A stretch of DNA of 64,000 bases from Chamaesiphon minutus PCC 6605 (GTDB taxonomy: Bacteria > Cyanobacteriota > Cyanobacteriia > Cyanobacteriales > Chamaesiphonaceae), in NCBI RefSeq assembly GCF_000317145.1, contig NC_019697.1, positions 5,096,886 to 5,160,885 on the forward strand. Direction: 5' to 3'. Positions 1 through 64,000 of the stretch are shown here, in pieces. A program made the position numbers and the translations under genes. Position 1 is the stretch's first letter. Every line of letters starts with the position of its first letter. The notes under the pieces were generated by a model that made no database searches, was not told where the DNA came from, and saw only the letters and a list, made by a program, of their open reading frames with translations.

Positions 1-1297
1 TCGATGTCATCTGCCAAACTCGATCGATCGCCCAACTCGGACAACCTCGCTGAATTTTAGTGACTTTGCGATCGATCTCTTGCCCTTGAGCATTTTTCAA
101 TACTTCTGTCCGAACGATCCGCTCGCCATCTTGAAGATATGTCGCTAATACTTGCATGGCTTTGAGTTTGAGCGATACTTGTCGCTCGGAAATCGACAGC
201 GGCGGCGCAGTTGGAGTCGGATTGACAACTAGTTCTTTGGTCTTAGTTGGCACTTGGACGGGAGCGACTGCGCTGGTAAGTGTGGGTGGTGTCGTTTCGA
301 TGGGTACGGCTACGCTGGTAAGTGCAGGTGGTGTCGTTTCGATGGGTGCGGGTTCGCTCTCGACTGGGGACGGTACCGTTAGATTTTCTAAGACATTAGT
401 GCCACTGAGTAGTTCGCTAATATTATAGATGCCTTCGATCCGATCGACATCTTCGGTATCCTCAGTATTAAAAGTATTTAGATATGACTCTAAATCGATC
501 TCGATCGAGGAATCTTCGATCGCCTCTGCCGACTCTTGGCTGACAGGTGTTGCTACTGGAGTCGATTGGCGCGGCTGCGGACGAGACGATAATTCAGAGG
601 ATGAAGATTCAGACATGGGGAATGTAGCAGAATCGGATACATTATTATCCCTTGACTCTGGTGGGTCGTCCTGTGTCGGTGTGGGCAGATCGAGCCAGAC
701 GACATATTCTTCAGGCTCGATCGTAATTTCGCCCCTAGCGATTCTAATCGTAAAGTTACCCTGTTTGGGTTGCAGATCTTCGACCAAATACCATTTACCT
801 TTACTAAAGGTTAAAATATTAACTGGTGGATTGGGATTGTTAAGTTGGTAACGTTTGTTATTCCACCAAATCCGCCACAACTGAATCACTTCCGTGTAAT
901 TTAAGTGATAGCCATCGGGAATTTTGAAGTGATGGTATTCTGTGAATTCTGGATGCGATGACTTTTGCCTAGTAATAAATCCTAAAGCTGTTAAATTCCG
1001 CACGATTCTCGCTCTAAAAAGCGAATTATTACCGATCAGGACTTTGCGCTGCCACTGATTTACTTGCTTGCTAATCCCGATTAGCTTGGAATTACCATCG
1101 CTCAATCTAATCGATGTTTCGGTAAATTCTAACTTTAAATTTTCGCTAGCGGCAGAGTGCTTTTCCCCTCTAGCAAAGTAGCCAATGATGTCGAGTTCTT
1201 CAGCGGTCGGAGCGGGATCGAGATCGTTAGTGGAGTCGGCTGTACCAGATGACAAACTATTACCAGTGCCACGGGATACAAAATTTGAGTCTGTCAT
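1..1297 (-). CDS. Unrecognised multidomain protein, partial at left window edge
   Basis: Reading the minus strand from an ATG at 1297, the frame stays open for 432 codons to the window edge, so the C-terminus lies outside. The product starts MTDSNFVSRG. A probable folded domain spans about residues 30-200, rich in Trp and Tyr with a LWRIWWNN stretch. A long acidic, Pro/Ser/Thr-rich linker follows at about 205-385, containing two tandem copies of a PIETTPP unit. A basic helical segment starts near residue 390 (SERQVSLKLKAMQVL). Plus-strand frames over the same bases are low-complexity shadows. I do not recognise the family. The linker suggests a cytoplasmic modular protein; no signal peptide or membrane segment is visible. 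Confidence 0.75.
   Translation of the reverse strand, partial: MTDSNFVSRGTGNSLSSGTADSTNDLDPAPTAEELDIIGYFARGEKHSAASENLKLEFTETSIRLSDGNSKLIGISKQVNQWQRKVLIGNNSLFRARIVRNLTALGFITRQKSSHPEFTEYHHFKIPDGYHLNYTEVIQLWRIWWNNKRYQLNNPNPPVNILTFSKGKWYLVEDLQPKQGNFTIRIARGEITIEPEEYVVWLDLPTPTQDDPPESRDNNVSDSATFPMSESSSSELSSRPQPRQSTPVATPVSQESAEAIEDSSIEIDLESYLNTFNTEDTEDVDRIEGIYNISELLSGTNVLENLTVPSPVESEPAPIETTPPALTSVAVPIETTPPTLTSAVAPVQVPTKTKELVVNPTPTAPPLSISERQVSLKLKAMQVLATYLQDGERIVRTEVLKNAQGQEIDRKVTKIQRGCPSWAIDRVWQMTS
269..350. repeat. Imperfect tandem repeat inside the edge gene
   Basis: Two adjacent copies of about 39 bp (TGGTAAGTG...GGTGGTGTCGTTTCGATGGGT) encode, on the minus strand, the repeated PIETTPP-(A/T)LTS unit of the edge gene's linker. 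Repeats of this sort change length by slippage. Confidence 0.6.
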
Positions 1298-1859
1298 GGG
1301 GTTAGATCGGGTACGATTTAGATATACGAAATTTTTAAATATAAGTTGGACTACTATACGACTGTTACTATGTTGAGAAAATATATAGTAGTTGTATCTT
1401 TGTCCCCTAATTTTAGCCAGTCAATTTTAAGATCGGTCAGTGGGTTCGCTAATTTTGAGCATTTTGACTTACGCAAGATGTGCAGCCAATTGCTGATGCT
1501 GGTAATCTTCATAATTGGATGTCGTTGCTACCGAACGGATCGAGATCTCTTAAATGTAGCGATCTCGATCGAAGCGATCGCCTAAATTCAGACGATCTTG
1601 CAAGTAATTTTACTGTTAATCCGAGCGATATCTACCATTACAACAGTCGATCGCCTCAAACATACATTCGCGCAGCCACCAGTGAATCTAAATCTACACT
1701 ACGATCGCTCTATATTCCCGACAGCGGTAGTAGTGATAAAGCTCGTTTGTCGATCGCAATTGCATCGCCAAGGAGCGCGGAGCATTGAGTCTATACTTTT
1801 TCAGAGACCGGAGTTCGATCCTGTTATACTAGGAAGGCTGTGCCTAAATATTTACTCAT
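1298..1859. other. Intergenic region between the edge gene and rpmF
   Basis: About 560 bases with divergent genes on either side. Apart from CGATCG-rich words, one HIP1 site near 1576 and the putative rpmF -10 box, I see no supportable gene. Short plus-strand frames here lack ribosome-binding sites and resemble no family. Confidence 0.5.
1825..1830 (+). promoter_or_regulatory. Putative -10 box of rpmF
   Basis: TATACT lies 30 bases before the rpmF ATG. No good -35 hexamer is visible at the usual spacing, which is common in cyanobacterial type 2 promoters. Inferred from sequence only. Confidence 0.4.
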
Positions 1860-2036
1860 ATGGCAGTTCCAAAGAAGAAAACATCCAAATCCAAACGTGA
1901 CAAACGCCGCGCTACTTGGCGTAACAAAGCCGCTATTCAAGCTAGAAAAGCACTCTCATTAGGTAAATCCGTTCTGACTGGACGCTCTACTAGCTTTGTT
2001 TATCCTCAGCCTGATGATGAAGAATCCGCTGAATAA
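1860..2036 (+). CDS. rpmF: 50S ribosomal protein L32
   Basis: The 58-residue product begins [17 protein letters not shown], the characteristic L32 N-terminus, and continues with the basic RATWRNKAA segment. It has the acidic tail seen in cyanobacterial and plastid L32 (DDEESAE). L32 is a structural protein of the large ribosomal subunit. The Cys zinc site of some L32 forms is absent, as usual for cyanobacteria. The gene stands alone, without the yceD/plsX partners found in proteobacteria. The start is the first ATG of the conserved motif. Confidence 0.95.
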
Positions 2037-2238
2037 TAACGGCATACTCACAGCGATCGAGGACTACTAGTTGAAGTACTTACCCGACCGATCGAACATC
2101 CAGGAGACTCCCGCTTACTGTGCAGCAGAAGCGGTGAGCGGAATGGACGTAAATCTGTCGCGATCGACCAGTGTAATTTTCTCGCCTGTGAATCTCAAGT
2201 TATACTGTGCGTTTGTTCCAGCAGTCGCCCGTAGATCT

Positions 2239-2311
2239 GGGGCGTGACAAGTTAGTTTGCATGGCTCTGTTTGTCGATCGAATTATCGACTCGTGTTGTC
2301 GCCCCTTTTTT
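2239..2311 (+). terminator. Rho-independent terminator, possibly the 3' end of a small RNA
   Basis: GGGGCGTGACAA (2239-2250) pairs with TTGTCGCCCC (2296-2305) except for a 2-base bulge. The loop contains a second hairpin, GTCGAT-CGAATT-ATCGAC, and T6 follows. It lies over 200 bases past the rpmF stop. A TATACT box at about 2200 could start a roughly 100-nt transcript ending here. It may instead simply terminate rpmF. Confidence 0.55.
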
Positions 2312-2389
2312 CTTAATTAATGCTTGCTATCTCTACACGGCAATTCGTTCGAGACTTTTACACCCAGAATTATTAGCACCGATCGGATT

Positions 2390-2429
2390 TCCTCACAAGT
2401 TTCTCAACCTTTCGATCTATCTTGAAGAT
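2390..2429 (+). promoter_or_regulatory. Shared promoter-like element, copy 1
   Basis: A 19-base block, TCCTCACAAGTTTCTCAAC, is followed by 21 bases sharing 13 positions with copy 2 at 3501-3540, ending in TGAAGAT in both. Copy 1 starts 66 bases before the HPF gene start and copy 2 starts 65 bases before the DUF4342 gene start. The ungapped alignment and equal distance point to a common promoter or regulator site. Confidence 0.65.
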
Positions 2430-2455
2430 CGAGCAGCTTAAGAGGTTCAGAAATT

Positions 2456-2845
2456 ATGAGATCGAATACCCAAATTTTCTGGCAGAACCTGTCACCATCG
2501 GACGCGATTGAAGTCAAGATTCGCAAACAGATTGCCAAGCTCGAAAAACTCTCCGAGCATCTTAGCGATTGTCGAGTCATTATTGAAGTCCCACATCGCC
2601 ACCATCATCAAGGCAACATTTACCACGTTCAAATTAATTTGACTGTCCCTGGTAGCCAATTAATCGTCAATCGTCAGCCATCAGCGCAGCAGTCACATGA
2701 AGATCTCGACATTGCCATTCGAGATGCCTTTGAGAGTGCCGAACGCCAACTTAAAGAGTATACACAGCAACAACGCGGCGAAATTAAAACACATGCGGGA
2801 GGCGATCCGGATGACAATCATCACCCGATTCCGCGATCGCACTGA
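2456..2845 (+). CDS. Short ribosome hibernation-promoting factor / RaiA-like protein
   Basis: The 129-residue protein has the HPF/RaiA pattern: residues 15-110 carry a strand-helix layout with VKIRKQIAKLEKLSEHLSDC, a strand ending IIEVPHRHHH, then YHVQINLTVPG and a final helix (DLDIAIRDAFESAERQLKEY). HPF binds the 30S decoding region and silences ribosomes in stress. The usual cyanobacterial LrtA is a long form with a C-terminal dimerisation domain. This one stops after the first domain with a His/Asp-rich tail, so it is probably a short paralogue. Its end overlaps the next gene by 35 bases, so the two are probably co-transcribed from the element at 2390. Confidence 0.8.
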   Translation: MRSNTQIFWQNLSPSDAIEVKIRKQIAKLEKLSEHLSDCRVIIEVPHRHHHQGNIYHVQINLTVPGSQLIVNRQPSAQQSHEDLDIAIRDAFESAERQLKEYTQQQRGEIKTHAGGDPDDNHHPIPRSH

Positions 2846-3482
2846 AGCCGGACAACTACTTGCCAGCCAACTTACCGCATATGCCAATCATCCCGATGTC
2901 CTGGTGCTCGGTATCCCGCGCGGCGGCGTACCTGTCGCCTTTGAAGTGGCAGAAGCACTCAATGCACCCTTAGACATCTGTTTGGTGCGGAAACTTGGCG
3001 TTCCCGGACATCCAGAACTCGCCATCGGCGCGATCTCTGCTAGTGGGTTTGAGGTATTGAATGAAAATCTGCTTGATTGGCTGCGAATTTCTGGACATAC
3101 AATCGCCGAAGTTGCCAGTCTGGAGCTTCAGAAACTACATCGACACGATCTCATCTATCGGGGAGATCGTACCCCACTAAAGATCCACGATCGAATTGTC
3201 ATTTTAGTAGATGAGGGTTTGGCGACGGGTGCGATGATGCGGGCGGCTATCGGCGAAATCGCACCCCATCAACCACAGCGCATAATTATCGCCGCTCCAG
3301 TTGCGCCGCCGGACACTTGCCAGGAGTTGAGATTGGAAGTCGATGAAGTAGTGTGCTTAGTCACTCCCGAACAGTTTGAGGGGATTGGTTTATGGTATAA
3401 GGATTTCGAGCGAACCACCGATGATGAAGTGTGTGAATTGCTGAATGTAGCAACCTACAGGTTTTACAGCTCGATCGGGTAA
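2811..3482 (+). CDS. Predicted phosphoribosyltransferase (COG1926 type)
   Basis: The 223-residue product has the PRPP-binding signature VDEGLATGAM at residues 133-142 and an upstream LGIPRGGVPVAFEVAEAL segment, typical of stand-alone phosphoribosyltransferases of unknown substrate. The ATG at 2811 is chosen because GGGAGG precedes it by 8 bases; longer in-frame starts would lie deep inside the HPF gene. Members of this family often sit beside stress genes such as universal stress proteins and HPF, which matches this context. Substrate and physiological role are unknown. Confidence 0.8.
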   Translation: MTIITRFRDRTEAGQLLASQLTAYANHPDVLVLGIPRGGVPVAFEVAEALNAPLDICLVRKLGVPGHPELAIGAISASGFEVLNENLLDWLRISGHTIAEVASLELQKLHRHDLIYRGDRTPLKIHDRIVILVDEGLATGAMMRAAIGEIAPHQPQRIIIAAPVAPPDTCQELRLEVDEVVCLVTPEQFEGIGLWYKDFERTTDDEVCELLNVATYRFYSSIG

Positions 3483-3500
3483 AAATCGTCTACAATTTTA

Positions 3501-3540
3501 TCCTCACAAGTTTCTCAACATTGTCGTCTAGGCTGAAGAT
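3501..3540 (+). promoter_or_regulatory. Shared promoter-like element, copy 2
   Basis: The same 19-base block as at 2390 (TCCTCACAAGTTTCTCAAC), followed by ATTGTCGTCTAGGCTGAAGAT. It starts 65 bases before the ATG at 3566. Confidence 0.65.
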
Positions 3541-3565
3541 ATCACTAGCGATAGAGAATAAAATT

Positions 3566-3904
3566 ATGAATGCACCTATCGATTCCGAACGAAACGTCGA
3601 ACGAGTTGATGCTGAATTAGCACCTACCACACCCGCAGCGAAGACAGAAGAAAAAATTGGGGTAGAAGAATTTACGATTACAGGGGATGCTCTTGTTGCC
3701 AAAATTAAGGAACTGATTCACCAAGGCAATATTCGGCGAATTATCCTCAAAAATGAAGAAGGCCGCATCTTAATTGAAATTCCCTTAACAGTAGGTGTTG
3801 TCGGTAGTGTCCTGAGCGCGGCTCTGTTTCCCGTCATGGCTGCTGTTGGGGCAATTGGGGCGATGGTCGCTCATCTCACGATCGCGATCGAGAAACGCGA
3901 ATAA
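3566..3904 (+). CDS. DUF4342 domain protein
   Basis: The 112-residue protein has a polar N-terminus, then EEFTITGDALVAKIKELIHQGNIRRI, a strand (ILIEIPLTVG) and a hydrophobic segment, SVLSAALFPVMAAVGAIGAMV, ending in a short charged tail. This is the DUF4342 layout: a DNA/RNA-sized helical part followed by an amphipathic or membrane segment. Function is unknown. The start at 3566 is favoured over an upstream in-frame codon because it sits at the same distance from the shared promoter element as the HPF start does. That element suggests co-regulation with the HPF-phosphoribosyltransferase pair. Confidence 0.75.
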   Translation: MNAPIDSERNVERVDAELAPTTPAAKTEEKIGVEEFTITGDALVAKIKELIHQGNIRRIILKNEEGRILIEIPLTVGVVGSVLSAALFPVMAAVGAIGAMVAHLTIAIEKRE

Positions 3905-4296
3905 AGTAGAAGATCGAATTCATCTATCTCCCAATTCCACAATTTTGGGCATTGCCGATCTGAGGAGGTACGATCTGCTGTTTTTTCAACCAACAGATCG
4001 TCCTCTCCCCACTCTCCCCTGTTTTCAAATTCGATCGCCAAGTAGCGAGCTTAAGTAAATTTTTTGGCGTTGCTGAATCTAGGTATGAAAAACTAGAGCA
4101 GAGAGCGGGGAGCGAGTCGCTGACCCTTTCCATATGCTCCTCCACTCTCCGCATGATTTGGGTCGCTGTCTTGACTCGCTTCCACGATCGGGAGACAAAG
4201 GCGTGCGCGTACCCGCTAAACCGTAGGCTTTGCCGACGTTTCGCCAGAGGCGAGGCTACGCCAACGCGTAGCGTCTGCGATAGCGGCTCGCAGCCG

Positions 4297-4339
4297 GGAG
4301 GTTCCCTCTCTTGACGCACACAACTCGGAGGGAACCTCC
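4297..4339. repeat. Inverted repeat, dispersed cyanobacterial element
   Basis: GGAGGTTCCCTC (4297-4308) is perfectly complementary to GAGGGAACCTCC (4328-4339), with a 19-base loop containing CTTGACGC. No T-tract follows, so it looks more like a dispersed palindromic repeat than a terminator. Confidence 0.6.
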
Positions 4340-4460
4340 TTTGTCGATGCGCCGCTCCCGGATTGTGTGAGACAAGACAGCAGAAACGCGAGCCGCCGCT
4401 CCTCGCTTTCAAAAAATTTGATATGCGATTCAAATGTTCGACAGCTTACTTTAACGATCG

Positions 4461-4500
4461 ACTAAAAATGATGTAGAGATATTACTTGCTCTACATCATT
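4461..4500 (-). terminator. Terminator of the DUF4870 gene
   Basis: A perfect 12-bp stem, AATGATGTAGAG (4467-4478) with CTCTACATCATT (4489-4500) and a 10-base loop. On the minus strand a T-run follows the stem, just beyond the stop codon at 4518. Confidence 0.8.
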
Positions 4501-4517
4501 AACGAAGAATAGCTGAT

Positions 4518-4895
4518 TTAGAGTACTCTCCAAATAAAGGGATAGCGATAAGGCTCATTAGGATTGCTTAAAGTTGCTAAAATTCCAGAGATCGGCGGTA
4601 TCCAATGGAAGAGAAAAAATGCTAAACCAATTATCCAAGCGAGGGGAATAGTCACGATTAAAGCGGTAAATAAGAATCCCAGCGCACCTGAAATAGCGAA
4701 GTACAGCCAAATATTAAAATGGTAGTTTAGTGTTTCTTTAGCGGTTGCCTTGATAACTGGATCGTCAAAGAGTAGCAAAACCACCAATGGAATTGCAGAA
4801 GTAAAGAGCAGCGAACCTAAAAAAATCGAACCGTGGCACAACAACGAAAATAGTTTGCGTTTACCACTATTAGTGCGATCGCCAGTATCAACCAT
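4518..4895 (-). CDS. DUF4870 membrane protein
   Basis: The 125-residue protein has a short charged N-terminus, then four hydrophobic segments: about 18-45, a middle pair at 62-100, and a C-terminal one. The KATAKETLNYHFNIWLYFAISG core matches the DUF4870 (Tic20-like) pattern of K...E.LNF......Y. It is an inner-membrane protein of unknown role. It is monocistronic, ending in a strong terminator. Confidence 0.8.
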   Translation of the reverse strand: MVDTGDRTNSGKRKLFSLLCHGSIFLGSLLFTSAIPLVVLLLFDDPVIKATAKETLNYHFNIWLYFAISGALGFLFTALIVTIPLAWIIGLAFFLFHWIPPISGILATLSNPNEPYRYPFIWRVL

Positions 4896-5285
4896 TTCAA
4901 ATCCTCTTTAATTTTACTAGAGTTTAATTATATTGACTCTAACATAGCTAACTCAAGTCTGACAGTGCGTTTTTCCTGGGTGGAAATCCGCAATCATTAC
5001 AGCCGAAACATTCTCGCCTGATTAACTTTCATTACATTAATCGAAGACGATCCGAGCGCAAGCAACTGGGTATAATGCTCTACAACCAGATGGGAAAAAC
5101 GAAACAGCCCAATCGGTACGAGAAAAACCCCCGTACTTATCATGCTGCGGCGATCTCGAGTACCGCTGCTCAGCCGCCGTCCACTCGCGATTCGGGACAC
5201 CCGATCGTCGAGAAGTTTCCTGAATAGATGTGTTTTCACTCAATCCTGATGTTCCCTCTCTTCTCTTCCTCACACATTCTCCTCC
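4896..5285. other. Divergent intergenic region
   Basis: About 390 bases between the DUF4870 gene and the MlaE-like permease gene. It must hold both promoters, but I see no convincing boxes, and the minus-strand frames in it lack any family resemblance. Confidence 0.4.
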
Positions 5286-6074
5286 ATGTCTCCACGATCT
5301 GGTGCAAATTCCCGTCCCTACGGATATATCCGCTTTGCCTTCACATTGCTAATGATCGGTCAAGTTTGGCTGCATTTGATTCAAGGTAAAACTTGTCTGA
5401 AAAAAGTTCCCGAACATTTATTTAAAACTGGTCCTGCCTCAATGCTGCCAGTCCTATTAGCCAATCTGATGGCGGGGATGATTTTTACGATTCAAACAGC
5501 TAGACAATTAGATTCCATGGGTGCGATTAATTCGGTTGGGGGCGTGTTTGCGCTCGCCTTCGGTCGCGAACTAGCACCAATTCTCACCGCTTGCGTCGTC
5601 GCGGGGCAAGTTGGCTCGGCATTTGCCGCAGAAATTGGGGCGATGAAAATCAGCGAACAAATCGACGCTCTCTATACTCTCAGAACCGATCCGATCGATT
5701 ATCTGATCTTGCCACGGGTACTCGCTTGTTGTGCGATGGTGCCAATTTTAATTATCTTAGGTTTGGTATTTGGGATTGGCGGCGGGATCTTTGCTGCCGC
5801 GCAACTATATCAGGTACCACCATTGGTATTTTTAGATTCGGTGCGGAGTTTTTTGCTCACCCAGGATCTGCTGATGTTGGGATTTAAGGGCGTATTATTT
5901 GGCATCGCCATTGGGGCGATCGGCTGTGGATGGGGAATGACCACTTATGGCGGCGTCAAGCAAGTCGGCGAGTCAGCTACCGCTGCTGTTATTGTCTCTG
6001 GGATGGCAATTTTCGCAATCGATCTAGCTATTTCTCTCCTCTTGGGCGATCTGCCCATCAAAAAGCCGATGTAA
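5286..6074 (+). CDS. MlaE-family lipid ABC transporter permease
   Basis: The 262-residue protein has the MlaE (YrbE) signature: an N-terminal amphipathic helix, then LPVLLANLMAGMIFTIQTARQL, the conserved FGRELAPILTACVVAGQVGSAFAAEIGAMKISEQIDAL block (about 90-130), and further membrane helices ending in GDLPIKKPM. These permeases move phospholipids between the membranes, or serve the TGD-like import system in plastids. The ATPase and MCE substrate-binding partners are not adjacent, which is usual in cyanobacteria. The ATG at 5286 follows CTCCTCC-rich sequence with no clear ribosome-binding site. Confidence 0.92.
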   Translation: MSPRSGANSRPYGYIRFAFTLLMIGQVWLHLIQGKTCLKKVPEHLFKTGPASMLPVLLANLMAGMIFTIQTARQLDSMGAINSVGGVFALAFGRELAPILTACVVAGQVGSAFAAEIGAMKISEQIDALYTLRTDPIDYLILPRVLACCAMVPILIILGLVFGIGGGIFAAAQLYQVPPLVFLDSVRSFLLTQDLLMLGFKGVLFGIAIGAIGCGWGMTTYGGVKQVGESATAAVIVSGMAIFAIDLAISLLLGDLPIKKPM

Positions 6075-6163
6075 GTTAGATCCTTCAATTAGGGGATTGG
6101 TAGGAGTCAAGGATTAAAACCGGATATAATCAAAGACTGAGCCAGCAAAGGTACTCTCCTACC

Positions 6164-7804
6164 ATGTCCACCGAACTCCAAACCCAGCTTCAAACCGAAC
6201 TCGAAATTGCCGTAGAACATCGGCGCAATTTTGCGATTATTTCGCACCCTGATGCAGGGAAAACCACCCTAACAGAAAAACTCCTACTGTACGGAGGAGC
6301 GATTCATGAAGCAGGTGCGGTCAAAGCCAGACGCGATCAGCGCAAGGCAACATCGGACTGGATGGAGATGGAAAAACAGCGGGGAATTTCGATTACCTCG
6401 ACGGTGTTGCAGTTTGGGTATCAGGGGTTTCAGGTAAATTTACTCGATACACCCGGACACCAAGATTTTAGTGAGGATACTTATCGAACCCTAGCCGCTG
6501 CCGACAATGCGGTAATGCTCATCGATGCAGCTAAAGGTTTGGAGCCGCAAACGCGCAAGTTATTTGAAGTCTGTAAGCTGCGTGAGTTACCGATTTTCAC
6601 ATTTGTGAATAAACTCGATCGACCGGGACGCGAACCGTTAGAATTGCTAGATGAGATCGAGCAAGAATTAGGTTTACAAACCTATGCGGTCAATTGGCCG
6701 ATCGGTACCGGAGATCGCTTTAAAGGCGTGTTCGATCGTCACCAACAGAAAGTCCATTTATTCGAGCGAACGGCGCATGGCAGCCGCGAAGCCACCGATA
6801 CGGTGATGGATCTGCACGATCCGCGCCTCAAACAAATCTTAGACAAAGAATTATTCGACCAACTGCACAGCGACTTAGAACTCCTCGATGGCGTAGCTTC
6901 CGAATTAGATTTAGAAGCGATTCATGCAGGTTATATGACTCCAGTATTTTTCGGGAGCGCGATGACCAATTTTGGGGTAGAGTTATTTTTACACTACTTT
7001 TTAGAATACGCTCTCAAGCCAGGAAATCGCAATTCCAACGTCGGCTCGATCGATCCGAGTTATCCCGAATTCTCCGGTTTTGTGTTCAAACTCCAAGCCA
7101 ACATGGACCCCAAACATCGCGATCGCGTGGCGTTTATTCGGGTCTGTACTGGTAAATTTGAAAAAGACATGACCGTCAGCCACGCCCGCACTGGCAAAAC
7201 CGTCCGACTATCCCGCCCGCAAAAGTTATTCGCCCAAGATCGGGAATCGATCGAAGAAGCATATCCCGGCGATGTAATTGGCTTAAATAATCCTGGTGTC
7301 TTCGCGATCGGCGATACCATCTACACGGGCATGAAAAAGCTCGAATATGAAGGTATCCCCTGTTTTTCACCAGAATTATTTGCCTTCCTCCGCAATCCCA
7401 ACCCCTCGAAATTTAAGCAGTTTCAGAAAGGGGTGAAAGAGCTGCAAGAAGAAGGCGCAGTCCAGATCATGTACTCGGCAGATGAAGCCAAGCGCGACCC
7501 AATTTTAGCAGCGGTCGGACAACTGCAATTTGAAGTGGTACAGTTTCGGATGAAGAATGAATATGGAGTGGAAACAACATTAGAACCGCTCGGTTATTCA
7601 GTCGCGCGATGGGTGCTGAATGGTTGGGATGCGTTGGATAAAGTCGGACGACTATTCAATACTTTGGTGATTAAAGATCTTTGGAATCGTCCAGTTTTGT
7701 TATTTAAGAATGAATGGAATGTCAATCAGTTAATAGAAGATCATCCTAGTCTCAAGTTAAGCTCGATCGCGCCCATTACGATCGGTTCTTCATCTGTGAG
7801 TTAG
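6164..7804 (+). CDS. prfC: Peptide chain release factor 3
   Basis: The 546-residue GTPase is typical in length for RF3. Visible motifs are G1 HPDAGKTT (28-35), G2 QRGISIT (72-78), G3 DTPGH (95-99) and G4 NKLD (148-151). RF3-specific sequence follows G3 ([11 protein letters not shown]). RF3 uses GTP to recycle RF1/RF2 from the ribosome after termination. The gene begins 89 bases after the permease stop with its own spacer, so linkage to the upstream gene is uncertain. Confidence 0.96.
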
Positions 7805-7885
7805 TTGGAGCTTGGGCGTGAATAACTGATTTACTCCGTTTGAGAACGCCGTCAAATGAATTAGTTGCTCAGAGTGAAAGTCTAT

Positions 7886-8012
7886 TGAAATGGACTGACT
7901 GAGATCCCGCAGTTCTCTTCAGAGAGCTTTTACTATTAGCCCGCTGGCGAAGCCTATCCGAAGGATACACTTTTAGTTCAGGGCGGTGCTGGGGCAAAGC
8001 AAGTCCATTTCA
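7886..8012. repeat. MITE-like element with 11-bp inverted ends
   Basis: TGAAATGGACT at 7886-7896 is inverted as AGTCCATTTCA at 8002-8012, bracketing a 127-base noncoding piece that includes AGGCGGTGCTGGGGCAAAG. Related words (GTCCATTGAAATGGACTGAC, GCACCGCCCT) recur around 30410-30585, which suggests a dispersed family. No flanking target duplication was identified. Confidence 0.45.
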
Positions 8013-8015
8013 GTC

Positions 8016-8507
8016 TCATCGCTCCACAGCAGCAGCAGCAATGACGATCTCCGCACAGGCGCGCGCATCAGAGAGAGCTTGATGGTGATTTAGGGTGATG
8101 TTGAGATATCTACAGACATCAGGGAGCTTGGTAGGATATAAATTCCACCGCTCGCGAGCGAGGGCAACGGTGCAGATAAATTTCTGCTTGGGTTGGGGAA
8201 TATCGTATAAATTGCAGCAGGCATAGAGTACGCGTCGATCGAAACTAGCATTGTGCGCAACTAAAGCGTCAGCAAGTTCGATGCGGGTGGAAATTTGCGT
8301 CCAGACTTGTTTAAATGTGGGAGCCTGAGCGACATCTGCCCACATGATGCCATGAATGTTGGTGAATTCAAAGCGATATGATGGTGGACGAATCAAAAAG
8401 ATTTCTTCATGGACGATCGTGTTGTTTTCGATCTGAACTATCCCTAGCGCGCAGGCACTATTAGGATCGCGATTTGCAGTCTCAAAATCGATCGCAACTA
8501 ATTTCAT
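8016..8507 (-). CDS. DEDDh 3'-5' exonuclease (DnaQ/epsilon-like)
   Basis: The 163-residue protein starts MKLVAIDFETANRD, giving the ExoI motif with Asp6 and Glu8. ALVAHNASFDRRVL gives the ExoII Asp. HHQALSDARACAEI gives the ExoIII His and Asp. It is a stand-alone DEDDh domain without polymerase or helicase parts, so it probably acts on single-stranded DNA or RNA ends. The gene is transcribed towards the MITE-like repeat and has its own upstream spacer. Confidence 0.88.
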   Translation of the reverse strand: MKLVAIDFETANRDPNSACALGIVQIENNTIVHEEIFLIRPPSYRFEFTNIHGIMWADVAQAPTFKQVWTQISTRIELADALVAHNASFDRRVLYACCNLYDIPQPKQKFICTVALARERWNLYPTKLPDVCRYLNITLNHHQALSDARACAEIVIAAAAVER

Positions 8508-8600
8508 CAGGTTTTACCTTTCGATCGACAATAAACGAGTTTAAATATTATATTTCATCTGCAAGCTACATGTTTAACGATTGCAGATACCTACAGATCG

Positions 8601-9923
8601 CTACTTATCCCCTAAAAGTTGTGCTAATTCCTGCGTTAAAATCTTGCCTAATGCATTGCGGGGGATGCGATCGACACAAATCCAGCGTTTGGGAATTTTA
8701 TATTTGCTAATTTTACCGACGATCGCTGTTGCTAAAATATCTGCGGAAACCGATCGAGCGTTTGCTACATACAAAGCTGTAACTATTTGCCCCCAATATC
8801 GATCGGGTGTGCCAATTACCCACGCATCAGAGACTAATCCGGTTGCCATAATTGCATTCGTAACTTCGATCGGAAACACATTTTCGCCACCAGTAATTAT
8901 TTTGGCACTATTACGGCCTAAAATAGTTAAATTACCATCTCGATCGAATGTGCCAATATCGTCAGGCTCGAAATAAGCGATCGGTTGTAAATTGGGAAAG
9001 TAGCCTAACATTAAGGACTTTGCTTTTATCCGGATTACATCAACTAAATCAGCTTCAATATTACGCTTAGGAGTAGAGCTTAATTGAACTTCTGCATGAG
9101 GTAAAACTTGCCCGCAACTATTATTTCCTGCTAAGAATTCTATCGGTTTGAGGCTAACGATTTGCGAGGCTGTTTCTGTCATACCATAAGTTAAAGCTAA
9201 CGGCAGTTTGGCAGCTCTGGCTCTATTTAATAAATCTATTTCTGGCGGCGCACCACCGATTAAAATCGTCCGAAATCCTGTCAACCACCGTACCTCTAAA
9301 TCTAATAATCTGGCTAATTGTGTAGGTACCAATGACAGAAAATAACGATCCTCATTCCCCGCGATCGCGTTAACTCCATCCCGGCAAAGTTGCTGAAAAT
9401 TTGTAATAAACAACTTACCATTTGTCAATAGCGATCGCCATAATTGCATTAAACCACTGACATGATAGAGTGGCAAAGTACAGACCGAATTAATTTCATC
9501 CACTTCATAAAACTCTCGGAATCCTGCCACGGAAGCACTGAGAGTTATCCAGGTATGGAGTGCAAATTTGATTTCTCCAGACGAGCCGCCTGTGGGAATC
9601 GAAATTGTCTCCCGATGCTGCATTGAATCTACTAGATCTGTCAATCTTGCAAACTGCTCGCGTTCTAACATTCCCCAATTTGGATTTATCAAAAAAATCG
9701 GGACGCCCAAGCGCGCACCAGCCATCAAACTCGCGATAAACTCGATCGGATCTAGTGTCTCGATCGCGAGAAAATTTGGTTGAAACTTGCTAAATTCGGC
9801 TAACTTGCGCTCCGCTAGATCGATAACTGCATGGTTATCTCGATCGACTAACCACCCATCGGCTAGACGTTGATAACACAAACTATAAATCCACTCTCCG
9901 TTACTGGCTTCCAGATCGTTCAT
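8601..9923 (-). CDS. menE: o-Succinylbenzoate--CoA ligase
   Basis: An adenylate-forming enzyme of about 440 residues. It shows the AMP-binding loop (SIPTGGSSGEIKFALHTW), the LALTYGMTETASQI motif and the C-terminal DIGTFDRDGNLTILGR and KIITGGENVFPIEV blocks, ending with the catalytic Lys in PRNALGKIL. The short length and LYHVSGLMQLWRSL region fit MenE of the phylloquinone (vitamin K1) pathway, needed for photosystem I. The ATG at 9923 is used; a TTG four codons upstream is possible. menE assignment over another acyl-CoA ligase is inferred from size and pattern. Confidence 0.82.
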   Translation of the reverse strand: MNDLEASNGEWIYSLCYQRLADGWLVDRDNHAVIDLAERKLAEFSKFQPNFLAIETLDPIEFIASLMAGARLGVPIFLINPNWGMLEREQFARLTDLVDSMQHRETISIPTGGSSGEIKFALHTWITLSASVAGFREFYEVDEINSVCTLPLYHVSGLMQLWRSLLTNGKLFITNFQQLCRDGVNAIAGNEDRYFLSLVPTQLARLLDLEVRWLTGFRTILIGGAPPEIDLLNRARAAKLPLALTYGMTETASQIVSLKPIEFLAGNNSCGQVLPHAEVQLSSTPKRNIEADLVDVIRIKAKSLMLGYFPNLQPIAYFEPDDIGTFDRDGNLTILGRNSAKIITGGENVFPIEVTNAIMATGLVSDAWVIGTPDRYWGQIVTALYVANARSVSADILATAIVGKISKYKIPKRWICVDRIPRNALGKILTQELAQLLGDK

Positions 9924-10057
9924 TCCCCAGTGCAATCACAAAAAAACTACCCCCGACTACGTACTTACACGATTGTAGGAGAGGGAATAGGAGATATAAA
10001 GTTGAGTAAACGAGATATAGAGGTGTCCAAAAAACATTAGAACAGCAAACAACTGAA

Positions 10058-10402
10058 TCACTCAGTAGTTTTACTGACTACTTGGGGTAAACCCATACTG
10101 TAATTTAACACTCTACTGTCGAGATTATAACCGATCTCGCCGTTTTGGAGCATCGTTCTCACAAAATGTTCTAGATCCGATCCGATTCGGCGGAGATTGT
10201 ACTCAGTCAAATCAGCACCACTGTAAGACTCAACCAAGTCATCAAATTGCCCGTAAACCTTACGCAATGCGTCTTCACTCCATACTAGTTCGTTATCTGG
10301 ATCGACATCTAATGTCAGAGCTTGTTCGCTCGGAATCAGTTCATTTTTCTTTACTTCGGCTGTATAAATGTGAATATGACGGGTTGTAGACTTTAGTAGC
10401 AT
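10058..10402 (-). CDS. ndhM: NAD(P)H-quinone oxidoreductase subunit M
   Basis: The 114-residue protein begins MLLKSTTRHIHIYTAEV and contains LTLDVDPDNELVW and DLTEYNLRRIGSDLEHFVRTMLQ, the well-conserved NdhM core. It ends with NYSMGLPQV. NdhM is a peripheral subunit specific to cyanobacterial and plastid NDH-1 and helps form the ferredoxin-binding hydrophilic arm. No signal peptide is present. The gene is isolated from ndhD by an aminotransferase gene. Confidence 0.93.
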   Translation of the reverse strand: MLLKSTTRHIHIYTAEVKKNELIPSEQALTLDVDPDNELVWSEDALRKVYGQFDDLVESYSGADLTEYNLRRIGSDLEHFVRTMLQNGEIGYNLDSRVLNYSMGLPQVVSKTTE

Positions 10403-10568
10403 TTCTTTTGGTGGGGAGTTGGAAGTGGGGAGTAGGGAGTTGATAATTTAGCCGAAAAATTAAATCCTCGATCTTTTAAGTTACTAGGCTCAGATTGTTA
10501 CTGTCATTTTAGCAACTAATCGGGTAGTCTAGATGGTGGCACTAGTTGGAAACTAAGCACCAGTATAG

Positions 10569-11450
10569 TTAAACTGTTACAAGCTGTGAGTAAGCCTGAA
10601 CTTTGGCTGAGAAAGCTTGGCGCAAAGCGGTGAAGATTTTCCCATCCATGGTGGTGGCTAAATGATTGTCATCGATCGAGCGTGCTGGCACTAGCTCTGC
10701 GATACTACCAGTCGTGAAAGCTTCAGTCGCTTGGGCGAGATCGGCAGGAAATAGATCGCGCTCGATCGTGTTAATGCCCAGTTCTGTTGCTATTTCCAGC
10801 AAGACATGCCGCGTGATCCCCAGCAACATGCCCCGCTGGGGAGTCACTAACACATCATCGATGACACAGAAGAAATTGCTGCGCGTCGCTTCGGTAATAT
10901 AGCCATCGCGGTGTGTAAACAGGATATCATCGTAATCCGCACCTGCTACTTGCCGCGCTGCATAAAAACCCGTCAGATAATTGGTAGTCTTGAGCATCGG
11001 TAGCTCTCGATCGTATGGCACTGTCTTCAACCGTTGGCCAGATTTGTACAGCTCCAGTCCATAGGGGGCTTCAGGATGCTTGGGAGTGACTTCATCCTCA
11101 AAAATCATTAAATGCGGCGTGAAGCCCTCACAGGCGTTATAACTGCTGCCGCTGGGTCTGTCGCATTCCCCAGCAGTCAGATAAAATTTGACCGCGCTGT
11201 GTGGATAGGCATTACGATCGATTACCTGACGTGTCAGATTAGACAGTTCTGGTAATGTCGGCAAAGGCAGATTCAGCATCTTGGCTCCACGGTTTAGCCG
11301 TTGCAGATGCTCTTGCAGATAAAATGGTGTCCCACCATAAACCCGCGCTAGCTCGAATAATGTGATGCCGCGTGCAAAGCCGAAATCTGTCGGATTGATG
11401 CGGATGGTATCGCGTTCTACATACTGGCCGTCATAATAAGCGATCGACAT
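10569..11450 (-). CDS. PLP-dependent class IV aminotransferase
   Basis: The 293-residue protein is a fold-type IV PLP enzyme. The catalytic Lys is K154 in PMLKTTNYLTG. ITEATRSNFFCVIDD and GMLLGITRHVLLEIA form the PLP phosphate site. The family includes branched-chain aminotransferase, D-amino acid aminotransferase and 4-amino-4-deoxychorismate lyase, and sequence alone does not separate these here. In cyanobacteria, homologues are usually annotated as branched-chain or aminodeoxychorismate lyase-like enzymes. Monocistronic by spacing. Confidence 0.85.
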   Translation of the reverse strand: MSIAYYDGQYVERDTIRINPTDFGFARGITLFELARVYGGTPFYLQEHLQRLNRGAKMLNLPLPTLPELSNLTRQVIDRNAYPHSAVKFYLTAGECDRPSGSSYNACEGFTPHLMIFEDEVTPKHPEAPYGLELYKSGQRLKTVPYDRELPMLKTTNYLTGFYAARQVAGADYDDILFTHRDGYITEATRSNFFCVIDDVLVTPQRGMLLGITRHVLLEIATELGINTIERDLFPADLAQATEAFTTGSIAELVPARSIDDNHLATTMDGKIFTALRQAFSAKVQAYSQLVTV

Positions 11451-11783
11451 GGTGGGATTAATTGATAATTGATAATTGATAACGCCAGTCGGCTAAACTT
11501 CATTTGCGCTGGGCTTCCCCCCAACTTTACCCAAATATGCGAGCCGCTGAGGTGAAATAACATAGACTACGCAGCACCTCAAATAACTCGTGCATACACA
11601 GTAGCCTTACAGGTAAAGACTTTAAATTTGTGCTGTTGTTAAACACAGTATATACAGATTATTAATAACAAATATCGGAGCGAGATCTTAAGTACAGGCA
11701 ATTTATGAATTACCCCTCTCTAAAATCCCACTCCGACAGAAGAAGATTTCTATTGATGTTCATTCCCGAGCTGAGAACGAGCA
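11451..11783. other. Intergenic region with short ATTGATA repeats
   Basis: About 330 bases between the aminotransferase and ndhD. A small tandem repeat, TTGATAATTGATAATTGATAA (around 11460-11480), sits just upstream of the aminotransferase start. Nothing else is supportable. Confidence 0.5.
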
Positions 11784-13400
11784 TTACTTAGCAATACTAA
11801 CCAATTTACCTGGAATAACTGGCGATGCAATCGCGGTTGGCGATTTCCACTCGATCGATTGCGCATACAAGCTAGTCTCTTTACGTTCGGCAACCGCTGT
11901 GGGCAATGCTTCGCGCAGATGAGCTGCCACAGATGCCGTGGTGATATCATAGGTTTGAGTCGCCAATTTGGGATACAAGCCAATGCCAATAATCGGAATC
12001 AACAGCGAGAAAGCGATCGCCAGTTCGCGTGGTTGAGCATCCCAGCAATTTTCGCCATGAGCATCGAGGTTGCCAAAAAATACTCGCCGTAGCATCGACA
12101 ATAAATAAATCGGCGTAATTAGCAGTCCTACCGCAGATAAGAAAATCACCAGTGTTTTGAAGCCATCATCATAAACATCGCTAGTTGTCAATCCTAAGAA
12201 AATCGATAGTTCGCTGACGAAGCCACTCATTCCTGGTAGCGCGAGAGAGGCCATCGATGCGAATGTAAATAAGGCAAAAGTCGAAGGCATGGATTTGGCA
12301 ATCCCGCCCATTTTATCCATCGAGAGGGTATGGGTACGTTCGTAGATTACCCCAGCTAAGAAGAATAAGACTGCCGCGATTCCACCGTGGGAAATCATTT
12401 GCAGCATCGCGCCATTAATGCCTAGAGCTGTAAACGAAGAAATCCCAATGAGCACGAATCCCATGTGCGAAATCGATGAATAAGCAAGGCGACGTTTGAG
12501 ATTGTCTTGAGAGAAAGCAGCTAAGGCACCGTAAATAATATTTACGACACCCAATATTGCTAGTACGGGCGCAAAATAAACATGAGCGTGAGGCAGCATT
12601 TCGGCATTAAATCGGATTAAGGCGTAACCGCCCATCTTGAGTAATACACCAGCCAAAATCATCGAACCAGGTGCTGGAGCTTCACCATGTGCATCTGGCA
12701 ACCAGGTATGGAAGGGGAAAATTGGTAGCTTGACACCGAACGCAATCAGGAACCCAGCATAAGCCAATAATTCTAACCCGATCGGATATTCTTTGAGTCC
12801 TAATTCGGCAATATCAAAAGTAACCGTATCGCCATAGAAAGCCAATCCTAGCGCAGATAGCAGAATAAAAATCGATGCTAGAGCCGTATACAGAATAAAT
12901 TTCGTTGCGGCATAAAACCGCTGTCCCCCACCCCAAATCGAAATTAGGAGATAGACAGGAACTAATTCTAGCTCCCACAACATGAAAAACATCAGTAGAT
13001 CCTGAGCCAGGAATACCGAAATCTGCGCGCCGTACATTAATAACATCAAGCCGTAAAACAGACGCGGCTTGATCTTAATATTCCACGCCGCAAAGATAGC
13101 AAGCGTGGTTACAAATCCCGTCAACACTACTAACGGCATCGACAGTCCATCCGTACCCAACGACCAATTCAAGCCCAATTGTGGCACCCAGCTATAGCGT
13201 TCGACTAGCTGTAGGTTGGGGTTGTTAAAGTCATACTGGGTAGCAAAAGTATAAATAATTAAACCTAATTCTAATATCCCTATGCCCAATGCGTAGAGCC
13301 GCACAGTTTTACCATTGGTGTCGGGTATTACAGGAATAGCTAAGGCAGCTACGATCGGAAATGCAATAATTGCAGTCAGCCAGGGAAATTCAGACGTCAT
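11784..13400 (-). CDS. ndhD: NAD(P)H-quinone oxidoreductase subunit 4 (NdhD)
   Basis: The 538-residue polytopic protein has about 14 membrane helices and the antiporter-like core: [17 protein letters not shown] carries the conserved Glu, and [40 protein letters not shown] carries the key Lys and His residues. It is a proton-pumping subunit of thylakoid NDH-1, used in respiration and cyclic electron flow. The length and [11 protein letters not shown] block fit the NdhD1/D2 type rather than the CO2-uptake NdhD3/D4 type, but this is inferred. ndhF is not adjacent. Confidence 0.94.
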
Positions 13401-13793
13401 AGATCGGCGATGAGAATTGAGTAGAATACTTCGCTGCTAGGAAAGGGTAGTATTTAATGCTCGTAGGTATAAATGCTCATTATGTTAATCATATATCCTG
13501 TTGGGGATCGTTGCAACTTGTAAATAAAATTTACAAGTTTTAAAATACCGTTACTCTAGATTACCCTTTTTTGAGTCTCAAATTATCTCCGATCGAACAG
13601 CGAAATCGAGCCACGATGTTAGGGTTCGAGGATCGCGCGACCGACGACACTAGCGAATCCGATCGATCTCATGGCTAGTGGTGATTTCGATCGCTTTGAG
13701 TTAATATTTTTCGGGGAGCGGGGGAACGGTGGAGATGGTACTCTAACTTATGCCGCCTATTACTAGATTTAGAACCAGAGGATCGATCGAAAT
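13401..13793. other. Divergent intergenic region upstream of ndhD
   Basis: About 390 bases between divergent ndhD and an ABC permease gene. The main structure is a perfect inverted repeat at 13515-13539. No gene is visible. Confidence 0.5.
13515..13539. promoter_or_regulatory. Perfect 11-bp inverted repeat upstream of ndhD
   Basis: AACTTGTAAAT and ATTTACAAGTT are perfectly complementary around a 3-base AAA centre, about 115 bases upstream of the ndhD start. The A/T-rich dyad could be a regulator operator or, with the TTTT after it on the plus strand, a weak terminator. No gene on the plus strand ends nearby, so an operator is slightly favoured. Confidence 0.4.
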
Positions 13794-14666
13794 ATGCTAA
13801 AACAGCTACCCTCTCGCCTGTTGCAATCTACTTTTTGGCAATCCCCAATCGTCAAATTAGTCGGGATTTATGGCGGATTGAGTGCGATCGCAGGAGTAAT
13901 GTTATTTCCATTACTCTGGTTATTAAGCACCGCGCTCAAATCGGCGGACGAAAATATTTTCCAATCGCCACCCCAATTATTACCGCAGCATCCGACCTTC
14001 GAGCACATCGCTACTGTCTGGCAAAGTAACGATTTTGGCCGCTATTTATTCAATAGCAGTGTCGTTGCCGTTATGAGTGTAATTATCAACCTCATTTTTT
14101 GCGCGCTGGCTGCTTATCCGCTAGCTAGACTAGAGTTCAAAGGTAAAGAAACGATTTTTGCGATCGTAGTTTCGACGATTATGATTCCCTTTCAGATCGT
14201 GATGATTCCGCTATTTATCATCGCCGTTCAGTTGGGATTAGTGAATACTTATTTAGGCGTGATTTTACCCAACTTAGCATCGGCATTTGGCATTTTCTTA
14301 TTGCGCCAAGCTTTTCAATCGGTACCCAAAGAACTCGAAGAAGCGGCGAGGATCGATGGTTGCTGGGAAATTGGCATCTGGTGGAGCGTAATGTTACCTG
14401 CAATTCGTCCCTCATTAGTCACGCTGGCAATTTTTGTGTTTATCGGTGCTTGGAGCGATTTTTTATGGCCATTAATCGTGCTCCAAGATGATACTTATTA
14501 CACGCTCCCATTGGGAGTAGCAAAATTAGCCGAAGGTGCTTTTGGCTTAAATTGGCGATTGGTCGCTGCGGGTTCGGTTATTTCGATTGCGCCTGTTTTA
14601 ATCTTATTTATGTTCGTCCAACGTTATATCGTACCGACAGCCACTAGCAGTGGTGTTAAAGGGTAG
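13794..14666 (+). CDS. Carbohydrate ABC transporter permease (MalG/LacG type)
   Basis: The 290-residue protein has six predicted membrane helices and the EAA loop (EEAARIDGCWEIGIWWSVMLPAIRP, about 182-206) that docks with the ATPase. The order and C-terminal helix fit the MalG/UgpE inner-membrane permease of sugar importers. The partner MalF-type permease, binding protein and ATPase are not in the window, as is common in cyanobacteria where such subunits scatter. Confidence 0.92.
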   Translation: MLKQLPSRLLQSTFWQSPIVKLVGIYGGLSAIAGVMLFPLLWLLSTALKSADENIFQSPPQLLPQHPTFEHIATVWQSNDFGRYLFNSSVVAVMSVIINLIFCALAAYPLARLEFKGKETIFAIVVSTIMIPFQIVMIPLFIIAVQLGLVNTYLGVILPNLASAFGIFLLRQAFQSVPKELEEAARIDGCWEIGIWWSVMLPAIRPSLVTLAIFVFIGAWSDFLWPLIVLQDDTYYTLPLGVAKLAEGAFGLNWRLVAAGSVISIAPVLILFMFVQRYIVPTATSSGVKG

Positions 14667-14736
14667 GGAATAGGGGATAGTGAATAGTGAATAGGGGATA
14701 GGGGATAGGGGATAGGGGATAGGGGATAGTGGATAA
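14661..14736. repeat. GGGATAG heptanucleotide tandem repeat
   Basis: About nine imperfect units of (A)GGGGAT and variants (TGAATAG) immediately follow the ABC permease stop codon. The same heptamer family recurs at 34430, 36203 and, in inverse orientation, 47715. Confidence 0.85.
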
Positions 14737-14787
14737 ATAGATCGACCCAATTTATGTTGAGAAATTGGGTCGATGAACTAAAAAATT

Positions 14788-15432
14788 TTAACCTTGATAA
14801 GGACGATCGATTCGATCGAGTGATACATTAAATTCAAACGGCATCCGACCGGGATTTTTGCGAGGTTCGGCAGCATAACCTACTGGTAATACTAACGCGA
14901 TCGCTAAATCTGGATCGTTTTCGGCACCAATAACGGCTTTGACTTTATCTTCCATCCAGCCATTCATCATACAAGTAGATAATCCCAAACTCTCAGCCGC
15001 CAGAGTCGCATGAGTAGCTGCAATCATCGCATCTTTAATGGCATACTCCCTAGCTTTGTCGCCGAGTGCTACCGAAAATTCGGGGATTGCTTTCTTGAAA
15101 TAAGCAGCAGTACCTTCATTCCAAGCTCCAGTCTGCATACCTTGCTCGATTATTGGCGTGATGTCTCGCTCTCCCGCCTTAATATCGGCAGCAAACACTA
15201 AGTTTACTGGTGCTTGGGTAATTTGGGGTTGATTCCAACAGGCAGCTCCTAAAGCCGCTTTTTGCTCCGGATCGATGATGATAACGATCCGCCAATCCTG
15301 AACGTTAAAGCTACTAGGTGCTGCTACTGTCAATTCGATCAGTTGACGGAGGAGTTCTGGTGAAATCGGGTCTGGCTTGAAGCTTTTGATCGATCGACGT
15401 TGTAAAATCGCGGTCGGTACGTCTAAGGGCAT
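14788..15432 (-). CDS. Nitroreductase-family flavoprotein
   Basis: The 214-residue protein begins with the FMN-binding RRSIKSFKPDPIS motif and continues with APSSFNVQDWRIVII, MIAATHATLAAESLGLSTCMM and VLPVGYAAEPRKNPGR, the standard nitroreductase blocks. Such enzymes use NAD(P)H and FMN to reduce nitro compounds or quinones, usually as homodimers. The natural substrate cannot be deduced. The gene is monocistronic. Confidence 0.9.
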   Translation of the reverse strand: MPLDVPTAILQRRSIKSFKPDPISPELLRQLIELTVAAPSSFNVQDWRIVIIIDPEQKAALGAACWNQPQITQAPVNLVFAADIKAGERDITPIIEQGMQTGAWNEGTAAYFKKAIPEFSVALGDKAREYAIKDAMIAATHATLAAESLGLSTCMMNGWMEDKVKAVIGAENDPDLAIALVLPVGYAAEPRKNPGRMPFEFNVSLDRIDRPYQG

Positions 15433-15652
15433 AAGGTCTGAAGTTAGAGATATAGGTTACATAGTAGCGGGTAGTCAATGTCCAGCCAAGCCTTAATGAG
15501 ATTAAGAGCAGGAGTTACGCTCGATCGACTCTAATTTGCGATCGATCGATTTTATATAAATACTCAACCACTAGCTTCAATCCGTTGTCCATTAATCCAT
15601 ACAGAGTGGTTACTGCCATTGCTTGCTATTATCGATCGAACACTGCATGGCA

Positions 15653-16810
<1,158 letters not shown>

Positions 16811-16858
16811 TTATATGCGAAAACGGATTCTTTGCGGGGAGCGGGGAGCGGAGGTGGA

Positions 16859-16893
16859 TGGGTAATGGGTAATGGGTAATGGGTAATGGGTAA
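16859..16893. repeat. GGGTAAT heptanucleotide repeat
   Basis: About five tandem copies of GGGTAAT lie just upstream of tgt, a variant of the heptamer repeats seen elsewhere in the window. Confidence 0.8.
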
Positions 16894-16935
16894 GATTCGG
16901 ATCTTCCTTTGCTCATCAGTAAGGCAGCAACGCTG

Positions 16936-17122
16936 CCTAAAACCTAAAGCCTAAAACCTAAAGCCTAAAACCTAAAGCCTAAAACCTAAAGCCTAAAACC
17001 TAAAGCCTAAAACCTAAAGCCTAAAACCTAAAGCCTAAAACCTAAAGCCTAAAACCTAAAGCCTAAAACCTAAAGCCTAAAACCTAAAGCCTAAAACCTA
17101 AAGCCTAGAACCTAAAGCCTAA
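16936..17122. repeat. 14-bp tandem repeat abutting minE
   Basis: About 13 copies of the 14-base unit CCTAAAACCTAAAG (two 7-base halves, CCTAAAA and CCTAAAG) run to position 17122, with one substitution (CCTAGAA) near the right end. The last unit contains the complement of the minE stop codon. On the minus strand it reads CTTTAGGTTTTAGG. It is a pure short-unit repeat without spacers, so not a CRISPR array. Confidence 0.95.
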
Positions 17123-17436
17123 CTCGCTGGCTCATCCCCCGCCCAACCCAGGGGCGATGCTTCCGCATCATCTTTGACGCGACGAATGGGGAGATTGGCA
17201 ATTAATGCAGTTACTCGTTGGTTGCTTTCTAGCGAAAAATCTAGTCCTTGAGAATCAATTTCGACATAGCGCGATACTACTTCTAGGATTTCCTGACGCA
17301 TCATATCGACCGTTTGGGGACTCAGATCGGTGCGATCGTGAGCGATTACCAATTGGAGTCGCCGTTTTACATGGTCTCTACTCGGTTCGGCAACCCGGGG
17401 AAATAGCATTTCTAAAAATTCATTAATCATAATCAT
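17119..17436 (-). CDS. minE: Cell division topological specificity factor MinE
   Basis: From the ATG at 17436 the product starts [14 protein letters not shown], the membrane-binding and MinD-activating N-terminus, then [16 protein letters not shown] (the anti-MinCD segment) and the C-terminal dimerisation domain [17 protein letters not shown]. MinE drives MinD release and pole-to-pole oscillation. The frame continues upstream to 17520, but those residues do not match MinE. The last third ([21 protein letters not shown]) is an unusual tail, and the stop codon lies in the 14-bp tandem repeat. Confidence 0.9.
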
Positions 17437-17660
17437 AGCGATCGGTCGATAGAAGGAATTAGCACCTAAAATGATGAAATCGTTGATGGGAACAGCATGG
17501 TGACAATTAATTACTGACAAACTTCCCGACCCAACCCCAAAATTTTATAGCCATTATCTACCCATTGCATTCGTGGCAGATGCTACTATGAAATCTCTCC
17601 CGATCGACTCGACGAACCGCTCGGTGGGGTACAACTTACTCTCATGTTTTAGCTATATTA

Positions 17661-18461
17661 CTATTTCGCGAAGATTTTACGTAACCGTTTGAACAAATTA
17701 TCACGATCGACATTTAAATCGAGGTAGGGGGTTTTTTCGCCGCACAGACGATGGGCGATATTTTCAAATGCTAAAGCGGCACGAGAGCCACTATTGCTCT
17801 CTAAGACGAGAGGTTCGCCGCGATTGGTAGAGGTGATTACTCGTTCGTCTTCGGGTACGACGCCGATTAATTGTACCGCGAGAATTTCGCTGACATCTTC
17901 GACAGACATCATTTCACTAGCTTCTACCATGGCAGGGCGCAACCGATTGACGATCAGTCTGGCGGGGGTAATATTACTAGCTTCGAGCAAGCCAATCACA
18001 CGATCGGCATCGCGGACGGCAGAAATTTCTGGCGTAGTCACGATCAAAGCTTCTTGAGCGGCAGCGATCGCATTTTTAAAGCCCATTTCAATACCCGCAG
18101 GGCTATCGATCAACACGAAGTCAAACTGCGGCGCGAGTTCGCCGATCATCCATTTCATGTGATTGGGGGTAATCATCTCTGCTTTGCGATTTTGGGTAGC
18201 AGGTAGTAATACCAATCCTGGTTGCCGTTTATCTCTGACTAATGCTTGATCGAGACGACATTCGCCTGCGAGAACTTCGACTGCGGTATAGACTACGCGA
18301 TTTTCTAATCCTAATAATAGATCGAGATTTCGCAGCCCAAAGTCGCCATCGACGAGAGCGACTCGGTGCCCCATCTTGGCTAGCGTCATACCTAAGTTGG
18401 CCGTCACAGTGGTTTTACCCACTCCGCCTTTGCCGGAAGTAACTACAATAATACGCGTCAT
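17661..18461 (-). CDS. minD: Septum-site determining ATPase MinD
   Basis: The 266-residue ATPase has the deviant Walker A motif GKGGVGKT (10-17), the DGDFGLRNLD switch, and a C-terminal amphipathic membrane-targeting helix (NLFKRLRKIFAK). MinD binds the membrane with ATP and recruits MinC to block FtsZ rings away from mid-cell. It lies between minC and minE in the order minC-minD-minE on the minus strand, with gaps of about 200 and 225 bases, so each may have its own promoter. Confidence 0.96.
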   Translation of the reverse strand: MTRIIVVTSGKGGVGKTTVTANLGMTLAKMGHRVALVDGDFGLRNLDLLLGLENRVVYTAVEVLAGECRLDQALVRDKRQPGLVLLPATQNRKAEMITPNHMKWMIGELAPQFDFVLIDSPAGIEMGFKNAIAAAQEALIVTTPEISAVRDADRVIGLLEASNITPARLIVNRLRPAMVEASEMMSVEDVSEILAVQLIGVVPEDERVITSTNRGEPLVLESNSGSRAALAFENIAHRLCGEKTPYLDLNVDRDNLFKRLRKIFAK

Positions 18462-18664
18462 GAATTATAAATTATGAATTAGTAACGATCGATTATAAAA
18501 ATCCGATTATTGTTTATGCTCGTGTATTTTAGGCGATTTTTATGGCGGATGCATCCAGCGAGTGCGGGATGAAAACCCTTTGCGCTAAAGTCTTGGCTCG
18601 TGCCATGAAGGCTTACCAGAACGCTCGCGCTGCATCGTCAGGTCGAAAAAATTTGCACTTAGAT

Positions 18665-19510
18665 TCAGGTATCTTCAGATCGTTTCGATCCTGGCAGAGC
18701 TAGTTCGCGCAGATACGGAGTTGTTCTGATATCGACCGCGCGAGCGATCCGAATGCCTTGAGGTGTAACATAAGCAATTTCTGGGTCAAATTGTGGCGGC
18801 GGGGTTTCTGGTGCGCGTGCGACTCGGTCAGCAATTCTTAACTGCGTTGGCTCCATTTGGAGTGCCATAATCAAGCATTGAGGATTGTTGGGATAGCCAG
18901 CATGGGCGATCCCTCTCAACCTGCCCCACACAATAATATCGCCAGCGGCGTAAATTTCGCCGCCCGGATTGACATCGCCCATAATGATTACGGTGCCTTG
19001 GTGGCGAATATCTATTCCCGATCTTACTGTCATTTGTAAGTAAAGTGGCTCGGCAATTAACGGTGGTGCATCTTCGATCGGTTGTGGGAATAATGGAGCA
19101 ATAGTCGATTGCTGCGTCACACAATAGCCTGCTGTAGCAGCGGCTACGGCAGTTTGGCGACGACTGGTAGCGACGAGTTGGAGCTGGAGCGCGACATCAG
19201 TTAGAGCATCGCTGATGCTCTGTAATTGTCTGGCATCTAGCAGTCGATCTTGAGCGATCAAGTGGACTACTGATAATGGTTGCCAAAATCTTTTGCCAGC
19301 TTGAAGTCTTTGTTGCAACTGCTCCCATAAGTCGCTCCAACTGGCAGAAGCAGATGTTTCTGCGACTGTAGGCAAAATTAACTTCACCACTCCATCTTCA
19401 TTTTTGAGTCGAATTTGTAATTTAGGTTGTTCCGATGGTTTAACTGGCTCGGGATCTGCTTTTCCCTGAGTATTCAATATCGACAAAGTAGAGGAGGAAT
19501 CAGCATTCAT
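18665..19510 (-). CDS. minC: Septum-site determining protein MinC
   Basis: The 281-residue protein has a variable N-terminal domain (about 50-145) and the conserved C-terminal beta-helix. That helix holds TVRSGIDIRHQGTVIIMGDVNPGGEI, then AAGDIIVWGRLRGIAHAGYP, which carries the MinD contact surface. MinC inhibits FtsZ polymerisation. The leading 45 residues are a polar extension seen in many cyanobacterial MinC proteins. It is the first gene of the min cluster. Confidence 0.95.
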   Translation of the reverse strand: MNADSSSTLSILNTQGKADPEPVKPSEQPKLQIRLKNEDGVVKLILPTVAETSASASWSDLWEQLQQRLQAGKRFWQPLSVVHLIAQDRLLDARQLQSISDALTDVALQLQLVATSRRQTAVAAATAGYCVTQQSTIAPLFPQPIEDAPPLIAEPLYLQMTVRSGIDIRHQGTVIIMGDVNPGGEIYAAGDIIVWGRLRGIAHAGYPNNPQCLIMALQMEPTQLRIADRVARAPETPPPQFDPEIAYVTPQGIRIARAVDIRTTPYLRELALPGSKRSEDT

Positions 19511-20005
19511 AGCCTACGGAGTGGTGATTATCGCAAATGGCTTTTACATCTTACACTTCAAACGGAATTTCGTGGCGATTATTACTGATGTATTTACGAA
19601 TATGGGCTAACTAGTAATATTATGAGAAAGTTTGATGTCTCAAAATTAAAATAGCGTGCTTATGCCCAAATTAGGATTGCTAATTTTGCCGATAATGTTC
19701 TCCGTGTCTGAGTTAGGATTTAGTCGCTTGATAAGTGCCAAGCAGATTCAAACTCCTGAAACCGCACGAACGGTTTATTGCAGTGACTCGTTGGCAATGA
19801 TGCTAGGAACCCGCATCGACACTCTTTACTCAATTTCATTGGCTGTCAAAAAATGCACGATTAGGCGGTATCGTCGCCCGCGCTAAAGCAGCTAATTATA
19901 TTCATTCACTAACCGTTTCTCAATCTCGCCCCGATGACAGAATAGTAGATCTAATTTACTATTACTCAGTCTTATTCAAATTATCTGGAGACTACTATTA
20001 AGCAA
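19511..20005. other. Region between minC and the ABC-2 permease; doubtful small frame
   Basis: About 500 bases. A 76-codon frame at 19656-19886 (MLMPKLGLLILPIMF...) has a hydrophobic start but a basic, unstructured end. Another frame just downstream (WLSKNARLGGIVARAKAANYIH) is in a different phase and lacks a start. This could be a decayed gene or chance; no family is recognised. Confidence 0.25.
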
Positions 20006-20779
20006 ATGAGTTTAATTCGGATTTGGGCTGTAGCTAGCAACGTATTTCGAGAAGTAATGCGCGAGCGGATCTTTTTAACGATTGGCTTCTACGCAATTCT
20101 CATGCTTGCCGCTTGGCAGCTACTACCAGCAATTTCTGGTGCCGCCCAAGATAAAATTCTGACTGATTTTGGAACTGCTAGTTCTAGTTTACTAGGAGTT
20201 GTTATCGCAATTTTTGTCGGTACGAATCTGATTAACAAAGAAATCGAGAAGCGGACTGTCTTCACGATCGTCACCAAACCAATTAGCAGCATTGAATTTA
20301 TTCTCGGCAAACATTTAGGGTTGTCTGCCGTGCTGGCAATTTTAGTAGCGGGAATGACTGCTATTTATTTGTTTGTTCTGAGTCTTTCGCAGATTAATTA
20401 CCAGTTAGTGCCGTTATTGCTCTCTTCACTATTTTTATTTTTAGAACTGTGTTTGATAGCAGCAGCATCGCTATTATTTGGCGTATTTACTAGCTCGATC
20501 TTGGCCATCTTACTCACATTTTCTCTATACATAGTCGGACATTTGAGCGAAGGGATGGTGAAATTGGCAGGTGTGACCAAAAATCCTGGATTTCAACAAT
20601 TAACCGATAACTTATATCTAATCTTACCGGATTTATCGAGACTCGATCTCAAGAATGATGCAGTCTACGGTGTGCTCCCGCCAACGGATATGTTGTTCGT
20701 TAATGCTGGGTATGCCTTAGTATATACAGCCGCATTATTGATTGCTACAACGGTAATTTTTTCGCGCCGACAGTTCTGA
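20006..20779 (+). CDS. ABC-2 type transporter permease
   Basis: The 257-residue protein has an N-terminal cytoplasmic helix (VASNVFREVMRERIF) followed by six hydrophobic segments. NKEIEKRTVFTIVTKPISSIEFILGKHLG is the typical ABC-2 coupling segment. It is probably the membrane half of an exporter whose ATPase lies elsewhere. The long gap upstream and the hairpin downstream make it monocistronic. Substrate unknown. Confidence 0.88.
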   Translation: MSLIRIWAVASNVFREVMRERIFLTIGFYAILMLAAWQLLPAISGAAQDKILTDFGTASSSLLGVVIAIFVGTNLINKEIEKRTVFTIVTKPISSIEFILGKHLGLSAVLAILVAGMTAIYLFVLSLSQINYQLVPLLLSSLFLFLELCLIAAASLLFGVFTSSILAILLTFSLYIVGHLSEGMVKLAGVTKNPGFQQLTDNLYLILPDLSRLDLKNDAVYGVLPPTDMLFVNAGYALVYTAALLIATTVIFSRRQF

Positions 20780-20851
20780 GTATGGAGCGATCGAACTCAA
20801 AATAAATTTTTGTTTCAAGCTGCTCGATTTAAAGATAGTTAAGCGATTGAA

Positions 20852-20894
20852 AATCTCTGGTGTTGATAGTCTCTAAAGACCGCCACCAGAGATT
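20852..20894. terminator. Bidirectional hairpin between convergent genes
   Basis: AATCTCTGGTG (20852-20862) pairs perfectly with CACCAGAGATT (20884-20894), 22-base loop. It lies between the ABC-2 permease stop and the convergent gene's stop. The minus-strand side is followed by TTTC. Confidence 0.6.
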
Positions 20895-20933
20895 CTTAGC
20901 TTGTTACCGAACGTTTTTAAAAACCAGATCGAC

Positions 20934-21398
20934 TTAGAGCTGCTGGTGAGTATAGGCGTGCTGCTTGACATTATCGTCTTTGGTAACTACTCGATCGGCA
21001 TTGAGAATGCGCTTGCGCTCGGTGGAGTAGTTAAAATCAGTATAGGTGTCACCCAGGGCGATAAAAGCTTGGGCTTCTTGACGGCGTTTGTAGGTACGGG
21101 CGGAGGCGATACAGCGGTAGGCAAACTCGCTACCCAATTGACAATCAGCCGGGAAAGTTGCGGGAATTTGGGGGACATCGCCAGCAATGAGCGCGCCCAG
21201 AGTGGTAGCAGCCGCGATTTGGTAAGAGGTGGGAATCCCCTTCATTAAAGCTTCGAGGGCAGAAGAAGGGATGGGTTCGATCGCTTTGACTTGCCGCACG
21301 CCGTCATCATCGCGGAAAAAGCAGGTAGCGACACCAATGACAATATAGTCATCAGCAGTAAGATCGGGAGCGTCAGCGAGCGATGTCAGCGTGGTCAT
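20934..21398 (-). CDS. Conserved cyanobacterial protein of unknown function
   Basis: The 154-residue soluble protein, MTTLTSLADAPDLTADDYIVIGVATCFFRDDDGVRQVK..., has patterns that look conserved: EPIPSSALEALMKGIPTSYQ, and a central segment ending YRCIASARTYKRRQEAQAFIALGDTYTDFNY. I recall similar proteins in other cyanobacteria but cannot name the family. There is no signal peptide or membrane helix. The Tyr- and Arg-rich central segment might bind nucleic acid or pigment; this is speculation. Confidence 0.7.
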   Translation of the reverse strand: MTTLTSLADAPDLTADDYIVIGVATCFFRDDDGVRQVKAIEPIPSSALEALMKGIPTSYQIAAATTLGALIAGDVPQIPATFPADCQLGSEFAYRCIASARTYKRRQEAQAFIALGDTYTDFNYSTERKRILNADRVVTKDDNVKQHAYTHQQL

Positions 21399-21615
21399 AA
21401 TTATTTAATCGATTTAAGATAGCTATTTATATGCCTCGATCGATCCTACCAATTTAACAAGGCTTGGCCGATTCTCGTTAGACTACTTATTATAGTTAGA
21501 AGCAGACCGAAGCCTGTAACTTCTGTAACAATAGTTTCGATCTATATTTTCAAGCAAGCATACCGATCTCGATCGAGTGCGCTATTTAGACCCTACACGC
21601 AATACCGCGCTATTC

Positions 21616-21939
21616 ATGGAAGCTTTTAGCCCTACACCGCCGAGTTGGCGAGAATTAGCCACTCACGCTAACGGATTTTGCTGCCCCACCTGTCATGCTA
21701 GCTCTACTTCTGCTACTGCTGCTTGGATCGATCGTCGTTCCCCAGTATTTATCGAAAATCGCAAGCGCAAGTGGCAAGAATTTTATCTATGTGAATGCGG
21801 TACAGCCTGGTGGGGCTGGAGTGACGATCGCGCACCCAACGAATTTGCCGATCGCCAACCCGCTACCCCCGAAAGTCGCAACCCTTACAATAGTGAAGAT
21901 GGCGATCTCGACTACGATAGCTTTTTTGGCTACTTTTAA
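21616..21939 (+). CDS. Small Cys-rich, probably zinc-binding protein
   Basis: A 107-residue protein with CCPTCHASS (two or three cysteines) near residue 25 and a second pair, CECG, near residue 63, making a likely zinc ribbon. The middle (RKRKWQEFYLCECGTAWWGWSDDRAPNE) is aromatic-rich. The tail is acidic. The start at 21616 (MEAFSPTPPSW) is chosen because the preceding 13 codons from a GTG add nothing recognisable. It lies 19 bases upstream of the DUF1350 gene on the same strand and may be co-transcribed. No function is proposed. Confidence 0.6.
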   Translation: MEAFSPTPPSWRELATHANGFCCPTCHASSTSATAAWIDRRSPVFIENRKRKWQEFYLCECGTAWWGWSDDRAPNEFADRQPATPESRNPYNSEDGDLDYDSFFGYF

Positions 21940-21958
21940 ATCAACAAAAATAACTGTA

Positions 21959-22732
21959 ATGGATTGGCAAGAAATTTCTGGTAATTGGGTATACATTCCT
22001 CGTCAGCCTCGCGCCGTCATTCATTTTTTAGGCGGTGCGTTTGTAGCCGCTGCCCCCCATCTTACCTATCGATTGTTGCTCGAAGATTTAGCCAAGCAAG
22101 GCTATGTAATTATTGCAACGCCGTTTATCAATACTTTCGATCATCGAGCGATCGCTGGCGAAGTCTACAATCGGTTTGAAGATACCTTAGAATTACTCCA
22201 AAAACGTCGCTATTTACCTGCCGATGATTTGTTGCCAGTTTACGGTTTGGGTCACAGTATGGGCTGCAAATTACACTTGTTAATTGGCAGTATGTACGAT
22301 GTCGATCGTGCGGGAAATATGCTGATCTCATTCAATAACTTCTCGGCGCGCGACGCTGTTCCTTTGATGGGACAAATGCCTGTAGAGTTTAATATGGAGT
22401 TTTCGCCCAATCCCCAGGAAACTCTCAAATTAATTGCCGAATATTATGACGTGCAGCAGAATCTGATTGTCAAATTTAGTAATGATACGCTCGATCAATC
22501 ATATACGCTCGGTCAAACCCTGAAGCAGATTTTTCCAGGTCAGATCTCGACATTGACGATTAATGGCAGCCACGTTACTCCCTTGGGACAAGATTTTCAA
22601 TGGCAACTCAATCCCCAAATTTTCACACCGTTTGATGCGATCGGGCAATGGCTCAAACAAGAAGTACACCGCGATTTGCACCAACTCAAGCGCGAAATTT
22701 TGGACTGGTTGGAGCCTGTAGCTAGTAGATAG
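21959..22732 (+). CDS. DUF1350 alpha/beta-hydrolase-like protein
   Basis: From the ATG at 21959 the 257-residue product is MDWQEISGNWVYIPRQPRAVIHFLGGAFVAAAPHLTYR. It matches the DUF1350 family of cyanobacteria and plants. The hydrolase-like elbow reads YGLGHSMGCKLHL, with Ser as the likely nucleophile. A frame extends upstream to 21695, but that part overlaps the preceding gene and is low-complexity. The role is unknown. The 19-base spacing suggests an operon with the Cys-rich gene. Confidence 0.85.
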   Translation: MDWQEISGNWVYIPRQPRAVIHFLGGAFVAAAPHLTYRLLLEDLAKQGYVIIATPFINTFDHRAIAGEVYNRFEDTLELLQKRRYLPADDLLPVYGLGHSMGCKLHLLIGSMYDVDRAGNMLISFNNFSARDAVPLMGQMPVEFNMEFSPNPQETLKLIAEYYDVQQNLIVKFSNDTLDQSYTLGQTLKQIFPGQISTLTINGSHVTPLGQDFQWQLNPQIFTPFDAIGQWLKQEVHRDLHQLKREILDWLEPVASR

Positions 22733-22850
22733 TATTTTGATTACATCCAAATCTCGAAGCAAAAGTCCGCTTGCCAATTGCAGCTAGTCGCGCCAGATCG
22801 ATCGAGGATCTTCTGCTAAGATCGAACAAAATGCTCGTGCGATCTGCTGC

Positions 22851-25574
22851 TTGCCACTAAATCTCGCCTCCTATTTAAAATGTCTGCATCTTAAAACTAA
22901 CCTGTTAATACGGGCGATCTTGTGGTGTGGATCTATCGGTTATTTATGTGCGGTTGAAGCGATTGCCAGTCCGTTGCCAGCGAGTGATGAATCTGCCACA
23001 AGCGACAATTCGAGCGCGAATATCGTCCAAATTAAAGCGATCGTCAATCAGTCACCAGCGCGGCAAATTAGCGTCCAAGGTGAAGTCGATGCACGGCAAC
23101 GACCCGTTAGGATAGAAAGATGGTTGCTACCTTTTGATGCGACGCTCAAACTTTTAAATATTCAGCAACGACAGTTACCTAATGGTGAATTAGAGCTGGC
23201 ATCGCCATACCTTTTAGTGAGATTTAATCCCAGACAATTGCGAGCGCATCCGCAATTAGGCAGAGCGATTAGTATTAGCGATCTCCAAAAATTGCCCGGT
23301 CTGAAAATTAACTTCGACGTTCGACAAAAAGCAGTCAAATTCAGCTACAGTCTGCCCAAAAATCCGCCGCAACCCGTGGCAAAAGCGGCACCTGTAGTTT
23401 TAGATGGATTGGCCGCGATCGACCCGCCTAGGGCCAGTGTTAGTGCGTTGCAACAGCGAATTAATCTCAGCGGCTCGGCGAACAATCAACTCAATACTCA
23501 AGGTGAATTTAAATCAGTCGGTACGATTTGGGGTTCGAGTTGGTATCTGCGCGTCGAGCAGCCCAAGCTGGCTAACTTGTTAACTTGGGGACTTAGCGAC
23601 GCGGTAGTTATCAATCAAAGTCCGAATATCGATTGGATTTCTGGTTCGCAAAGTCCGTTTTGGCGCAGACAGGGCAATCCGTCTGGCACTTATTGGGGCG
23701 TAACGACGATTGTGCGGCAAGATTTTACGCCACCGACATCGCTGTCGGGAGGCAACTTCATACCGAACGAGCGATTACAATCGAGTCGGTTGGGGCGAAC
23801 CGTGGTCGGACAGGCACAGCCAGGAACGGTGGTGCGACTGGTGCGCGGCTTTAATACCAATGTCGTCGGCCAAATTTTGGTAGATAGTTCGGGTGTATTT
23901 CGATTTGAGAATGTGTTGGTGAGCAAGGAGGATGAGTTTGCCAATAGTTATCGACTGTTGTTGTATCCTAACGGCCAATTAACTGCCGATCCGCAAGTGC
24001 GGGATGTAGCTTTTACGACTGTTCCCGGTCAGTTACCCACCGGATCTGGGGCGTGGGTTGCTTCGGCGGGGGTTAATTACAATCGCCAACCCGATCGATT
24101 TCTGGGTAGATTCGACGGCTTGCAGGGTGGGGTAGCTTATCGACGCGGACTGAGCGAATCGATTACTTTAGGCGGTGGGATAATTAGCGATCCGCAGGCG
24201 GTGCGTGGCTTGAGTGAAGTATTTTGGCAGCCGACAGGGGTGCCATTGCAAGCTTCGGTATCGGCGGTTACTGGCGATCGGTGGGATATAGTCAGCAATC
24301 TCAATTATCAGCCAGCACCAAATTTTAATGCCAATTTTAGCAGCGATAAATTTTCTAGTCGGGCAGATCTTAATTGGCTATTATCTCCCAAATTTACAGC
24401 AATTAGTAAATACGATAGTTTGTCGGGGGTGGCGATCGGCGGTAACTATAATTTTAGTGTGGCACCTAATAGTAATAGCAATATTCAGGGCACGCTCGAT
24501 AGTAATTCTTTTATCCGCTGGAGTGCTAGTCACCAACAGAATAATTGGTTGCTGGGTTTGCAAGGCAATGAAATCAGTCTCAACTCCGAAGTCAGCTATC
24601 TGATTTCGGCGGCCAATGGTAGTAGTCACAATCTGGTTGCTAACTATCAAACCACGCGATCGAGTGCGCCGACAACTTTCGGTCAATTACTGTGGCGATA
24701 TCAATCGCCGACACTGCAATCGGAATTAGGTTATGGCTGGAGTGGCTTCGGACGCGGTGCCAATGCTGGTATTGGGATGACTTTATCGCCGGGATTACAA
24801 TTATTGGGTCGCTATCAGGGGATTTCTGCTTTTACCAATCGGGAAAGTTTTTCTCTAGAATTACAATCTACCATCGATTTTCAAGGTGGCAATGTTACCA
24901 ATACGCAAGTTGAAGATCTCCGCACTCGCGGCGGAATTGCGATCCAACCATTTTTAGATCGCAATCGAAATGGCCAACAAGATGCTGGCGAAGAGAGTTT
25001 CTGGCACCCGACGCTGATTACCCTGGATAAAAAACCACTCGATCCCAGTCGCACTACTCAAGCAGCCAATCGAGTAGAAATTCGTACCGCTCCTGGTAGC
25101 TATCGACTCGATCTCGATCCGACGCGTCTGCCTGCTTATTGGCGCAGTTCGCTTGCTGATACGGCTGGCAAACCATCAGACTCGGTGCGGGTGAATGTTG
25201 CTCTGGGTAGTTATACGACTATTTCTATTCCTTTAACCCCGATGTATACGGTGAAAGGGATCGTCTGGGATGCTGCTGGGAAGCCGCTGGCAAATACGCA
25301 GGTAGCAGCTATTCATGTTGCGGGGAAGGAGGATCGGCGCGAGACGATGACTAAATCGGATGGTAGTTATGAATTTACCGATCTGGCTTTAGGTGCGTAT
25401 GAAATTTCTGTTGCGGGACAATCTCAAGCTAGTACGATCGCGATCGCGGTTAGTTCGCCAGTACTGCAACAACTCAATCTTCAGCTAGAGGCAGCGAGTA
25501 ATTTAACGTCTCCAGATCGTTTGACGATCGATAATTACGAACTGATTTTTGTGACCTGTTGGCAGGGATTGTAG
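22851..25574 (+). CDS. Large secreted usher-like outer-surface protein
   Basis: The 907-residue product starts at TTG 22851, the only plausible start that keeps the signal peptide (NLLIRAILWCGSIGYLCAVEAIASPLPA). Residues 60-170 carry a periplasmic-type domain. From about 230 to 690, repeated short strands with alternating polar/hydrophobic residues (PGSGAWVASAGVNYNRQP, GGVAYRRGLSESITLGGGI, RWSASHQQNNWLLGLQGN) look like an outer-membrane beta-barrel of the fimbrial-usher kind. Near 695 is GIAIQPFLDRNRNGQQDAGE, an SdrD_B-like start, and near 800 a carboxypeptidase-regulatory-like (Ig) domain (VKGIVWDAAGKPLANTQV). Usher assignment is by pattern only. The coupled membrane genes downstream of the IS may be partners. 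Confidence 0.7.
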   Translation: MPLNLASYLKCLHLKTNLLIRAILWCGSIGYLCAVEAIASPLPASDESATSDNSSANIVQIKAIVNQSPARQISVQGEVDARQRPVRIERWLLPFDATLKLLNIQQRQLPNGELELASPYLLVRFNPRQLRAHPQLGRAISISDLQKLPGLKINFDVRQKAVKFSYSLPKNPPQPVAKAAPVVLDGLAAIDPPRASVSALQQRINLSGSANNQLNTQGEFKSVGTIWGSSWYLRVEQPKLANLLTWGLSDAVVINQSPNIDWISGSQSPFWRRQGNPSGTYWGVTTIVRQDFTPPTSLSGGNFIPNERLQSSRLGRTVVGQAQPGTVVRLVRGFNTNVVGQILVDSSGVFRFENVLVSKEDEFANSYRLLLYPNGQLTADPQVRDVAFTTVPGQLPTGSGAWVASAGVNYNRQPDRFLGRFDGLQGGVAYRRGLSESITLGGGIISDPQAVRGLSEVFWQPTGVPLQASVSAVTGDRWDIVSNLNYQPAPNFNANFSSDKFSSRADLNWLLSPKFTAISKYDSLSGVAIGGNYNFSVAPNSNSNIQGTLDSNSFIRWSASHQQNNWLLGLQGNEISLNSEVSYLISAANGSSHNLVANYQTTRSSAPTTFGQLLWRYQSPTLQSELGYGWSGFGRGANAGIGMTLSPGLQLLGRYQGISAFTNRESFSLELQSTIDFQGGNVTNTQVEDLRTRGGIAIQPFLDRNRNGQQDAGEESFWHPTLITLDKKPLDPSRTTQAANRVEIRTAPGSYRLDLDPTRLPAYWRSSLADTAGKPSDSVRVNVALGSYTTISIPLTPMYTVKGIVWDAAGKPLANTQVAAIHVAGKEDRRETMTKSDGSYEFTDLALGAYEISVAGQSQASTIAIAVSSPVLQQLNLQLEAASNLTSPDRLTIDNYELIFVTCWQGL

Positions 25575-25655
25575 TAATCTATGGGTAGTTGAGCGCGCTT
25601 CTGTCCGAGATGCCACGCGTTGCCGGAGCCTCGCCGCTAGCGATACGCATTAGTG

Positions 25656-25664
25656 CTTTTAGGC
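25656..25664. repeat. 9-bp target-site duplication, left copy
   Basis: CTTTTAGGC abuts the left inverted repeat of the IS and recurs exactly at 27149-27157 beyond the right end. Confidence 0.9.
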
Positions 25665-27148
25665 CATTCGTGACAAGTTAAGAAAATCAGAGATTTGTCA
25701 AAAGGGTAATAAAAAGATGCCAAACTGTTTCTAGTCAAGAGTTTGAGGGAATAGAGGCCTGATGACCAGCCGCCGAAGAAGTAACCGCGACCACGCCAAA
25801 AAGAACCACCAACCAGGTGTGGAAGATGAGATCATCGCCGCTCAAGTAGAGGCTTTATTGACACCAGCAATTTTCAATCAAAGTCATTACTACCGACAAT
25901 TAGGGCTGAGAAATCGGCTGTTAAATTTACCCTTGATGATGGCAGCAGTGCTGACGCTACTGTGGCGGAATGTGCCAGGAGTCAGAGAACTAAGCCGAAT
26001 GTTAGGGCGAGAAGGATTTTTGTGGTGTGAGCCAACACAAGTAAGTCAACAGGCGATTGCACAAAGATTTCTGACCTTTCCATCTGAGTTATTTGAGAGA
26101 GTGTTTAAGGAATTACTGCCAGAATTTAGAGTGAAGTGGCACCAGAGAAAACAGCGATTGTTGCCACAAAGCATTGAATTTGCTCAAGCAAAATTTGAGC
26201 GGATTTGGGCATGTGATGGCTCCACATTGGAAGCGATATTCAAGAAATTAGATAGCTTATCTGATGTGCCAATCGGACAACTAGCGGGAAAAATGGGAGT
26301 AGTCATAGATTTGGTGACGAGATTGCCGATTGAAATCTGGTTTAGAGAAAATCCCAAAGCTTCAGATGTTAATTTTGAGAAAGATATCCTGAATTTAGTA
26401 ACATCGGGCACTTTATTGCTCTTGGATCGAGGCTTCTATCATTTCCAATTTTGGCAAGAATTAATTAACAGAGATATTCATTTTATTACTCGATTAAAAA
26501 AAGGTGCATCGCTACAGATAGAGCGAGTATTTAGCAATAGTTATAGTATCCGTGACCGAATAGTGCGGATGGGGTCTGGCACCAAAAAGACTCCATATAT
26601 AACTGTAAGATTAGTCGAAATTAAAGTGGGTAAAGTCTGGTATTCTTATCTAACTAGTGTACTCGACCCATTGAATCTTCCTCCCTATGTAGTCGCCGAT
26701 TTGTACGGAAGACGGTGGCGAATTGAAGAGGCTTTTAATACTGTTAAACGATTGCTCGGGTTGAGTTATTTATGGACTGGTTCAGTTAATGGAATTAAAT
26801 TACAGATGTGGGGGACTTGGCTGTTTTATGCAGTTCTAGTCGATTTAGGTGATGCTGTAGCTGATGAATTATCTCTCCCATTCGACCGCATTTCTTTAGA
26901 GATGATTTATCGAGGTCTTTATCACTTTCATGTAGCTCATCATAAAGGTTTAGCTGCCAATCCAGTCACCTATTTTGCTGCCCCAGAGAATCAAGATTTA
27001 GGTATTGTTAAAACTGTTCGTAAACCTAATGTTAAGTTAATTATTGCACCTTTTCCTGATTCTATGAGTCGAACAGACAATTTTTTCTTCGACTCATCGC
27101 CTCAAGCCCGCTTGACAAGTGCGATCGCTTCTTAACTTGTCACTAATG
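25665..27148 (+). mobile_element. IS4-family insertion sequence, intact
   Basis: The element is 1484 bp. The left end reads CATTCGTGACAAGTTAAGAA and the right end, reversed, CATTAGTGACAAGTTAAGAA: 20-bp inverted repeats with one mismatch. A 9-bp duplication, CTTTTAGGC, flanks both sides. It contains one full-length transposase gene. The intact frame and perfect duplication imply a recent insertion. It sits between the usher-like gene and two small membrane-protein genes and interrupts no recognised coding frame. Confidence 0.95.
25762..27135 (+). CDS. IS4-family DDE transposase
   Basis: The 457-residue protein carries the DDE acids: D152 in WACDGSTLE, D222 in LLLDRGFY, and E322. It also has the IS4 signature Y(2)R(3)E(6)K as Y315, R318, E322 and K329 in YGRRWRIEEAFNTVK. 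An N-terminal helical segment (about 25-130) probably binds the ends. Its stop is 13 bases before the right IS end. No frameshift or stop is seen, so it is probably active. Confidence 0.95.
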   Translation: MTSRRRSNRDHAKKNHQPGVEDEIIAAQVEALLTPAIFNQSHYYRQLGLRNRLLNLPLMMAAVLTLLWRNVPGVRELSRMLGREGFLWCEPTQVSQQAIAQRFLTFPSELFERVFKELLPEFRVKWHQRKQRLLPQSIEFAQAKFERIWACDGSTLEAIFKKLDSLSDVPIGQLAGKMGVVIDLVTRLPIEIWFRENPKASDVNFEKDILNLVTSGTLLLLDRGFYHFQFWQELINRDIHFITRLKKGASLQIERVFSNSYSIRDRIVRMGSGTKKTPYITVRLVEIKVGKVWYSYLTSVLDPLNLPPYVVADLYGRRWRIEEAFNTVKRLLGLSYLWTGSVNGIKLQMWGTWLFYAVLVDLGDAVADELSLPFDRISLEMIYRGLYHFHVAHHKGLAANPVTYFAAPENQDLGIVKTVRKPNVKLIIAPFPDSMSRTDNFFFDSSPQARLTSAIAS

Positions 27149-27157
27149 CTTTTAGGC
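27149..27157. repeat. 9-bp target-site duplication, right copy
   Basis: CTTTTAGGC follows the right inverted repeat immediately, matching the left copy exactly. Confidence 0.9.
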
Positions 27158-27267
27158 AGTTATTTGTGGCGACTATTATATAGGCGGCATAAGTTAAGAT
27201 ACCTATTTAATTCCCCATTGCAATCCTCTGTCTTTCAGAGAGAGGTAATTATCAATTATTAAAAAAT

Positions 27268-27810
27268 ATGTCATTCTTGAGACAGCCATTAATTTTGGCA
27301 GATGTGGCTCCAAATGTTGGTTACACCAGAAATTTTGAGTACTGCATCAAAATTACTAACTTAAATAAGTATCCTAACTATCTATTGTTCGCGCAAATTA
27401 GATCGCCGACATCTAAGCCTGGTGCTTATGTGCAAATTCAGGCCGATCGATGTCTGCTGGTTGATGGTTATCGACCGAGCGTGAGTATTGCAGCCATCGC
27501 TAAAAGTAGCGTAAAAAAAAGTGATTTAGCTAAGAATGATTTAGGCACAATTCTCAAAAATAATAAGCTGCAAAAATCATTAATTGCAGGTACTCCGAGT
27601 ATCGATCGACCATTTTCTGTGCCAATTATTAATAATGGTAAGAAGATCGAAGCTAGCTTTGAGATTCAATCGCTCGATCGGCAGGGTTTAAAGTTAGTAA
27701 GAGTGCCAGAATCGACACAAATTCTTAATCTGCTATTGTTCCCGACGATCGGTATTGCAATTTTAGGATGGATTGTATGGAAACGTCAGCACAAAGCAGT
27801 CAATCGATGA
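27268..27810 (+). CDS. Single-pass membrane protein, unknown
   Basis: The 180-residue product has no clear signal peptide. Its body looks beta-rich (YCIKITNLNKYPNYLLFAQIR, AYVQIQADRCLLVDGY) and ends in one C-terminal membrane segment (ILNLLLFPTIGIAILGWIVW) with a basic tail, so the body would sit outside the cytoplasm only if the N-terminus is exported; alternatively it is a tail-anchored cytoplasmic protein. The stop overlaps the next start as ATGA. No family is recognised. It may be a partner of the usher-like protein upstream. Confidence 0.65.
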   Translation: MSFLRQPLILADVAPNVGYTRNFEYCIKITNLNKYPNYLLFAQIRSPTSKPGAYVQIQADRCLLVDGYRPSVSIAAIAKSSVKKSDLAKNDLGTILKNNKLQKSLIAGTPSIDRPFSVPIINNGKKIEASFEIQSLDRQGLKLVRVPESTQILNLLLFPTIGIAILGWIVWKRQHKAVNR

Positions 27811-28706
27811 ATTGGACAATTTGGGGTGGCGCGATTATTTTGGTGAGTGGATTGAGTGCGATCGCTTTTCCATTAACTACTTATGCCGTGACATTAGCTA
27901 CTTTTGGGATCGCACATGTGGCGATTGAATTGAGATATATCGACAGTCAATTTCACGATCGATTAGACTCCAAAATCGAGATTCAGTTAGTTTCATTGCT
28001 ACTGTCGATCGCCATTTTACGTTGTTGTGGGATCTTTAGGACAATCGAGCCAAGTATCGCTCATTTACTCGAACTTGGGTGTGGATTGGGATTGGTATTA
28101 ATTGTTACCCATCAACTGTGGATGAATGATTGGAAGAGAGGCTTAATCGGCATTATGGTTGCTTGCTTGCTAGGAGTTGGAATTGTCCGAGATCCGATTG
28201 TCACTTCGGTCATTTTTGCGATCGTTCACAACCTTACTCCCATCGGATTCATCCTCCAACGTCAAGAATTAAAATCTAAGCGCACGTTGTGGTTGTGTGG
28301 ATTATTATTTGGTTTAATACCACTATTAATTCTGCTCTATCAGTTTTTTCCACTCGTCCATCTACCAGTAGAAACAAATTCAATTTATCTCAGTGCCTTT
28401 ATCGCTCCAGCTTGGCAACAATTGTCGATCGCCTATCCACTTTTTTCCGCAGTCGCTTTTCTTCAGTGTCTGCATTATGCAGTTGTAATTGGTTTGTTTT
28501 CAGGTTGGACGCCCACACAAACCGATTCATTTATCTCGTGGTTAGCTCCTAAATACTTTTACTTATCTGTAGGGATGGTTTCGGTAATTTTTCTAATCGC
28601 GTTTGGGCATTCATTTGTCCTCACTCGTGCCTTTTATGGCGTTGTAGCTAGCATTCATGCTTGGCTGGAGATACCTTTATTAATTATGCTTACTAGTCGA
28701 AAGTAG
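27807..28706 (+). CDS. Polytopic membrane protein, unknown
   Basis: The product has 299 residues from the ATG at 27807, which overlaps the previous stop (ATGA), implying translational coupling. An in-frame ATG at 27768 is possible. It has about eight or nine hydrophobic helices. FGIAHVAIELRYIDSQFHDRL has a conserved-looking His-Glu-Arg-Tyr set near the start, and IVHNLTPIGFILQR is a loop motif. It resembles no transporter I can name. It converges with and overlaps the next gene by 14 bases. Confidence 0.65.
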   Translation: MNWTIWGGAIILVSGLSAIAFPLTTYAVTLATFGIAHVAIELRYIDSQFHDRLDSKIEIQLVSLLLSIAILRCCGIFRTIEPSIAHLLELGCGLGLVLIVTHQLWMNDWKRGLIGIMVACLLGVGIVRDPIVTSVIFAIVHNLTPIGFILQRQELKSKRTLWLCGLLFGLIPLLILLYQFFPLVHLPVETNSIYLSAFIAPAWQQLSIAYPLFSAVAFLQCLHYAVVIGLFSGWTPTQTDSFISWLAPKYFYLSVGMVSVIFLIAFGHSFVLTRAFYGVVASIHAWLEIPLLIMLTSRK

Positions 28707-29073
28707 TATTTAAAAAGCACACGCCAAATAGGTAAGAGGCTAGATTAGCCATTAAGGATATACTCATACCCGCTAGCCAGGAGTACTTCATCACCCATTT
28801 ATAGATCGAACCTTCGGCGATAACTACGGGGACTTCAAGTAATAATGCTAGATTGTTATATCGATCGTCTGACGATCTATCGCCATTGATAGTCGGTAAG
28901 AGATCGTTAAATACTTTCCATAAAATTGGATGAGTTATCAAGGTACTAGCCGCAGCAACGATCGCCAGCAGTCGCCATTCTAAATTGCGAAATTTACCCC
29001 AAGTACTCACGATCGTAGCCTCGATCGCGATCGAAATAAGTAGGGTAATAAATTCTAGTGAGTCGAATGACAT
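28693..29073 (-). CDS. Small membrane protein, unknown
   Basis: The 126-residue protein has four hydrophobic stretches: FITLLISIAIEATIV, LLAIVAAASTLITHPILW, LALLLEVPVVIAEGSIYKW and the C-terminal LMANLASYLFGVCFL. The ITHPILWKVF and EGSIYKW motifs are distinctive and may be conserved, but I do not recognise the family. It is convergent with the upstream membrane-protein gene (14-base overlap) and only about 40 bases downstream of the following minus-strand gene's stop, so the two may be co-transcribed. Confidence 0.6.
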   Translation of the reverse strand: MSFDSLEFITLLISIAIEATIVSTWGKFRNLEWRLLAIVAAASTLITHPILWKVFNDLLPTINGDRSSDDRYNNLALLLEVPVVIAEGSIYKWVMKYSWLAGMSISLMANLASYLFGVCFLNTTFD

Positions 29074-29115
29074 TATCGCTTTTTTATGCTAAACAGGGTT
29101 AATTTAGCTGTTCAC

Positions 29116-30129
29116 TTATTGAGGAGAGTTACGGTATGTTAGTGCCATTTTTTTGAACTTTGGTAAATATGTTTCTGCTTGTTTATCACCGACAATACCG
29201 ATAAGAACTACATATCCTCCGCGTTCGGGAAACAGCATGACCTGATATAATTTCAATGCTGACTTTGATTGTCGATCGCGACCGTTGGCAACTATTTCCC
29301 AACCGGATAAATTATCGATCGAGATCTTCTTAGTTGAAGTAACTCTGGTAATATCGGTTTGGGGATAATTTGACAATCGACGAGTTGCAAAAGATTTGCG
29401 ATCGACAACTGGCACGATCGCCACCGATGGGGTAACAATAAATAATGGATCGGTGGGATTTGTGAGGGGTAAATTACCATCTTTGGTAAATGCAGCTACT
29501 TTACCCAGTCCCGTTGCCGCAGCTACTGGAGTTAAACCTGCTACCTCTGTAATGCTAAAAGGCAATGAGGATGCAGCAGGTGGAGTGGAAGACGAGCTAG
29601 CAGTTACCGCTAGTAACGCTTGTTTGAGCGGCTCGCTGAATTTTGCCGTATTTTTATCTAAAAAAGTTGCCGTGACTAGGCTGGTGTTTTGCTCGTCGCC
29701 AAATACTAATACCCATTTTAGAAATTTTTCGCCATAAGCTGATTGAGAAATTTGCACCAATAATCCAGGCTGGTTATCGATTTTAATCGATTCTTTGGAG
29801 ATTAAAGATATGCCTCTAGTTGCTAAAGTATCTTTATTAAATCCTTTTGTTACGGCTGAAAATGGCCCCGGAATTTTCGTCAATACGATCGAAGAGTTGG
29901 TTTCAGTTTGCTCGAATCCATGAAATGCTGTCGCTTTTGTAAAGCCGCTCGGCTGGGGAAGTACTAATCCGACTTCGGGAAAAGTAACTAGGGTCTTCGG
30001 CTGTTGGGCTTGCAGCCACCGACTTTGAAATTGATTTCCGGTTGGACTAATTACAGTTTCTGCCATGCTTGAAATATGCGTGCCGATGAGCGACACGAGC
30101 GCGATCGCAATTGCTAACTGATATTTCAT
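29116..30129 (-). CDS. Secreted protein, unknown
   Basis: From the ATG at 30129 the 337-residue product starts with a signal peptide, MKYQLAIAIALVSLIGTHISSMA. The mature part has two similar-looking halves: one (about 30-165) around FPEVGLVLPQPSGFTKA and one (about 200-330) around KLYQVMLFPERGGYVVLIGI. Such a duplicated layout often marks PsbP-like or LpqN-like beta domains. The frame continues upstream to 30258 but those residues lack a signal sequence. No function is assigned. Confidence 0.7.
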   Translation of the reverse strand: MKYQLAIAIALVSLIGTHISSMAETVISPTGNQFQSRWLQAQQPKTLVTFPEVGLVLPQPSGFTKATAFHGFEQTETNSSIVLTKIPGPFSAVTKGFNKDTLATRGISLISKESIKIDNQPGLLVQISQSAYGEKFLKWVLVFGDEQNTSLVTATFLDKNTAKFSEPLKQALLAVTASSSSTPPAASSLPFSITEVAGLTPVAAATGLGKVAAFTKDGNLPLTNPTDPLFIVTPSVAIVPVVDRKSFATRRLSNYPQTDITRVTSTKKISIDNLSGWEIVANGRDRQSKSALKLYQVMLFPERGGYVVLIGIVGDKQAETYLPKFKKMALTYRNSPQ

Positions 30130-30626
30130 TGAAATAGGGGCAAAACTATTATTAACCCAGTATACGATCTGGCGGTGGCTTCGATCGAATCCAAAACTCC
30201 GGATGTATACATTCGAGCGAATCAATTGTGACATGTCATTCCTCAACCCCGCTAACAATCTGTAGGGGTGCCCCTTGTGGGTACCCGCTATCGATGCGGG
30301 GTAAGTACGAGGCCTTAACCCTACAGATTTTTGGTACGATTGACGATCGATCCTGTTAGGTATCGCATTACGCTCTCCCCAACCTACATCTGCTATCTCC
30401 GTTTCTGCACCGCCCTCAAATGAATTTGCGGTGCGCGCATCTCCTATCGGAGACGCTCGGCGAACGTCGGGAAACCTGACGGTTTGCGACTGAAATCACG
30501 CGGAGCTAACCTCCGCATGTGTTTCAGTCAAGACAGCGCAACAAGACAGGGGCTAAGAGCATAAGTCCATTGAAATGGACTGACGGAAATCTATTCCAAA
30601 ATTAACCAAAACTATCTATTTCCCTG
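30130..30626. other. Repeat-rich intergenic region
   Basis: About 500 bases between divergent genes. It contains words shared with the 7886 element (GCACCGCCCT near 30410, GTCCATTGAAATGGACTGAC near 30565) and a hairpin, CTGAAATCACGCGG...TTTCAG, near 30490-30530. A GGGGTGCCCCTTGTGGG palindromic word lies near 30265. No gene is supported. Confidence 0.5.
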
Positions 30627-31277
30627 ATGACTCAAATCGAAGCAAACAGTCCACTCGACATTATGTTCGTTCCCGCTCGCACCGATGCGCCGATAGGTAC
30701 GATCGTGGTGTTACATGGTTGGGGTGCCAATCATGACGATTTGGGCGAACTCGTACCATATTTTAAGCTACCGGAATATCAGTTTCTGTTTCCTAATGGT
30801 ATCTTCGACCACGAATATAGCGACGAGGGGAAGATGTGGTATTCATTTACAGGTGCGGGACAGTTAAACGATCGCAGCCTCACTCAGTTAGCTACTAGTC
30901 GTGAAGTTTTGACTGCCTGGATTCAGTCGCTTCCAGATAGCACGGGAATTCCGCTCGATCGCACTTGGATTGCGGGTTTCTCTCAGGGTGGGGCGATGAC
31001 ACTGGATATCGGCCTAGATTTGCCTGTAGCAGGTCTAATCGTGCTCAGTGGCTACTTACATCAAAATCGGCAACAGCCTCCTGCTGCGCCTTCTGTCCTC
31101 ATCATTCATGGCAGACAAGATGATGTCGTCCCGATTTCGGCGGCGCGCCAAGGGCGGGAAGTACTGACTCAGTGGGGAGTTAATGTCCGGTACCAAGAGT
31201 TTGACATGGGACACTCGATCGTACCAGAAGTTTTAGATGTAGTAAGAAATTTTGTTACGGATCGACCAACTTTATGA
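30627..31277 (+). CDS. Phospholipase/carboxylesterase-family hydrolase
   Basis: The 216-residue alpha/beta hydrolase has the nucleophile elbow GFSQGG (AGFSQGGAMTL) with Ser as nucleophile. The catalytic Asp is in GRQDDVVP and the His in DMGHSI. Oxyanion-hole sequence is VVLHGWGANHDD. This is the YpfH/acyl-protein thioesterase-like family acting on short-chain esters. It is cytoplasmic, with no signal peptide. The natural substrate is unknown. Confidence 0.9.
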   Translation: MTQIEANSPLDIMFVPARTDAPIGTIVVLHGWGANHDDLGELVPYFKLPEYQFLFPNGIFDHEYSDEGKMWYSFTGAGQLNDRSLTQLATSREVLTAWIQSLPDSTGIPLDRTWIAGFSQGGAMTLDIGLDLPVAGLIVLSGYLHQNRQQPPAAPSVLIIHGRQDDVVPISAARQGREVLTQWGVNVRYQEFDMGHSIVPEVLDVVRNFVTDRPTL

Positions 31278-31381
31278 ACAATTTTGTTAATCCGGACTCG
31301 ATCGATGGGTAATAATAACTAATAAGGCTAAGATTAAAGATAACTACCGAACTTTACCCAAATTGCGAGGAGGTTTTACCT

Positions 31382-31597
31382 ATGACCGCGATCGAGATGT
31401 CCAAACGGAATCATATCCCCAATTTGACGACAGAAGAAGTAGAAGAACTAGCACTGCGATTGGAAAGCGATGATTATCGCAATCCTTTTGATGGATTGCA
31501 AGACTGGCATTTCTTGCGAGCGATCGCTTTTCAGCGTCCAGAGTTAGTGGAACCATACATTCATTTGCTCGATTTAGAAGCATATGATGAAGCTTAA
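31382..31597 (+). CDS. DUF2555 protein
   Basis: The 71-residue acidic protein, with core LTTEEVEELALRLESDDYRN and PFDGLQDWHFLRAIAFQRPELVEPY, matches the cyanobacterial DUF2555 family. A strong ribosome-binding site, GAGGAGG, precedes the ATG. Function is unknown; the conserved Trp-His-Leu-Arg helix may bind a partner. It stands between the esterase gene and a MITE-like repeat. Confidence 0.85.
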   Translation: MTAIEMSKRNHIPNLTTEEVEELALRLESDDYRNPFDGLQDWHFLRAIAFQRPELVEPYIHLLDLEAYDEA

Positions 31598-31676
31598 TCT
31601 AGCGTCTATAAATAATAGGATTTAGGCAAGCAGACATCTGTAGGGGCAGTGCCTCATGCCTTCATCTCATCAAAAT

Positions 31677-31795
31677 GTAGGGTGGGCACCGCCCACCATC
31701 TCCACTCGCACGGATATGGCGACTAGGAAAGCAAAAATACCTGAATTTTCTAGTTAGACATAAAACTATAGATTGATGGGCAATGCCCACCCTAC
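31677..31795. repeat. MITE-like element with 11-bp inverted ends
   Basis: GTAGGGTGGGC (31677-31687) is inverted as GCCCACCCTAC (31785-31795) around 97 noncoding bases. Each end lies within a larger palindrome (GGTGGGCACCGCCCACC; GGGCAATGCCCA). A single related end, GTAGGGTGGGC, is at 36298-36308 upstream of ctaD. No duplication of flanks was identified. Confidence 0.6.
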
Positions 31796-31817
31796 TAAAT
31801 TCTGAATTTTCTCATAC

Positions 31818-33005
31818 ATGAAAGTTTTAATTGGCATTGGGGGTGGGATTGCCGCATATAAAGTATGTGAAATAATTTCCAGTTTATTTAAGACTGGAAT
31901 CGAACTCAAAGTTATCCTCACAGCAGGTGGCGAGCAATTTATTACACCATTGACGGTAGCAACATTATCCCGTCATCCGGCGTATACGGATCGCGATTTT
32001 TGGCAACCGCTCCATCACCGTCCGCTGCATATCGAATTGGGTGAATGGGCAGATTTATTAGTAATTGCGCCGCTGACGGCAAATACTTTAGGCAAACTCG
32101 CGCAGGGATTAGCCGATAATTTATTAACTAATACAGTTTTAGCTTCTACTTGTCCGATATTACTCGCTCCTGCCATGAATACAGAAATGTGGAATCAAGT
32201 GGCGGTGCAGCGAAATTGGCAACTATTAGGTCAAGATCCTCGCTATCATGTGGCTGGAGCTGGCGTAGGCTTGCTGGCTTGCGATCGCGTCGGCATGGGC
32301 AGAATGGCGGAGCCTGAAGAGATCCTACCCTACATTCATTCTTTGCTACATACTGGCGGCAAGCGCGATCTCACGGGTAAACGAGTGCTCGTCAGTACGG
32401 GAGGAACGCGCGAATTTTTCGATCCCGTTCGCTTTATCGGCAACCCTGCCACTGGCAAAATGGGACTCGCGCTGGCGCAAGCCGCAGCACATCGCGGCGG
32501 GATCGTTACTTTAGTTCATAGTACGCTGCCAGATGTGGCAATCGATCGGCGCATTCAGCTAATACAGGCGATCGATAGTGCCATGATGCAGCAGCAGATG
32601 GTGGCACATTTTGCGACAGCAGATCTAGTGCTGATGTCAGCCGCAGTTGCCGATGTGAAGCCTGCTCATTATAGCGACCAAAAATTACCAAAAAAACTCC
32701 TGCCTACCAATCTGGAATTAGCTCCAGTCCCAGATATTATTGCCGAGTTGAGTAAGTTAAAACAACCTCATCAAAAACTAATCGGATTTGCCGCGCAGAC
32801 TGGTGATATTATCACCCCCGCACTAGAGAAATTACAGCGCAAAAATTTGGACGCGATCGTTACTAATCCAGTAGACTTACCAGATAGTGGCTTTGGCAGC
32901 GATCGCAATCAAGCAGTTATGCTCAAACGCAGCGGCGATCGGCTCGATATTTCCCCCTGCGCTAAACTAGAGATGGCGCATCAAATTCTCGACGGCATCT
33001 TTTAA
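31818..33005 (+). CDS. coaBC: Bifunctional phosphopantothenoylcysteine decarboxylase / synthetase
   Basis: The 395-residue fusion makes two steps of coenzyme A synthesis. The N-terminal flavodoxin-like CoaC half starts [19 protein letters not shown] and includes [18 protein letters not shown], the PAMNTEMW motif and the substrate-clamp [18 protein letters not shown]. The C-terminal CoaB half starts [23 protein letters not shown] and has the [10 protein letters not shown] and IGFAAQT motifs. Terminator-like sequence follows at 33041. Confidence 0.95.
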
Positions 33006-33040
33006 AAGTGGCTGTTAAATCTCTAACAATATCCATGTCG

Positions 33041-33088
33041 AGCGGCGCGCGTGCTTCATTAGTAATGAAGTATGACGCGCTAATTTTT
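33041..33088 (+). terminator. Terminator after coaBC
   Basis: GCTTCATTA and TAATGAAGT pair around one base, extended by outer AGCG/CGCG bases, followed by AATTTTT, 35 bases past the stop. Confidence 0.6.
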
Positions 33089-33147
33089 AACGTTGATGAC
33101 TACTCCGATCGATCGCGAGACGATTGACAACACTCCGCAGGCAAGTT

Positions 33148-33642
33148 ATGTCCGATCCAGCACTACAAATAATTTTCACTCGATTATCGCGCGATCTAGC
33201 TAGAGATACGCTCATCCAAACAACTACTAACGAACTCCGAACCGCACTCACTGCCGATCGAGTGGTTTTGTACTATTTTTACTATAAATGGTCGGGACGA
33301 GTCACTTTTGAGTCATTGAGCGATCGTCAATTTTCGATTTTGGGTTCGACTGGACCCGATGGCTGTTTTAATGGTGAGTACGCCAAACTCTATGAAGAGG
33401 GTAGGGTGCGGGCGATTCCTGATATCGAGTCAGAACCGATTGCACCTTGTCATCGCGAGCATCTCCAACAGCTCCAAGTCAAAGCCAATCTCGTGGTACC
33501 TATTGTCATCGATCGCGGCTTGTGGGGATTATTGGTAGCTCATCATTGCCGCTCTATCTATCATTGGAGTGCCGAGGAGATCGTACTGATGCAAACAGCC
33601 GCTAGTAAGCTAGCCATAGTACCGAGTATTTATCATAGCTAA
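33148..33642 (+). CDS. GAF domain protein
   Basis: A single GAF domain of 164 residues from the ATG at 33148 (a TTG at 33124 is possible). It shows the GAF strand-helix pattern: helix DTLIQTTTNELRTALTADRVVLYYF, then the middle with RVRAIPDIESEPIAPCHREHLQQLQVKANLVVPI and the end GLWGLLVAHHCRSIYHWSAEEIVLMQTAASKLA. The Cys-His (PCHREHL) is at the position of the bilin-binding Cys of phytochrome/CBCR GAF domains. It could be a small bilin sensor, as in cyanobacteriochromes, although no DXCF motif is present. There is no output domain, so it would need a partner. Confidence 0.8.
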   Translation: MSDPALQIIFTRLSRDLARDTLIQTTTNELRTALTADRVVLYYFYYKWSGRVTFESLSDRQFSILGSTGPDGCFNGEYAKLYEEGRVRAIPDIESEPIAPCHREHLQQLQVKANLVVPIVIDRGLWGLLVAHHCRSIYHWSAEEIVLMQTAASKLAIVPSIYHS

Positions 33643-33761
33643 CGTCAATTCTGATTAAATAATCAACAGCGAATTGATGGCATGGCGACTGAAGTTCAAT
33701 TGAATCTAGTGTCGATCGATACGATGGAAGAGAATCCAGCAATGCCTCAATCAAACACAAA

Positions 33762-33786
33762 ATCGCGGGACTTAATACCCCGCGAT
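33762..33786 (-). terminator. Terminator of ctaE
   Basis: ATCGCGGG (33762-33769) pairs perfectly with CCCGCGAT (33779-33786) around a 9-base loop. On the minus strand a TTTTGTGTTT tract follows, about 25 bases past the ctaE stop. Confidence 0.75.
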
Positions 33787-33811
33787 CGTATATTTTCAGA
33801 AATTGAGATCT

Positions 33812-34426
33812 TCAAATTAGATATAACAGAATAAACAAGATAATCCAAATTACATCGACAAAGTGCCAATAGATTTCGGCAGCTTCGACACCGAAATGAT
33901 TGTTGGTACCGTAATGTTTGGGTTTCATCGATCGCCATAGTACCGATAAAATCAACAGTACGCCGACGGTAACGTGCAAGCCGTGAAAGCCAGTCAAAAT
34001 ATAGAAAGTACTGGCAAACAAATTAGTCCGCAGTCCAAATCCTAGATGGCTATATTCATACAACTGTCCGCCTAAAAAAACAATGCCCATTAAGGCAGTA
34101 AGTCCAAACCACAATTGCAAACCTTTAACGTCATTTTTTTTGATTGCGGTATCGGCTTGATGGATGACTAAGCTACTAGCAATCAGGATGACTGTATTTA
34201 TCCCAGGCAGCAGTAATTCGAGCTTGGGCGTGCCCGCTGGCGGCCATTCTGGTGCCATCGCCCGAAATGCTCCATAAGCGACAAATAGACCCAGGAAAAT
34301 CATGCCTTCTGCGACGAGAAAGACGATTAGCCCAAAGATCCGAAAGTCGGGATGCGCTTCGTGATGGCTATCATGGGTCGCGCTTTCAATATTAATTTGC
34401 GTTTGGTCGGAAATAGATCCTTGCAT
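33812..34426 (-). CDS. ctaE: Cytochrome c oxidase subunit III
   Basis: The 204-residue membrane protein shows the subunit III core: FGLIVFLVAEGMIFLGLFVAYGAFR, GFHGLHVTVGVLLIL, and the C-terminal FGVEAAEIYWHFVDVIWIILFILLYLI. The Glu in AEGMIF and the HGLHV motif are conserved in oxidase III. It completes the ctaC-ctaD-ctaE operon of the aa3-type terminal oxidase in thylakoid and plasma membranes. A GGGATAG repeat separates it from ctaD. Confidence 0.95.
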   Translation of the reverse strand: MQGSISDQTQINIESATHDSHHEAHPDFRIFGLIVFLVAEGMIFLGLFVAYGAFRAMAPEWPPAGTPKLELLLPGINTVILIASSLVIHQADTAIKKNDVKGLQLWFGLTALMGIVFLGGQLYEYSHLGFGLRTNLFASTFYILTGFHGLHVTVGVLLILSVLWRSMKPKHYGTNNHFGVEAAEIYWHFVDVIWIILFILLYLI

Positions 34427-34429
34427 GTT

Positions 34430-34466
34430 AGGGGATAGGGGATAGGGGATAGGGGATAGGGGATAA
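34430..34466. repeat. GGGATAG heptanucleotide repeat
   Basis: About five perfect tandem copies of GGGGATA lie between ctaD and ctaE. Confidence 0.85.
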
Positions 34467-34542
34467 ACCTATATATCCAAGTGGAGTAGCTAAGTAGATG
34501 GTAGACATTACCCACCATCTACTCGCTAGGCAGTATTAATAA

Positions 34543-36198
34543 CTAAACATTGGTAAATACCTTGGGTGGTTCTTCAACTCGCTCGGTATCCCCATAATCG
34601 TAAGGGCCTGTCGTTAGTACTGGTAAAACTTCAAAGTTCTCGATTTCTGGTGGTGAAGTAGTTTGCCACTCTAGAGTCAGAGCATTCCAAGGATTATTAC
34701 CAGCTTTCTCGCCTTTGTATGCACACCAAATTGCGTTGACCAAGAAGGGTACAGTGGAGATTGCCAGCACGTAACTACCGTAGGTACAGATTTGATTCAA
34801 ACCTTGGAATTCGGGCGCGTACATGGCAATCCGGCGCGGCATCCCTTGCAAGCCGAGGATGTGCATAGGCAAGAAGGTAACGTTAAAACCGATATAAGTA
34901 AGGGCGAAGTGAATTTTACCCCAAGTATCGTTGATATGGCGTCCGGTGACTTTAGGGAACCAGTGATAGATGCCCGTGTAAATGCCGAAGACGCTACCAC
35001 CGAATAAGACGTAGTGCAAGTGAGCGACGACGAAATAGGTATCGTGAACGTGGATATCAAATGGAACTGCGGCCAGCATGACTCCGGTAATCCCACCGAT
35101 AACGAAGGTGGAGATAAAGCCCATCGCGAACAGCATCGGCGTATTGAGCGTGATTTTACCGCCCCACATCGTTGCCAACCAACCAAAGATTTTAATCCCT
35201 GTCGGTACGGCAATTACCATGGTGGTGATCATGAAAAACATCCGCAACCAGGGCGGCGTACCGCTGGTAAACATGTGGTGCGCCCAGACAATCAAGCCCA
35301 AAAAGCTAATTGCCATACTAGAATACGCGATCGCGCCGTAACCGAAAACAGGTTTGCGACAATGCACGGGAATTACTTCCGAAATCACCCCAAAGAAGGG
35401 TAATACCATGATGTATACCGCAGGGTGTGAGTAGAACCAGAACATGTGCTGGTAAACTACTGGCTCGCCGCCACCTGTCGGATTGAAAAAGGAGGTGCCA
35501 GCCAGGAGGTCGAAGGATAATAAAATCAGCGCGCCAGCGAGTACAGGCGTCGCAATTATCATCAATGCCGAAGTTGCCAACATCGCCCAACAAAATAAGG
35601 GCATTTGCATCATGGCCATGCTAGGAATGCGCATCTTCAGAATCGTGGTGAAGAAATTAATCCCCCCCAAAATCGAAGAAGTTCCGAGCAGTAACAGACT
35701 CATAATCCAAATTCCTTCGCCTACTTTACCTGTCAGTAAACTCAGCGGTGGATATGAAGTCCAACCAGCTTGGGCTGGTCCTAAAAAGAAGCTAGCAATC
35801 AACAATAAACCTGTCGGTGGAATAATCCAAAAGGCTACGGCATTGAGCTTGGGAAATGCCATATCGCGTGCGCCAATCATTAGCGGCAATAGATAGTTGG
35901 CAAATGCACCCGTTCCGGCTGGTACGATCCACAGGAAGATCATGATCGTCCCGTGCATGGTGAACATACTATTATAAGTAGCAGGATCGACTAAATCTGG
36001 GTCGGGAGTAGCTAGTTCTGTCCGAATTGCTTCGGCTAACAAACCACCGATAATATAGAAGATAAAGCCAGTGACAAAGTACTGGATACCAATCACTTTG
36101 TGATCGGTACTAAATGTAAAATAATCTTGCCATCTGCGCGGATTATGAACTACATCATCCTCGGCTGGCTGGGTGGGAATTGATAATTCTGCTGTCAT
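34543..36198 (-). CDS. ctaD: Cytochrome c oxidase subunit I
   Basis: The 551-residue catalytic subunit carries 12 helices with the heme and CuB ligands: MHGTIMIFLWIVPAG (heme a His), FWFYSHPAVYIMVLPFFGVISEVI (CuB His and Tyr loop), WAHHMFTSG (CuB His pair) and VHDTYFVVAHLHYVLFGG (heme a/a3 His pair). The F(W)FYSHPAVYIMVLP sequence identifies an A-type haem-copper oxidase. It reduces O2 in the respiratory chain. Part of a ctaCDE operon. Confidence 0.97.
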   Translation of the reverse strand: MTAELSIPTQPAEDDVVHNPRRWQDYFTFSTDHKVIGIQYFVTGFIFYIIGGLLAEAIRTELATPDPDLVDPATYNSMFTMHGTIMIFLWIVPAGTGAFANYLLPLMIGARDMAFPKLNAVAFWIIPPTGLLLIASFFLGPAQAGWTSYPPLSLLTGKVGEGIWIMSLLLLGTSSILGGINFFTTILKMRIPSMAMMQMPLFCWAMLATSALMIIATPVLAGALILLSFDLLAGTSFFNPTGGGEPVVYQHMFWFYSHPAVYIMVLPFFGVISEVIPVHCRKPVFGYGAIAYSSMAISFLGLIVWAHHMFTSGTPPWLRMFFMITTMVIAVPTGIKIFGWLATMWGGKITLNTPMLFAMGFISTFVIGGITGVMLAAVPFDIHVHDTYFVVAHLHYVLFGGSVFGIYTGIYHWFPKVTGRHINDTWGKIHFALTYIGFNVTFLPMHILGLQGMPRRIAMYAPEFQGLNQICTYGSYVLAISTVPFLVNAIWCAYKGEKAGNNPWNALTLEWQTTSPPEIENFEVLPVLTTGPYDYGDTERVEEPPKVFTNV

Positions 36199-36202
36199 CG
36201 TC

Positions 36203-36230
36203 TAGGGATGGGGATAGGGGATAGGGAATA
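36203..36230. repeat. GGGATAG-type repeat between ctaC and ctaD
   Basis: A short run, GGGATGGGGATAGGGGATAGGG, lies just upstream of ctaD. A single MITE-like end (36298) follows further upstream. Confidence 0.7.
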
Positions 36231-36406
36231 GACCCGTAGATCTATCTGGAGTAACGTGTCGGGTGAGCCATTCCCACCAGTACAGTGAAAATAGCGTGTA
36301 GGGTGGGCAGTGCCCACCAACTAATCGTTCCAGAGCCATTAGGATGGCAGTTTCCACCAGCTAAGTTTGCTGTGTGTACGTATTTACTCACTCAACCTAG
36401 TAATTG

Positions 36407-37438
36407 CTATTTGGTGGCAGAGGCGATCGAGGACATATTCATGTCATGGTGAAGGTGGTTTATCATTTCTGGCTGTACTCCCATTTCTTTAGCATAAGGA
36501 GCTAAGTATTTACCAGCAGACATATTTGCCGGATTCATGGCAATTGTCTGTTTGACGATGTCTGCTTGTGCTTGGGTTGATTGTTGCTGGCTAGCAATCC
36601 AGGCGTCATACTCTTCGGGAGTATGTACGACCATCTGCGTTACCATCGAACCATGATAGCCACCACAGAGTTCGGCACAGCGGAGGGGATAGGTACCAAC
36701 TTTGTTGCTAGTAAAGCGCAGCTCGGTCTGAGTACCAGGAATTACGTCCTGTTTGAGTCGCAATTGGGGAATCCAGACAGCGTGGATCACGTCTTGAGCG
36801 TTCATATTCAGTTGAACTTCTTTACCCACGGGGATATGTAGTTCGCCCGAAGTGATATTTGCATCGGGATAGGTAAAGATCCAGGCGTATTGGAGTCCGA
36901 GGACGTTGACATTGACAGCAGCAGGCTTACCTTGATTTGCGGGAGAAGCACCGACACCAATTGCGGCTATCAGCTTGCTAGCATCCGGCATACCAGCCAT
37001 GCTTGCATCCATAGTTGCTGCCATCGCACTACCTTTACCGCTAGGCATACTGTGCATCGCATGGGCACCATTGGCTTCAGGATCGAAACCACCCATTTCA
37101 TTATAAATTTCAAAACTATAAATCGAAATCCATAAGACGATCGCGGCAGGAATTGCCGTCCAGAGTATTTCTAATGGTACGTTACCTTCGATCGCAGCTC
37201 CATCGCCGAGTTCGCCAGGTCTGCGCCGAAACTTGATGGCAGAATATACCAATACTCCTTGAACTAGCAAAAATAGCCCGACGGAAATGGTCATCATGGC
37301 ATTGAACAAGCCATCGATGTGCGCGGCTTCTTCGGAAGCAGCTACAGGCATCAGTCCGTGATTCTGTCCATACCAGAGACTAACTAAGGTTAGTCCTATA
37401 CCCAGCAGGAGCGTAATGATTGAGCTAGGAATATTCAT
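36407..37438 (-). CDS. ctaC: Cytochrome c oxidase subunit II
   Basis: The 343-residue protein has two N-terminal membrane helices (about 8-25 and 50-70, plus a third hydrophobic piece around 90-110) and a periplasmic CuA domain. The CuA ligands are H219, C254, E256, C258, H262 and M265. The intervening loop at 120-170 is rich in Met and His (AHAMHSMPSGKGSAMAATMD), longer than in most homologues. It receives electrons from cytochrome c6 or plastocyanin. First gene of ctaCDE. Confidence 0.96.
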   Translation of the reverse strand: MNIPSSIITLLLGIGLTLVSLWYGQNHGLMPVAASEEAAHIDGLFNAMMTISVGLFLLVQGVLVYSAIKFRRRPGELGDGAAIEGNVPLEILWTAIPAAIVLWISIYSFEIYNEMGGFDPEANGAHAMHSMPSGKGSAMAATMDASMAGMPDASKLIAAIGVGASPANQGKPAAVNVNVLGLQYAWIFTYPDANITSGELHIPVGKEVQLNMNAQDVIHAVWIPQLRLKQDVIPGTQTELRFTSNKVGTYPLRCAELCGGYHGSMVTQMVVHTPEEYDAWIASQQQSTQAQADIVKQTIAMNPANMSAGKYLAPYAKEMGVQPEMINHLHHDMNMSSIASATK

Positions 37439-38000
37439 CGATTATTTTGAGGATGGAAAGGTGGTGGAATCGGGAGCGTAACTTGGTTCGCTCGATCTTT
37501 GAGATCGAGACTATGTCAGCTTGTGGGATCGAATCGAAATTCTCGATTCTGTCAATGAAGTGGCGCAGTGCCGATCGAACCAGGTGTTAAGGGTTTTTAA
37601 GATTAAAAATTTAGTATAGATACTTATGATAATGGCGATCTGAAAGTGCGGGCAGTTACGTTTACCACCTTTACTAAGGTACCGTAGGCAATTAGAGCGA
37701 TCGGTACTTATTTGCATTTCTTCAGATTTTCTTTGGGATCTGGCAAAGTCATCATCTCAGTAATAAATGTTTAAGATTTTTAGTCCCACAGATCTTTAAC
37801 ACTTTCTTTGGGATCTAACTGTTTTGCGAACCAAATTGGCTCAGAGACTAGGTTTGCTCTATTGAATAGTAGTATTTACCCGATCGAACTCGCGGTTAAC
37901 ACCCTCGCAGCCACTAGGTATTAATGCTAGGTTTGAGATCGATCTAGCTAGTCTAGCCAACAGTAGTTCAAATAGGCAAGTAACTCGGCGATTGTCAATT
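37439..38000. promoter_or_regulatory. Divergent ctaC-ctaA control region with a direct repeat
   Basis: About 560 bases upstream of both divergent oxidase units. TTTCTTTGGGATCT occurs twice, at 37728-37741 and 37803-37816, 75 bases apart in the same direction. No gene is visible. The paired 14-mer is a candidate regulator site, not a proven one. Confidence 0.4.
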
Positions 38001-38960
38001 ATGTCAGACTCTGCACTCACTCCCCAATCTTCTGCGGGTAAAGACGAATCTCTATCCAGCCGGGAGAATAATCTGGTAATTCAAGCCCGAATGCGGCAAT
38101 CGATTTGGAAGATTGCCTTTGCTACGCTATTGCTGATGGCTGTAGGTAGTGCCACCAGAGTAATGAATGCTGGATTAGCTTGCCCCGATTGGCCGTTGTG
38201 CTACGGGCAATTGGTACCGACGGCGCAAATGAATCTTCAGGTATTTTTAGAGTGGTTTCATCGCCTCGATGCAGCCTTAATCGGCTTGAGTACTTTGGGG
38301 TTAGTCGCCTCCTCTTGGTGGTTTCGCCAACAGTTGCCCCGCTGGTTACCATGGGCGAATACCTTTGCGCTGAGTCTAATTTTGCTTCAGGGTGCGTTAG
38401 GTGCCTTTACAGTGACCGAATTACTCCGCTTCGATATCGTCACCGCACACCTGGGCACCGCCTTACTATTGTTCATCACTTTACTCTCGATCGGCACCTT
38501 TCTACTCCCCCTCACCCCCTCCCCCACTCTTACCCGCTCCCCCTCTCCCCTTCTCCCCCTCACTGCTGCAATTTTCGTCTACACTCAGAGCATCCTCGGT
38601 GGTTTAGTTGGGTCTAGATGGGCACTACATCAGTGTTTTGGTAACTCCGAACTGTGTACGGTCATGAACGCTCACATCATTGGCGTAGTGCCTGCGACAC
38701 TGAGCTGTATCGCGGTAGTTATCTCTGTATGGCGTAACTCAGATTCACCCAAATATTGTCAGCGGCTGGCACAAATTACAGCGGGATTACTAATCTGTCA
38801 AATCTTGCTTGGTGTTGCTACTTTTAAACTGCATCTTCAAGTCGAACCACTCACCGTACTCCATCAAACCATCGGTGCAGCTTTGCTTGGAACGTTAGTC
38901 TTACTCGCAGTATTGTCTTGGCGATTAAAGAATTATCAACAACTTGCCACTCAAGTCTAG
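38001..38960 (+). CDS. ctaA: Heme A synthase
   Basis: The 319-residue membrane protein converts heme O to heme A. It has about eight helices and the family's conserved segments: GSATRVMNAGLACPDWPLCYGQLVP, EWFHRLDAALIGL (a heme-ligand His), VTAHLGTALLLF and LTVLHQTIGAALL. The ATG at 38001 is favoured; a TTG lies three codons upstream. The run of Pro/Ser/Thr around residues 170-185 (TPSPTLTRSPSPL) is a loop insertion made of CT-rich repeats. It lies 66 bases upstream of ctaB, and the two are probably an operon. Confidence 0.94.
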   Translation: MSDSALTPQSSAGKDESLSSRENNLVIQARMRQSIWKIAFATLLLMAVGSATRVMNAGLACPDWPLCYGQLVPTAQMNLQVFLEWFHRLDAALIGLSTLGLVASSWWFRQQLPRWLPWANTFALSLILLQGALGAFTVTELLRFDIVTAHLGTALLLFITLLSIGTFLLPLTPSPTLTRSPSPLLPLTAAIFVYTQSILGGLVGSRWALHQCFGNSELCTVMNAHIIGVVPATLSCIAVVISVWRNSDSPKYCQRLAQITAGLLICQILLGVATFKLHLQVEPLTVLHQTIGAALLGTLVLLAVLSWRLKNYQQLATQV

Positions 38961-39026
38961 CTAACAGCTCAAAAGTTTCACCGGTCCCATTTATACCGTC
39001 GCGGTAAACAGCCCTAATTCCCACAT

Positions 39027-39971
39027 ATGCAAGAGATTCTCAATCCATCTATCGAGAGCAAACACCAAAGTTTTCTGCAAGTTATTCAGAGTTATTACCA
39101 ACTCACTAAACCCAGAATTATTCCGTTACTGCTGATTACTACCGCCGCTGCAATGTGGTTGGCTTCAGATGGTAACACCGACCCGGTCTTGTTTTTGGTC
39201 ACAGTTATCGGTGGCATGTTAGCGGCAGCTTCCGCCCAAACAATGAATTGTATTTACGATCGAGATATCGATTATGCGATGGAACGGACTCGCAATCGTC
39301 CCATTCCTTCCGGTCGAGTCAAACCGCTCCATGCAGGGATTTTTGCCACAGTTTTAGCCGCATTATCATTTACAATCTTGACTGTTTTTACCAATCTTTT
39401 AGCCGCGCTGTTAGCGATGGCCGGAATTGGATTTTACATGTGGATTTATACCCACCTCCTCAAACGTCATACACCCCAAAATATCGTCATTGGTGGTGCT
39501 GCGGGTGCGATTCCTGTATTGGTTGGTTGGGCGGCAGTTACTAATAGTTTGAGTCTTGAAGCTTGGATCTTATTTACGATCGTCTTTCTCTGGACTCCGC
39601 CGCATTTTTGGGCATTGTCGTTAATGATTAAAGATGATTACGCCAAGGTCGGTATTCCGATGTTACCTGTAGTCGTCGGCGAAGCTGCCACTGCCAAACA
39701 AATCTGGATTTATACCTTATTACTAGTACCAACAACGCTATTGCTGGTATATCCATTGGGAGCTGCTGGCATCGTGTATGCTATCTCAGCTAGTGGTTTG
39801 GGCGGATTGTTTATCTATGAAGCTTGGAAATTGCTTCAAGCTCCTACCGAAAAAACTCCTGCTAAATCGATGTTTAAGTATTCGATCTTATACATGATGT
39901 TATTGTGTACGGCGATCGTCATCGACAGTTTACCTCAAACCCAATCCGCGATCGCATTGCTAATTAAATAA
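39027..39971 (+). CDS. ctaB: Protoheme IX farnesyltransferase (heme O synthase)
   Basis: The 314-residue UbiA-family prenyltransferase has the two Asp-rich motifs: [24 protein letters not shown] (about 75-98) and the later loop [20 protein letters not shown]. It farnesylates protoheme to heme O, the substrate of CtaA, for the oxidase encoded by the divergent ctaCDE. About nine membrane helices. Confidence 0.96.
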
Positions 39972-40341
39972 GTAGGCATCTGTAATAACCCAAGTTGCTA
40001 GTTATGAGTTATTGGTGAAGTTATGGGATAGAGAGTGGAGTTTGCGGGGGATTTGGATCTAGAAATGAAGCCCAGGCAACTTGTGTACACACATTAGCTC
40101 AGCAGGGGTCTGGGGGTCGTAACCCACAGCTCTAGGTCTTCCTAACACCAGAGAATCCACCATTTTACTACTCCTTAACCCATGATTGCAGCCTTTCCAG
40201 GCGGAGAAACTGACGCTATATAGGAAAATTTAGCGATCGAGAGCGCAATATTTAGGTGAAAATTGAGGGTAAGAACAGCGATATTAAATGTAGGGATAAT
40301 CGATCGTCGCCCCTACCCTCTAGTATTTCAACTAAACGTGA
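39972..40341. other. Intergenic region, no gene seen
   Basis: About 370 bases between ctaB and the NADAR gene. The run AGCAGGGGTCTGGGGGTCG (around 40100) and CGATCG words stand out, but I see neither tRNA-like structure nor an open frame. Confidence 0.5.
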
Positions 40342-40857
40342 GTGAGTCAGCATCCATTGAGAATTTACTTCTACAAGGTTAATGCGCCATACGGCTGCTT
40401 TTCCAATTTCTCGCCACACTCCATTCAGATGCCGCCAAAAACGGCAAATGAGTCAGTTAGCAAGCATTGGGCAACAGTAGAACATTACTATCAAGCGCAC
40501 AAATTTTGTGGCACTAAATTTGAGTATCTAATGACGCAAATTCAAGCCGCACCTACACCAGAACAGGCGGCACAAATTGGCCGTAGCTGCCAAGAGTGCT
40601 ATCATCCCGATTGGAATTTGCGCAAATGTGAAATCATGTATCGTGCCATCTGGCAAAAATTTAGCTCTCATTTAGATATTCAGCAGGTTTTACTCGCTAC
40701 CTTAGATGCCGAAATCATTGAAGATTCGCCAGTAGATTACTTCTGGGGCTGTGGTACCGATCGAACTGGTCAAAATCATCTCGGCCAAATTTTGATGCGA
40801 GTTAGAGCCGATCTGCAAGCTAGGAATGCGGAAAGAACAGTCATGCCGGATGGGTAA
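40342..40857 (+). CDS. NADAR-family protein
   Basis: The 171-residue protein starts at GTG (MSQHPLRIYFYKVN). It has the NADAR (YbiA/DUF1768) signature: YGCFSNFSPHSI, WATVEHYYQAHKF and a C-terminal VDYFWGCGTDRTGQNHLGQILMRVR. Family members bind or cleave ADP-ribose-type links, and some act as guanine-ADP-ribose glycohydrolases paired with DarT toxins. No toxin gene is next to it here, so a housekeeping role in NAD or riboflavin side-product repair is as likely. Confidence 0.9.
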   Translation: MSQHPLRIYFYKVNAPYGCFSNFSPHSIQMPPKTANESVSKHWATVEHYYQAHKFCGTKFEYLMTQIQAAPTPEQAAQIGRSCQECYHPDWNLRKCEIMYRAIWQKFSSHLDIQQVLLATLDAEIIEDSPVDYFWGCGTDRTGQNHLGQILMRVRADLQARNAERTVMPDG

Positions 40858-40899
40858 TCCTAACTGTTCGAGCAGTATTACAAGAGTAAATAAGCTCCG

Positions 40900-41403
40900 T
40901 CAGAAGAGCCGCGAATCGCTACCTTCTGCCTTTTGGGTTAATTCCAGCGATTTTATCCACTGCGAGGGGATCACAGATACTTGTTCTTCCAAACCATCCG
41001 TGCGCGTGTACCACCATGCCCAAGCAATCAATACCGCTTGGAGTGGCAATCTTCCCCACCGCAATGCTGAGGAATCTGGAATGTTTGGCAGATCGATTTC
41101 ATTTATTGCCATGTTGATATTTGCGGGGAAAACGGCAATAAACAGCAACAATAAGCCCCAAGCAGCAGCTTGACTAACTGGCGGTACCAAAATCCCAATG
41201 CCACCTAAAATTTCAAAAAATCCGCTGATATAGACTAACTCCAGATGGTAAGGCAGATAATTGGGCACGATCTTGACAAAGGGATCGGGTACGACAAAGT
41301 GGATGATTCCCACCACAATGATGCAGATTGCTAAAATTACTCGCAGTTGTTCCTTGCGAGTAGTGGCAATTAATCTATCGGCTTGAGGTGCTTCAGGATT
41401 CAT
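40900..41403 (-). CDS. DoxX-like membrane protein
   Basis: The 167-residue protein has four hydrophobic helices, with HFVVPDPFVKIVPNYLPYHLELVYISGFFEILGGIGILVPPVSQAAAWGLLLLFIAVFPANINMAI spanning the DoxX-like core. Its central EILGGIGIL motif is the DoxX helix-2 pattern. DoxX proteins link to thiol/quinone chemistry, but this branch is uncharacterised. It ends close to the convergent NADAR gene. Confidence 0.82.
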   Translation of the reverse strand: MNPEAPQADRLIATTRKEQLRVILAICIIVVGIIHFVVPDPFVKIVPNYLPYHLELVYISGFFEILGGIGILVPPVSQAAAWGLLLLFIAVFPANINMAINEIDLPNIPDSSALRWGRLPLQAVLIAWAWWYTRTDGLEEQVSVIPSQWIKSLELTQKAEGSDSRLF

Positions 41404-41523
41404 GGAGCTTAGCTGTTGGAATTCCCAGCAGTTGGATGAGTATTAGTGTCTATCGTAGAGTCGATCGCTATTTTGCCTCATCCTCATTTAGGCTGAGATT
41501 TGGCGACTTACGCGCGATTGTAA

Positions 41524-41559
41524 ATAAAAAAAGAGGCGATCGAAATTCGATCGCCTCTT
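41524..41559 (-). terminator. Intrinsic terminator of groEL
   Basis: A perfect 13-bp stem, AAGAGGCGATCGA (41531-41543) with TCGATCGCCTCTT (41547-41559), loop of three. On the minus strand a run of T's follows the stem. It lies about 30 bases past the groEL stop. Confidence 0.92.
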
Positions 41560-41587
41560 AGCTAAAAACTTAAATTGAGACTAAGGA

Positions 41588-43270
<1,683 letters not shown>

Positions 43271-43295
43271 TTATTTTAATCATCTCTTCCAAAAT

Positions 43296-43322
43296 TTAGC
43301 ACTCTATGAGGAGGAGTGCTAA
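43296..43322. promoter_or_regulatory. CIRCE operator (HrcA site)
   Basis: TTAGCACTC (43296-43304), 9 bases, GAGTGCTAA (43314-43322): an exact match to the CIRCE consensus with the standard 9-base spacer. It sits 32 bases upstream of the groEL start. HrcA binds this element and represses chaperonin genes at normal temperature. Confidence 0.97.
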
Positions 43323-43498
43323 GTAAATTTCCAGCGATCTGTGTGCGGTTTCCCGAACTCTAGGCTTCAGGTTTTGGGGTGTAGGCTTTGGGTTTTAGGC
43401 TCAAGTACTGGGCAGTGTTGCTGCTTTGCTGATAAGCAAAGGACGCTCGGCATCTTACCCATTATCCACCCACCCCTGCTCTCCAATCCCCAGTCAAT

Positions 43499-43551
43499 AA
43501 AAAACCCCTAAGTATAGTCGATCGATCTGGTATGACCGCCAACACTTAGGG
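43499..43551 (-). terminator. Minus-strand terminator without an upstream gene
   Basis: CCCTAAGT (43506-43513) pairs perfectly with ACTTAGGG (43544-43551). On the minus strand the stem is followed by a T6 run. The gene to the right is on the opposite strand, so this terminator would end a small noncoding RNA or an antisense transcript, or it may be a plus-strand hairpin of other use. Confidence 0.6.
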
Positions 43552-43738
43552 ATGATTGATTTGGGAGGTAACTTCAGTTGTGGAAGTTAGACCAAAAAAA
43601 TCAAAAGTTGAACACACAAACACTCTGTATTTCAAATTTAACCGATCGAATGTCTAGTTAATAACTAGAAAAGTATGCAAAAAGTAGGTTAGAAGGTACG
43701 ATCGCTATAATCAAGAAGTCTCAAATCGCACTTTAAGT

Positions 43739-46700
43739 ATGGATGCCGATCGAGCTATCGCAATTATTGAAATAGTTTTGGCTCCCAAATCCTTAAATCC
43801 GGTTCAGGTTCAAATTGTCCGTGGCGCGCTCGCGGGTGAGAGCTATCAACAAATTGCTAAGGCGGCTAAAGCTAGTTCGGATAAAACTGTAAAAGCGGAC
43901 GCGGCGGCACCGACTGCTAGCAGAACCTCGAAACGTTCTGGCGGAAGATATCAGACCGGATATATTCGGGAGACTGGTGCTCAGCTATGGCAGTCTTTGA
44001 GTCAAAAATTGGGTCAAAAAGTTACCAAAAAGAATTTGGCAGCAGCACTATTTTGGTATGCAAAGCAGCCGGAATTTAAGCTGGCTGAAAATAGTACCGT
44101 CCTCACCAAGACGACTACTGGCCGAGTTGAGGCAACCGCCAGCAGTATCGATCGAGAAACTGGAAGTCAATCTAGCCCCGATCGTGCCGATGACCGAACG
44201 ACGAGACTTCGACTCAGCTACAGTGGCGAACTCAATGCGCCAGAGCATTTTTATGGGCGCACTGAGGAGTTGGTAACATTGACTCAATGGTGTCTTTACG
44301 ACAATTGTCGGCTGATTTTTTTAGTCGGGATGGGCGGGATGGGCAAGACTACGCTGGTAAACGAGATCGCTCGTCAACTGAGTGGCTACTTTCAGTCGAT
44401 CGTGTGGCGATCTTTGCTCAATCTGCCGCCAATTAAGGAACTTTGTACCGAGCTGCTTCAATGTCTGAGTCAGCAGCCGCTCCTGAATTTGCCAGACTCT
44501 TTAGACGAACAAATTGAGTTATTAATCGCGGGTCTCAAAAAAAATCGTTGTTTAATAGTCTTGGATAATGTCGAATCAATCCTGGCAGGACAAGTCGAAT
44601 CCGGTCAATATTTGCCCGGTTATGAAGGTTACGATCGATTACTTAAAGCCATCGGCGAACTCTCCCACCAAAGTTGTGCGATCCTAACCAGTCGGGAAAA
44701 ACCACATACGATCGCTAGGTTACAAATTGTCAATCCCCAGTCGGTGCGCTCGATGACCGTTAATGGCATGACATTGGCAGCCGGACATCAATTGCTTCAA
44801 GCTTATGGTTGTCCGCAATTACCAGAACCGATCTGGCAAGAAGTACACGCTCATTATGCTGGCAATCCTCTCGCTCTCAAAATCGCTGCTATTACCGCCG
44901 TCGAACTTACTGGTGGTGGCGAAAAAGTGTTGGAACTCTATCCACTGATGAAACAAGGTTACCTTCAGTTTCGAGACATCGACGATATTCTCTATCGTCA
45001 ATTCGAGCGACTTTCGGAGACGGAACAGCAACTAGTATACTGGTTGGCGATCGAGCGCGAACCCGTGACTGGGGCAGAATTACGCTCGAATTCGATCCTA
45101 AATACCAAGATGCCGGGAGAGATTATTAATGCGCTCCAGTCGTTATCGCGTCGTTGTATTACGGTCTATGAAGATCGAAATTGGTCGATTCAGCCAGTGA
45201 TGACTACTTATGTGACTAGTCGATCGATCGATCGATTTGTAGGCGAACTCTTACCACCAGATCCGACCGAGCCACCTGTAATGGATCTCCTGCACCAATT
45301 TTGTCATCTCAATACATACGCAATTATTAAGGCGCAAGCTAAAGATTATCTCCGCATCGCCCAGATTCAATCGATCTTGCGCCCGATTGTCGATCGATTA
45401 CTCGATATTTGGCCGAGTCGAGCCGCTCTGGAAAATCGCCTGGGGCAGATTTTAAATCTATGGCGCACTCTAGACCCGATTCCCCCTGGCTATCTGGCCG
45501 GAAATATCCTTAACTTAGCGATCGAATTAGCGACCGATCGATTTGCTAGAGATGGCACCCATCGTCTAGATGGGACACACAGTAATTGTTACGGCCAGAC
45601 ACCCACACTCAAAAACTTAGACTGCTCCTTGTTGCCAATTCGATCGGCTTATCTCGCCGATGTCAATCTCCATCAGGTCGATTTTACCGCAGCGATCTTC
45701 GATCGTTGTGTGTTTACTCAGGCATTTGGGGGAATTTTTATGGCAATCTACCATCCGGCTGGCGAGTTACTAGCCACTGGCGATACCAATGGGGATGTTT
45801 CGCTATGGCAGATTGCTGACGGCCAAAGGGTAGCAATTTTTCAAGGCCACAGTAATTGGACTCGCGCCTTAGCTTTTAGCTGTGATGGTAAAATTTTGGC
45901 CAGTGCTAGTGAGGATCGCACGGTTAGATTGTGGGATGTTCAAACCAATCGGCAGATAGCAACAATCGGGCCACATACTCACACTTTTCGGGGAATGAAG
46001 TTTAGTCGCGATGGCCGCCAATTGGCGATCGGTTGCGATGATTGTCAGATTCGGATCTACAATCTGCCTGGATTGCTGGCAGATCCAACAGCCACTAATG
46101 TAGATCGTCATTGCCATCAATTATTACCGAGACATAGCAATTGGGTATTTTCGGTCGCCTACAGTCCCGATGAGAGCCGACTGGCGAGTGCTAGTGCTGA
46201 CGGTACCGTGAGGATTTGGGATCTGGCAACTGGTGAGTGCTTGCAGACTCTCCCCCACGAACACTGGGCGATTCGGACGCTGTTTGCTCCAGACGGTCGA
46301 TACTTGGTTGTCAGTGGCATGTCACCAACTATCTATGTTTGGGATACGATTTCGGGAGAGCCGATCGCTACTTTAAACGGACATCGAGATTGGATTTGGT
46401 CGATTGAAATGAGTGCTGATGGTCGCACGCTCTTTAGTACTGGTGAAGATCGGACGATCCGCGTGTGGGATCTCAACACAGGCGATTGTCAGACTGTCTT
46501 GCGCGGTCATCAACAACGAATTTGGAGTATTTCGCTCTCGCCGGACGGACGGCATCTAGTCAGCGGTAGCGAGGATCGGTCGATCGAGATTTGGGATCTT
46601 CAGTCCGGGAAATGTGTCAAAACTATTAATGGTTACAGTAACTCGATTAAAGCGATCGCCTTCGTACCCGCTCGAGATTGGTTGGCTAGCTGTCATCGCG

Positions 46701-47653
46701 ATTGCACGATTCGGCTGTGGAATCTGCAACACCTGGTTTGCATTCAGACCTTAACCGGACATACCGATGCCGTGCTGACGATCGCCATTAGTCCCGATGG
46801 TCGCTATTTGGCTAGTAGTAGCCTCGATCGCACGATTAGACTTTGGGATTTACAAAATCTGACCTGTTGCCACACGATCGAGACTTTGGCAGAAGGCGTC
46901 TGTACGCTAGCATTTAGCCCCGATGGTTGTCAGTTAATTGCTGGTAATTATCAAGCCGAGTTACAGATTTGGGATCTCACCATCGAAGATCGCCACGGCT
47001 CGACGGCAGCTCATCCTCGCGCCCGGATCGGTCACCCCAAAAGGATCGAAGCAGTTGCAGTTTGTCAGGTAAATCGCACGATCGCGACTGCGTGTGAAAA
47101 TAACATTAGGATTTGGGATCTCCAGACAGGCGAATGTTTGCACACCATCATCGCCCACTATCTCAACATTCTAACTGTGGCTTTTAGCCCCGACGGACGA
47201 TACCTAGCTACTGGCGGTATGGACAAAACATTAAAAGTTTGGGATACCAGTAATTTGGAGTGCCTACACACTCTAAATATGCACCAGAGCTGGATTACAA
47301 CTGTGGCCTTTAGTCCGACGCCAATCGTCTCACCCACATCGAGCGATTATCACTTAATCGTCGGTAGTGGCGATCGATTGATGACCCGCTGGAATATTAC
47401 CACAGGCGAATGTCTCCAAACCTACACCGGACACACCAACTGGGTTTGGTCGCTCGCTTACAGTCCCGACGGCTTGACAATCGCCAGCGCGGGAGAAGAC
47501 GAAACAATCAAAATCTGGGATGTCAGTGGCGAGCGATCTCCCCACACGCTCCGGCTCCAACGTCCATATGAAGATACTATTATTACCGGAGCCACCGGAT
47601 TGCCGATCGGACAAAGACAGACACTGAAATTGTTAGGCGCGATCGACGATTAG
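43739..47653 (+). CDS. STAND NTPase with N-terminal winged-helix domain and 14 WD40 repeats
   Basis: A 1304-residue protein. Residues 1-110 resemble the winged-helix N-domain of cyanobacterial vMAP-type proteins (SYQQIAKAAK ... YIRETGAQLWQSLSQKLGQKVTKKNL), interrupted by a 29-residue Ala/Lys/Thr-rich insert (about 41-70). The NB-ARC core has Walker A GMGGMGKTT (197-205), Walker B-like LIVLDNV (272-278), the sensor ILTSRE (315-320) and GNPLALK (375-381). After a helical bridge, 14 WD40 repeats follow from about residue 665, enough for two seven-bladed propellers. STAND NTPases switch on ligand binding and act in defence or signalling; the ligand is unknown. Confidence 0.92.
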   Translation: MDADRAIAIIEIVLAPKSLNPVQVQIVRGALAGESYQQIAKAAKASSDKTVKADAAAPTASRTSKRSGGRYQTGYIRETGAQLWQSLSQKLGQKVTKKNLAAALFWYAKQPEFKLAENSTVLTKTTTGRVEATASSIDRETGSQSSPDRADDRTTRLRLSYSGELNAPEHFYGRTEELVTLTQWCLYDNCRLIFLVGMGGMGKTTLVNEIARQLSGYFQSIVWRSLLNLPPIKELCTELLQCLSQQPLLNLPDSLDEQIELLIAGLKKNRCLIVLDNVESILAGQVESGQYLPGYEGYDRLLKAIGELSHQSCAILTSREKPHTIARLQIVNPQSVRSMTVNGMTLAAGHQLLQAYGCPQLPEPIWQEVHAHYAGNPLALKIAAITAVELTGGGEKVLELYPLMKQGYLQFRDIDDILYRQFERLSETEQQLVYWLAIEREPVTGAELRSNSILNTKMPGEIINALQSLSRRCITVYEDRNWSIQPVMTTYVTSRSIDRFVGELLPPDPTEPPVMDLLHQFCHLNTYAIIKAQAKDYLRIAQIQSILRPIVDRLLDIWPSRAALENRLGQILNLWRTLDPIPPGYLAGNILNLAIELATDRFARDGTHRLDGTHSNCYGQTPTLKNLDCSLLPIRSAYLADVNLHQVDFTAAIFDRCVFTQAFGGIFMAIYHPAGELLATGDTNGDVSLWQIADGQRVAIFQGHSNWTRALAFSCDGKILASASEDRTVRLWDVQTNRQIATIGPHTHTFRGMKFSRDGRQLAIGCDDCQIRIYNLPGLLADPTATNVDRHCHQLLPRHSNWVFSVAYSPDESRLASASADGTVRIWDLATGECLQTLPHEHWAIRTLFAPDGRYLVVSGMSPTIYVWDTISGEPIATLNGHRDWIWSIEMSADGRTLFSTGEDRTIRVWDLNTGDCQTVLRGHQQRIWSISLSPDGRHLVSGSEDRSIEIWDLQSGKCVKTINGYSNSIKAIAFVPARDWLASCHRDCTIRLWNLQHLVCIQTLTGHTDAVLTIAISPDGRYLASSSLDRTIRLWDLQNLTCCHTIETLAEGVCTLAFSPDGCQLIAGNYQAELQIWDLTIEDRHGSTAAHPRARIGHPKRIEAVAVCQVNRTIATACENNIRIWDLQTGECLHTIIAHYLNILTVAFSPDGRYLATGGMDKTLKVWDTSNLECLHTLNMHQSWITTVAFSPTPIVSPTSSDYHLIVGSGDRLMTRWNITTGECLQTYTGHTNWVWSLAYSPDGLTIASAGEDETIKIWDVSGERSPHTLRLQRPYEDTIITGATGLPIGQRQTLKLLGAIDD

Positions 47654-47714
47654 GACGGAGACGGGGAGTAGATGGGTGAGGGAACGCAATTCAAAACCTA
47701 ATCCCCGATTCACC

Positions 47715-47780
47715 ATGCACTATGCACTATTCCCTATTCCCTATTCCCTATTCCCTATTCCCTATTCCCTATTCCCTATC
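47715..47780. repeat. TTCCCTA heptanucleotide repeat
   Basis: Seven or eight tandem copies of TTCCCTA, the reverse complement of the TAGGGAA/TAGGGGA repeats elsewhere. They lie upstream of the SLOG gene and stay in its reading frame, which can mislead start choice. Confidence 0.85.
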
Positions 47781-47823
47781 ACTATTGCCTAGCCTCTGCC
47801 TTTATTATGCTAAAATAGCAAAG

Positions 47824-48339
47824 TTGTTAAGCCACGCACCGTCTTTGATTAACGTATCTGAAATCGATACTCTGGCCCAGGAACTAGCTACGATTCAACA
47901 GACTGGCTCCAAGAAAATTGCACTATTGGGTTCTCGGCACGTCCCGATTACCCACCAACATCTAATCGAGATGATGAGCTATGCTCTGGTATTGTCTGGC
48001 AATCGTTTGATTACCTCTGGTGCCACGGGCACAAACTCTGCGGCTATTCGGGGAGCTATTCGAGCCGATCGAGACATGCTGACGGTAATCTTACCCCAAA
48101 GTCTCGCTCGTCAACCGAGAGAATCTCAAGAGCAGTTGCAGAACGTCATGCACCTGGTAGAAAATCCTGGTAACGACTCACTCTCGCTCGGCGAAGCCAG
48201 CGCGTTGTGCAATCAGGAAATTGTTTCTCGCTGTCAGCAGTTGATCTGTTTTGCTTTCCACGATAGTGACACTTTGCTCCAAACCTGCCACGAGGCAGAA
48301 GAACAACGTAAAGTTGTAACTCTATTTTATTTCGACTAA
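47824..48339 (+). CDS. SLOG/DprA-like Rossmann protein
   Basis: From the TTG at 47824 the 171-residue product is a compact Rossmann fold: KKIALLGSRHVPI (strand plus loop), LVLSGNRLITSGATGTNSAAIRGAI (the G-S/T-rich nucleotide loop of the SLOG/DprA superfamily), and a C-terminal strand and helix. It is shorter than DprA and lacks the DprA SAM/winged-helix parts. Earlier codons in this frame come from the heptamer repeat and are excluded. The fold suggests nucleotide or ssDNA binding. It follows the STAND gene on the same strand with a 170-base gap. Confidence 0.78.
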   Translation: MLSHAPSLINVSEIDTLAQELATIQQTGSKKIALLGSRHVPITHQHLIEMMSYALVLSGNRLITSGATGTNSAAIRGAIRADRDMLTVILPQSLARQPRESQEQLQNVMHLVENPGNDSLSLGEASALCNQEIVSRCQQLICFAFHDSDTLLQTCHEAEEQRKVVTLFYFD

Positions 48340-48488
48340 CCTATTTTCCCCAACCTACATGAGTCGGTTGGGCGATCTAATTGGGGTTTAGTTGCCCCAC
48401 TTTTACAGACGAATTCTGATGAAGATGCGGTTTACTCCCTACTTATTTTGTAATCAAACTTAGATTCCCAGCCGCAAACAACCGTTTT

Positions 48489-48908
48489 ATGAATTTCGCC
48501 AATCTCTCAACCCCAACAATTTTACTCGGATCGATCGCGGCTGCGGCATTTCTAGTTTACTTTCCCTATTTAGTAGTTGCTGTCACCCGCTTTCAAGTCG
48601 GGTTCGATATCTCAGCTCCGCGTGCTGCATTCGATAAAATGCCAGACTACGGCAAACGAGCAACTTGGGCACATCAAAATTCTTGGGAAGCATTTATACT
48701 GTATAGTGCAGCAGCACTAATGGCATATATCACCCAGCAAAATTCACCGACAGTAGTAAATTGCGCGATCGGCTTTACAGTAGCGCGGTTATTTTATTCA
48801 ATATTTTATATCATCAATTTTCCGATCGGTCGATCGTTAATGTTCGGCGTCGGCTCCGTGGCAATTTTTACACTCATGTCTATGAGTATCACCAGTACAA
48901 TGAATTAG
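48489..48908 (+). CDS. MAPEG-family membrane protein
   Basis: The 139-residue protein has four helices with the MAPEG pattern: first helix LLGSIAAAAFLVYFPYLVVAVTRFQ, then the WAHQNSWEAFILYSAAALMAYI core and VARLFYSIFYIINFPIGRSLMF with the conserved Arg-Tyr positions. MAPEG proteins are trimeric membrane enzymes of glutathione or eicosanoid type; the bacterial substrate here is unknown. Monocistronic. Confidence 0.85.
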   Translation: MNFANLSTPTILLGSIAAAAFLVYFPYLVVAVTRFQVGFDISAPRAAFDKMPDYGKRATWAHQNSWEAFILYSAAALMAYITQQNSPTVVNCAIGFTVARLFYSIFYIINFPIGRSLMFGVGSVAIFTLMSMSITSTMN

Positions 48909-48990
48909 GTTTTAGGCGTTAGGCATTAGGCATTAGGTAATTTGTTTGAGATAATATTGAGATAACAATGAGATGCTAATTAAGATTTTC

Positions 48991-49013
48991 CCTAAAGCCT
49001 AAAGCCTAAAGCT
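48991..49013. repeat. CCTAAAG heptamer repeat
   Basis: About three copies of CCTAAAG, the same half-unit as in the 14-bp repeat beside minE. A related GCATTAG run lies at about 48915-48940. Both are between the MAPEG gene and yajQ. Confidence 0.6.
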
Positions 49014-49045
49014 TAAAATACTGGAAACCTTACTAAGTACAAAAT

Positions 49046-49537
49046 ATGGCTTCTACCTTTTCTTTTGATATTGTCAGCGATTTCGATCGGCAAGAATTAG
49101 TAAATGCTCTCGATCAAACCAATCGCGAGATCGGCAGTCGTTACGATCTCAAAGATACGCAGACTACTGTCGAACTTGCTGACGAAAAAATCACAGTGAA
49201 TACAGCGAGTGAAATGACTCTCGATGCCGTCCATGATATGCTTCAGAGCAAAGCACTCAAACGCAATCTTTCGTTGAAAATTTTTGACTACGGTAAAATT
49301 GAGTCATCGAGTGGCAATCGGATTCGTCAAGAAATCACGCTCAAAAAAGGTATCAGTCAAGATATTGCCAAACAGATTTCCAAGCTAATTCGGGATGAAT
49401 TTAAAAAAGTTCAACCGTCAATTCAAGGCGATGTCGTCCGCGTTACTGCCAAGGATAAAGATGAATTGCAAGCCGTAATGCAGCGGCTCAAACAAGAAGA
49501 TTTACCTGTGGCTTTGCAATTTACTAATTATCGCTAA
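49046..49537 (+). CDS. yajQ: YajQ-family nucleotide-binding protein
   Basis: The 163-residue protein begins [38 protein letters not shown], the YajQ signature, and ends with the second domain [16 protein letters not shown]. YajQ proteins have two small ferredoxin-like domains and bind RNA, and in some bacteria cyclic-di-GMP. Role in cyanobacteria is not established. A strong terminator follows at 49574. Confidence 0.95.
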
Positions 49538-49573
49538 ATTAATCGATCGTCGATTGTTAGGCTATTAAGGCAG

Positions 49574-49611
49574 GGGTTGGCTTGATGCAATCAAGCCAAC
49601 CCTCTGTTTTT
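49574..49611 (+). terminator. Terminator after yajQ
   Basis: A perfect 13-bp stem, GGGTTGGCTTGAT (49574-49586) with ATCAAGCCAACCC (49590-49602), loop GCA, followed by TCTGTTTTT, about 36 bases past the yajQ stop. Confidence 0.93.
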
Positions 49612-49823
49612 GTTGAAATTGGTGTTTTATCGCTCTACAAAGTATGAATAGTTGCCCCAATTTAAAAAACAATCCTCCAAGATGGATCGATTGACTCCAT
49701 CTACAGCAAGATTTTTACAATCTGCAATCTGCAATCCACAATGGTATTAATTTTTAGCTAGGAAGACAAACTCGATCGCTTGTCGCTTTAAAATAAAAAT
49801 CTGGACTTTCTGCCAAAACCGTC

Positions 49824-51158
49824 GTGATAAATCTCCAACCCGTCGATCGTCATCAAAGTTTAACCGTCAATTCACCTGCGGATGTATCGCTTCAGGGCAC
49901 ATTGCAAATTCCGGGTGATAAATCGATTTCCCATCGCGCCTTGATGCTGGGAGCCTTGGCTGAGGGAGAGACGACAATTCGGGGATTATTGTTGGGCGAA
50001 GATCCTCGAAGTACGGCGGCGTGTTTTACCGCAATGGGGGCACAGATTTCGGAGTTAAATACCGAGTTGGTGACGGTGACGGGGATTGGTTTGGGACAGC
50101 TTCAGGAGCCTGTAAGTATCCTCGATGCTGGCAATTCGGGGACGACAATGCGGCTGATGTTGGGAATTTTGGCTTCTCATCCCGATCGATTTTTTACCGT
50201 TACAGGCGATGATTCATTACGATCGCGTCCGATGTCCCGCGTCGTCAATCCCCTCACGGAGATGGGATCGCAGATTTGGGGACGCCGAAATAATTCGCTC
50301 GCACCGCTGGCTGTGCGCGGACGAGAATTACAACCGATTCAATATCATTCGCCGATCGCCTCAGCTCAGGTTAAGTCAGCCATTTTACTCGCTGGATTGA
50401 TGACTTACGGGCGCACCACGGTCACCGAACCAGCCTTATCGCGGGATCACTCCGAACGGATGTTACGTGCGTTTGGGGCGCACATAGAAGTCGATCCAGA
50501 GACGAATAGTGCGACGGTGACGGGTTATCCCACGCTCGTAGGACAACAAGTGATTGTCCCTGGAGATATTAGCTCCGCAGCCTTTTGGTTAGTTGCTGGC
50601 GCGATCGTGCCCGGTTCGGAGTTGTATATTGAAAATGTCGGTGTCAACCCGACCCGCACGGGAATTTTGGTCGCTTTAGAATTAATGGGTGCCGATATTA
50701 CCCTCGAAAATCAGCGTGAAGTTGCAGGCGAACCCGTGGCAGATTTGCGAGTCAAACATAGTAATTTAAAAGCTTGTGAAATTAGCGGCGATCTTATCCC
50801 CAGACTGATCGATGAGATTCCGATTTTAGCTGTAGCAGCAGTATTTGCTAAAGGCACGACCATAATTAAAGATGCCGCAGAATTGCGCGTCAAAGAAAGC
50901 GACAGGTTGCAAGTAATGGCCGCTGCCTTAACTAAAATGGGCGCGAACATTACCGAATTACCAGATGGTTTAGAAATTACTGGCGGCGGCTCATTAATCG
51001 GCGCAGAACTCGATAGTTTTACCGACCACCGGATTGCTATGAGCCTCGCGATCGCGTCTGTAATGGCGAAGGGAAAGACTACGATCGCGCGTGCGGAAGC
51101 TGCCTCAATTTCTTATCCAACTTTCTTCGATTCATTACGCAGCATTATCAAGTCATAA
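49824..51158 (+). CDS. aroA: 3-phosphoshikimate 1-carboxyvinyltransferase
   Basis: The 444-residue EPSP synthase of the shikimate pathway starts at GTG with [15 protein letters not shown]. It holds [22 protein letters not shown] (phosphoshikimate site, Lys/Ser), [17 protein letters not shown] (PEP/phosphate loop), and [18 protein letters not shown]. It follows the yajQ terminator and ends with a 6-base overlap with the convergent macrodomain gene. Confidence 0.96.
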
Positions 51159-51689
51159 CATACCAAAAGCTTCTACATAAGCATCGTAATCGGTATCGCT
51201 AAAGCAGACAAAACTGACACCCGCAATCGATCTATCTGTCTCCAAATAAGTCTGCACTGTCTCTAGTGCCACCCGCGCCGCTAGATCGATCGGATAACCA
51301 TAAGCACCACAACTAATCGCCGGAAATGCGATCGTTTGAATCTGATGTAACGTCGCCAGAGCCAGACTTTCGCGATAGCAACTTGCGAGTAATTCTGGTT
51401 CGCCACTATTACCGCCACGCCAAACGGGGCCGACGGTATGAATTACATATTTTGCCGTCAATCGATAGGCTGGAGTAATTTTGGCTTTACCAGTTTTACA
51501 TCCATTAAGTTGCCGACAGGCGGCGAGTAATTCGCCACCAGCAGCGCGATGAATTGCCCCATCGACACCACCACCGCCGAGCAACGAACTATTGGCCGCA
51601 TTGACGATCGCATCTACCGTTAATTTAGTAATATCGCCCTGAATAATCCCCATGCGTTCTTGAGGGGTTGCGAGTGGTTCTGGTGTCAT
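51153..51689 (-). CDS. Macrodomain ADP-ribose deacetylase (YmdB type)
   Basis: The 178-residue macrodomain begins with [37 protein letters not shown], with Asn-Ala-Ala-Asn and the [13 protein letters not shown]-ribose loop, then [18 protein letters not shown], the second ribose-phosphate loop. This is the MacroD/YmdB class that hydrolyses O-acetyl-ADP-ribose or mono-ADP-ribosyl links. It overlaps aroA by 6 bases at the convergent stops. A possible role is to clean up or regulate ADP-ribosylation. Confidence 0.94.
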
Positions 51690-51763
51690 GGGGATTATGG
51701 ATTGGGGATTGTGGATTCTGAATCTTGGTCGATAAACTGATTCCTTTAACTACCAACTCTCAG

Positions 51764-52879
51764 CTAACCTGGTTGTTGAGAAGCTAAGACAGAATTGGCA
51801 TCGCAAGTGACAGTGCCATTAGAAATCGTTACTAATGGTGGGAAAAAACTGCTCGATTTGCTAATGCAACCATCGGTTTTGACAAAAACTTTAGAGTCCC
51901 GCTCGATCGCATATATCACTCCGACAAAACTGCGCAGGTTGTTACTAGTAGGTGTAGCCATAATGATAAAGTTTTTGCGACTAGCAGCACCAAGATCGCT
52001 AACTAGCTCTGCTTCAAACTTATAGCCACTATCTGCTGGCATACCACTAAGAGTTGTCGAAATAGCAAAATTTTTGGTCATGTTAGCCGTGAGTAATTCA
52101 TCCAGTTTGGGCTGCATCACTGATTGGACGTATTTTTGAGCTGCTTTTTCTTGCTTGATTTTGTAGAATTTGCCGCCACCTAAAAATAACGGTAAGATAA
52201 CAGCTAGCACGATTAATGCCGTAAAAACACCAGAAATACTCAGGCTCACAACGCTCAACCTTTTGGCAGTAGCCGCAGATTTAACCGCGCCCAGATTATC
52301 TCCCTCGGCATGTTTAGAATTAACCTGACTGGCATAGATAATTGCCACTATACCCAAAGGCAAAACACCTAACAAAGTCGCTACAATTGCCAGCACCATG
52401 TGATTTTCGGGGCAAAATGTTGGGGGCGGATCTTCTCGATCGATCGTGGATGTGGTTTGCCTGACGCTACTAGGCTCGATGTCGGCAATCGGTTCGATCC
52501 ACACCTTTCCCTCCCAACTGGGTTCTGTCGCGTCGGCTTGCCTACCAAAAACTTTAACTGTCTGTTCTGGAATTTGCAGTTTGCCCAATACCTGTTTGAC
52601 GACATTAGTCATCTGTTGCTGGTTGGGAACAGATAAGCCCGATAACTCGATTATTATTAGCTCTGGATCGTTGGTTACGGCTGCTACGATCGCTTGAGAC
52701 TTGAATTTACGATTGAGAGCGGTGGTTATTGTCTCAACATCAAGTTCAGCGGTTGAATCTAAGGACGATGACGGTAGCGGAGTCATGATAGTAGTGGCTC
52801 GCGAACGAGTTGGAGAAATACTATCTGTTATTATTCCCAAACAACTGAGATTAACTACCACATCGTAACTGCTCGGCAT
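51764..52879 (-). CDS. Dispanin/CD225-like membrane protein
   Basis: A 371-residue protein. Residues 40-130 form an N-terminal mixed alpha/beta domain (ETITTALNRKFKSQAIVAAV...). A hydrophobic segment at about 155-225 (ENHMVLAIVATLLGVLPLGIVAIIYASQVNSKHAEGD...AATAKRLSVVSLSISGVF) is a match to the CD225/dispanin double-helix pattern: first helix ending GIVAI.YASQV..K...GD, then A..SA..AK and the second helix. A long extracytoplasmic tail, about 235-371, follows. Start may be the ATG at 52879 or at 52786 (MTPLPSSSLD). Function unknown. Confidence 0.75.
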   Translation of the reverse strand: MPSSYDVVVNLSCLGIITDSISPTRSRATTIMTPLPSSSLDSTAELDVETITTALNRKFKSQAIVAAVTNDPELIIIELSGLSVPNQQQMTNVVKQVLGKLQIPEQTVKVFGRQADATEPSWEGKVWIEPIADIEPSSVRQTTSTIDREDPPPTFCPENHMVLAIVATLLGVLPLGIVAIIYASQVNSKHAEGDNLGAVKSAATAKRLSVVSLSISGVFTALIVLAVILPLFLGGGKFYKIKQEKAAQKYVQSVMQPKLDELLTANMTKNFAISTTLSGMPADSGYKFEAELVSDLGAASRKNFIIMATPTSNNLRSFVGVIYAIERDSKVFVKTDGCISKSSSFFPPLVTISNGTVTCDANSVLASQQPG

Positions 52880-53138
52880 TTGTCGGACTGAGATCGGCTT
52901 CTCGGTAACATTCGCAACTCTACTTAATAATGCTTAATTAATGTTTACTCAATTATTAAAATAAACTGTATTTCGATCGGTGGGGATCGCAAAAGAGTTA
53001 AGCTCAGGTTAACAGTTTTAAATATAGTTAGCTGTTAATTAATTCCTCATCTTCTCGGTGCATCTTACTGGATATTAATTAGTTCGACCGATTGAATCGA
53101 TACATTCACCATACACTCATTAGGGGGTGGCGATCGAC

Positions 53139-55157
53139 ATGACTATAAGTACAAAACGGATTTGTAATGTCGGAATTGTGGGGCCGTACTTAGCAGGCAA
53201 AACCACATTATTAGAAAGTTTGCTGGCCGTAACGGGAGCGATTTCGCGTAAAGGCAGCGTTAAAGAAGGAAATACGATCGGCGATAGTGTGGCAGAAGCT
53301 CGATCGAGGCAGATGAGCATCGAAATTAGCGCGGGCACTACTGTAGTTGAAGACGTTCAGTTTACATTTATCGACTGTCCTGGCTCGATCGAGTTCAGTC
53401 AAGAGACATATAATGCACTAATCGGTGTCGATGCGGCAATTGTGGTGTGCGAACCAACGATCGATCGCGTATTAACACTTTCACCTTTATTTAAATTTTT
53501 AGACGATTGGGAAATTCCCCATTTAGTTTTCATCAATAAAATCGATAAATCGAATGTTAATTTTATCGATCTTCTCCACTCCCTCAAACAAGTATCGAGT
53601 CGTCCGTTAGTCGCACATCAGTATCCGATCGTCGAAGGTGAAAAAGTCCTCGGTTTTATCGATTTGGTCACTGAGCGAGCCTATCATTATCATCCCGGTA
53701 GTGCGCCCGATCTCGTGCCATTCCCAAACGAACTTCGCGAAGCAGAACGCGTTGCACGGGCAGAAATGTTAGAAGAACTCGCCAACTTTGACGACCATTT
53801 ATTAGAAGAATTAATCGCCGAAATTAATCCAGACGAAGAAGAGATCGTGCGCGATCTGCGGATGGAATTGGGGGCAGATACGATCGTCCCTGTCTTCGTC
53901 GGCGTCGCCGAACTCGATTACGGCGTGCGTCCGCTGTTAGCCGCACTGTTACGCGAAGCTCCCGAAGCAGAAGTCACCGCCAAACATCGCGGGATCGATC
54001 GACACAAAGGCGATGGCGCGGTCGCACAAGTGCTGAAGACGATTTACAGTCAACAAGGCGGTAAGCTCTCTGTGGTGCGGATGTGGCGAGGGAATCTAAC
54101 TGACGGATCGATCGTCAATGGCATCCGCATTGGCGGCATCTATCGGCTGTTAGGCAGCCAGCAACAGTCCTTGCAATCGGCTAGTGCGGGGGAAATCGTT
54201 GCCTTAGGACGACTCGAAGGCATCAAAACAGGTGCGACGATTGGTGATAGTGAGATCGCAGAGTTACCCCAAGCCCAAACTCTCACCCCAGTTTACGCAC
54301 TAGCGATCGTGCCCAGCAATCGCAATGATGAAGTCAAACTCAGCGGTGCTTTAACCAAACTAGTTGAAGAAGATCCCTCCCTGCACTGGGAACAGCACGG
54401 CGACACGCACGAAGTAATTTTGTGGGGACAGGGCGAAATTCACCTGCAAGTAGCGATCGATCGGTTGCGGCGCAAGTACAATCTCCCCATGCAGACGCAC
54501 CTTCCCCAAGTTGCCTACAAAGAAACCATCCGCAAACCCGTCACGTCGATTCACGGACGCTACAAACATCAGTCTGGGGGACACGGACAATTTGGCGATG
54601 TTTTTCTCGATATCCAGCCGCGCCAACGGGGAACGGGTTTCGACTTCAAAGAAACGATTGTCGGTGGTGTCGTTCCCAAACAATATATTCCTGGTGTCGA
54701 GACAGGGGTGCGTGAATTTCTCGATCGCGGGCCATTAGGTTTCCCGATCGTCGATGTCGCGGTAACATTGACTAATGGCTCCTACCATAGTGTCGATAGC
54801 TCCGAGCAAGCATTTAAAAACGCCGCCCGCTTGGCAATGACAGAAGGGATCTCCAAGTGCGAACCGACATTATTAGAACCGATTCTGGCGATCGAAGTTT
54901 CGGCTCCGAGCGAGTTTACCTCTAAAGCATTGCAACTATTAACCGGACGCCGCGCCCAAATTTTGGGTTATGACGCCAAATCTGGCTGGAACGGTTGGGA
55001 TGTAGTTTCGGCTTATTTACCCCAAGCGGAAATGCACAGTTTTATCGTGGAGTTGCGCTCGCTCACTATGGGGGTGGGTTTCTTTACCTGGCGTTATGAA
55101 AGGTTGCAAGAGGTACCCGAAAAGTTAGCCGAACGCGTATTGGCACGGAGTAAGTAA
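53139..55157 (+). CDS. Elongation factor G-like protein
   Basis: The 672-residue five-domain GTPase resembles EF-G but differs at switch points. The P-loop is GPYLAGKTT (15-23), G4 is NKID (133-136), and G3 reads DCPGS (79-83) instead of DTPGH, so the catalytic His is a Ser; the G2 RGITI is replaced by RQMSIEISAG. Such EF-G paralogues (EF-G2-like) occur in cyanobacteria and other bacteria. It is likely a slow GTPase with an unknown ribosome role. The ATG at 53139 is chosen, with AGGGGG upstream; a GTG at 53127 is less likely. Confidence 0.9.
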   Translation: MTISTKRICNVGIVGPYLAGKTTLLESLLAVTGAISRKGSVKEGNTIGDSVAEARSRQMSIEISAGTTVVEDVQFTFIDCPGSIEFSQETYNALIGVDAAIVVCEPTIDRVLTLSPLFKFLDDWEIPHLVFINKIDKSNVNFIDLLHSLKQVSSRPLVAHQYPIVEGEKVLGFIDLVTERAYHYHPGSAPDLVPFPNELREAERVARAEMLEELANFDDHLLEELIAEINPDEEEIVRDLRMELGADTIVPVFVGVAELDYGVRPLLAALLREAPEAEVTAKHRGIDRHKGDGAVAQVLKTIYSQQGGKLSVVRMWRGNLTDGSIVNGIRIGGIYRLLGSQQQSLQSASAGEIVALGRLEGIKTGATIGDSEIAELPQAQTLTPVYALAIVPSNRNDEVKLSGALTKLVEEDPSLHWEQHGDTHEVILWGQGEIHLQVAIDRLRRKYNLPMQTHLPQVAYKETIRKPVTSIHGRYKHQSGGHGQFGDVFLDIQPRQRGTGFDFKETIVGGVVPKQYIPGVETGVREFLDRGPLGFPIVDVAVTLTNGSYHSVDSSEQAFKNAARLAMTEGISKCEPTLLEPILAIEVSAPSEFTSKALQLLTGRRAQILGYDAKSGWNGWDVVSAYLPQAEMHSFIVELRSLTMGVGFFTWRYERLQEVPEKLAERVLARSK

Positions 55158-55456
55158 TTTATTTCTCGCTCGCTCGATTGCTTGTGGGAAGTGAAGATCT
55201 ACCGACCCATCCCTATGGGCACCCCTGTCTTGACGTTTTTATTCGGGGGGAACCCCCGAATAAAAACGTCGCTCCGTTCGCGAAGCGTTCCGAAGGAAAG
55301 CGTCTCGAAGAGAAGCGTCTGCCTGCACAGAGGAGGGGATTTTTTGGAGATGACATAAGTTTAATAATGGCAGCACTAAGCGTTCCGTAGGAATGGAGAG
55401 GCTACACCAACGAGTGCCGCTACACCAAATCTACTCTACGATTTTCCGCGATTTAT
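55158..55456. other. Intergenic repeat region with a long hairpin
   Basis: About 300 bases. A perfect 18-bp stem, GACGTTTTTATTCGGGGG / CCCCCGAATAAAAACGTC, occurs at 55232-55270, followed by GCGTTCCG.. and GCGTCTCG.. iterated words. A short frame through it is not considered a gene. Confidence 0.6.
55232..55270. repeat. 18-bp perfect inverted repeat
   Basis: GACGTTTTTATTCGGGGG (55232-55249), a 3-base GAA loop, and the exact complement (55253-55270). No T-tract follows on either side, so it is probably a dispersed palindromic element; it could also act as the end of the EF-G-like transcript. Confidence 0.8.
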
Positions 55457-56566
55457 TCATCCTAAACTTAACGCGATCGATCCCAATCCTATCCACAAGA
55501 GAAAACTATAGCGAGTCAACCTCAAAGCTTGCTGAATAATATCGGCAGTAATCGGTTGTAAATCGTCACCCAATAGTGGTTTTTCTTGTACTTGTCCCTT
55601 GTAGTAATTTATCCCTCCAACTTGCACCCCCAATGCTACGGCATAGGCGCATTCGCTCCAACCAGAATTAGGACTGGGATCTTTAACCGCGTCGCGGAAG
55701 CATATTCGCCAGACAGTCAGGGGTTTACCAGAAATCAGGCTCAGCGTAAGTACGCTAAGGCGACAGGGTAGCCAAGTGAGAATGTCTTCGGATTTGGCAC
55801 TACACCAGCCGATATCGGTGTATGGCTCGCGACGATAGCCGACCATCGAATCTAGAGTGCTGGCGGCTTTGTAGGCCATGGCGAGGGGTACAGCCCCAAT
55901 TGCGGGGATAAAGGCACCGATGATCGCGTAAAACAGGGGAGCCATCACGCCATCGATCGCGTTTTCGGTGACGGTTTCGAGGATGGCACGGTGGATTTCG
56001 GGGATGGTTAATTTATCAGTGTCTCTACCGACGTACATACTAAGTTTCGATCGAGCCAACTCTAGATCTGCACTGGCAATTGCGGTAAGGACATCTTCCG
56101 CCGCTCGTCGCAGGCTTCTTCCGGCAAAGCAACTTGCCAAGGCGATCGATCGCACGGCAATACTCAACCACGGGTGGATCGATTCACAGAGATGGATTAG
56201 CAGCCAAGTAATTGCTCCCGTACCAAAGATTAATCCCCAGCACAAAACTACCCCCGCCAGACGTCGCAAGTACGGACTCTTGACGTATTTGAGGGTGGTT
56301 TGGGTAAATAGATCGATCGTCCATCCCATCACTTGCACGGGATGCAGCCATCCCCAAGGATCGCCGATCAGATAATCTAGATACGCCGCGAGGAGGAGGA
56401 AGAGGGTGGATGGGTGGATGGGTGAATGAGTGGATGGGTGGATGGGTGGATGGGGTGGACTGTACCACCGTAGGATGAGTGGATGGGTGGATGGGTAGAT
56501 GGGGTGGACTGTACCACAGTAGGATGGGTGGATGGGTGGATAGTACCGATCTCCTAATCCTGTCAA
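55457..56566 (-). CDS. cbiB: Adenosylcobinamide-phosphate synthase (CbiB/CobD)
   Basis: The catalytic part starts near residue 56, LLLAAYLDYLIGDPWGWLHPVQVMGW, which is the conserved CbiB N-terminus, and continues with ENAIDGVMAPLFYAIIGAF and KAASTLDSMVGYRREPYTDIGW. It attaches aminopropanol to adenosylcobyric acid in B12-type cofactor synthesis. The first 55 residues (TTG start at 56566; HPSTHPLILRWYSPPHPP...) are encoded by GGATGGGT-type tandem repeats and are Pro/His/Ser-rich. No in-frame ATG, GTG or TTG lies between the repeat and the conserved start, so the real start is unclear. Confidence 0.85.
   Translation of the reverse strand: MTGLGDRYYPPIHPSYCGTVHPIYPSTHPLILRWYSPPHPPIHPSTHSPIHPSTLFLLLAAYLDYLIGDPWGWLHPVQVMGWTIDLFTQTTLKYVKSPYLRRLAGVVLCWGLIFGTGAITWLLIHLCESIHPWLSIAVRSIALASCFAGRSLRRAAEDVLTAIASADLELARSKLSMYVGRDTDKLTIPEIHRAILETVTENAIDGVMAPLFYAIIGAFIPAIGAVPLAMAYKAASTLDSMVGYRREPYTDIGWCSAKSEDILTWLPCRLSVLTLSLISGKPLTVWRICFRDAVKDPSPNSGWSECAYAVALGVQVGGINYYKGQVQEKPLLGDDLQPITADIIQQALRLTRYSFLLWIGLGSIALSLG
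56400..56545. repeat. GGATGGGT-type tandem repeat at cbiB 5' end
   Basis: Repeats of GGATGGGTGGATGGG with interspersed GGGGTGGACTGTACCAC units overlap the 5' end of the cbiB frame. The larger unit TAGGATG...GTGGACTGTACCAC appears twice. Confidence 0.85.
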
Positions 56567-56599
56567 TCCTTAAATCCTTAAATCCTGATAATTAATTTA

Positions 56600-58579
56600 C
56601 TACGGTTCTGCTTTTGCATCGTCTAATTCGATTTTATTTATTTTATCTGGTTTGATTGTTTCTGTTTTATCTTTATCTATTTCGGTTTTATCTGTCTTCT
56701 TGTTTTTAACTGCACTCGGGTCGCTAGGGGGAATGCCATCGAGTGAAATTAATGAGTCCATCACAGATTTGACAATCGGTGCGGCGACGTTACTACCGAA
56801 GGCTTTTTCTTTACCTTTGGGTTCATCGACTGCGGCAAATACGACGTAACGATGTTGTCCGTCCACAGGTAAAATTCCTACAAAACTGGTAATTTTTTTA
56901 CCATCTTGTTTGTAGCCGCCGAGCATGGCTTTTTGAGAAGTGCCAGTTTTCCCTGCAATCCGATAGCCAGGAATTTCGGCTCTAGCTCCAGAGCCGTGGG
57001 TGACGACAGTTTCCATCATTGCCAAGACAGATCGGGCATTGTGGGAGGAGAAGATCTGTGTGGGTTCGGGGAGAGTATTTTTGTCTTTGCGCACTCCGGC
57101 ACTATCGTATAACCCTTCTACCACATGCGGAGTTACTAGTTTACCGCCATTGGCCAGACTGCCGATCAATGTCACCAATTGAATGGGAGTGAGTGAAAAG
57201 CCCTGCCCGAAGGCTGTATTGGCCGGATAGATCGGGGATGCCACAAACTCGCGCCGACTGCGGATTTCGCCGCGTTCTTCTAAGGGCAGATCGATTCCAG
57301 ATTTTTGACCCAAACCAATCCGTTGCAGCCAATTATAATAGACGTCGGGTTTGAGCCGTTGCATCATTTTGACCATGCCGACGTTGCTCGAATGTTGGAG
57401 AATTTGGGCGATGTCGAGCTTGCCATTACCTTTTTTGTCGGAGTTGCGGATGGTATCCGTACCGACAGTGATGCTGCCATCGTCGATAAAGGTGGATTTT
57501 GGCTCGATAACTCCATTTTCTAGGGCAATGGCAACGGCGATCGGTTTGAAGGTCGATCCTGGCTCATAGAGGTCGGAAACAGCCCAATTTCGCAGTAGAG
57601 TTGCCGCGCGCTTTTCACCGACGATTTTGCTGTAATTTTGGACGTCTTTACCGTACTGGTTGGGATTGTAAGTTGGTTCGACGACGAGCGATCGCAATGC
57701 TCCCGTATCGGCATCCATGACAATTACCGTCCCGCGTAAGGCATTCCATTCTTTCATTTTTTGCTTGAGTGCGGTTCTGGCGGCACGTTGTAGGCGCAAA
57801 TCGATACTCAGTCGCAGTTGCAAGTCATCGGTATGCAAAAAATCCAAGGTGACGCGATCGGGTAAAATTTCACCTCTAGCAGTCTTAGTTAAGTTGTATG
57901 GGACGACCTTGCGCTCTAACAGCGTGGTTTGACTGTATTCTACTCCCGCCTGGGGTTGTCGCTGCCAATCGAGATAGCCCAAGACTTCCGCGAGCATATC
58001 ATCTTGAGGATAAAATCGCGTATAGTCGAGTTCGCCTTGGACGATCTCGACACCTTCGACTTTGAGTGCTCTAATCCGATTTCTAGTGTCTTCCCGCAGT
58101 CCCGATCCGACGAACACTCCCGTCTTGCGCTGTTGAAATTTGGTCGTGAGATCCTGCACCGTGCGTCCGACAATTGGTGCTAGTCGCTGCGCCATATCTG
58201 CTGGCGTTACGGCGACAACCAACCCTGTTTTGGAGCCTTTTTTGCGAACTACTTCGGTGAATTTTTCGGGATGGGCAAAGACAGTATAACTAAGTCTGTC
58301 GATCGCCACTCGATCGTTCGAGCGATCGACAATCGTCCGGCGCGGGACTACCGATCGCATCGTTACTCGTTGCTGCTCTTTGGCTTTTTCTTGCAACTTG
58401 GGGGCTTCGATAATTTGCAACCAAACAAGTCTCGCCAGTAGCATCAATGTCGCCAATCCCCAGGTACTCCAAACGGCGATCGTTCTCGCGATTGTCCGAT
58501 TCACTTTCACCGTCAAACGGGTCGATTTGTGACGATTGCCACCAATTTGTACTGATTTTTTCCGGTGGATATTACTCAT
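56600..58579 (-). CDS. ftsI: Peptidoglycan D,D-transpeptidase FtsI (PBP2/PBP3)
   Basis: The 659-residue class B penicillin-binding protein has a short cytoplasmic head, one membrane helix (about 30-55), a dimerisation domain (about 60-230), and the transpeptidase. Catalytic motifs are S342-T-F-K345, S397-S-N399 and K544-T-G546. It makes septal cross-links with the divisome, the same process the min cluster positions. The tail after 620 is Lys/Asp-rich and repetitive (TDKTEIDKDKTETIKPDKINK). Confidence 0.95.
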   Translation of the reverse strand: MSNIHRKKSVQIGGNRHKSTRLTVKVNRTIARTIAVWSTWGLATLMLLARLVWLQIIEAPKLQEKAKEQQRVTMRSVVPRRTIVDRSNDRVAIDRLSYTVFAHPEKFTEVVRKKGSKTGLVVAVTPADMAQRLAPIVGRTVQDLTTKFQQRKTGVFVGSGLREDTRNRIRALKVEGVEIVQGELDYTRFYPQDDMLAEVLGYLDWQRQPQAGVEYSQTTLLERKVVPYNLTKTARGEILPDRVTLDFLHTDDLQLRLSIDLRLQRAARTALKQKMKEWNALRGTVIVMDADTGALRSLVVEPTYNPNQYGKDVQNYSKIVGEKRAATLLRNWAVSDLYEPGSTFKPIAVAIALENGVIEPKSTFIDDGSITVGTDTIRNSDKKGNGKLDIAQILQHSSNVGMVKMMQRLKPDVYYNWLQRIGLGQKSGIDLPLEERGEIRSRREFVASPIYPANTAFGQGFSLTPIQLVTLIGSLANGGKLVTPHVVEGLYDSAGVRKDKNTLPEPTQIFSSHNARSVLAMMETVVTHGSGARAEIPGYRIAGKTGTSQKAMLGGYKQDGKKITSFVGILPVDGQHRYVVFAAVDEPKGKEKAFGSNVAAPIVKSVMDSLISLDGIPPSDPSAVKNKKTDKTEIDKDKTETIKPDKINKIELDDAKAEP

Positions 58580-58911
58580 TTAAATATTACATTGGTGATA
58601 AAAAGCACAGTAAGATTTATTATTCGATAGTATCTTAACGAAAATGTAACATTTAGATCGATCGAAACGAACAGATCGGTTAGGATCTGGACACGCCAGT
58701 TGCTGGCAATTTTAAAATAAGGATCTAAAAAGCTTAGTATAGTATCGAGATCGATTTACTAGTCAGTTTAGAGTATGTTCGAGCGATCGCTATAGCTTAT
58801 TTTCAGTTGACGATTAGATATTTGCTTTACCAAGCATTTGCTCGATGGTCAACTCAGACAACGGATCTAAGCTATTGTTGATTACAATATCCACAAAACT
58901 AGTTGTTACAA
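58580..58911. other. Divergent region upstream of ftsI and the DUF4912 gene
   Basis: About 330 bases, A/T-rich near both genes. It must contain both promoters; no box stands out. No other gene. Confidence 0.4.
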
Positions 58912-61900
58912 ATGAAACAGCAAAGTAGTTCAATCGTAACTCTAGCACTAATATTAGCTGCTGGTGGCACTACCCTCAAAACTAATGCCCAAACAGCCGA
59001 TAATTTCCCCTTACCCACATCGGTGGCAGCGGGAACTAAAGTGCAGATTGATGGTTCTAGTAGCCTGCAAGCTGTCAATCAAGGTCTCAAAGAGCGATTC
59101 CAAAAGCAATTCCCCGGTACGGATGTGACCTTGCCGATGCAGTATCAGGGCAGCGATAGTGGCATCAAAGCAATTGTCGCAGACAAAGCAGATGTTGCGG
59201 GCATCGGTCGTCCACTGACCGCCACCGAAAAAGCACAAGGTGTAGCCGCTAAATCGATCGGTAGCTCCAAAATTGCCATTATTGTCAAAGATAGTAATCC
59301 ATATAATGGCAACCTAACGATTAAAGATTTTGCGAAAATTTATCGCGGCGAAGTCACCGATTGGTCGCAATTACCTAGTGCTAAAGGTGCTAAAGGGAAA
59401 ATCAAAGTAATCGACAGACCAAGTAATAGCGACACTCGGCGTGCATTTGCCAATTATTCAGTTTTCCAAAAAGGTCAACTCAAGACTGGGAGCAACGCTC
59501 AAAAATTAGCTGAAGATTCGACTCAAGCAGTCGTCGATAAATTAGGCGATGATGGGATTGGTTACGCACCCGCCGACCAAATCAAGAATATCCCAGGAAT
59601 TAGAGCCATTACTCTCCATGGCACCCAACCAGATGACCCTAAATATCCATTCTCTCAGCCTTTATCCTACGTTTATAAAAACAAAGGGGCAAAAGTCAGC
59701 GAAGGTGCTAAGGCATTTCTGGGCTATGTCAGCGATCCTGCGGGTCAATTAGCCATCAAAGAAGCGATAGCAACCGGAGCTACAGCAGCCGCAGCTACAG
59801 GTACGACGCCAACCACGAGTACGACTACTGAAACTACTACAACTACTGCCGGAACTACAGGGGCGACTGGGGCGACTGGTGCAACAGGTGCGACCGATCC
59901 AACTGGAACTGCTGGTACGACTGCAACCAGCGGAGCTACCGGAAGTGAAAATTCTGGAACAGTTACTAATACTACTACAACTACTACTAGTAATAATAAA
60001 GGTGGCTTTCCGTGGTGGATTCTACCGCTACTTGCTTTAGGTGGCGGACTAATCTGGCTGTTAAGTCGGAAGAAAACCGACGAGACACCAACCTCCGCAG
60101 CAGCAGTATCAGAAACGACACCTGCCATCAAACCACTCTATCCACCACCACCATCGCGAACCTCTAGAGGTGATGGTTTATCTGGAGATCTCTCAGGTGA
60201 TTTGTCCTCAAATTTGGGCTATCGTCCTTCTGGCGACTTAAGATCGGGCGACCTGCGATCGGGCGATTTATCTGGGACGTTGACCCCACCGCCAAGCGTA
60301 ACGTCCAACACGCCAAATATTAACTTTAATGGTGTAGTCGATACGGTCAAAGATAAAGCCAACGATATCAACCTTGCAGGTGGAGCCGCGCTTGCTGGTG
60401 GTGCCGCAGCCGCAGCCGCAATCGGCAAAGGTATTTACGATTCGACCTATGCGTCGGCACAGGATGAAGCAACCAGATCGGGCGATCTCCAACTACCCCA
60501 GATTGAAGCTCCCAATATCGACCTCTCCAATCCCCTAGAAGGGTTGAAAGATAAGTCATCCAATCTGATCCCCAATCTAGATATCGACAACCCGATAGAA
60601 GGCATTCAGGACAAGGCTGGAGACTTAATTCAAGATGGTAGTGCCGCCGCAACCGCCGCAGGTGGAGCCGCACTGGCTGGCGGAGCTGCATTTGCTGGTG
60701 GCATCGGCAACTTCTTCCAAGATCGCGACCATCCCGAATCATCAGATCTGAGTCTAGAAGTACCCGAAAACTTCGCGCAGACTCCAGAACAGATCGCAGC
60801 CAAAGCTGCCGATCCGCTGCCCGCAGTCGATGATGTCGATGCTGGCGAAGGGATATTCGATCGAATAGGCGACTTCTTCCAAGATGGTGGTGGAGCCGCT
60901 GTTGCCGCAGGTGGAGCCGCCTTAGCTGGTGGAGCTGCCCTAGCAGGTAATCTGGGTAAATCTGTCGGCGACCTCGCTGGAGATCGATCGGATGTCGAAG
61001 AGTCAGCCACGCCCGACGCAGCAGATGCGCTCGTAGCACCCGAATTGGCGATCGATAACGATCCGTTTAATTTTAATACCCCCTTAGCTCCCGCCCAGGA
61101 AAAACTGGACGATCTACTCGTAGGTGGCAGTGATAACGATCCGTTTGACTTCGGCGAACCATTGGCTCCAGCACTGGACAATGCTAACCAGCAACTCTCT
61201 GTTGACAACGATCCATTTGACTTTGGCGATCTGTTGGCTCCAGTACCAGACAATGCTAACCAGCAACTCTCTGTTGACAACGATCTGTTTGACTTTGGCG
61301 AGCCGTTGGCTCCAGTGGCAGACAATGCTGACGAGCAACTTCCCGACGCGCTCAACATAGACTTGGATTATCCCTTTGGCGATCTTGCTGAGAACGCTGG
61401 CGACTTCTTGGCGAATGGTGGTGCTGCTGTGAGCGCAACCGGAGCCGCAGCCGTCGCTGGGGGTGCCGCATTATTCGGTACCGAAGACAAACCCGAAATC
61501 GCTGAATTAAACCTCAATCCAGAGTTGGATACATTCGATCGGGATTTGGAGGCCATTAACCTCGACGATTTGGATGAAGATCCATTTGCTGGTTTATCCG
61601 ATTTACTCGGTGAAGAAACTGGTGATGTCGGTGAGGAGAAGCCAACACCAGAGCCGAGCGACTTCTTTGGCACGCTCAAAGATAAAGCTAGCGACTTCCT
61701 CGCCGATGGGAAAGATCTCGGTGGTGCGGCTCTAGCTGGTGGCGCAGCAGCCACAATTGGTGCGGGACAAGCACTCCAGTCTTTCTTTACCAATAAAGAA
61801 ACACCCACTGGCGGCACAGACACTTCGGCACCAAATAGCAGCGATCTGTCTGGGAGTCTCTACACCGAAGGTCAAATTACCCTAGTTTCCCCCAGTCCCA

Positions 61901-62193
61901 CCAAAGCTTATGCGCACTGGGAAGTCCCCGTCCGATTGAAACGGCAGTTGCGGGAACAAGGCGGTGAAAAATTGGTAGTTCGTCTCTACGACGTTACCAA
62001 TACCGATCCGAATGTCGAATTACCGCGTACTTTCCAAGAGTTTGAATGCAGCGATTCCGCTTGGGACTTGGAACTACCTATCAGTCCAGGCGAACATCGT
62101 TATCTTGCTGAAATTGGCTATGTAACTGGTGATGGCGGCTGGTTAATGTTGGCACGTTCCGCTCCCTTGTGGGTTCGCTCCGATAACGGCTAG
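58912..62193 (+). CDS. Phosphate-binding-like / membrane / DUF4912 multidomain protein
   Basis: A 1093-residue protein from the ATG at 58912. After a signal-like N-terminus (SIVTLALILAAGGTTLKTNA) comes a PstS-type binding domain (about 35-285: DGSSSLQAVNQG, YQGSDSGIKAIVADKADVAGIGR, SNSDTRRAFANYSVFQ). A Thr/Gly/Ala-rich linker follows (about 285-355), with GATGATGAT repeats, then one membrane helix (FPWWILPLLALGGGLIWLLSRKK). Next are long repeats of glycine-zipper helices (GGAALAGGAA) and acidic NDPFDFG units. The last 110 residues are a DUF4912 domain (LVSPSPTKAYAHWEVP). A terminator follows. Role is unknown; a cell-envelope sensor or tether is possible. Confidence 0.8.
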   Translation: MKQQSSSIVTLALILAAGGTTLKTNAQTADNFPLPTSVAAGTKVQIDGSSSLQAVNQGLKERFQKQFPGTDVTLPMQYQGSDSGIKAIVADKADVAGIGRPLTATEKAQGVAAKSIGSSKIAIIVKDSNPYNGNLTIKDFAKIYRGEVTDWSQLPSAKGAKGKIKVIDRPSNSDTRRAFANYSVFQKGQLKTGSNAQKLAEDSTQAVVDKLGDDGIGYAPADQIKNIPGIRAITLHGTQPDDPKYPFSQPLSYVYKNKGAKVSEGAKAFLGYVSDPAGQLAIKEAIATGATAAAATGTTPTTSTTTETTTTTAGTTGATGATGATGATDPTGTAGTTATSGATGSENSGTVTNTTTTTTSNNKGGFPWWILPLLALGGGLIWLLSRKKTDETPTSAAAVSETTPAIKPLYPPPPSRTSRGDGLSGDLSGDLSSNLGYRPSGDLRSGDLRSGDLSGTLTPPPSVTSNTPNINFNGVVDTVKDKANDINLAGGAALAGGAAAAAAIGKGIYDSTYASAQDEATRSGDLQLPQIEAPNIDLSNPLEGLKDKSSNLIPNLDIDNPIEGIQDKAGDLIQDGSAAATAAGGAALAGGAAFAGGIGNFFQDRDHPESSDLSLEVPENFAQTPEQIAAKAADPLPAVDDVDAGEGIFDRIGDFFQDGGGAAVAAGGAALAGGAALAGNLGKSVGDLAGDRSDVEESATPDAADALVAPELAIDNDPFNFNTPLAPAQEKLDDLLVGGSDNDPFDFGEPLAPALDNANQQLSVDNDPFDFGDLLAPVPDNANQQLSVDNDLFDFGEPLAPVADNADEQLPDALNIDLDYPFGDLAENAGDFLANGGAAVSATGAAAVAGGAALFGTEDKPEIAELNLNPELDTFDRDLEAINLDDLDEDPFAGLSDLLGEETGDVGEEKPTPEPSDFFGTLKDKASDFLADGKDLGGAALAGGAAATIGAGQALQSFFTNKETPTGGTDTSAPNSSDLSGSLYTEGQITLVSPSPTKAYAHWEVPVRLKRQLREQGGEKLVVRLYDVTNTDPNVELPRTFQEFECSDSAWDLELPISPGEHRYLAEIGYVTGDGGWLMLARSAPLWVRSDNG
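61130..61340 (+). repeat. Coding tandem repeat: NDPFDFG units
   Basis: Three copies of a unit of about 24 codons (NDPFDFG-(E/D)-(P/L)-LAPA-(L/V)-DNANQQLSVD) in the linker of the DUF4912 protein. DNA conservation between copies is high, so recent expansion by slippage or recombination is likely. Confidence 0.85.
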
Positions 62194-62210
62194 TCATTAG
62201 TCCACTAGCT

Positions 62211-62252
62211 AAAAAAGCAGCAATTACTCGATTGAGTGGTTGCTGCTTTTTT
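62211..62252 (+). terminator. Terminator after the DUF4912 gene
   Basis: AAAAAAGCAGCAA (62211-62223) pairs with TTGCTGCTTTTTT (62240-62252). The loop itself has an ACTC/GAGT stem. T6 follows the G/C core, 17 bases past the stop. Confidence 0.93.
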
Positions 62253-62326
62253 GTGAGCGGGGAGCGGGGCGTTGGAAGTTGGGAGACTGGGGGTGTCCTT
62301 TTACCCATTACTCATTACCCATCCAC

Positions 62327-62713
62327 TTATCTACCTCCCATCTTCAGCGATTGCTGCAATCGAAATAGCGTCGCCGTTTGGTAAAGATTGAGGGGAATGA
62401 GCGAGATTCCTTCAAGACGAGATTGAACCCAGCCTTCACCCCAGTACCATTCGTGATAACCATCGACACCCTGACTGAGGATCAGCCGCAGACATTGGGA
62501 ATTGACTCGATCGACTTGACACTTAACAGTCGCGGGGCCGAAACTAGTTTCAAACTGGGTGCCCACAGTTAGCAGATCTTGACTGGAAAACTTCATCTGC
62601 TGGGGAAAGAGCCACTTGGTCAGTGCTGGCGGCGATAATAATCGATCGCGAATCATATTAGGTGTAGCTGGCACTTCAATCCGCAATTCACTTCTTTGGA
62701 AATTACCGAGCAT
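62327..62713 (-). CDS. SRPBCC-like small protein
   Basis: The 128-residue protein has a START/polyketide-cyclase-like layout: strand LRIEVPATPNMIRDRLLSPPALTKWLFP, then FETSFGPATVKCQVDRVNSQCLRLILSQ and a strand with YHEWYWGEGWVQSRLEGI, then a C-terminal helix (TATLFRLQQSLK). This resembles lipid- or pigment-binding SRPBCC proteins, but sequence alone does not confirm it. No signal peptide. It converges with the DUF4912 gene past the terminator. Confidence 0.65.
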   Translation of the reverse strand: MLGNFQRSELRIEVPATPNMIRDRLLSPPALTKWLFPQQMKFSSQDLLTVGTQFETSFGPATVKCQVDRVNSQCLRLILSQGVDGYHEWYWGEGWVQSRLEGISLIPLNLYQTATLFRLQQSLKMGGR

Positions 62714-62999
62714 GATGAGATAAGAATTTTGAGTGTGGATTTTTTAGCCCGCTGCCACGATCGCAAACAATCATCTGGAGTTTTGTGGAATTATCAGCAC
62801 GGGCTATGTAGTTATATCCTAACGCTAAATTAATTAGTGACTACTAGCTCGCGCCATTCCGTTGGCGAGTTGGCGTTGATAGTCGCAGCCCGACGAACTC
62901 CTCAGACTCGATCTCCTATCGGCTAATTTTGGCATATAGCGGTTTATCGATCCCAGAACTTCTGCCCATCTACTAATCTCTAGCCATGAGGTAAGTCCT

Positions 63000-63503
63000 A
63001 TGTTTTATCGTCAATTCACTCTACTCGCGATCGCCATATTATTACTATCGCCCAATCCAGTTCGCGCTGAAGAAATTGAGCCAGATTCGTATATATCTGT
63101 CGGTAATATTTACATCCAAAACACCAATGATTGGATGATAATTCACACCCCACAAATTCAAATAGTTACGCCTAAATCAACACCCAGATCTGTCGAGCGC
63201 GATCGCCAGCGGCGGCGCAATTCGGTCAGCGGACGCCGCCGCACCTTCACGCCGAGTGTGACGCGTAAAAAAATCGATTCAGATTCGCAGACAACTGTAA
63301 CTACCAATACTTATTCCAGTTCTGGCTCCATAATTCGCCGCAGTACTATTCGCAGTTCGGGTAGCAATGGTTCTCAATCTACTGTCAGCGATCAAAGACA
63401 GTCGATTCAATGTAGTGGTGAAGGTAGTTACTCAGTCAGCCAATCTACCTCTACCGTCAACGGACGCACGGTTAGTTCGCGAAATTGGACTAGTTGTGAT
63501 TAG
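63000..63503 (+). CDS. Secreted Ser/Arg/Thr-rich protein, unknown
   Basis: The 167-residue product has a signal peptide (FTLLAIAILLLSPNPVRAEE). The mature part is Ser/Thr/Arg-rich with few hydrophobics (RSTIRSSGSNGSQSTVSDQRQSI, YSVSQSTSTVNGRTVSSRNWTSC). It has two Cys, at SIQCSG and at the end (NWTSCD), which could form a disulfide. A basic stretch, RDRQRRRNSVSGRRRTF, is near residue 70. No family is recognised. Confidence 0.6.
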   Translation: MFYRQFTLLAIAILLLSPNPVRAEEIEPDSYISVGNIYIQNTNDWMIIHTPQIQIVTPKSTPRSVERDRQRRRNSVSGRRRTFTPSVTRKKIDSDSQTTVTTNTYSSSGSIIRRSTIRSSGSNGSQSTVSDQRQSIQCSGEGSYSVSQSTSTVNGRTVSSRNWTSCD

Positions 63504-63799
63504 GGAGCGGGGAGTGGGGAGTGAGTCAGAGGGTGCAAAAATACAAATTAGTCCCGCTAGCCGTACATTTAGATCTTCACTTACCGCGAAAGTCAAGATT
63601 TGGTAAATTGGGCATTGCTAATTTGAGTTACGGTCTGCTGTTTGTTCGACACAAAAATTATCTCATTCCCCGCTCCCCGCTCCCCGTTCCCCGCTCTCTT
63701 CTCCATCTCTGTCATCCCCCAATCTAGCGAAGCCGTAAATTGAAGCTCGATCGTATTTTTCGCTATAATCAGTGGCTACTGCGATCTACGTTATACATT
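63504..63799. other. Intergenic region upstream of hemB
   Basis: About 300 bases with GGGAGCGGGG/CCCCGCTCCC words, a common filler motif in this genome, on both strands (63504 and 63668). A TATAATCAG word (63762) may be the hemB -10 box. No gene. Confidence 0.5.
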
Positions 63800-64000
63800 A
63801 TGTCTCGCCCCCATCTTGAGTCCGATCCGCTCTCACTTACCAGACGTCCCCGCCGCCTGCGCCGCAATCCTAGCATCCGCAGCCTGGTAAGCGAAACTCA
63901 ACTGACTGTTGACGATCTGATTTATCCGATGTTTGTTATGGAAGGCGAAAATCAGCGCGTAGAAATTGCCTCCATGCCAGGTTGTTATCGTTATACACTC
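63800..64000 (+). CDS. hemB: Porphobilinogen synthase, partial at right window edge
   Basis: From the ATG at 63800 there are 67 codons to the window end. The product starts [36 protein letters not shown], then [28 protein letters not shown], the conserved HemB N-terminus (R.RRLR.....R.LV.E......LI.P.FV.EG). HemB joins two 5-aminolevulinate molecules to porphobilinogen, feeding chlorophyll, heme and bilins. The active-site Lys and metal sites lie beyond the window. Confidence 0.93.

Follow-up and report, generated by a model that had tools for sequence, protein, structure and literature searches.

What controls two neighboring transcription units that begin behind the same sequence, and how far does that control reach? 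In the window, by which we mean the whole 64,000-nt stretch of Chamaesiphon minutus PCC 6605 DNA that was analyzed, the 19-base sequence TCCTCACAAGTTTCTCAAC occurs exactly at 2390–2408 and 3501–3519, both on the plus strand, and the ATG codons at 2456 and 3566 stand 66 and 65 bases beyond its first base, just as the first-pass annotation had described. These are the only copies in the window when up to three mismatches are allowed, and 100 shuffles gave none. In the 21 bases 3′ of the twin 19-mers, 13 positions are alike and the terminal seven (TGAAGAT) are identical; this half-conserved block is mainly the putative -10 region. Within the first 19-mer lies a 15-base box, CTCACAAGTTTCTCA (2392–2406, +), with two CTCA half-sites 11 bp apart. 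A putative -10 element, TATCTT (2418–2423, +), lies 11 bases 3′ of it, followed by a gene for ribosome hibernation promoting factor (HPF, S30AE; 2456–2845, +; Pfam Ribosomal_S30AE, PF02482, E = 1.4e-14) and one for a phosphoribosyltransferase (2811–3482, +; PF00156, E = 2.2e-13) whose start overlaps the HPF end. The second box (3503–3517, +), 1111 bases after the first, is likewise followed at 11 bases by a putative -10 element, TAGGCT (3529–3534, +), and precedes a DUF4342 gene (3566–3904, +; PF14242, E = 1.9e-28); both -10 elements were assigned from their sequence and from the TANNNT position preference described below. Scans of 2200–4500 for sigma-70-type and terminator consensus sequences gave one match each, against 2.7 and 2.8 in shuffles. 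A known RNA element at the locus is unsupported, as Rfam at gathering thresholds returned no match on 1200–5400. Separately, the interval 4200–4400, between the DUF4342 and DUF4870 genes, is rich in short repeated and inverted words and resembles a dispersed repeat.

The element extends well beyond this locus. In the genome as searched (6.76 Mb, three contigs), the 19-mer has 17 copies at up to three mismatches vs. none for the reversed control. Its refined genome-wide form, CTCACRAGTTYCTCA-N11-TANNNT, joins an 11-bp direct repeat to an adjoining -10 box; allowing two mismatches or fewer over its 18 positions, we counted 47 copies vs. one for the reversed control. The 15-base box alone, CTCACAAGTTYCTCA, has 14 exact copies and 21 with a single mismatch. 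When up to two mismatches are tolerated, its 60 matches stand against 41 for the reversed pattern, and most two-mismatch boxes that lack a -10 are therefore chance occurrences. Among 41 sites picked on the box alone, with the -10 ignored, TANNNT stands at +11 in 33, while elsewhere between offsets 4 and 23 no position has more than four, and the fifth base of the -10 is C in 19. The CTCA-N7-CTCA halves are nearly invariant in these 41 sites, which were selected on that pattern, and 84 sites in relatives fit it as well. The earlier suggestion that a single regulator serves both units is supported. Random placement of the element, which had been named as a reason to abandon that suggestion, was not what the genome search returned: all 45 sites examined lie between predicted genes (our own ORF calls) in DNA that is 74% genic, and a predicted start lies within 400 bases at 40 of them, at a median distance of 59 bases from the -10. 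The 45 were taken from the 47 copies, and at least one of the two omitted (C1:5052111) is outside the stretches analyzed. A one-mismatch box at C1:3445710, which lacks a -10 and is not among the 45, lies inside a gene.

Conservation at the locus follows the element. A congener with 89% identity keeps both boxes, 1112 bases apart and the second with one mismatch, and one with 78% identity keeps the HPF box with one mismatch. Alignment with the former is good from about 25 bases 5′ of the HPF box to the start codon and with the latter from the box itself to the start codon; further upstream it is poor in both. The phosphoribosyltransferase is present in four of 11 genomes of the family, and five of six transferase loci beyond the window have an upstream element at up to two mismatches; upstream of the transferase locus of G477 none was found at up to three. 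Two further transferase copies were seen in the same genome, one behind a box (C1:5052180–5052803, L346) and one, likewise boxed, that comes after another boxed HPF and has a shorter open frame of 168 aa (C1:5969275–5969628, L347). Of 386 genomes of the phylum, 31 carry a stricter pattern; 30 of these belong to the same order, and the control had no match in any of the 31. In a prokaryote-wide scan that yielded at least 117 stretches, 79 of 80 loci among the matches listed are cyanobacterial. The lone other locus among those 80 is an exact element in a Fimbriimonadaceae MAG (L265:5982–6013, minus), which may reflect chance, transfer or a binning error.

By Pfam, the stress and resting-state targets in C. 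minutus comprise two HPFs, two universal stress proteins, two Hsp20s and DnaJ, to which an FtsH carrying a pyridoxamine-oxidase-like domain can be added. This agrees with the stress or dormancy regulon that had been proposed from HPF, and the shared stress and resting-state character of the targets speaks against a set of unrelated genes. Metabolic targets are a PEP-synthase/PPDK-like enzyme, a D-2-hydroxyacid dehydrogenase and a glycogen-phosphorylase-family protein; others are two cation ATPases, a cyclopropane-synthase-like methyltransferase, and DUF4342, DUF6335 and DUF6920 proteins, and several have no Pfam match. An atypical, boxed D1 is split over two frames about 50 bases apart (L053:6656–7171 and L053:7223–7726, minus; C1 at about 5984.7–5985.7 kb), and this rogue-type psbA looks from its sequence like a broken gene. 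On a large plasmid-like contig (C3, 100–135 kb; L056, L057), a variant box, CTCATAASTTYCTCA, which we treated separately from the main element, precedes genes for phosphoketolase, a DUF305 protein and another P-type ATPase. Nearby lies a REC-DBD-REC-REC-GGDEF regulator with the recognition helix RTHIKGIR (L057:15066–17180), and the plasmid sites may be a sister regulon of this paralogous regulator.

In relatives of the same order, the boxed genes encode universal stress proteins, Hsp20, pyruvate:ferredoxin oxidoreductase (PFOR), HoxEF, rogue D1 and the phosphoribosyltransferase. Seventy-three boxed proteins include PFOR (8), universal stress proteins (8), radical-SAM proteins (4), Hsp20 (3) and HoxE-like proteins (3); they were hand-picked from 84 sites, with short or doubtful first ORFs omitted, one spurious ORF swapped for a gene further downstream (L091:7535–8665) and L094:5238–7679 added from a weaker site. 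In G030 a boxed HoxE is followed by HoxF, and in G072 a short boxed gene is followed by one for an ADP-forming acetyl-CoA-synthetase-like protein. When 127 exact sites in at least 117 loci, a few of them near-duplicates, were compared with a reference set by tblastn, 53 were matched and 74 had no match; the former include an unknown 127-aa protein (8), PFOR (7), the ADP-forming synthetase (7), universal stress proteins (7), Hsp20 (5), radical-SAM proteins (5), HoxE (2) and D1 (2), plus others. Of 30 PFOR loci, a box lies upstream in six of the seven from genomes with at least six sites and in none of the 23 in other genomes, a slightly circular comparison in that PFOR's own box counted toward its genome's number of sites. 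The PFOR box of G436 is 1.4 kb upstream, with an intervening gene assumed, and PFOR has no box in G454, a genome with 23 sites. Pyruvate formate-lyase (PFL) was rejected as a core target, none of 30 loci having a box in the 1450 bases covered (927 bases at one clipped locus). In the genus of C. minutus itself, neither PFOR nor PFL was found at the thresholds used, so that the case for anoxia there draws on its relatives plus a handful of enzymes.

The boxed psbA of G376 is uninterrupted (356 aa, at about L102:7619–8689). By eye, mapping its manganese-ligand positions against a published list (PMC4773611) places D at E189, A at E333 and V at D342, with an extended end. With these ligands missing, it would belong to the rogue (sentinel, Group 2) D1 proteins, and a reading of the boxed psbA as a microaerobic D1′ was dropped. 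According to the available portion of that review, Group 2 D1 is expressed at night or in darkness (PMC4773611). Taken as a whole, the target set suggests dark anoxia, with fermentation, a silent photosystem II and resting ribosomes.

Which protein might read the box? The likely candidate is a receiver–OmpR-type DNA-binding domain–Hpt–receiver (REC-DBD-Hpt-REC) protein with the recognition helix RTHIKGLR. It has both REC and Trans_reg_C domains and was assigned to the box by association; among its homologues, some add PAS, GAF and kinase domains and some GGDEF. Such a protein sits among boxes in the clusters of three relatives. At seven loci of family f6 (L091, L093, L165, L166, L167, L171, L172) the box lies between the regulator and a divergent gene, which encodes a universal stress protein or a similar one in all five checked. 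In the genus of C. minutus, the gene divergent from the regulator encodes Hsp20 in C. minutus and in G424, and G458 shares the layout. Across 20 regulator regions (371 kb, within about 10 kb), 15 sites were found in 11 regions, three of which regions (G424, G458, G435) had been chosen with a site on the contig already known; without these three, 12 sites remain in 17 regions. Twenty paralogue control regions (378 kb) contained none, and the reversed pattern had no match in either set. The nine regulator regions without a site include all six of family f3, and no site lies within about 10 kb of C1:903786, the nearest C. minutus homologue by DNA-binding domain, or of three relatives (L204–L207).

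The abundance of the element also follows the recognition helix. Among 22 linked-class proteins, the helix reads RTHIKGLR in 15, RTQIKGLR in six (f3) and RTHLKGLR in one, and exact RTHIKGLR occurs in none of the 20 control paralogues. Of the 148 genomes of the order, 27 encode RTHIKGLR, and at least six sites were present in 20 of these 27 vs. five of the 121 without it (Fisher p = 1.3e-14, an optimistic value since RTHIKGLR was picked after the linked examples had been seen); under within-family permutation the association has p = 0.002. Among transcription-factor families, this co-occurrence was scored for OmpR-type DNA-binding domains. None of 45 RAH/RSH genomes reached six sites. The five element-rich genomes without exact RTHIKGLR are four f3 genomes, whose linked homologue has RTQIKGLR, and G446, and seven RTHIKGLR genomes hold just one to three sites. 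The element, its position and its gene set were obtained directly, as were the linkage and co-occurrence with this regulator class. C. minutus encodes RTHIKGLR at three places (C1:903898, C1:1407624, C1:6244487), and we infer that its regulator is one of these three paralogues. At the second (L047:238–3711, minus; C1:1406–1410 kb), opposite the boxed Hsp20 gene, transposase-like frames cut off the N-terminal receiver from the DNA-binding/Hpt/receiver part; G424 and G458 have uninterrupted homologues of this regulator, and the other two C. minutus genes are open frames.

The reading we prefer, to which we assign a probability of about 0.62, is an OmpR/PhoB-type activator regulon in which the RTHIKGLR hybrid regulator turns on fermentation and resting-state genes in the dark at low oxygen. 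Each element would be an activator-dependent promoter, at which the response regulator would bind a tandem pair of CTCA half-sites, spaced by one turn of the helix, just upstream of TANNNT and recruit RNA polymerase at the usual -35 position (class II activation). A one-turn repeat that ends 11 bases before the -10 suits class II activation by a PhoB/OmpR-type protein. Binding by this protein, activation rather than repression, the signal and the resulting expression are what we infer from these features. The regulator would be the REC-DBD-Hpt-REC hybrid, fused in some lineages to PAS, GAF and histidine kinase domains or to GGDEF, and SigE polymerase might be its partner, since the -10 resembles the form reported for SigE. 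The regulon would unite fermentation enzymes, namely PFOR, the bidirectional hydrogenase and the ADP-forming acetyl-CoA-synthetase-like enzyme in relatives and the 2-hydroxyacid dehydrogenase, PEP-synthase-like enzyme and glycogen-phosphorylase-family protein in C. minutus, with proteins of the resting state, namely HPF, universal stress proteins, Hsp20 and FtsH, and also with a rogue D1; darkness combined with little oxygen would turn the whole set on.

The same regulator could instead govern a general stress or light/dark regulon with no specificity for low oxygen. Many targets are indeed generic stress proteins (Usp, Hsp20, DnaJ, FtsH, HPF) and this genus lacks PFOR and PFL at our thresholds, but PFOR, HoxEF, the radical-SAM activases and a D1 without manganese ligands are difficult to account for unless oxygen is low, and we regard this as unlikely, with a real share of the weight. 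It is also conceivable that a regulator of another family binds the box and that the REC-DBD-Hpt-REC proteins are co-inherited neighbors. The scoring covered OmpR-type domains, the genomes are related (within-family p = 0.002) and f3 regulators are not beside boxes; against these points stand synteny in several families, a direct-repeat geometry typical of OmpR-type sites and contrasts inside families f6, f11, f48 and f58, which together make such a regulator quite unlikely.

The first-pass annotation had also allowed for an alternative sigma factor, and a group 2 factor such as SigE, or an ECF factor, could in principle read the element as its promoter with no separate activator. The constant 11-base spacing to the -10 is compatible with this, as are the reported role of SigE in promoting hox and nifJ and the likeness of the -10 to the SigE form, TANNNT rich in C according to the available part of one report (PMC11368403). 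Yet the 15-base direct repeat exceeds a -35 hexamer in length, such a hexamer placed 17 bases from the -10 would land on CAAGTT between the half-sites, and the number of elements follows an OmpR-type recognition helix. With an 11-bp direct repeat before an ordinary TANNNT, and with the repeat and the co-occurrence left unexplained, a sigma factor alone has become a weak option that we consider improbable. That the element is a mobile or repeat sequence rather than a regulatory site is suggested by the clustering of sites in few regions and is scarcely credible, given that conservation is bounded by the box start and the -10 region, that all 45 sites examined are intergenic and that the element precedes orthologous genes in other genera.

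A bolder reading, which we hold tentatively and at slightly less than even odds, is that the regulon forms a master circuit, not described before, for life in darkness without oxygen across one large cyanobacterial order. A single-protein phosphorelay acting through one 11-bp-repeat box would shift cells in concert from oxygenic photosynthesis to fermentation, with photosystem II oxygen-silent and the ribosomes in hibernation. In some lineages that phosphorelay would unite sensor kinase, Hpt, receivers and OmpR-type domain in one protein, and in others a diguanylate cyclase. For cyanobacteria other than the Synechocystis model, we know of no account of the switch to fermentation and dormancy when oxygen is absent. 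A precise, searchable box and a candidate regulator permit direct tests and the prediction of targets by sequence, and provide a context for DUF4342, DUF6335, DUF6920, the HPF-linked phosphoribosyltransferase and rogue D1; the element itself is a possible dark- or anoxia-inducible promoter.

A literature search, with most subscription papers outside its reach, returned no report of the box or of such a regulon, and the known systems resemble it in part. CopM is a DUF305 protein, and the plasmid variant box precedes a DUF305 gene, a likeness to CopRS (Hik31-Rre34) of Synechocystis. In contrast, CopRS is copper-responsive according to the accessible part of its description (PMC4182526). Synechocystis hox and nifJ are described, in the available portions of two reports, as controlled by SigE, cyAbrB2, LexA and Rre34 (PMC11368403, PMC13421787); the same enzymes (PFOR, Hox) act there at low oxygen behind a similar -10, whereas those portions mention no such box, and the regulator hypothesized here is a different one, in other genera. 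With PhoB/OmpR-type systems the candidate regulator shares its OmpR-type DNA-binding domain. Pho boxes and similar sites likewise have direct half-sites about 11 bp apart that end about 11 bases before the -10, with no -35 box; however, the half-site here is CTCA, and the candidate adds Hpt and a second receiver, sometimes with a kinase or GGDEF, in one protein. The mycobacterial DosR dormancy regulon has a similar mix of universal stress proteins, Hsp20, HPF-like proteins and phosphoribosyltransferase, and its low-oxygen logic would be shared. Its regulator DosR is of the NarL/LuxR type and reads a palindromic box, unlike the direct repeat and linked Trans_reg_C (OmpR-type) domain found here. 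In kind, the system would be a two-component regulon whose content resembles that of DosR, set apart by its regulator architecture and phototrophic gene set.
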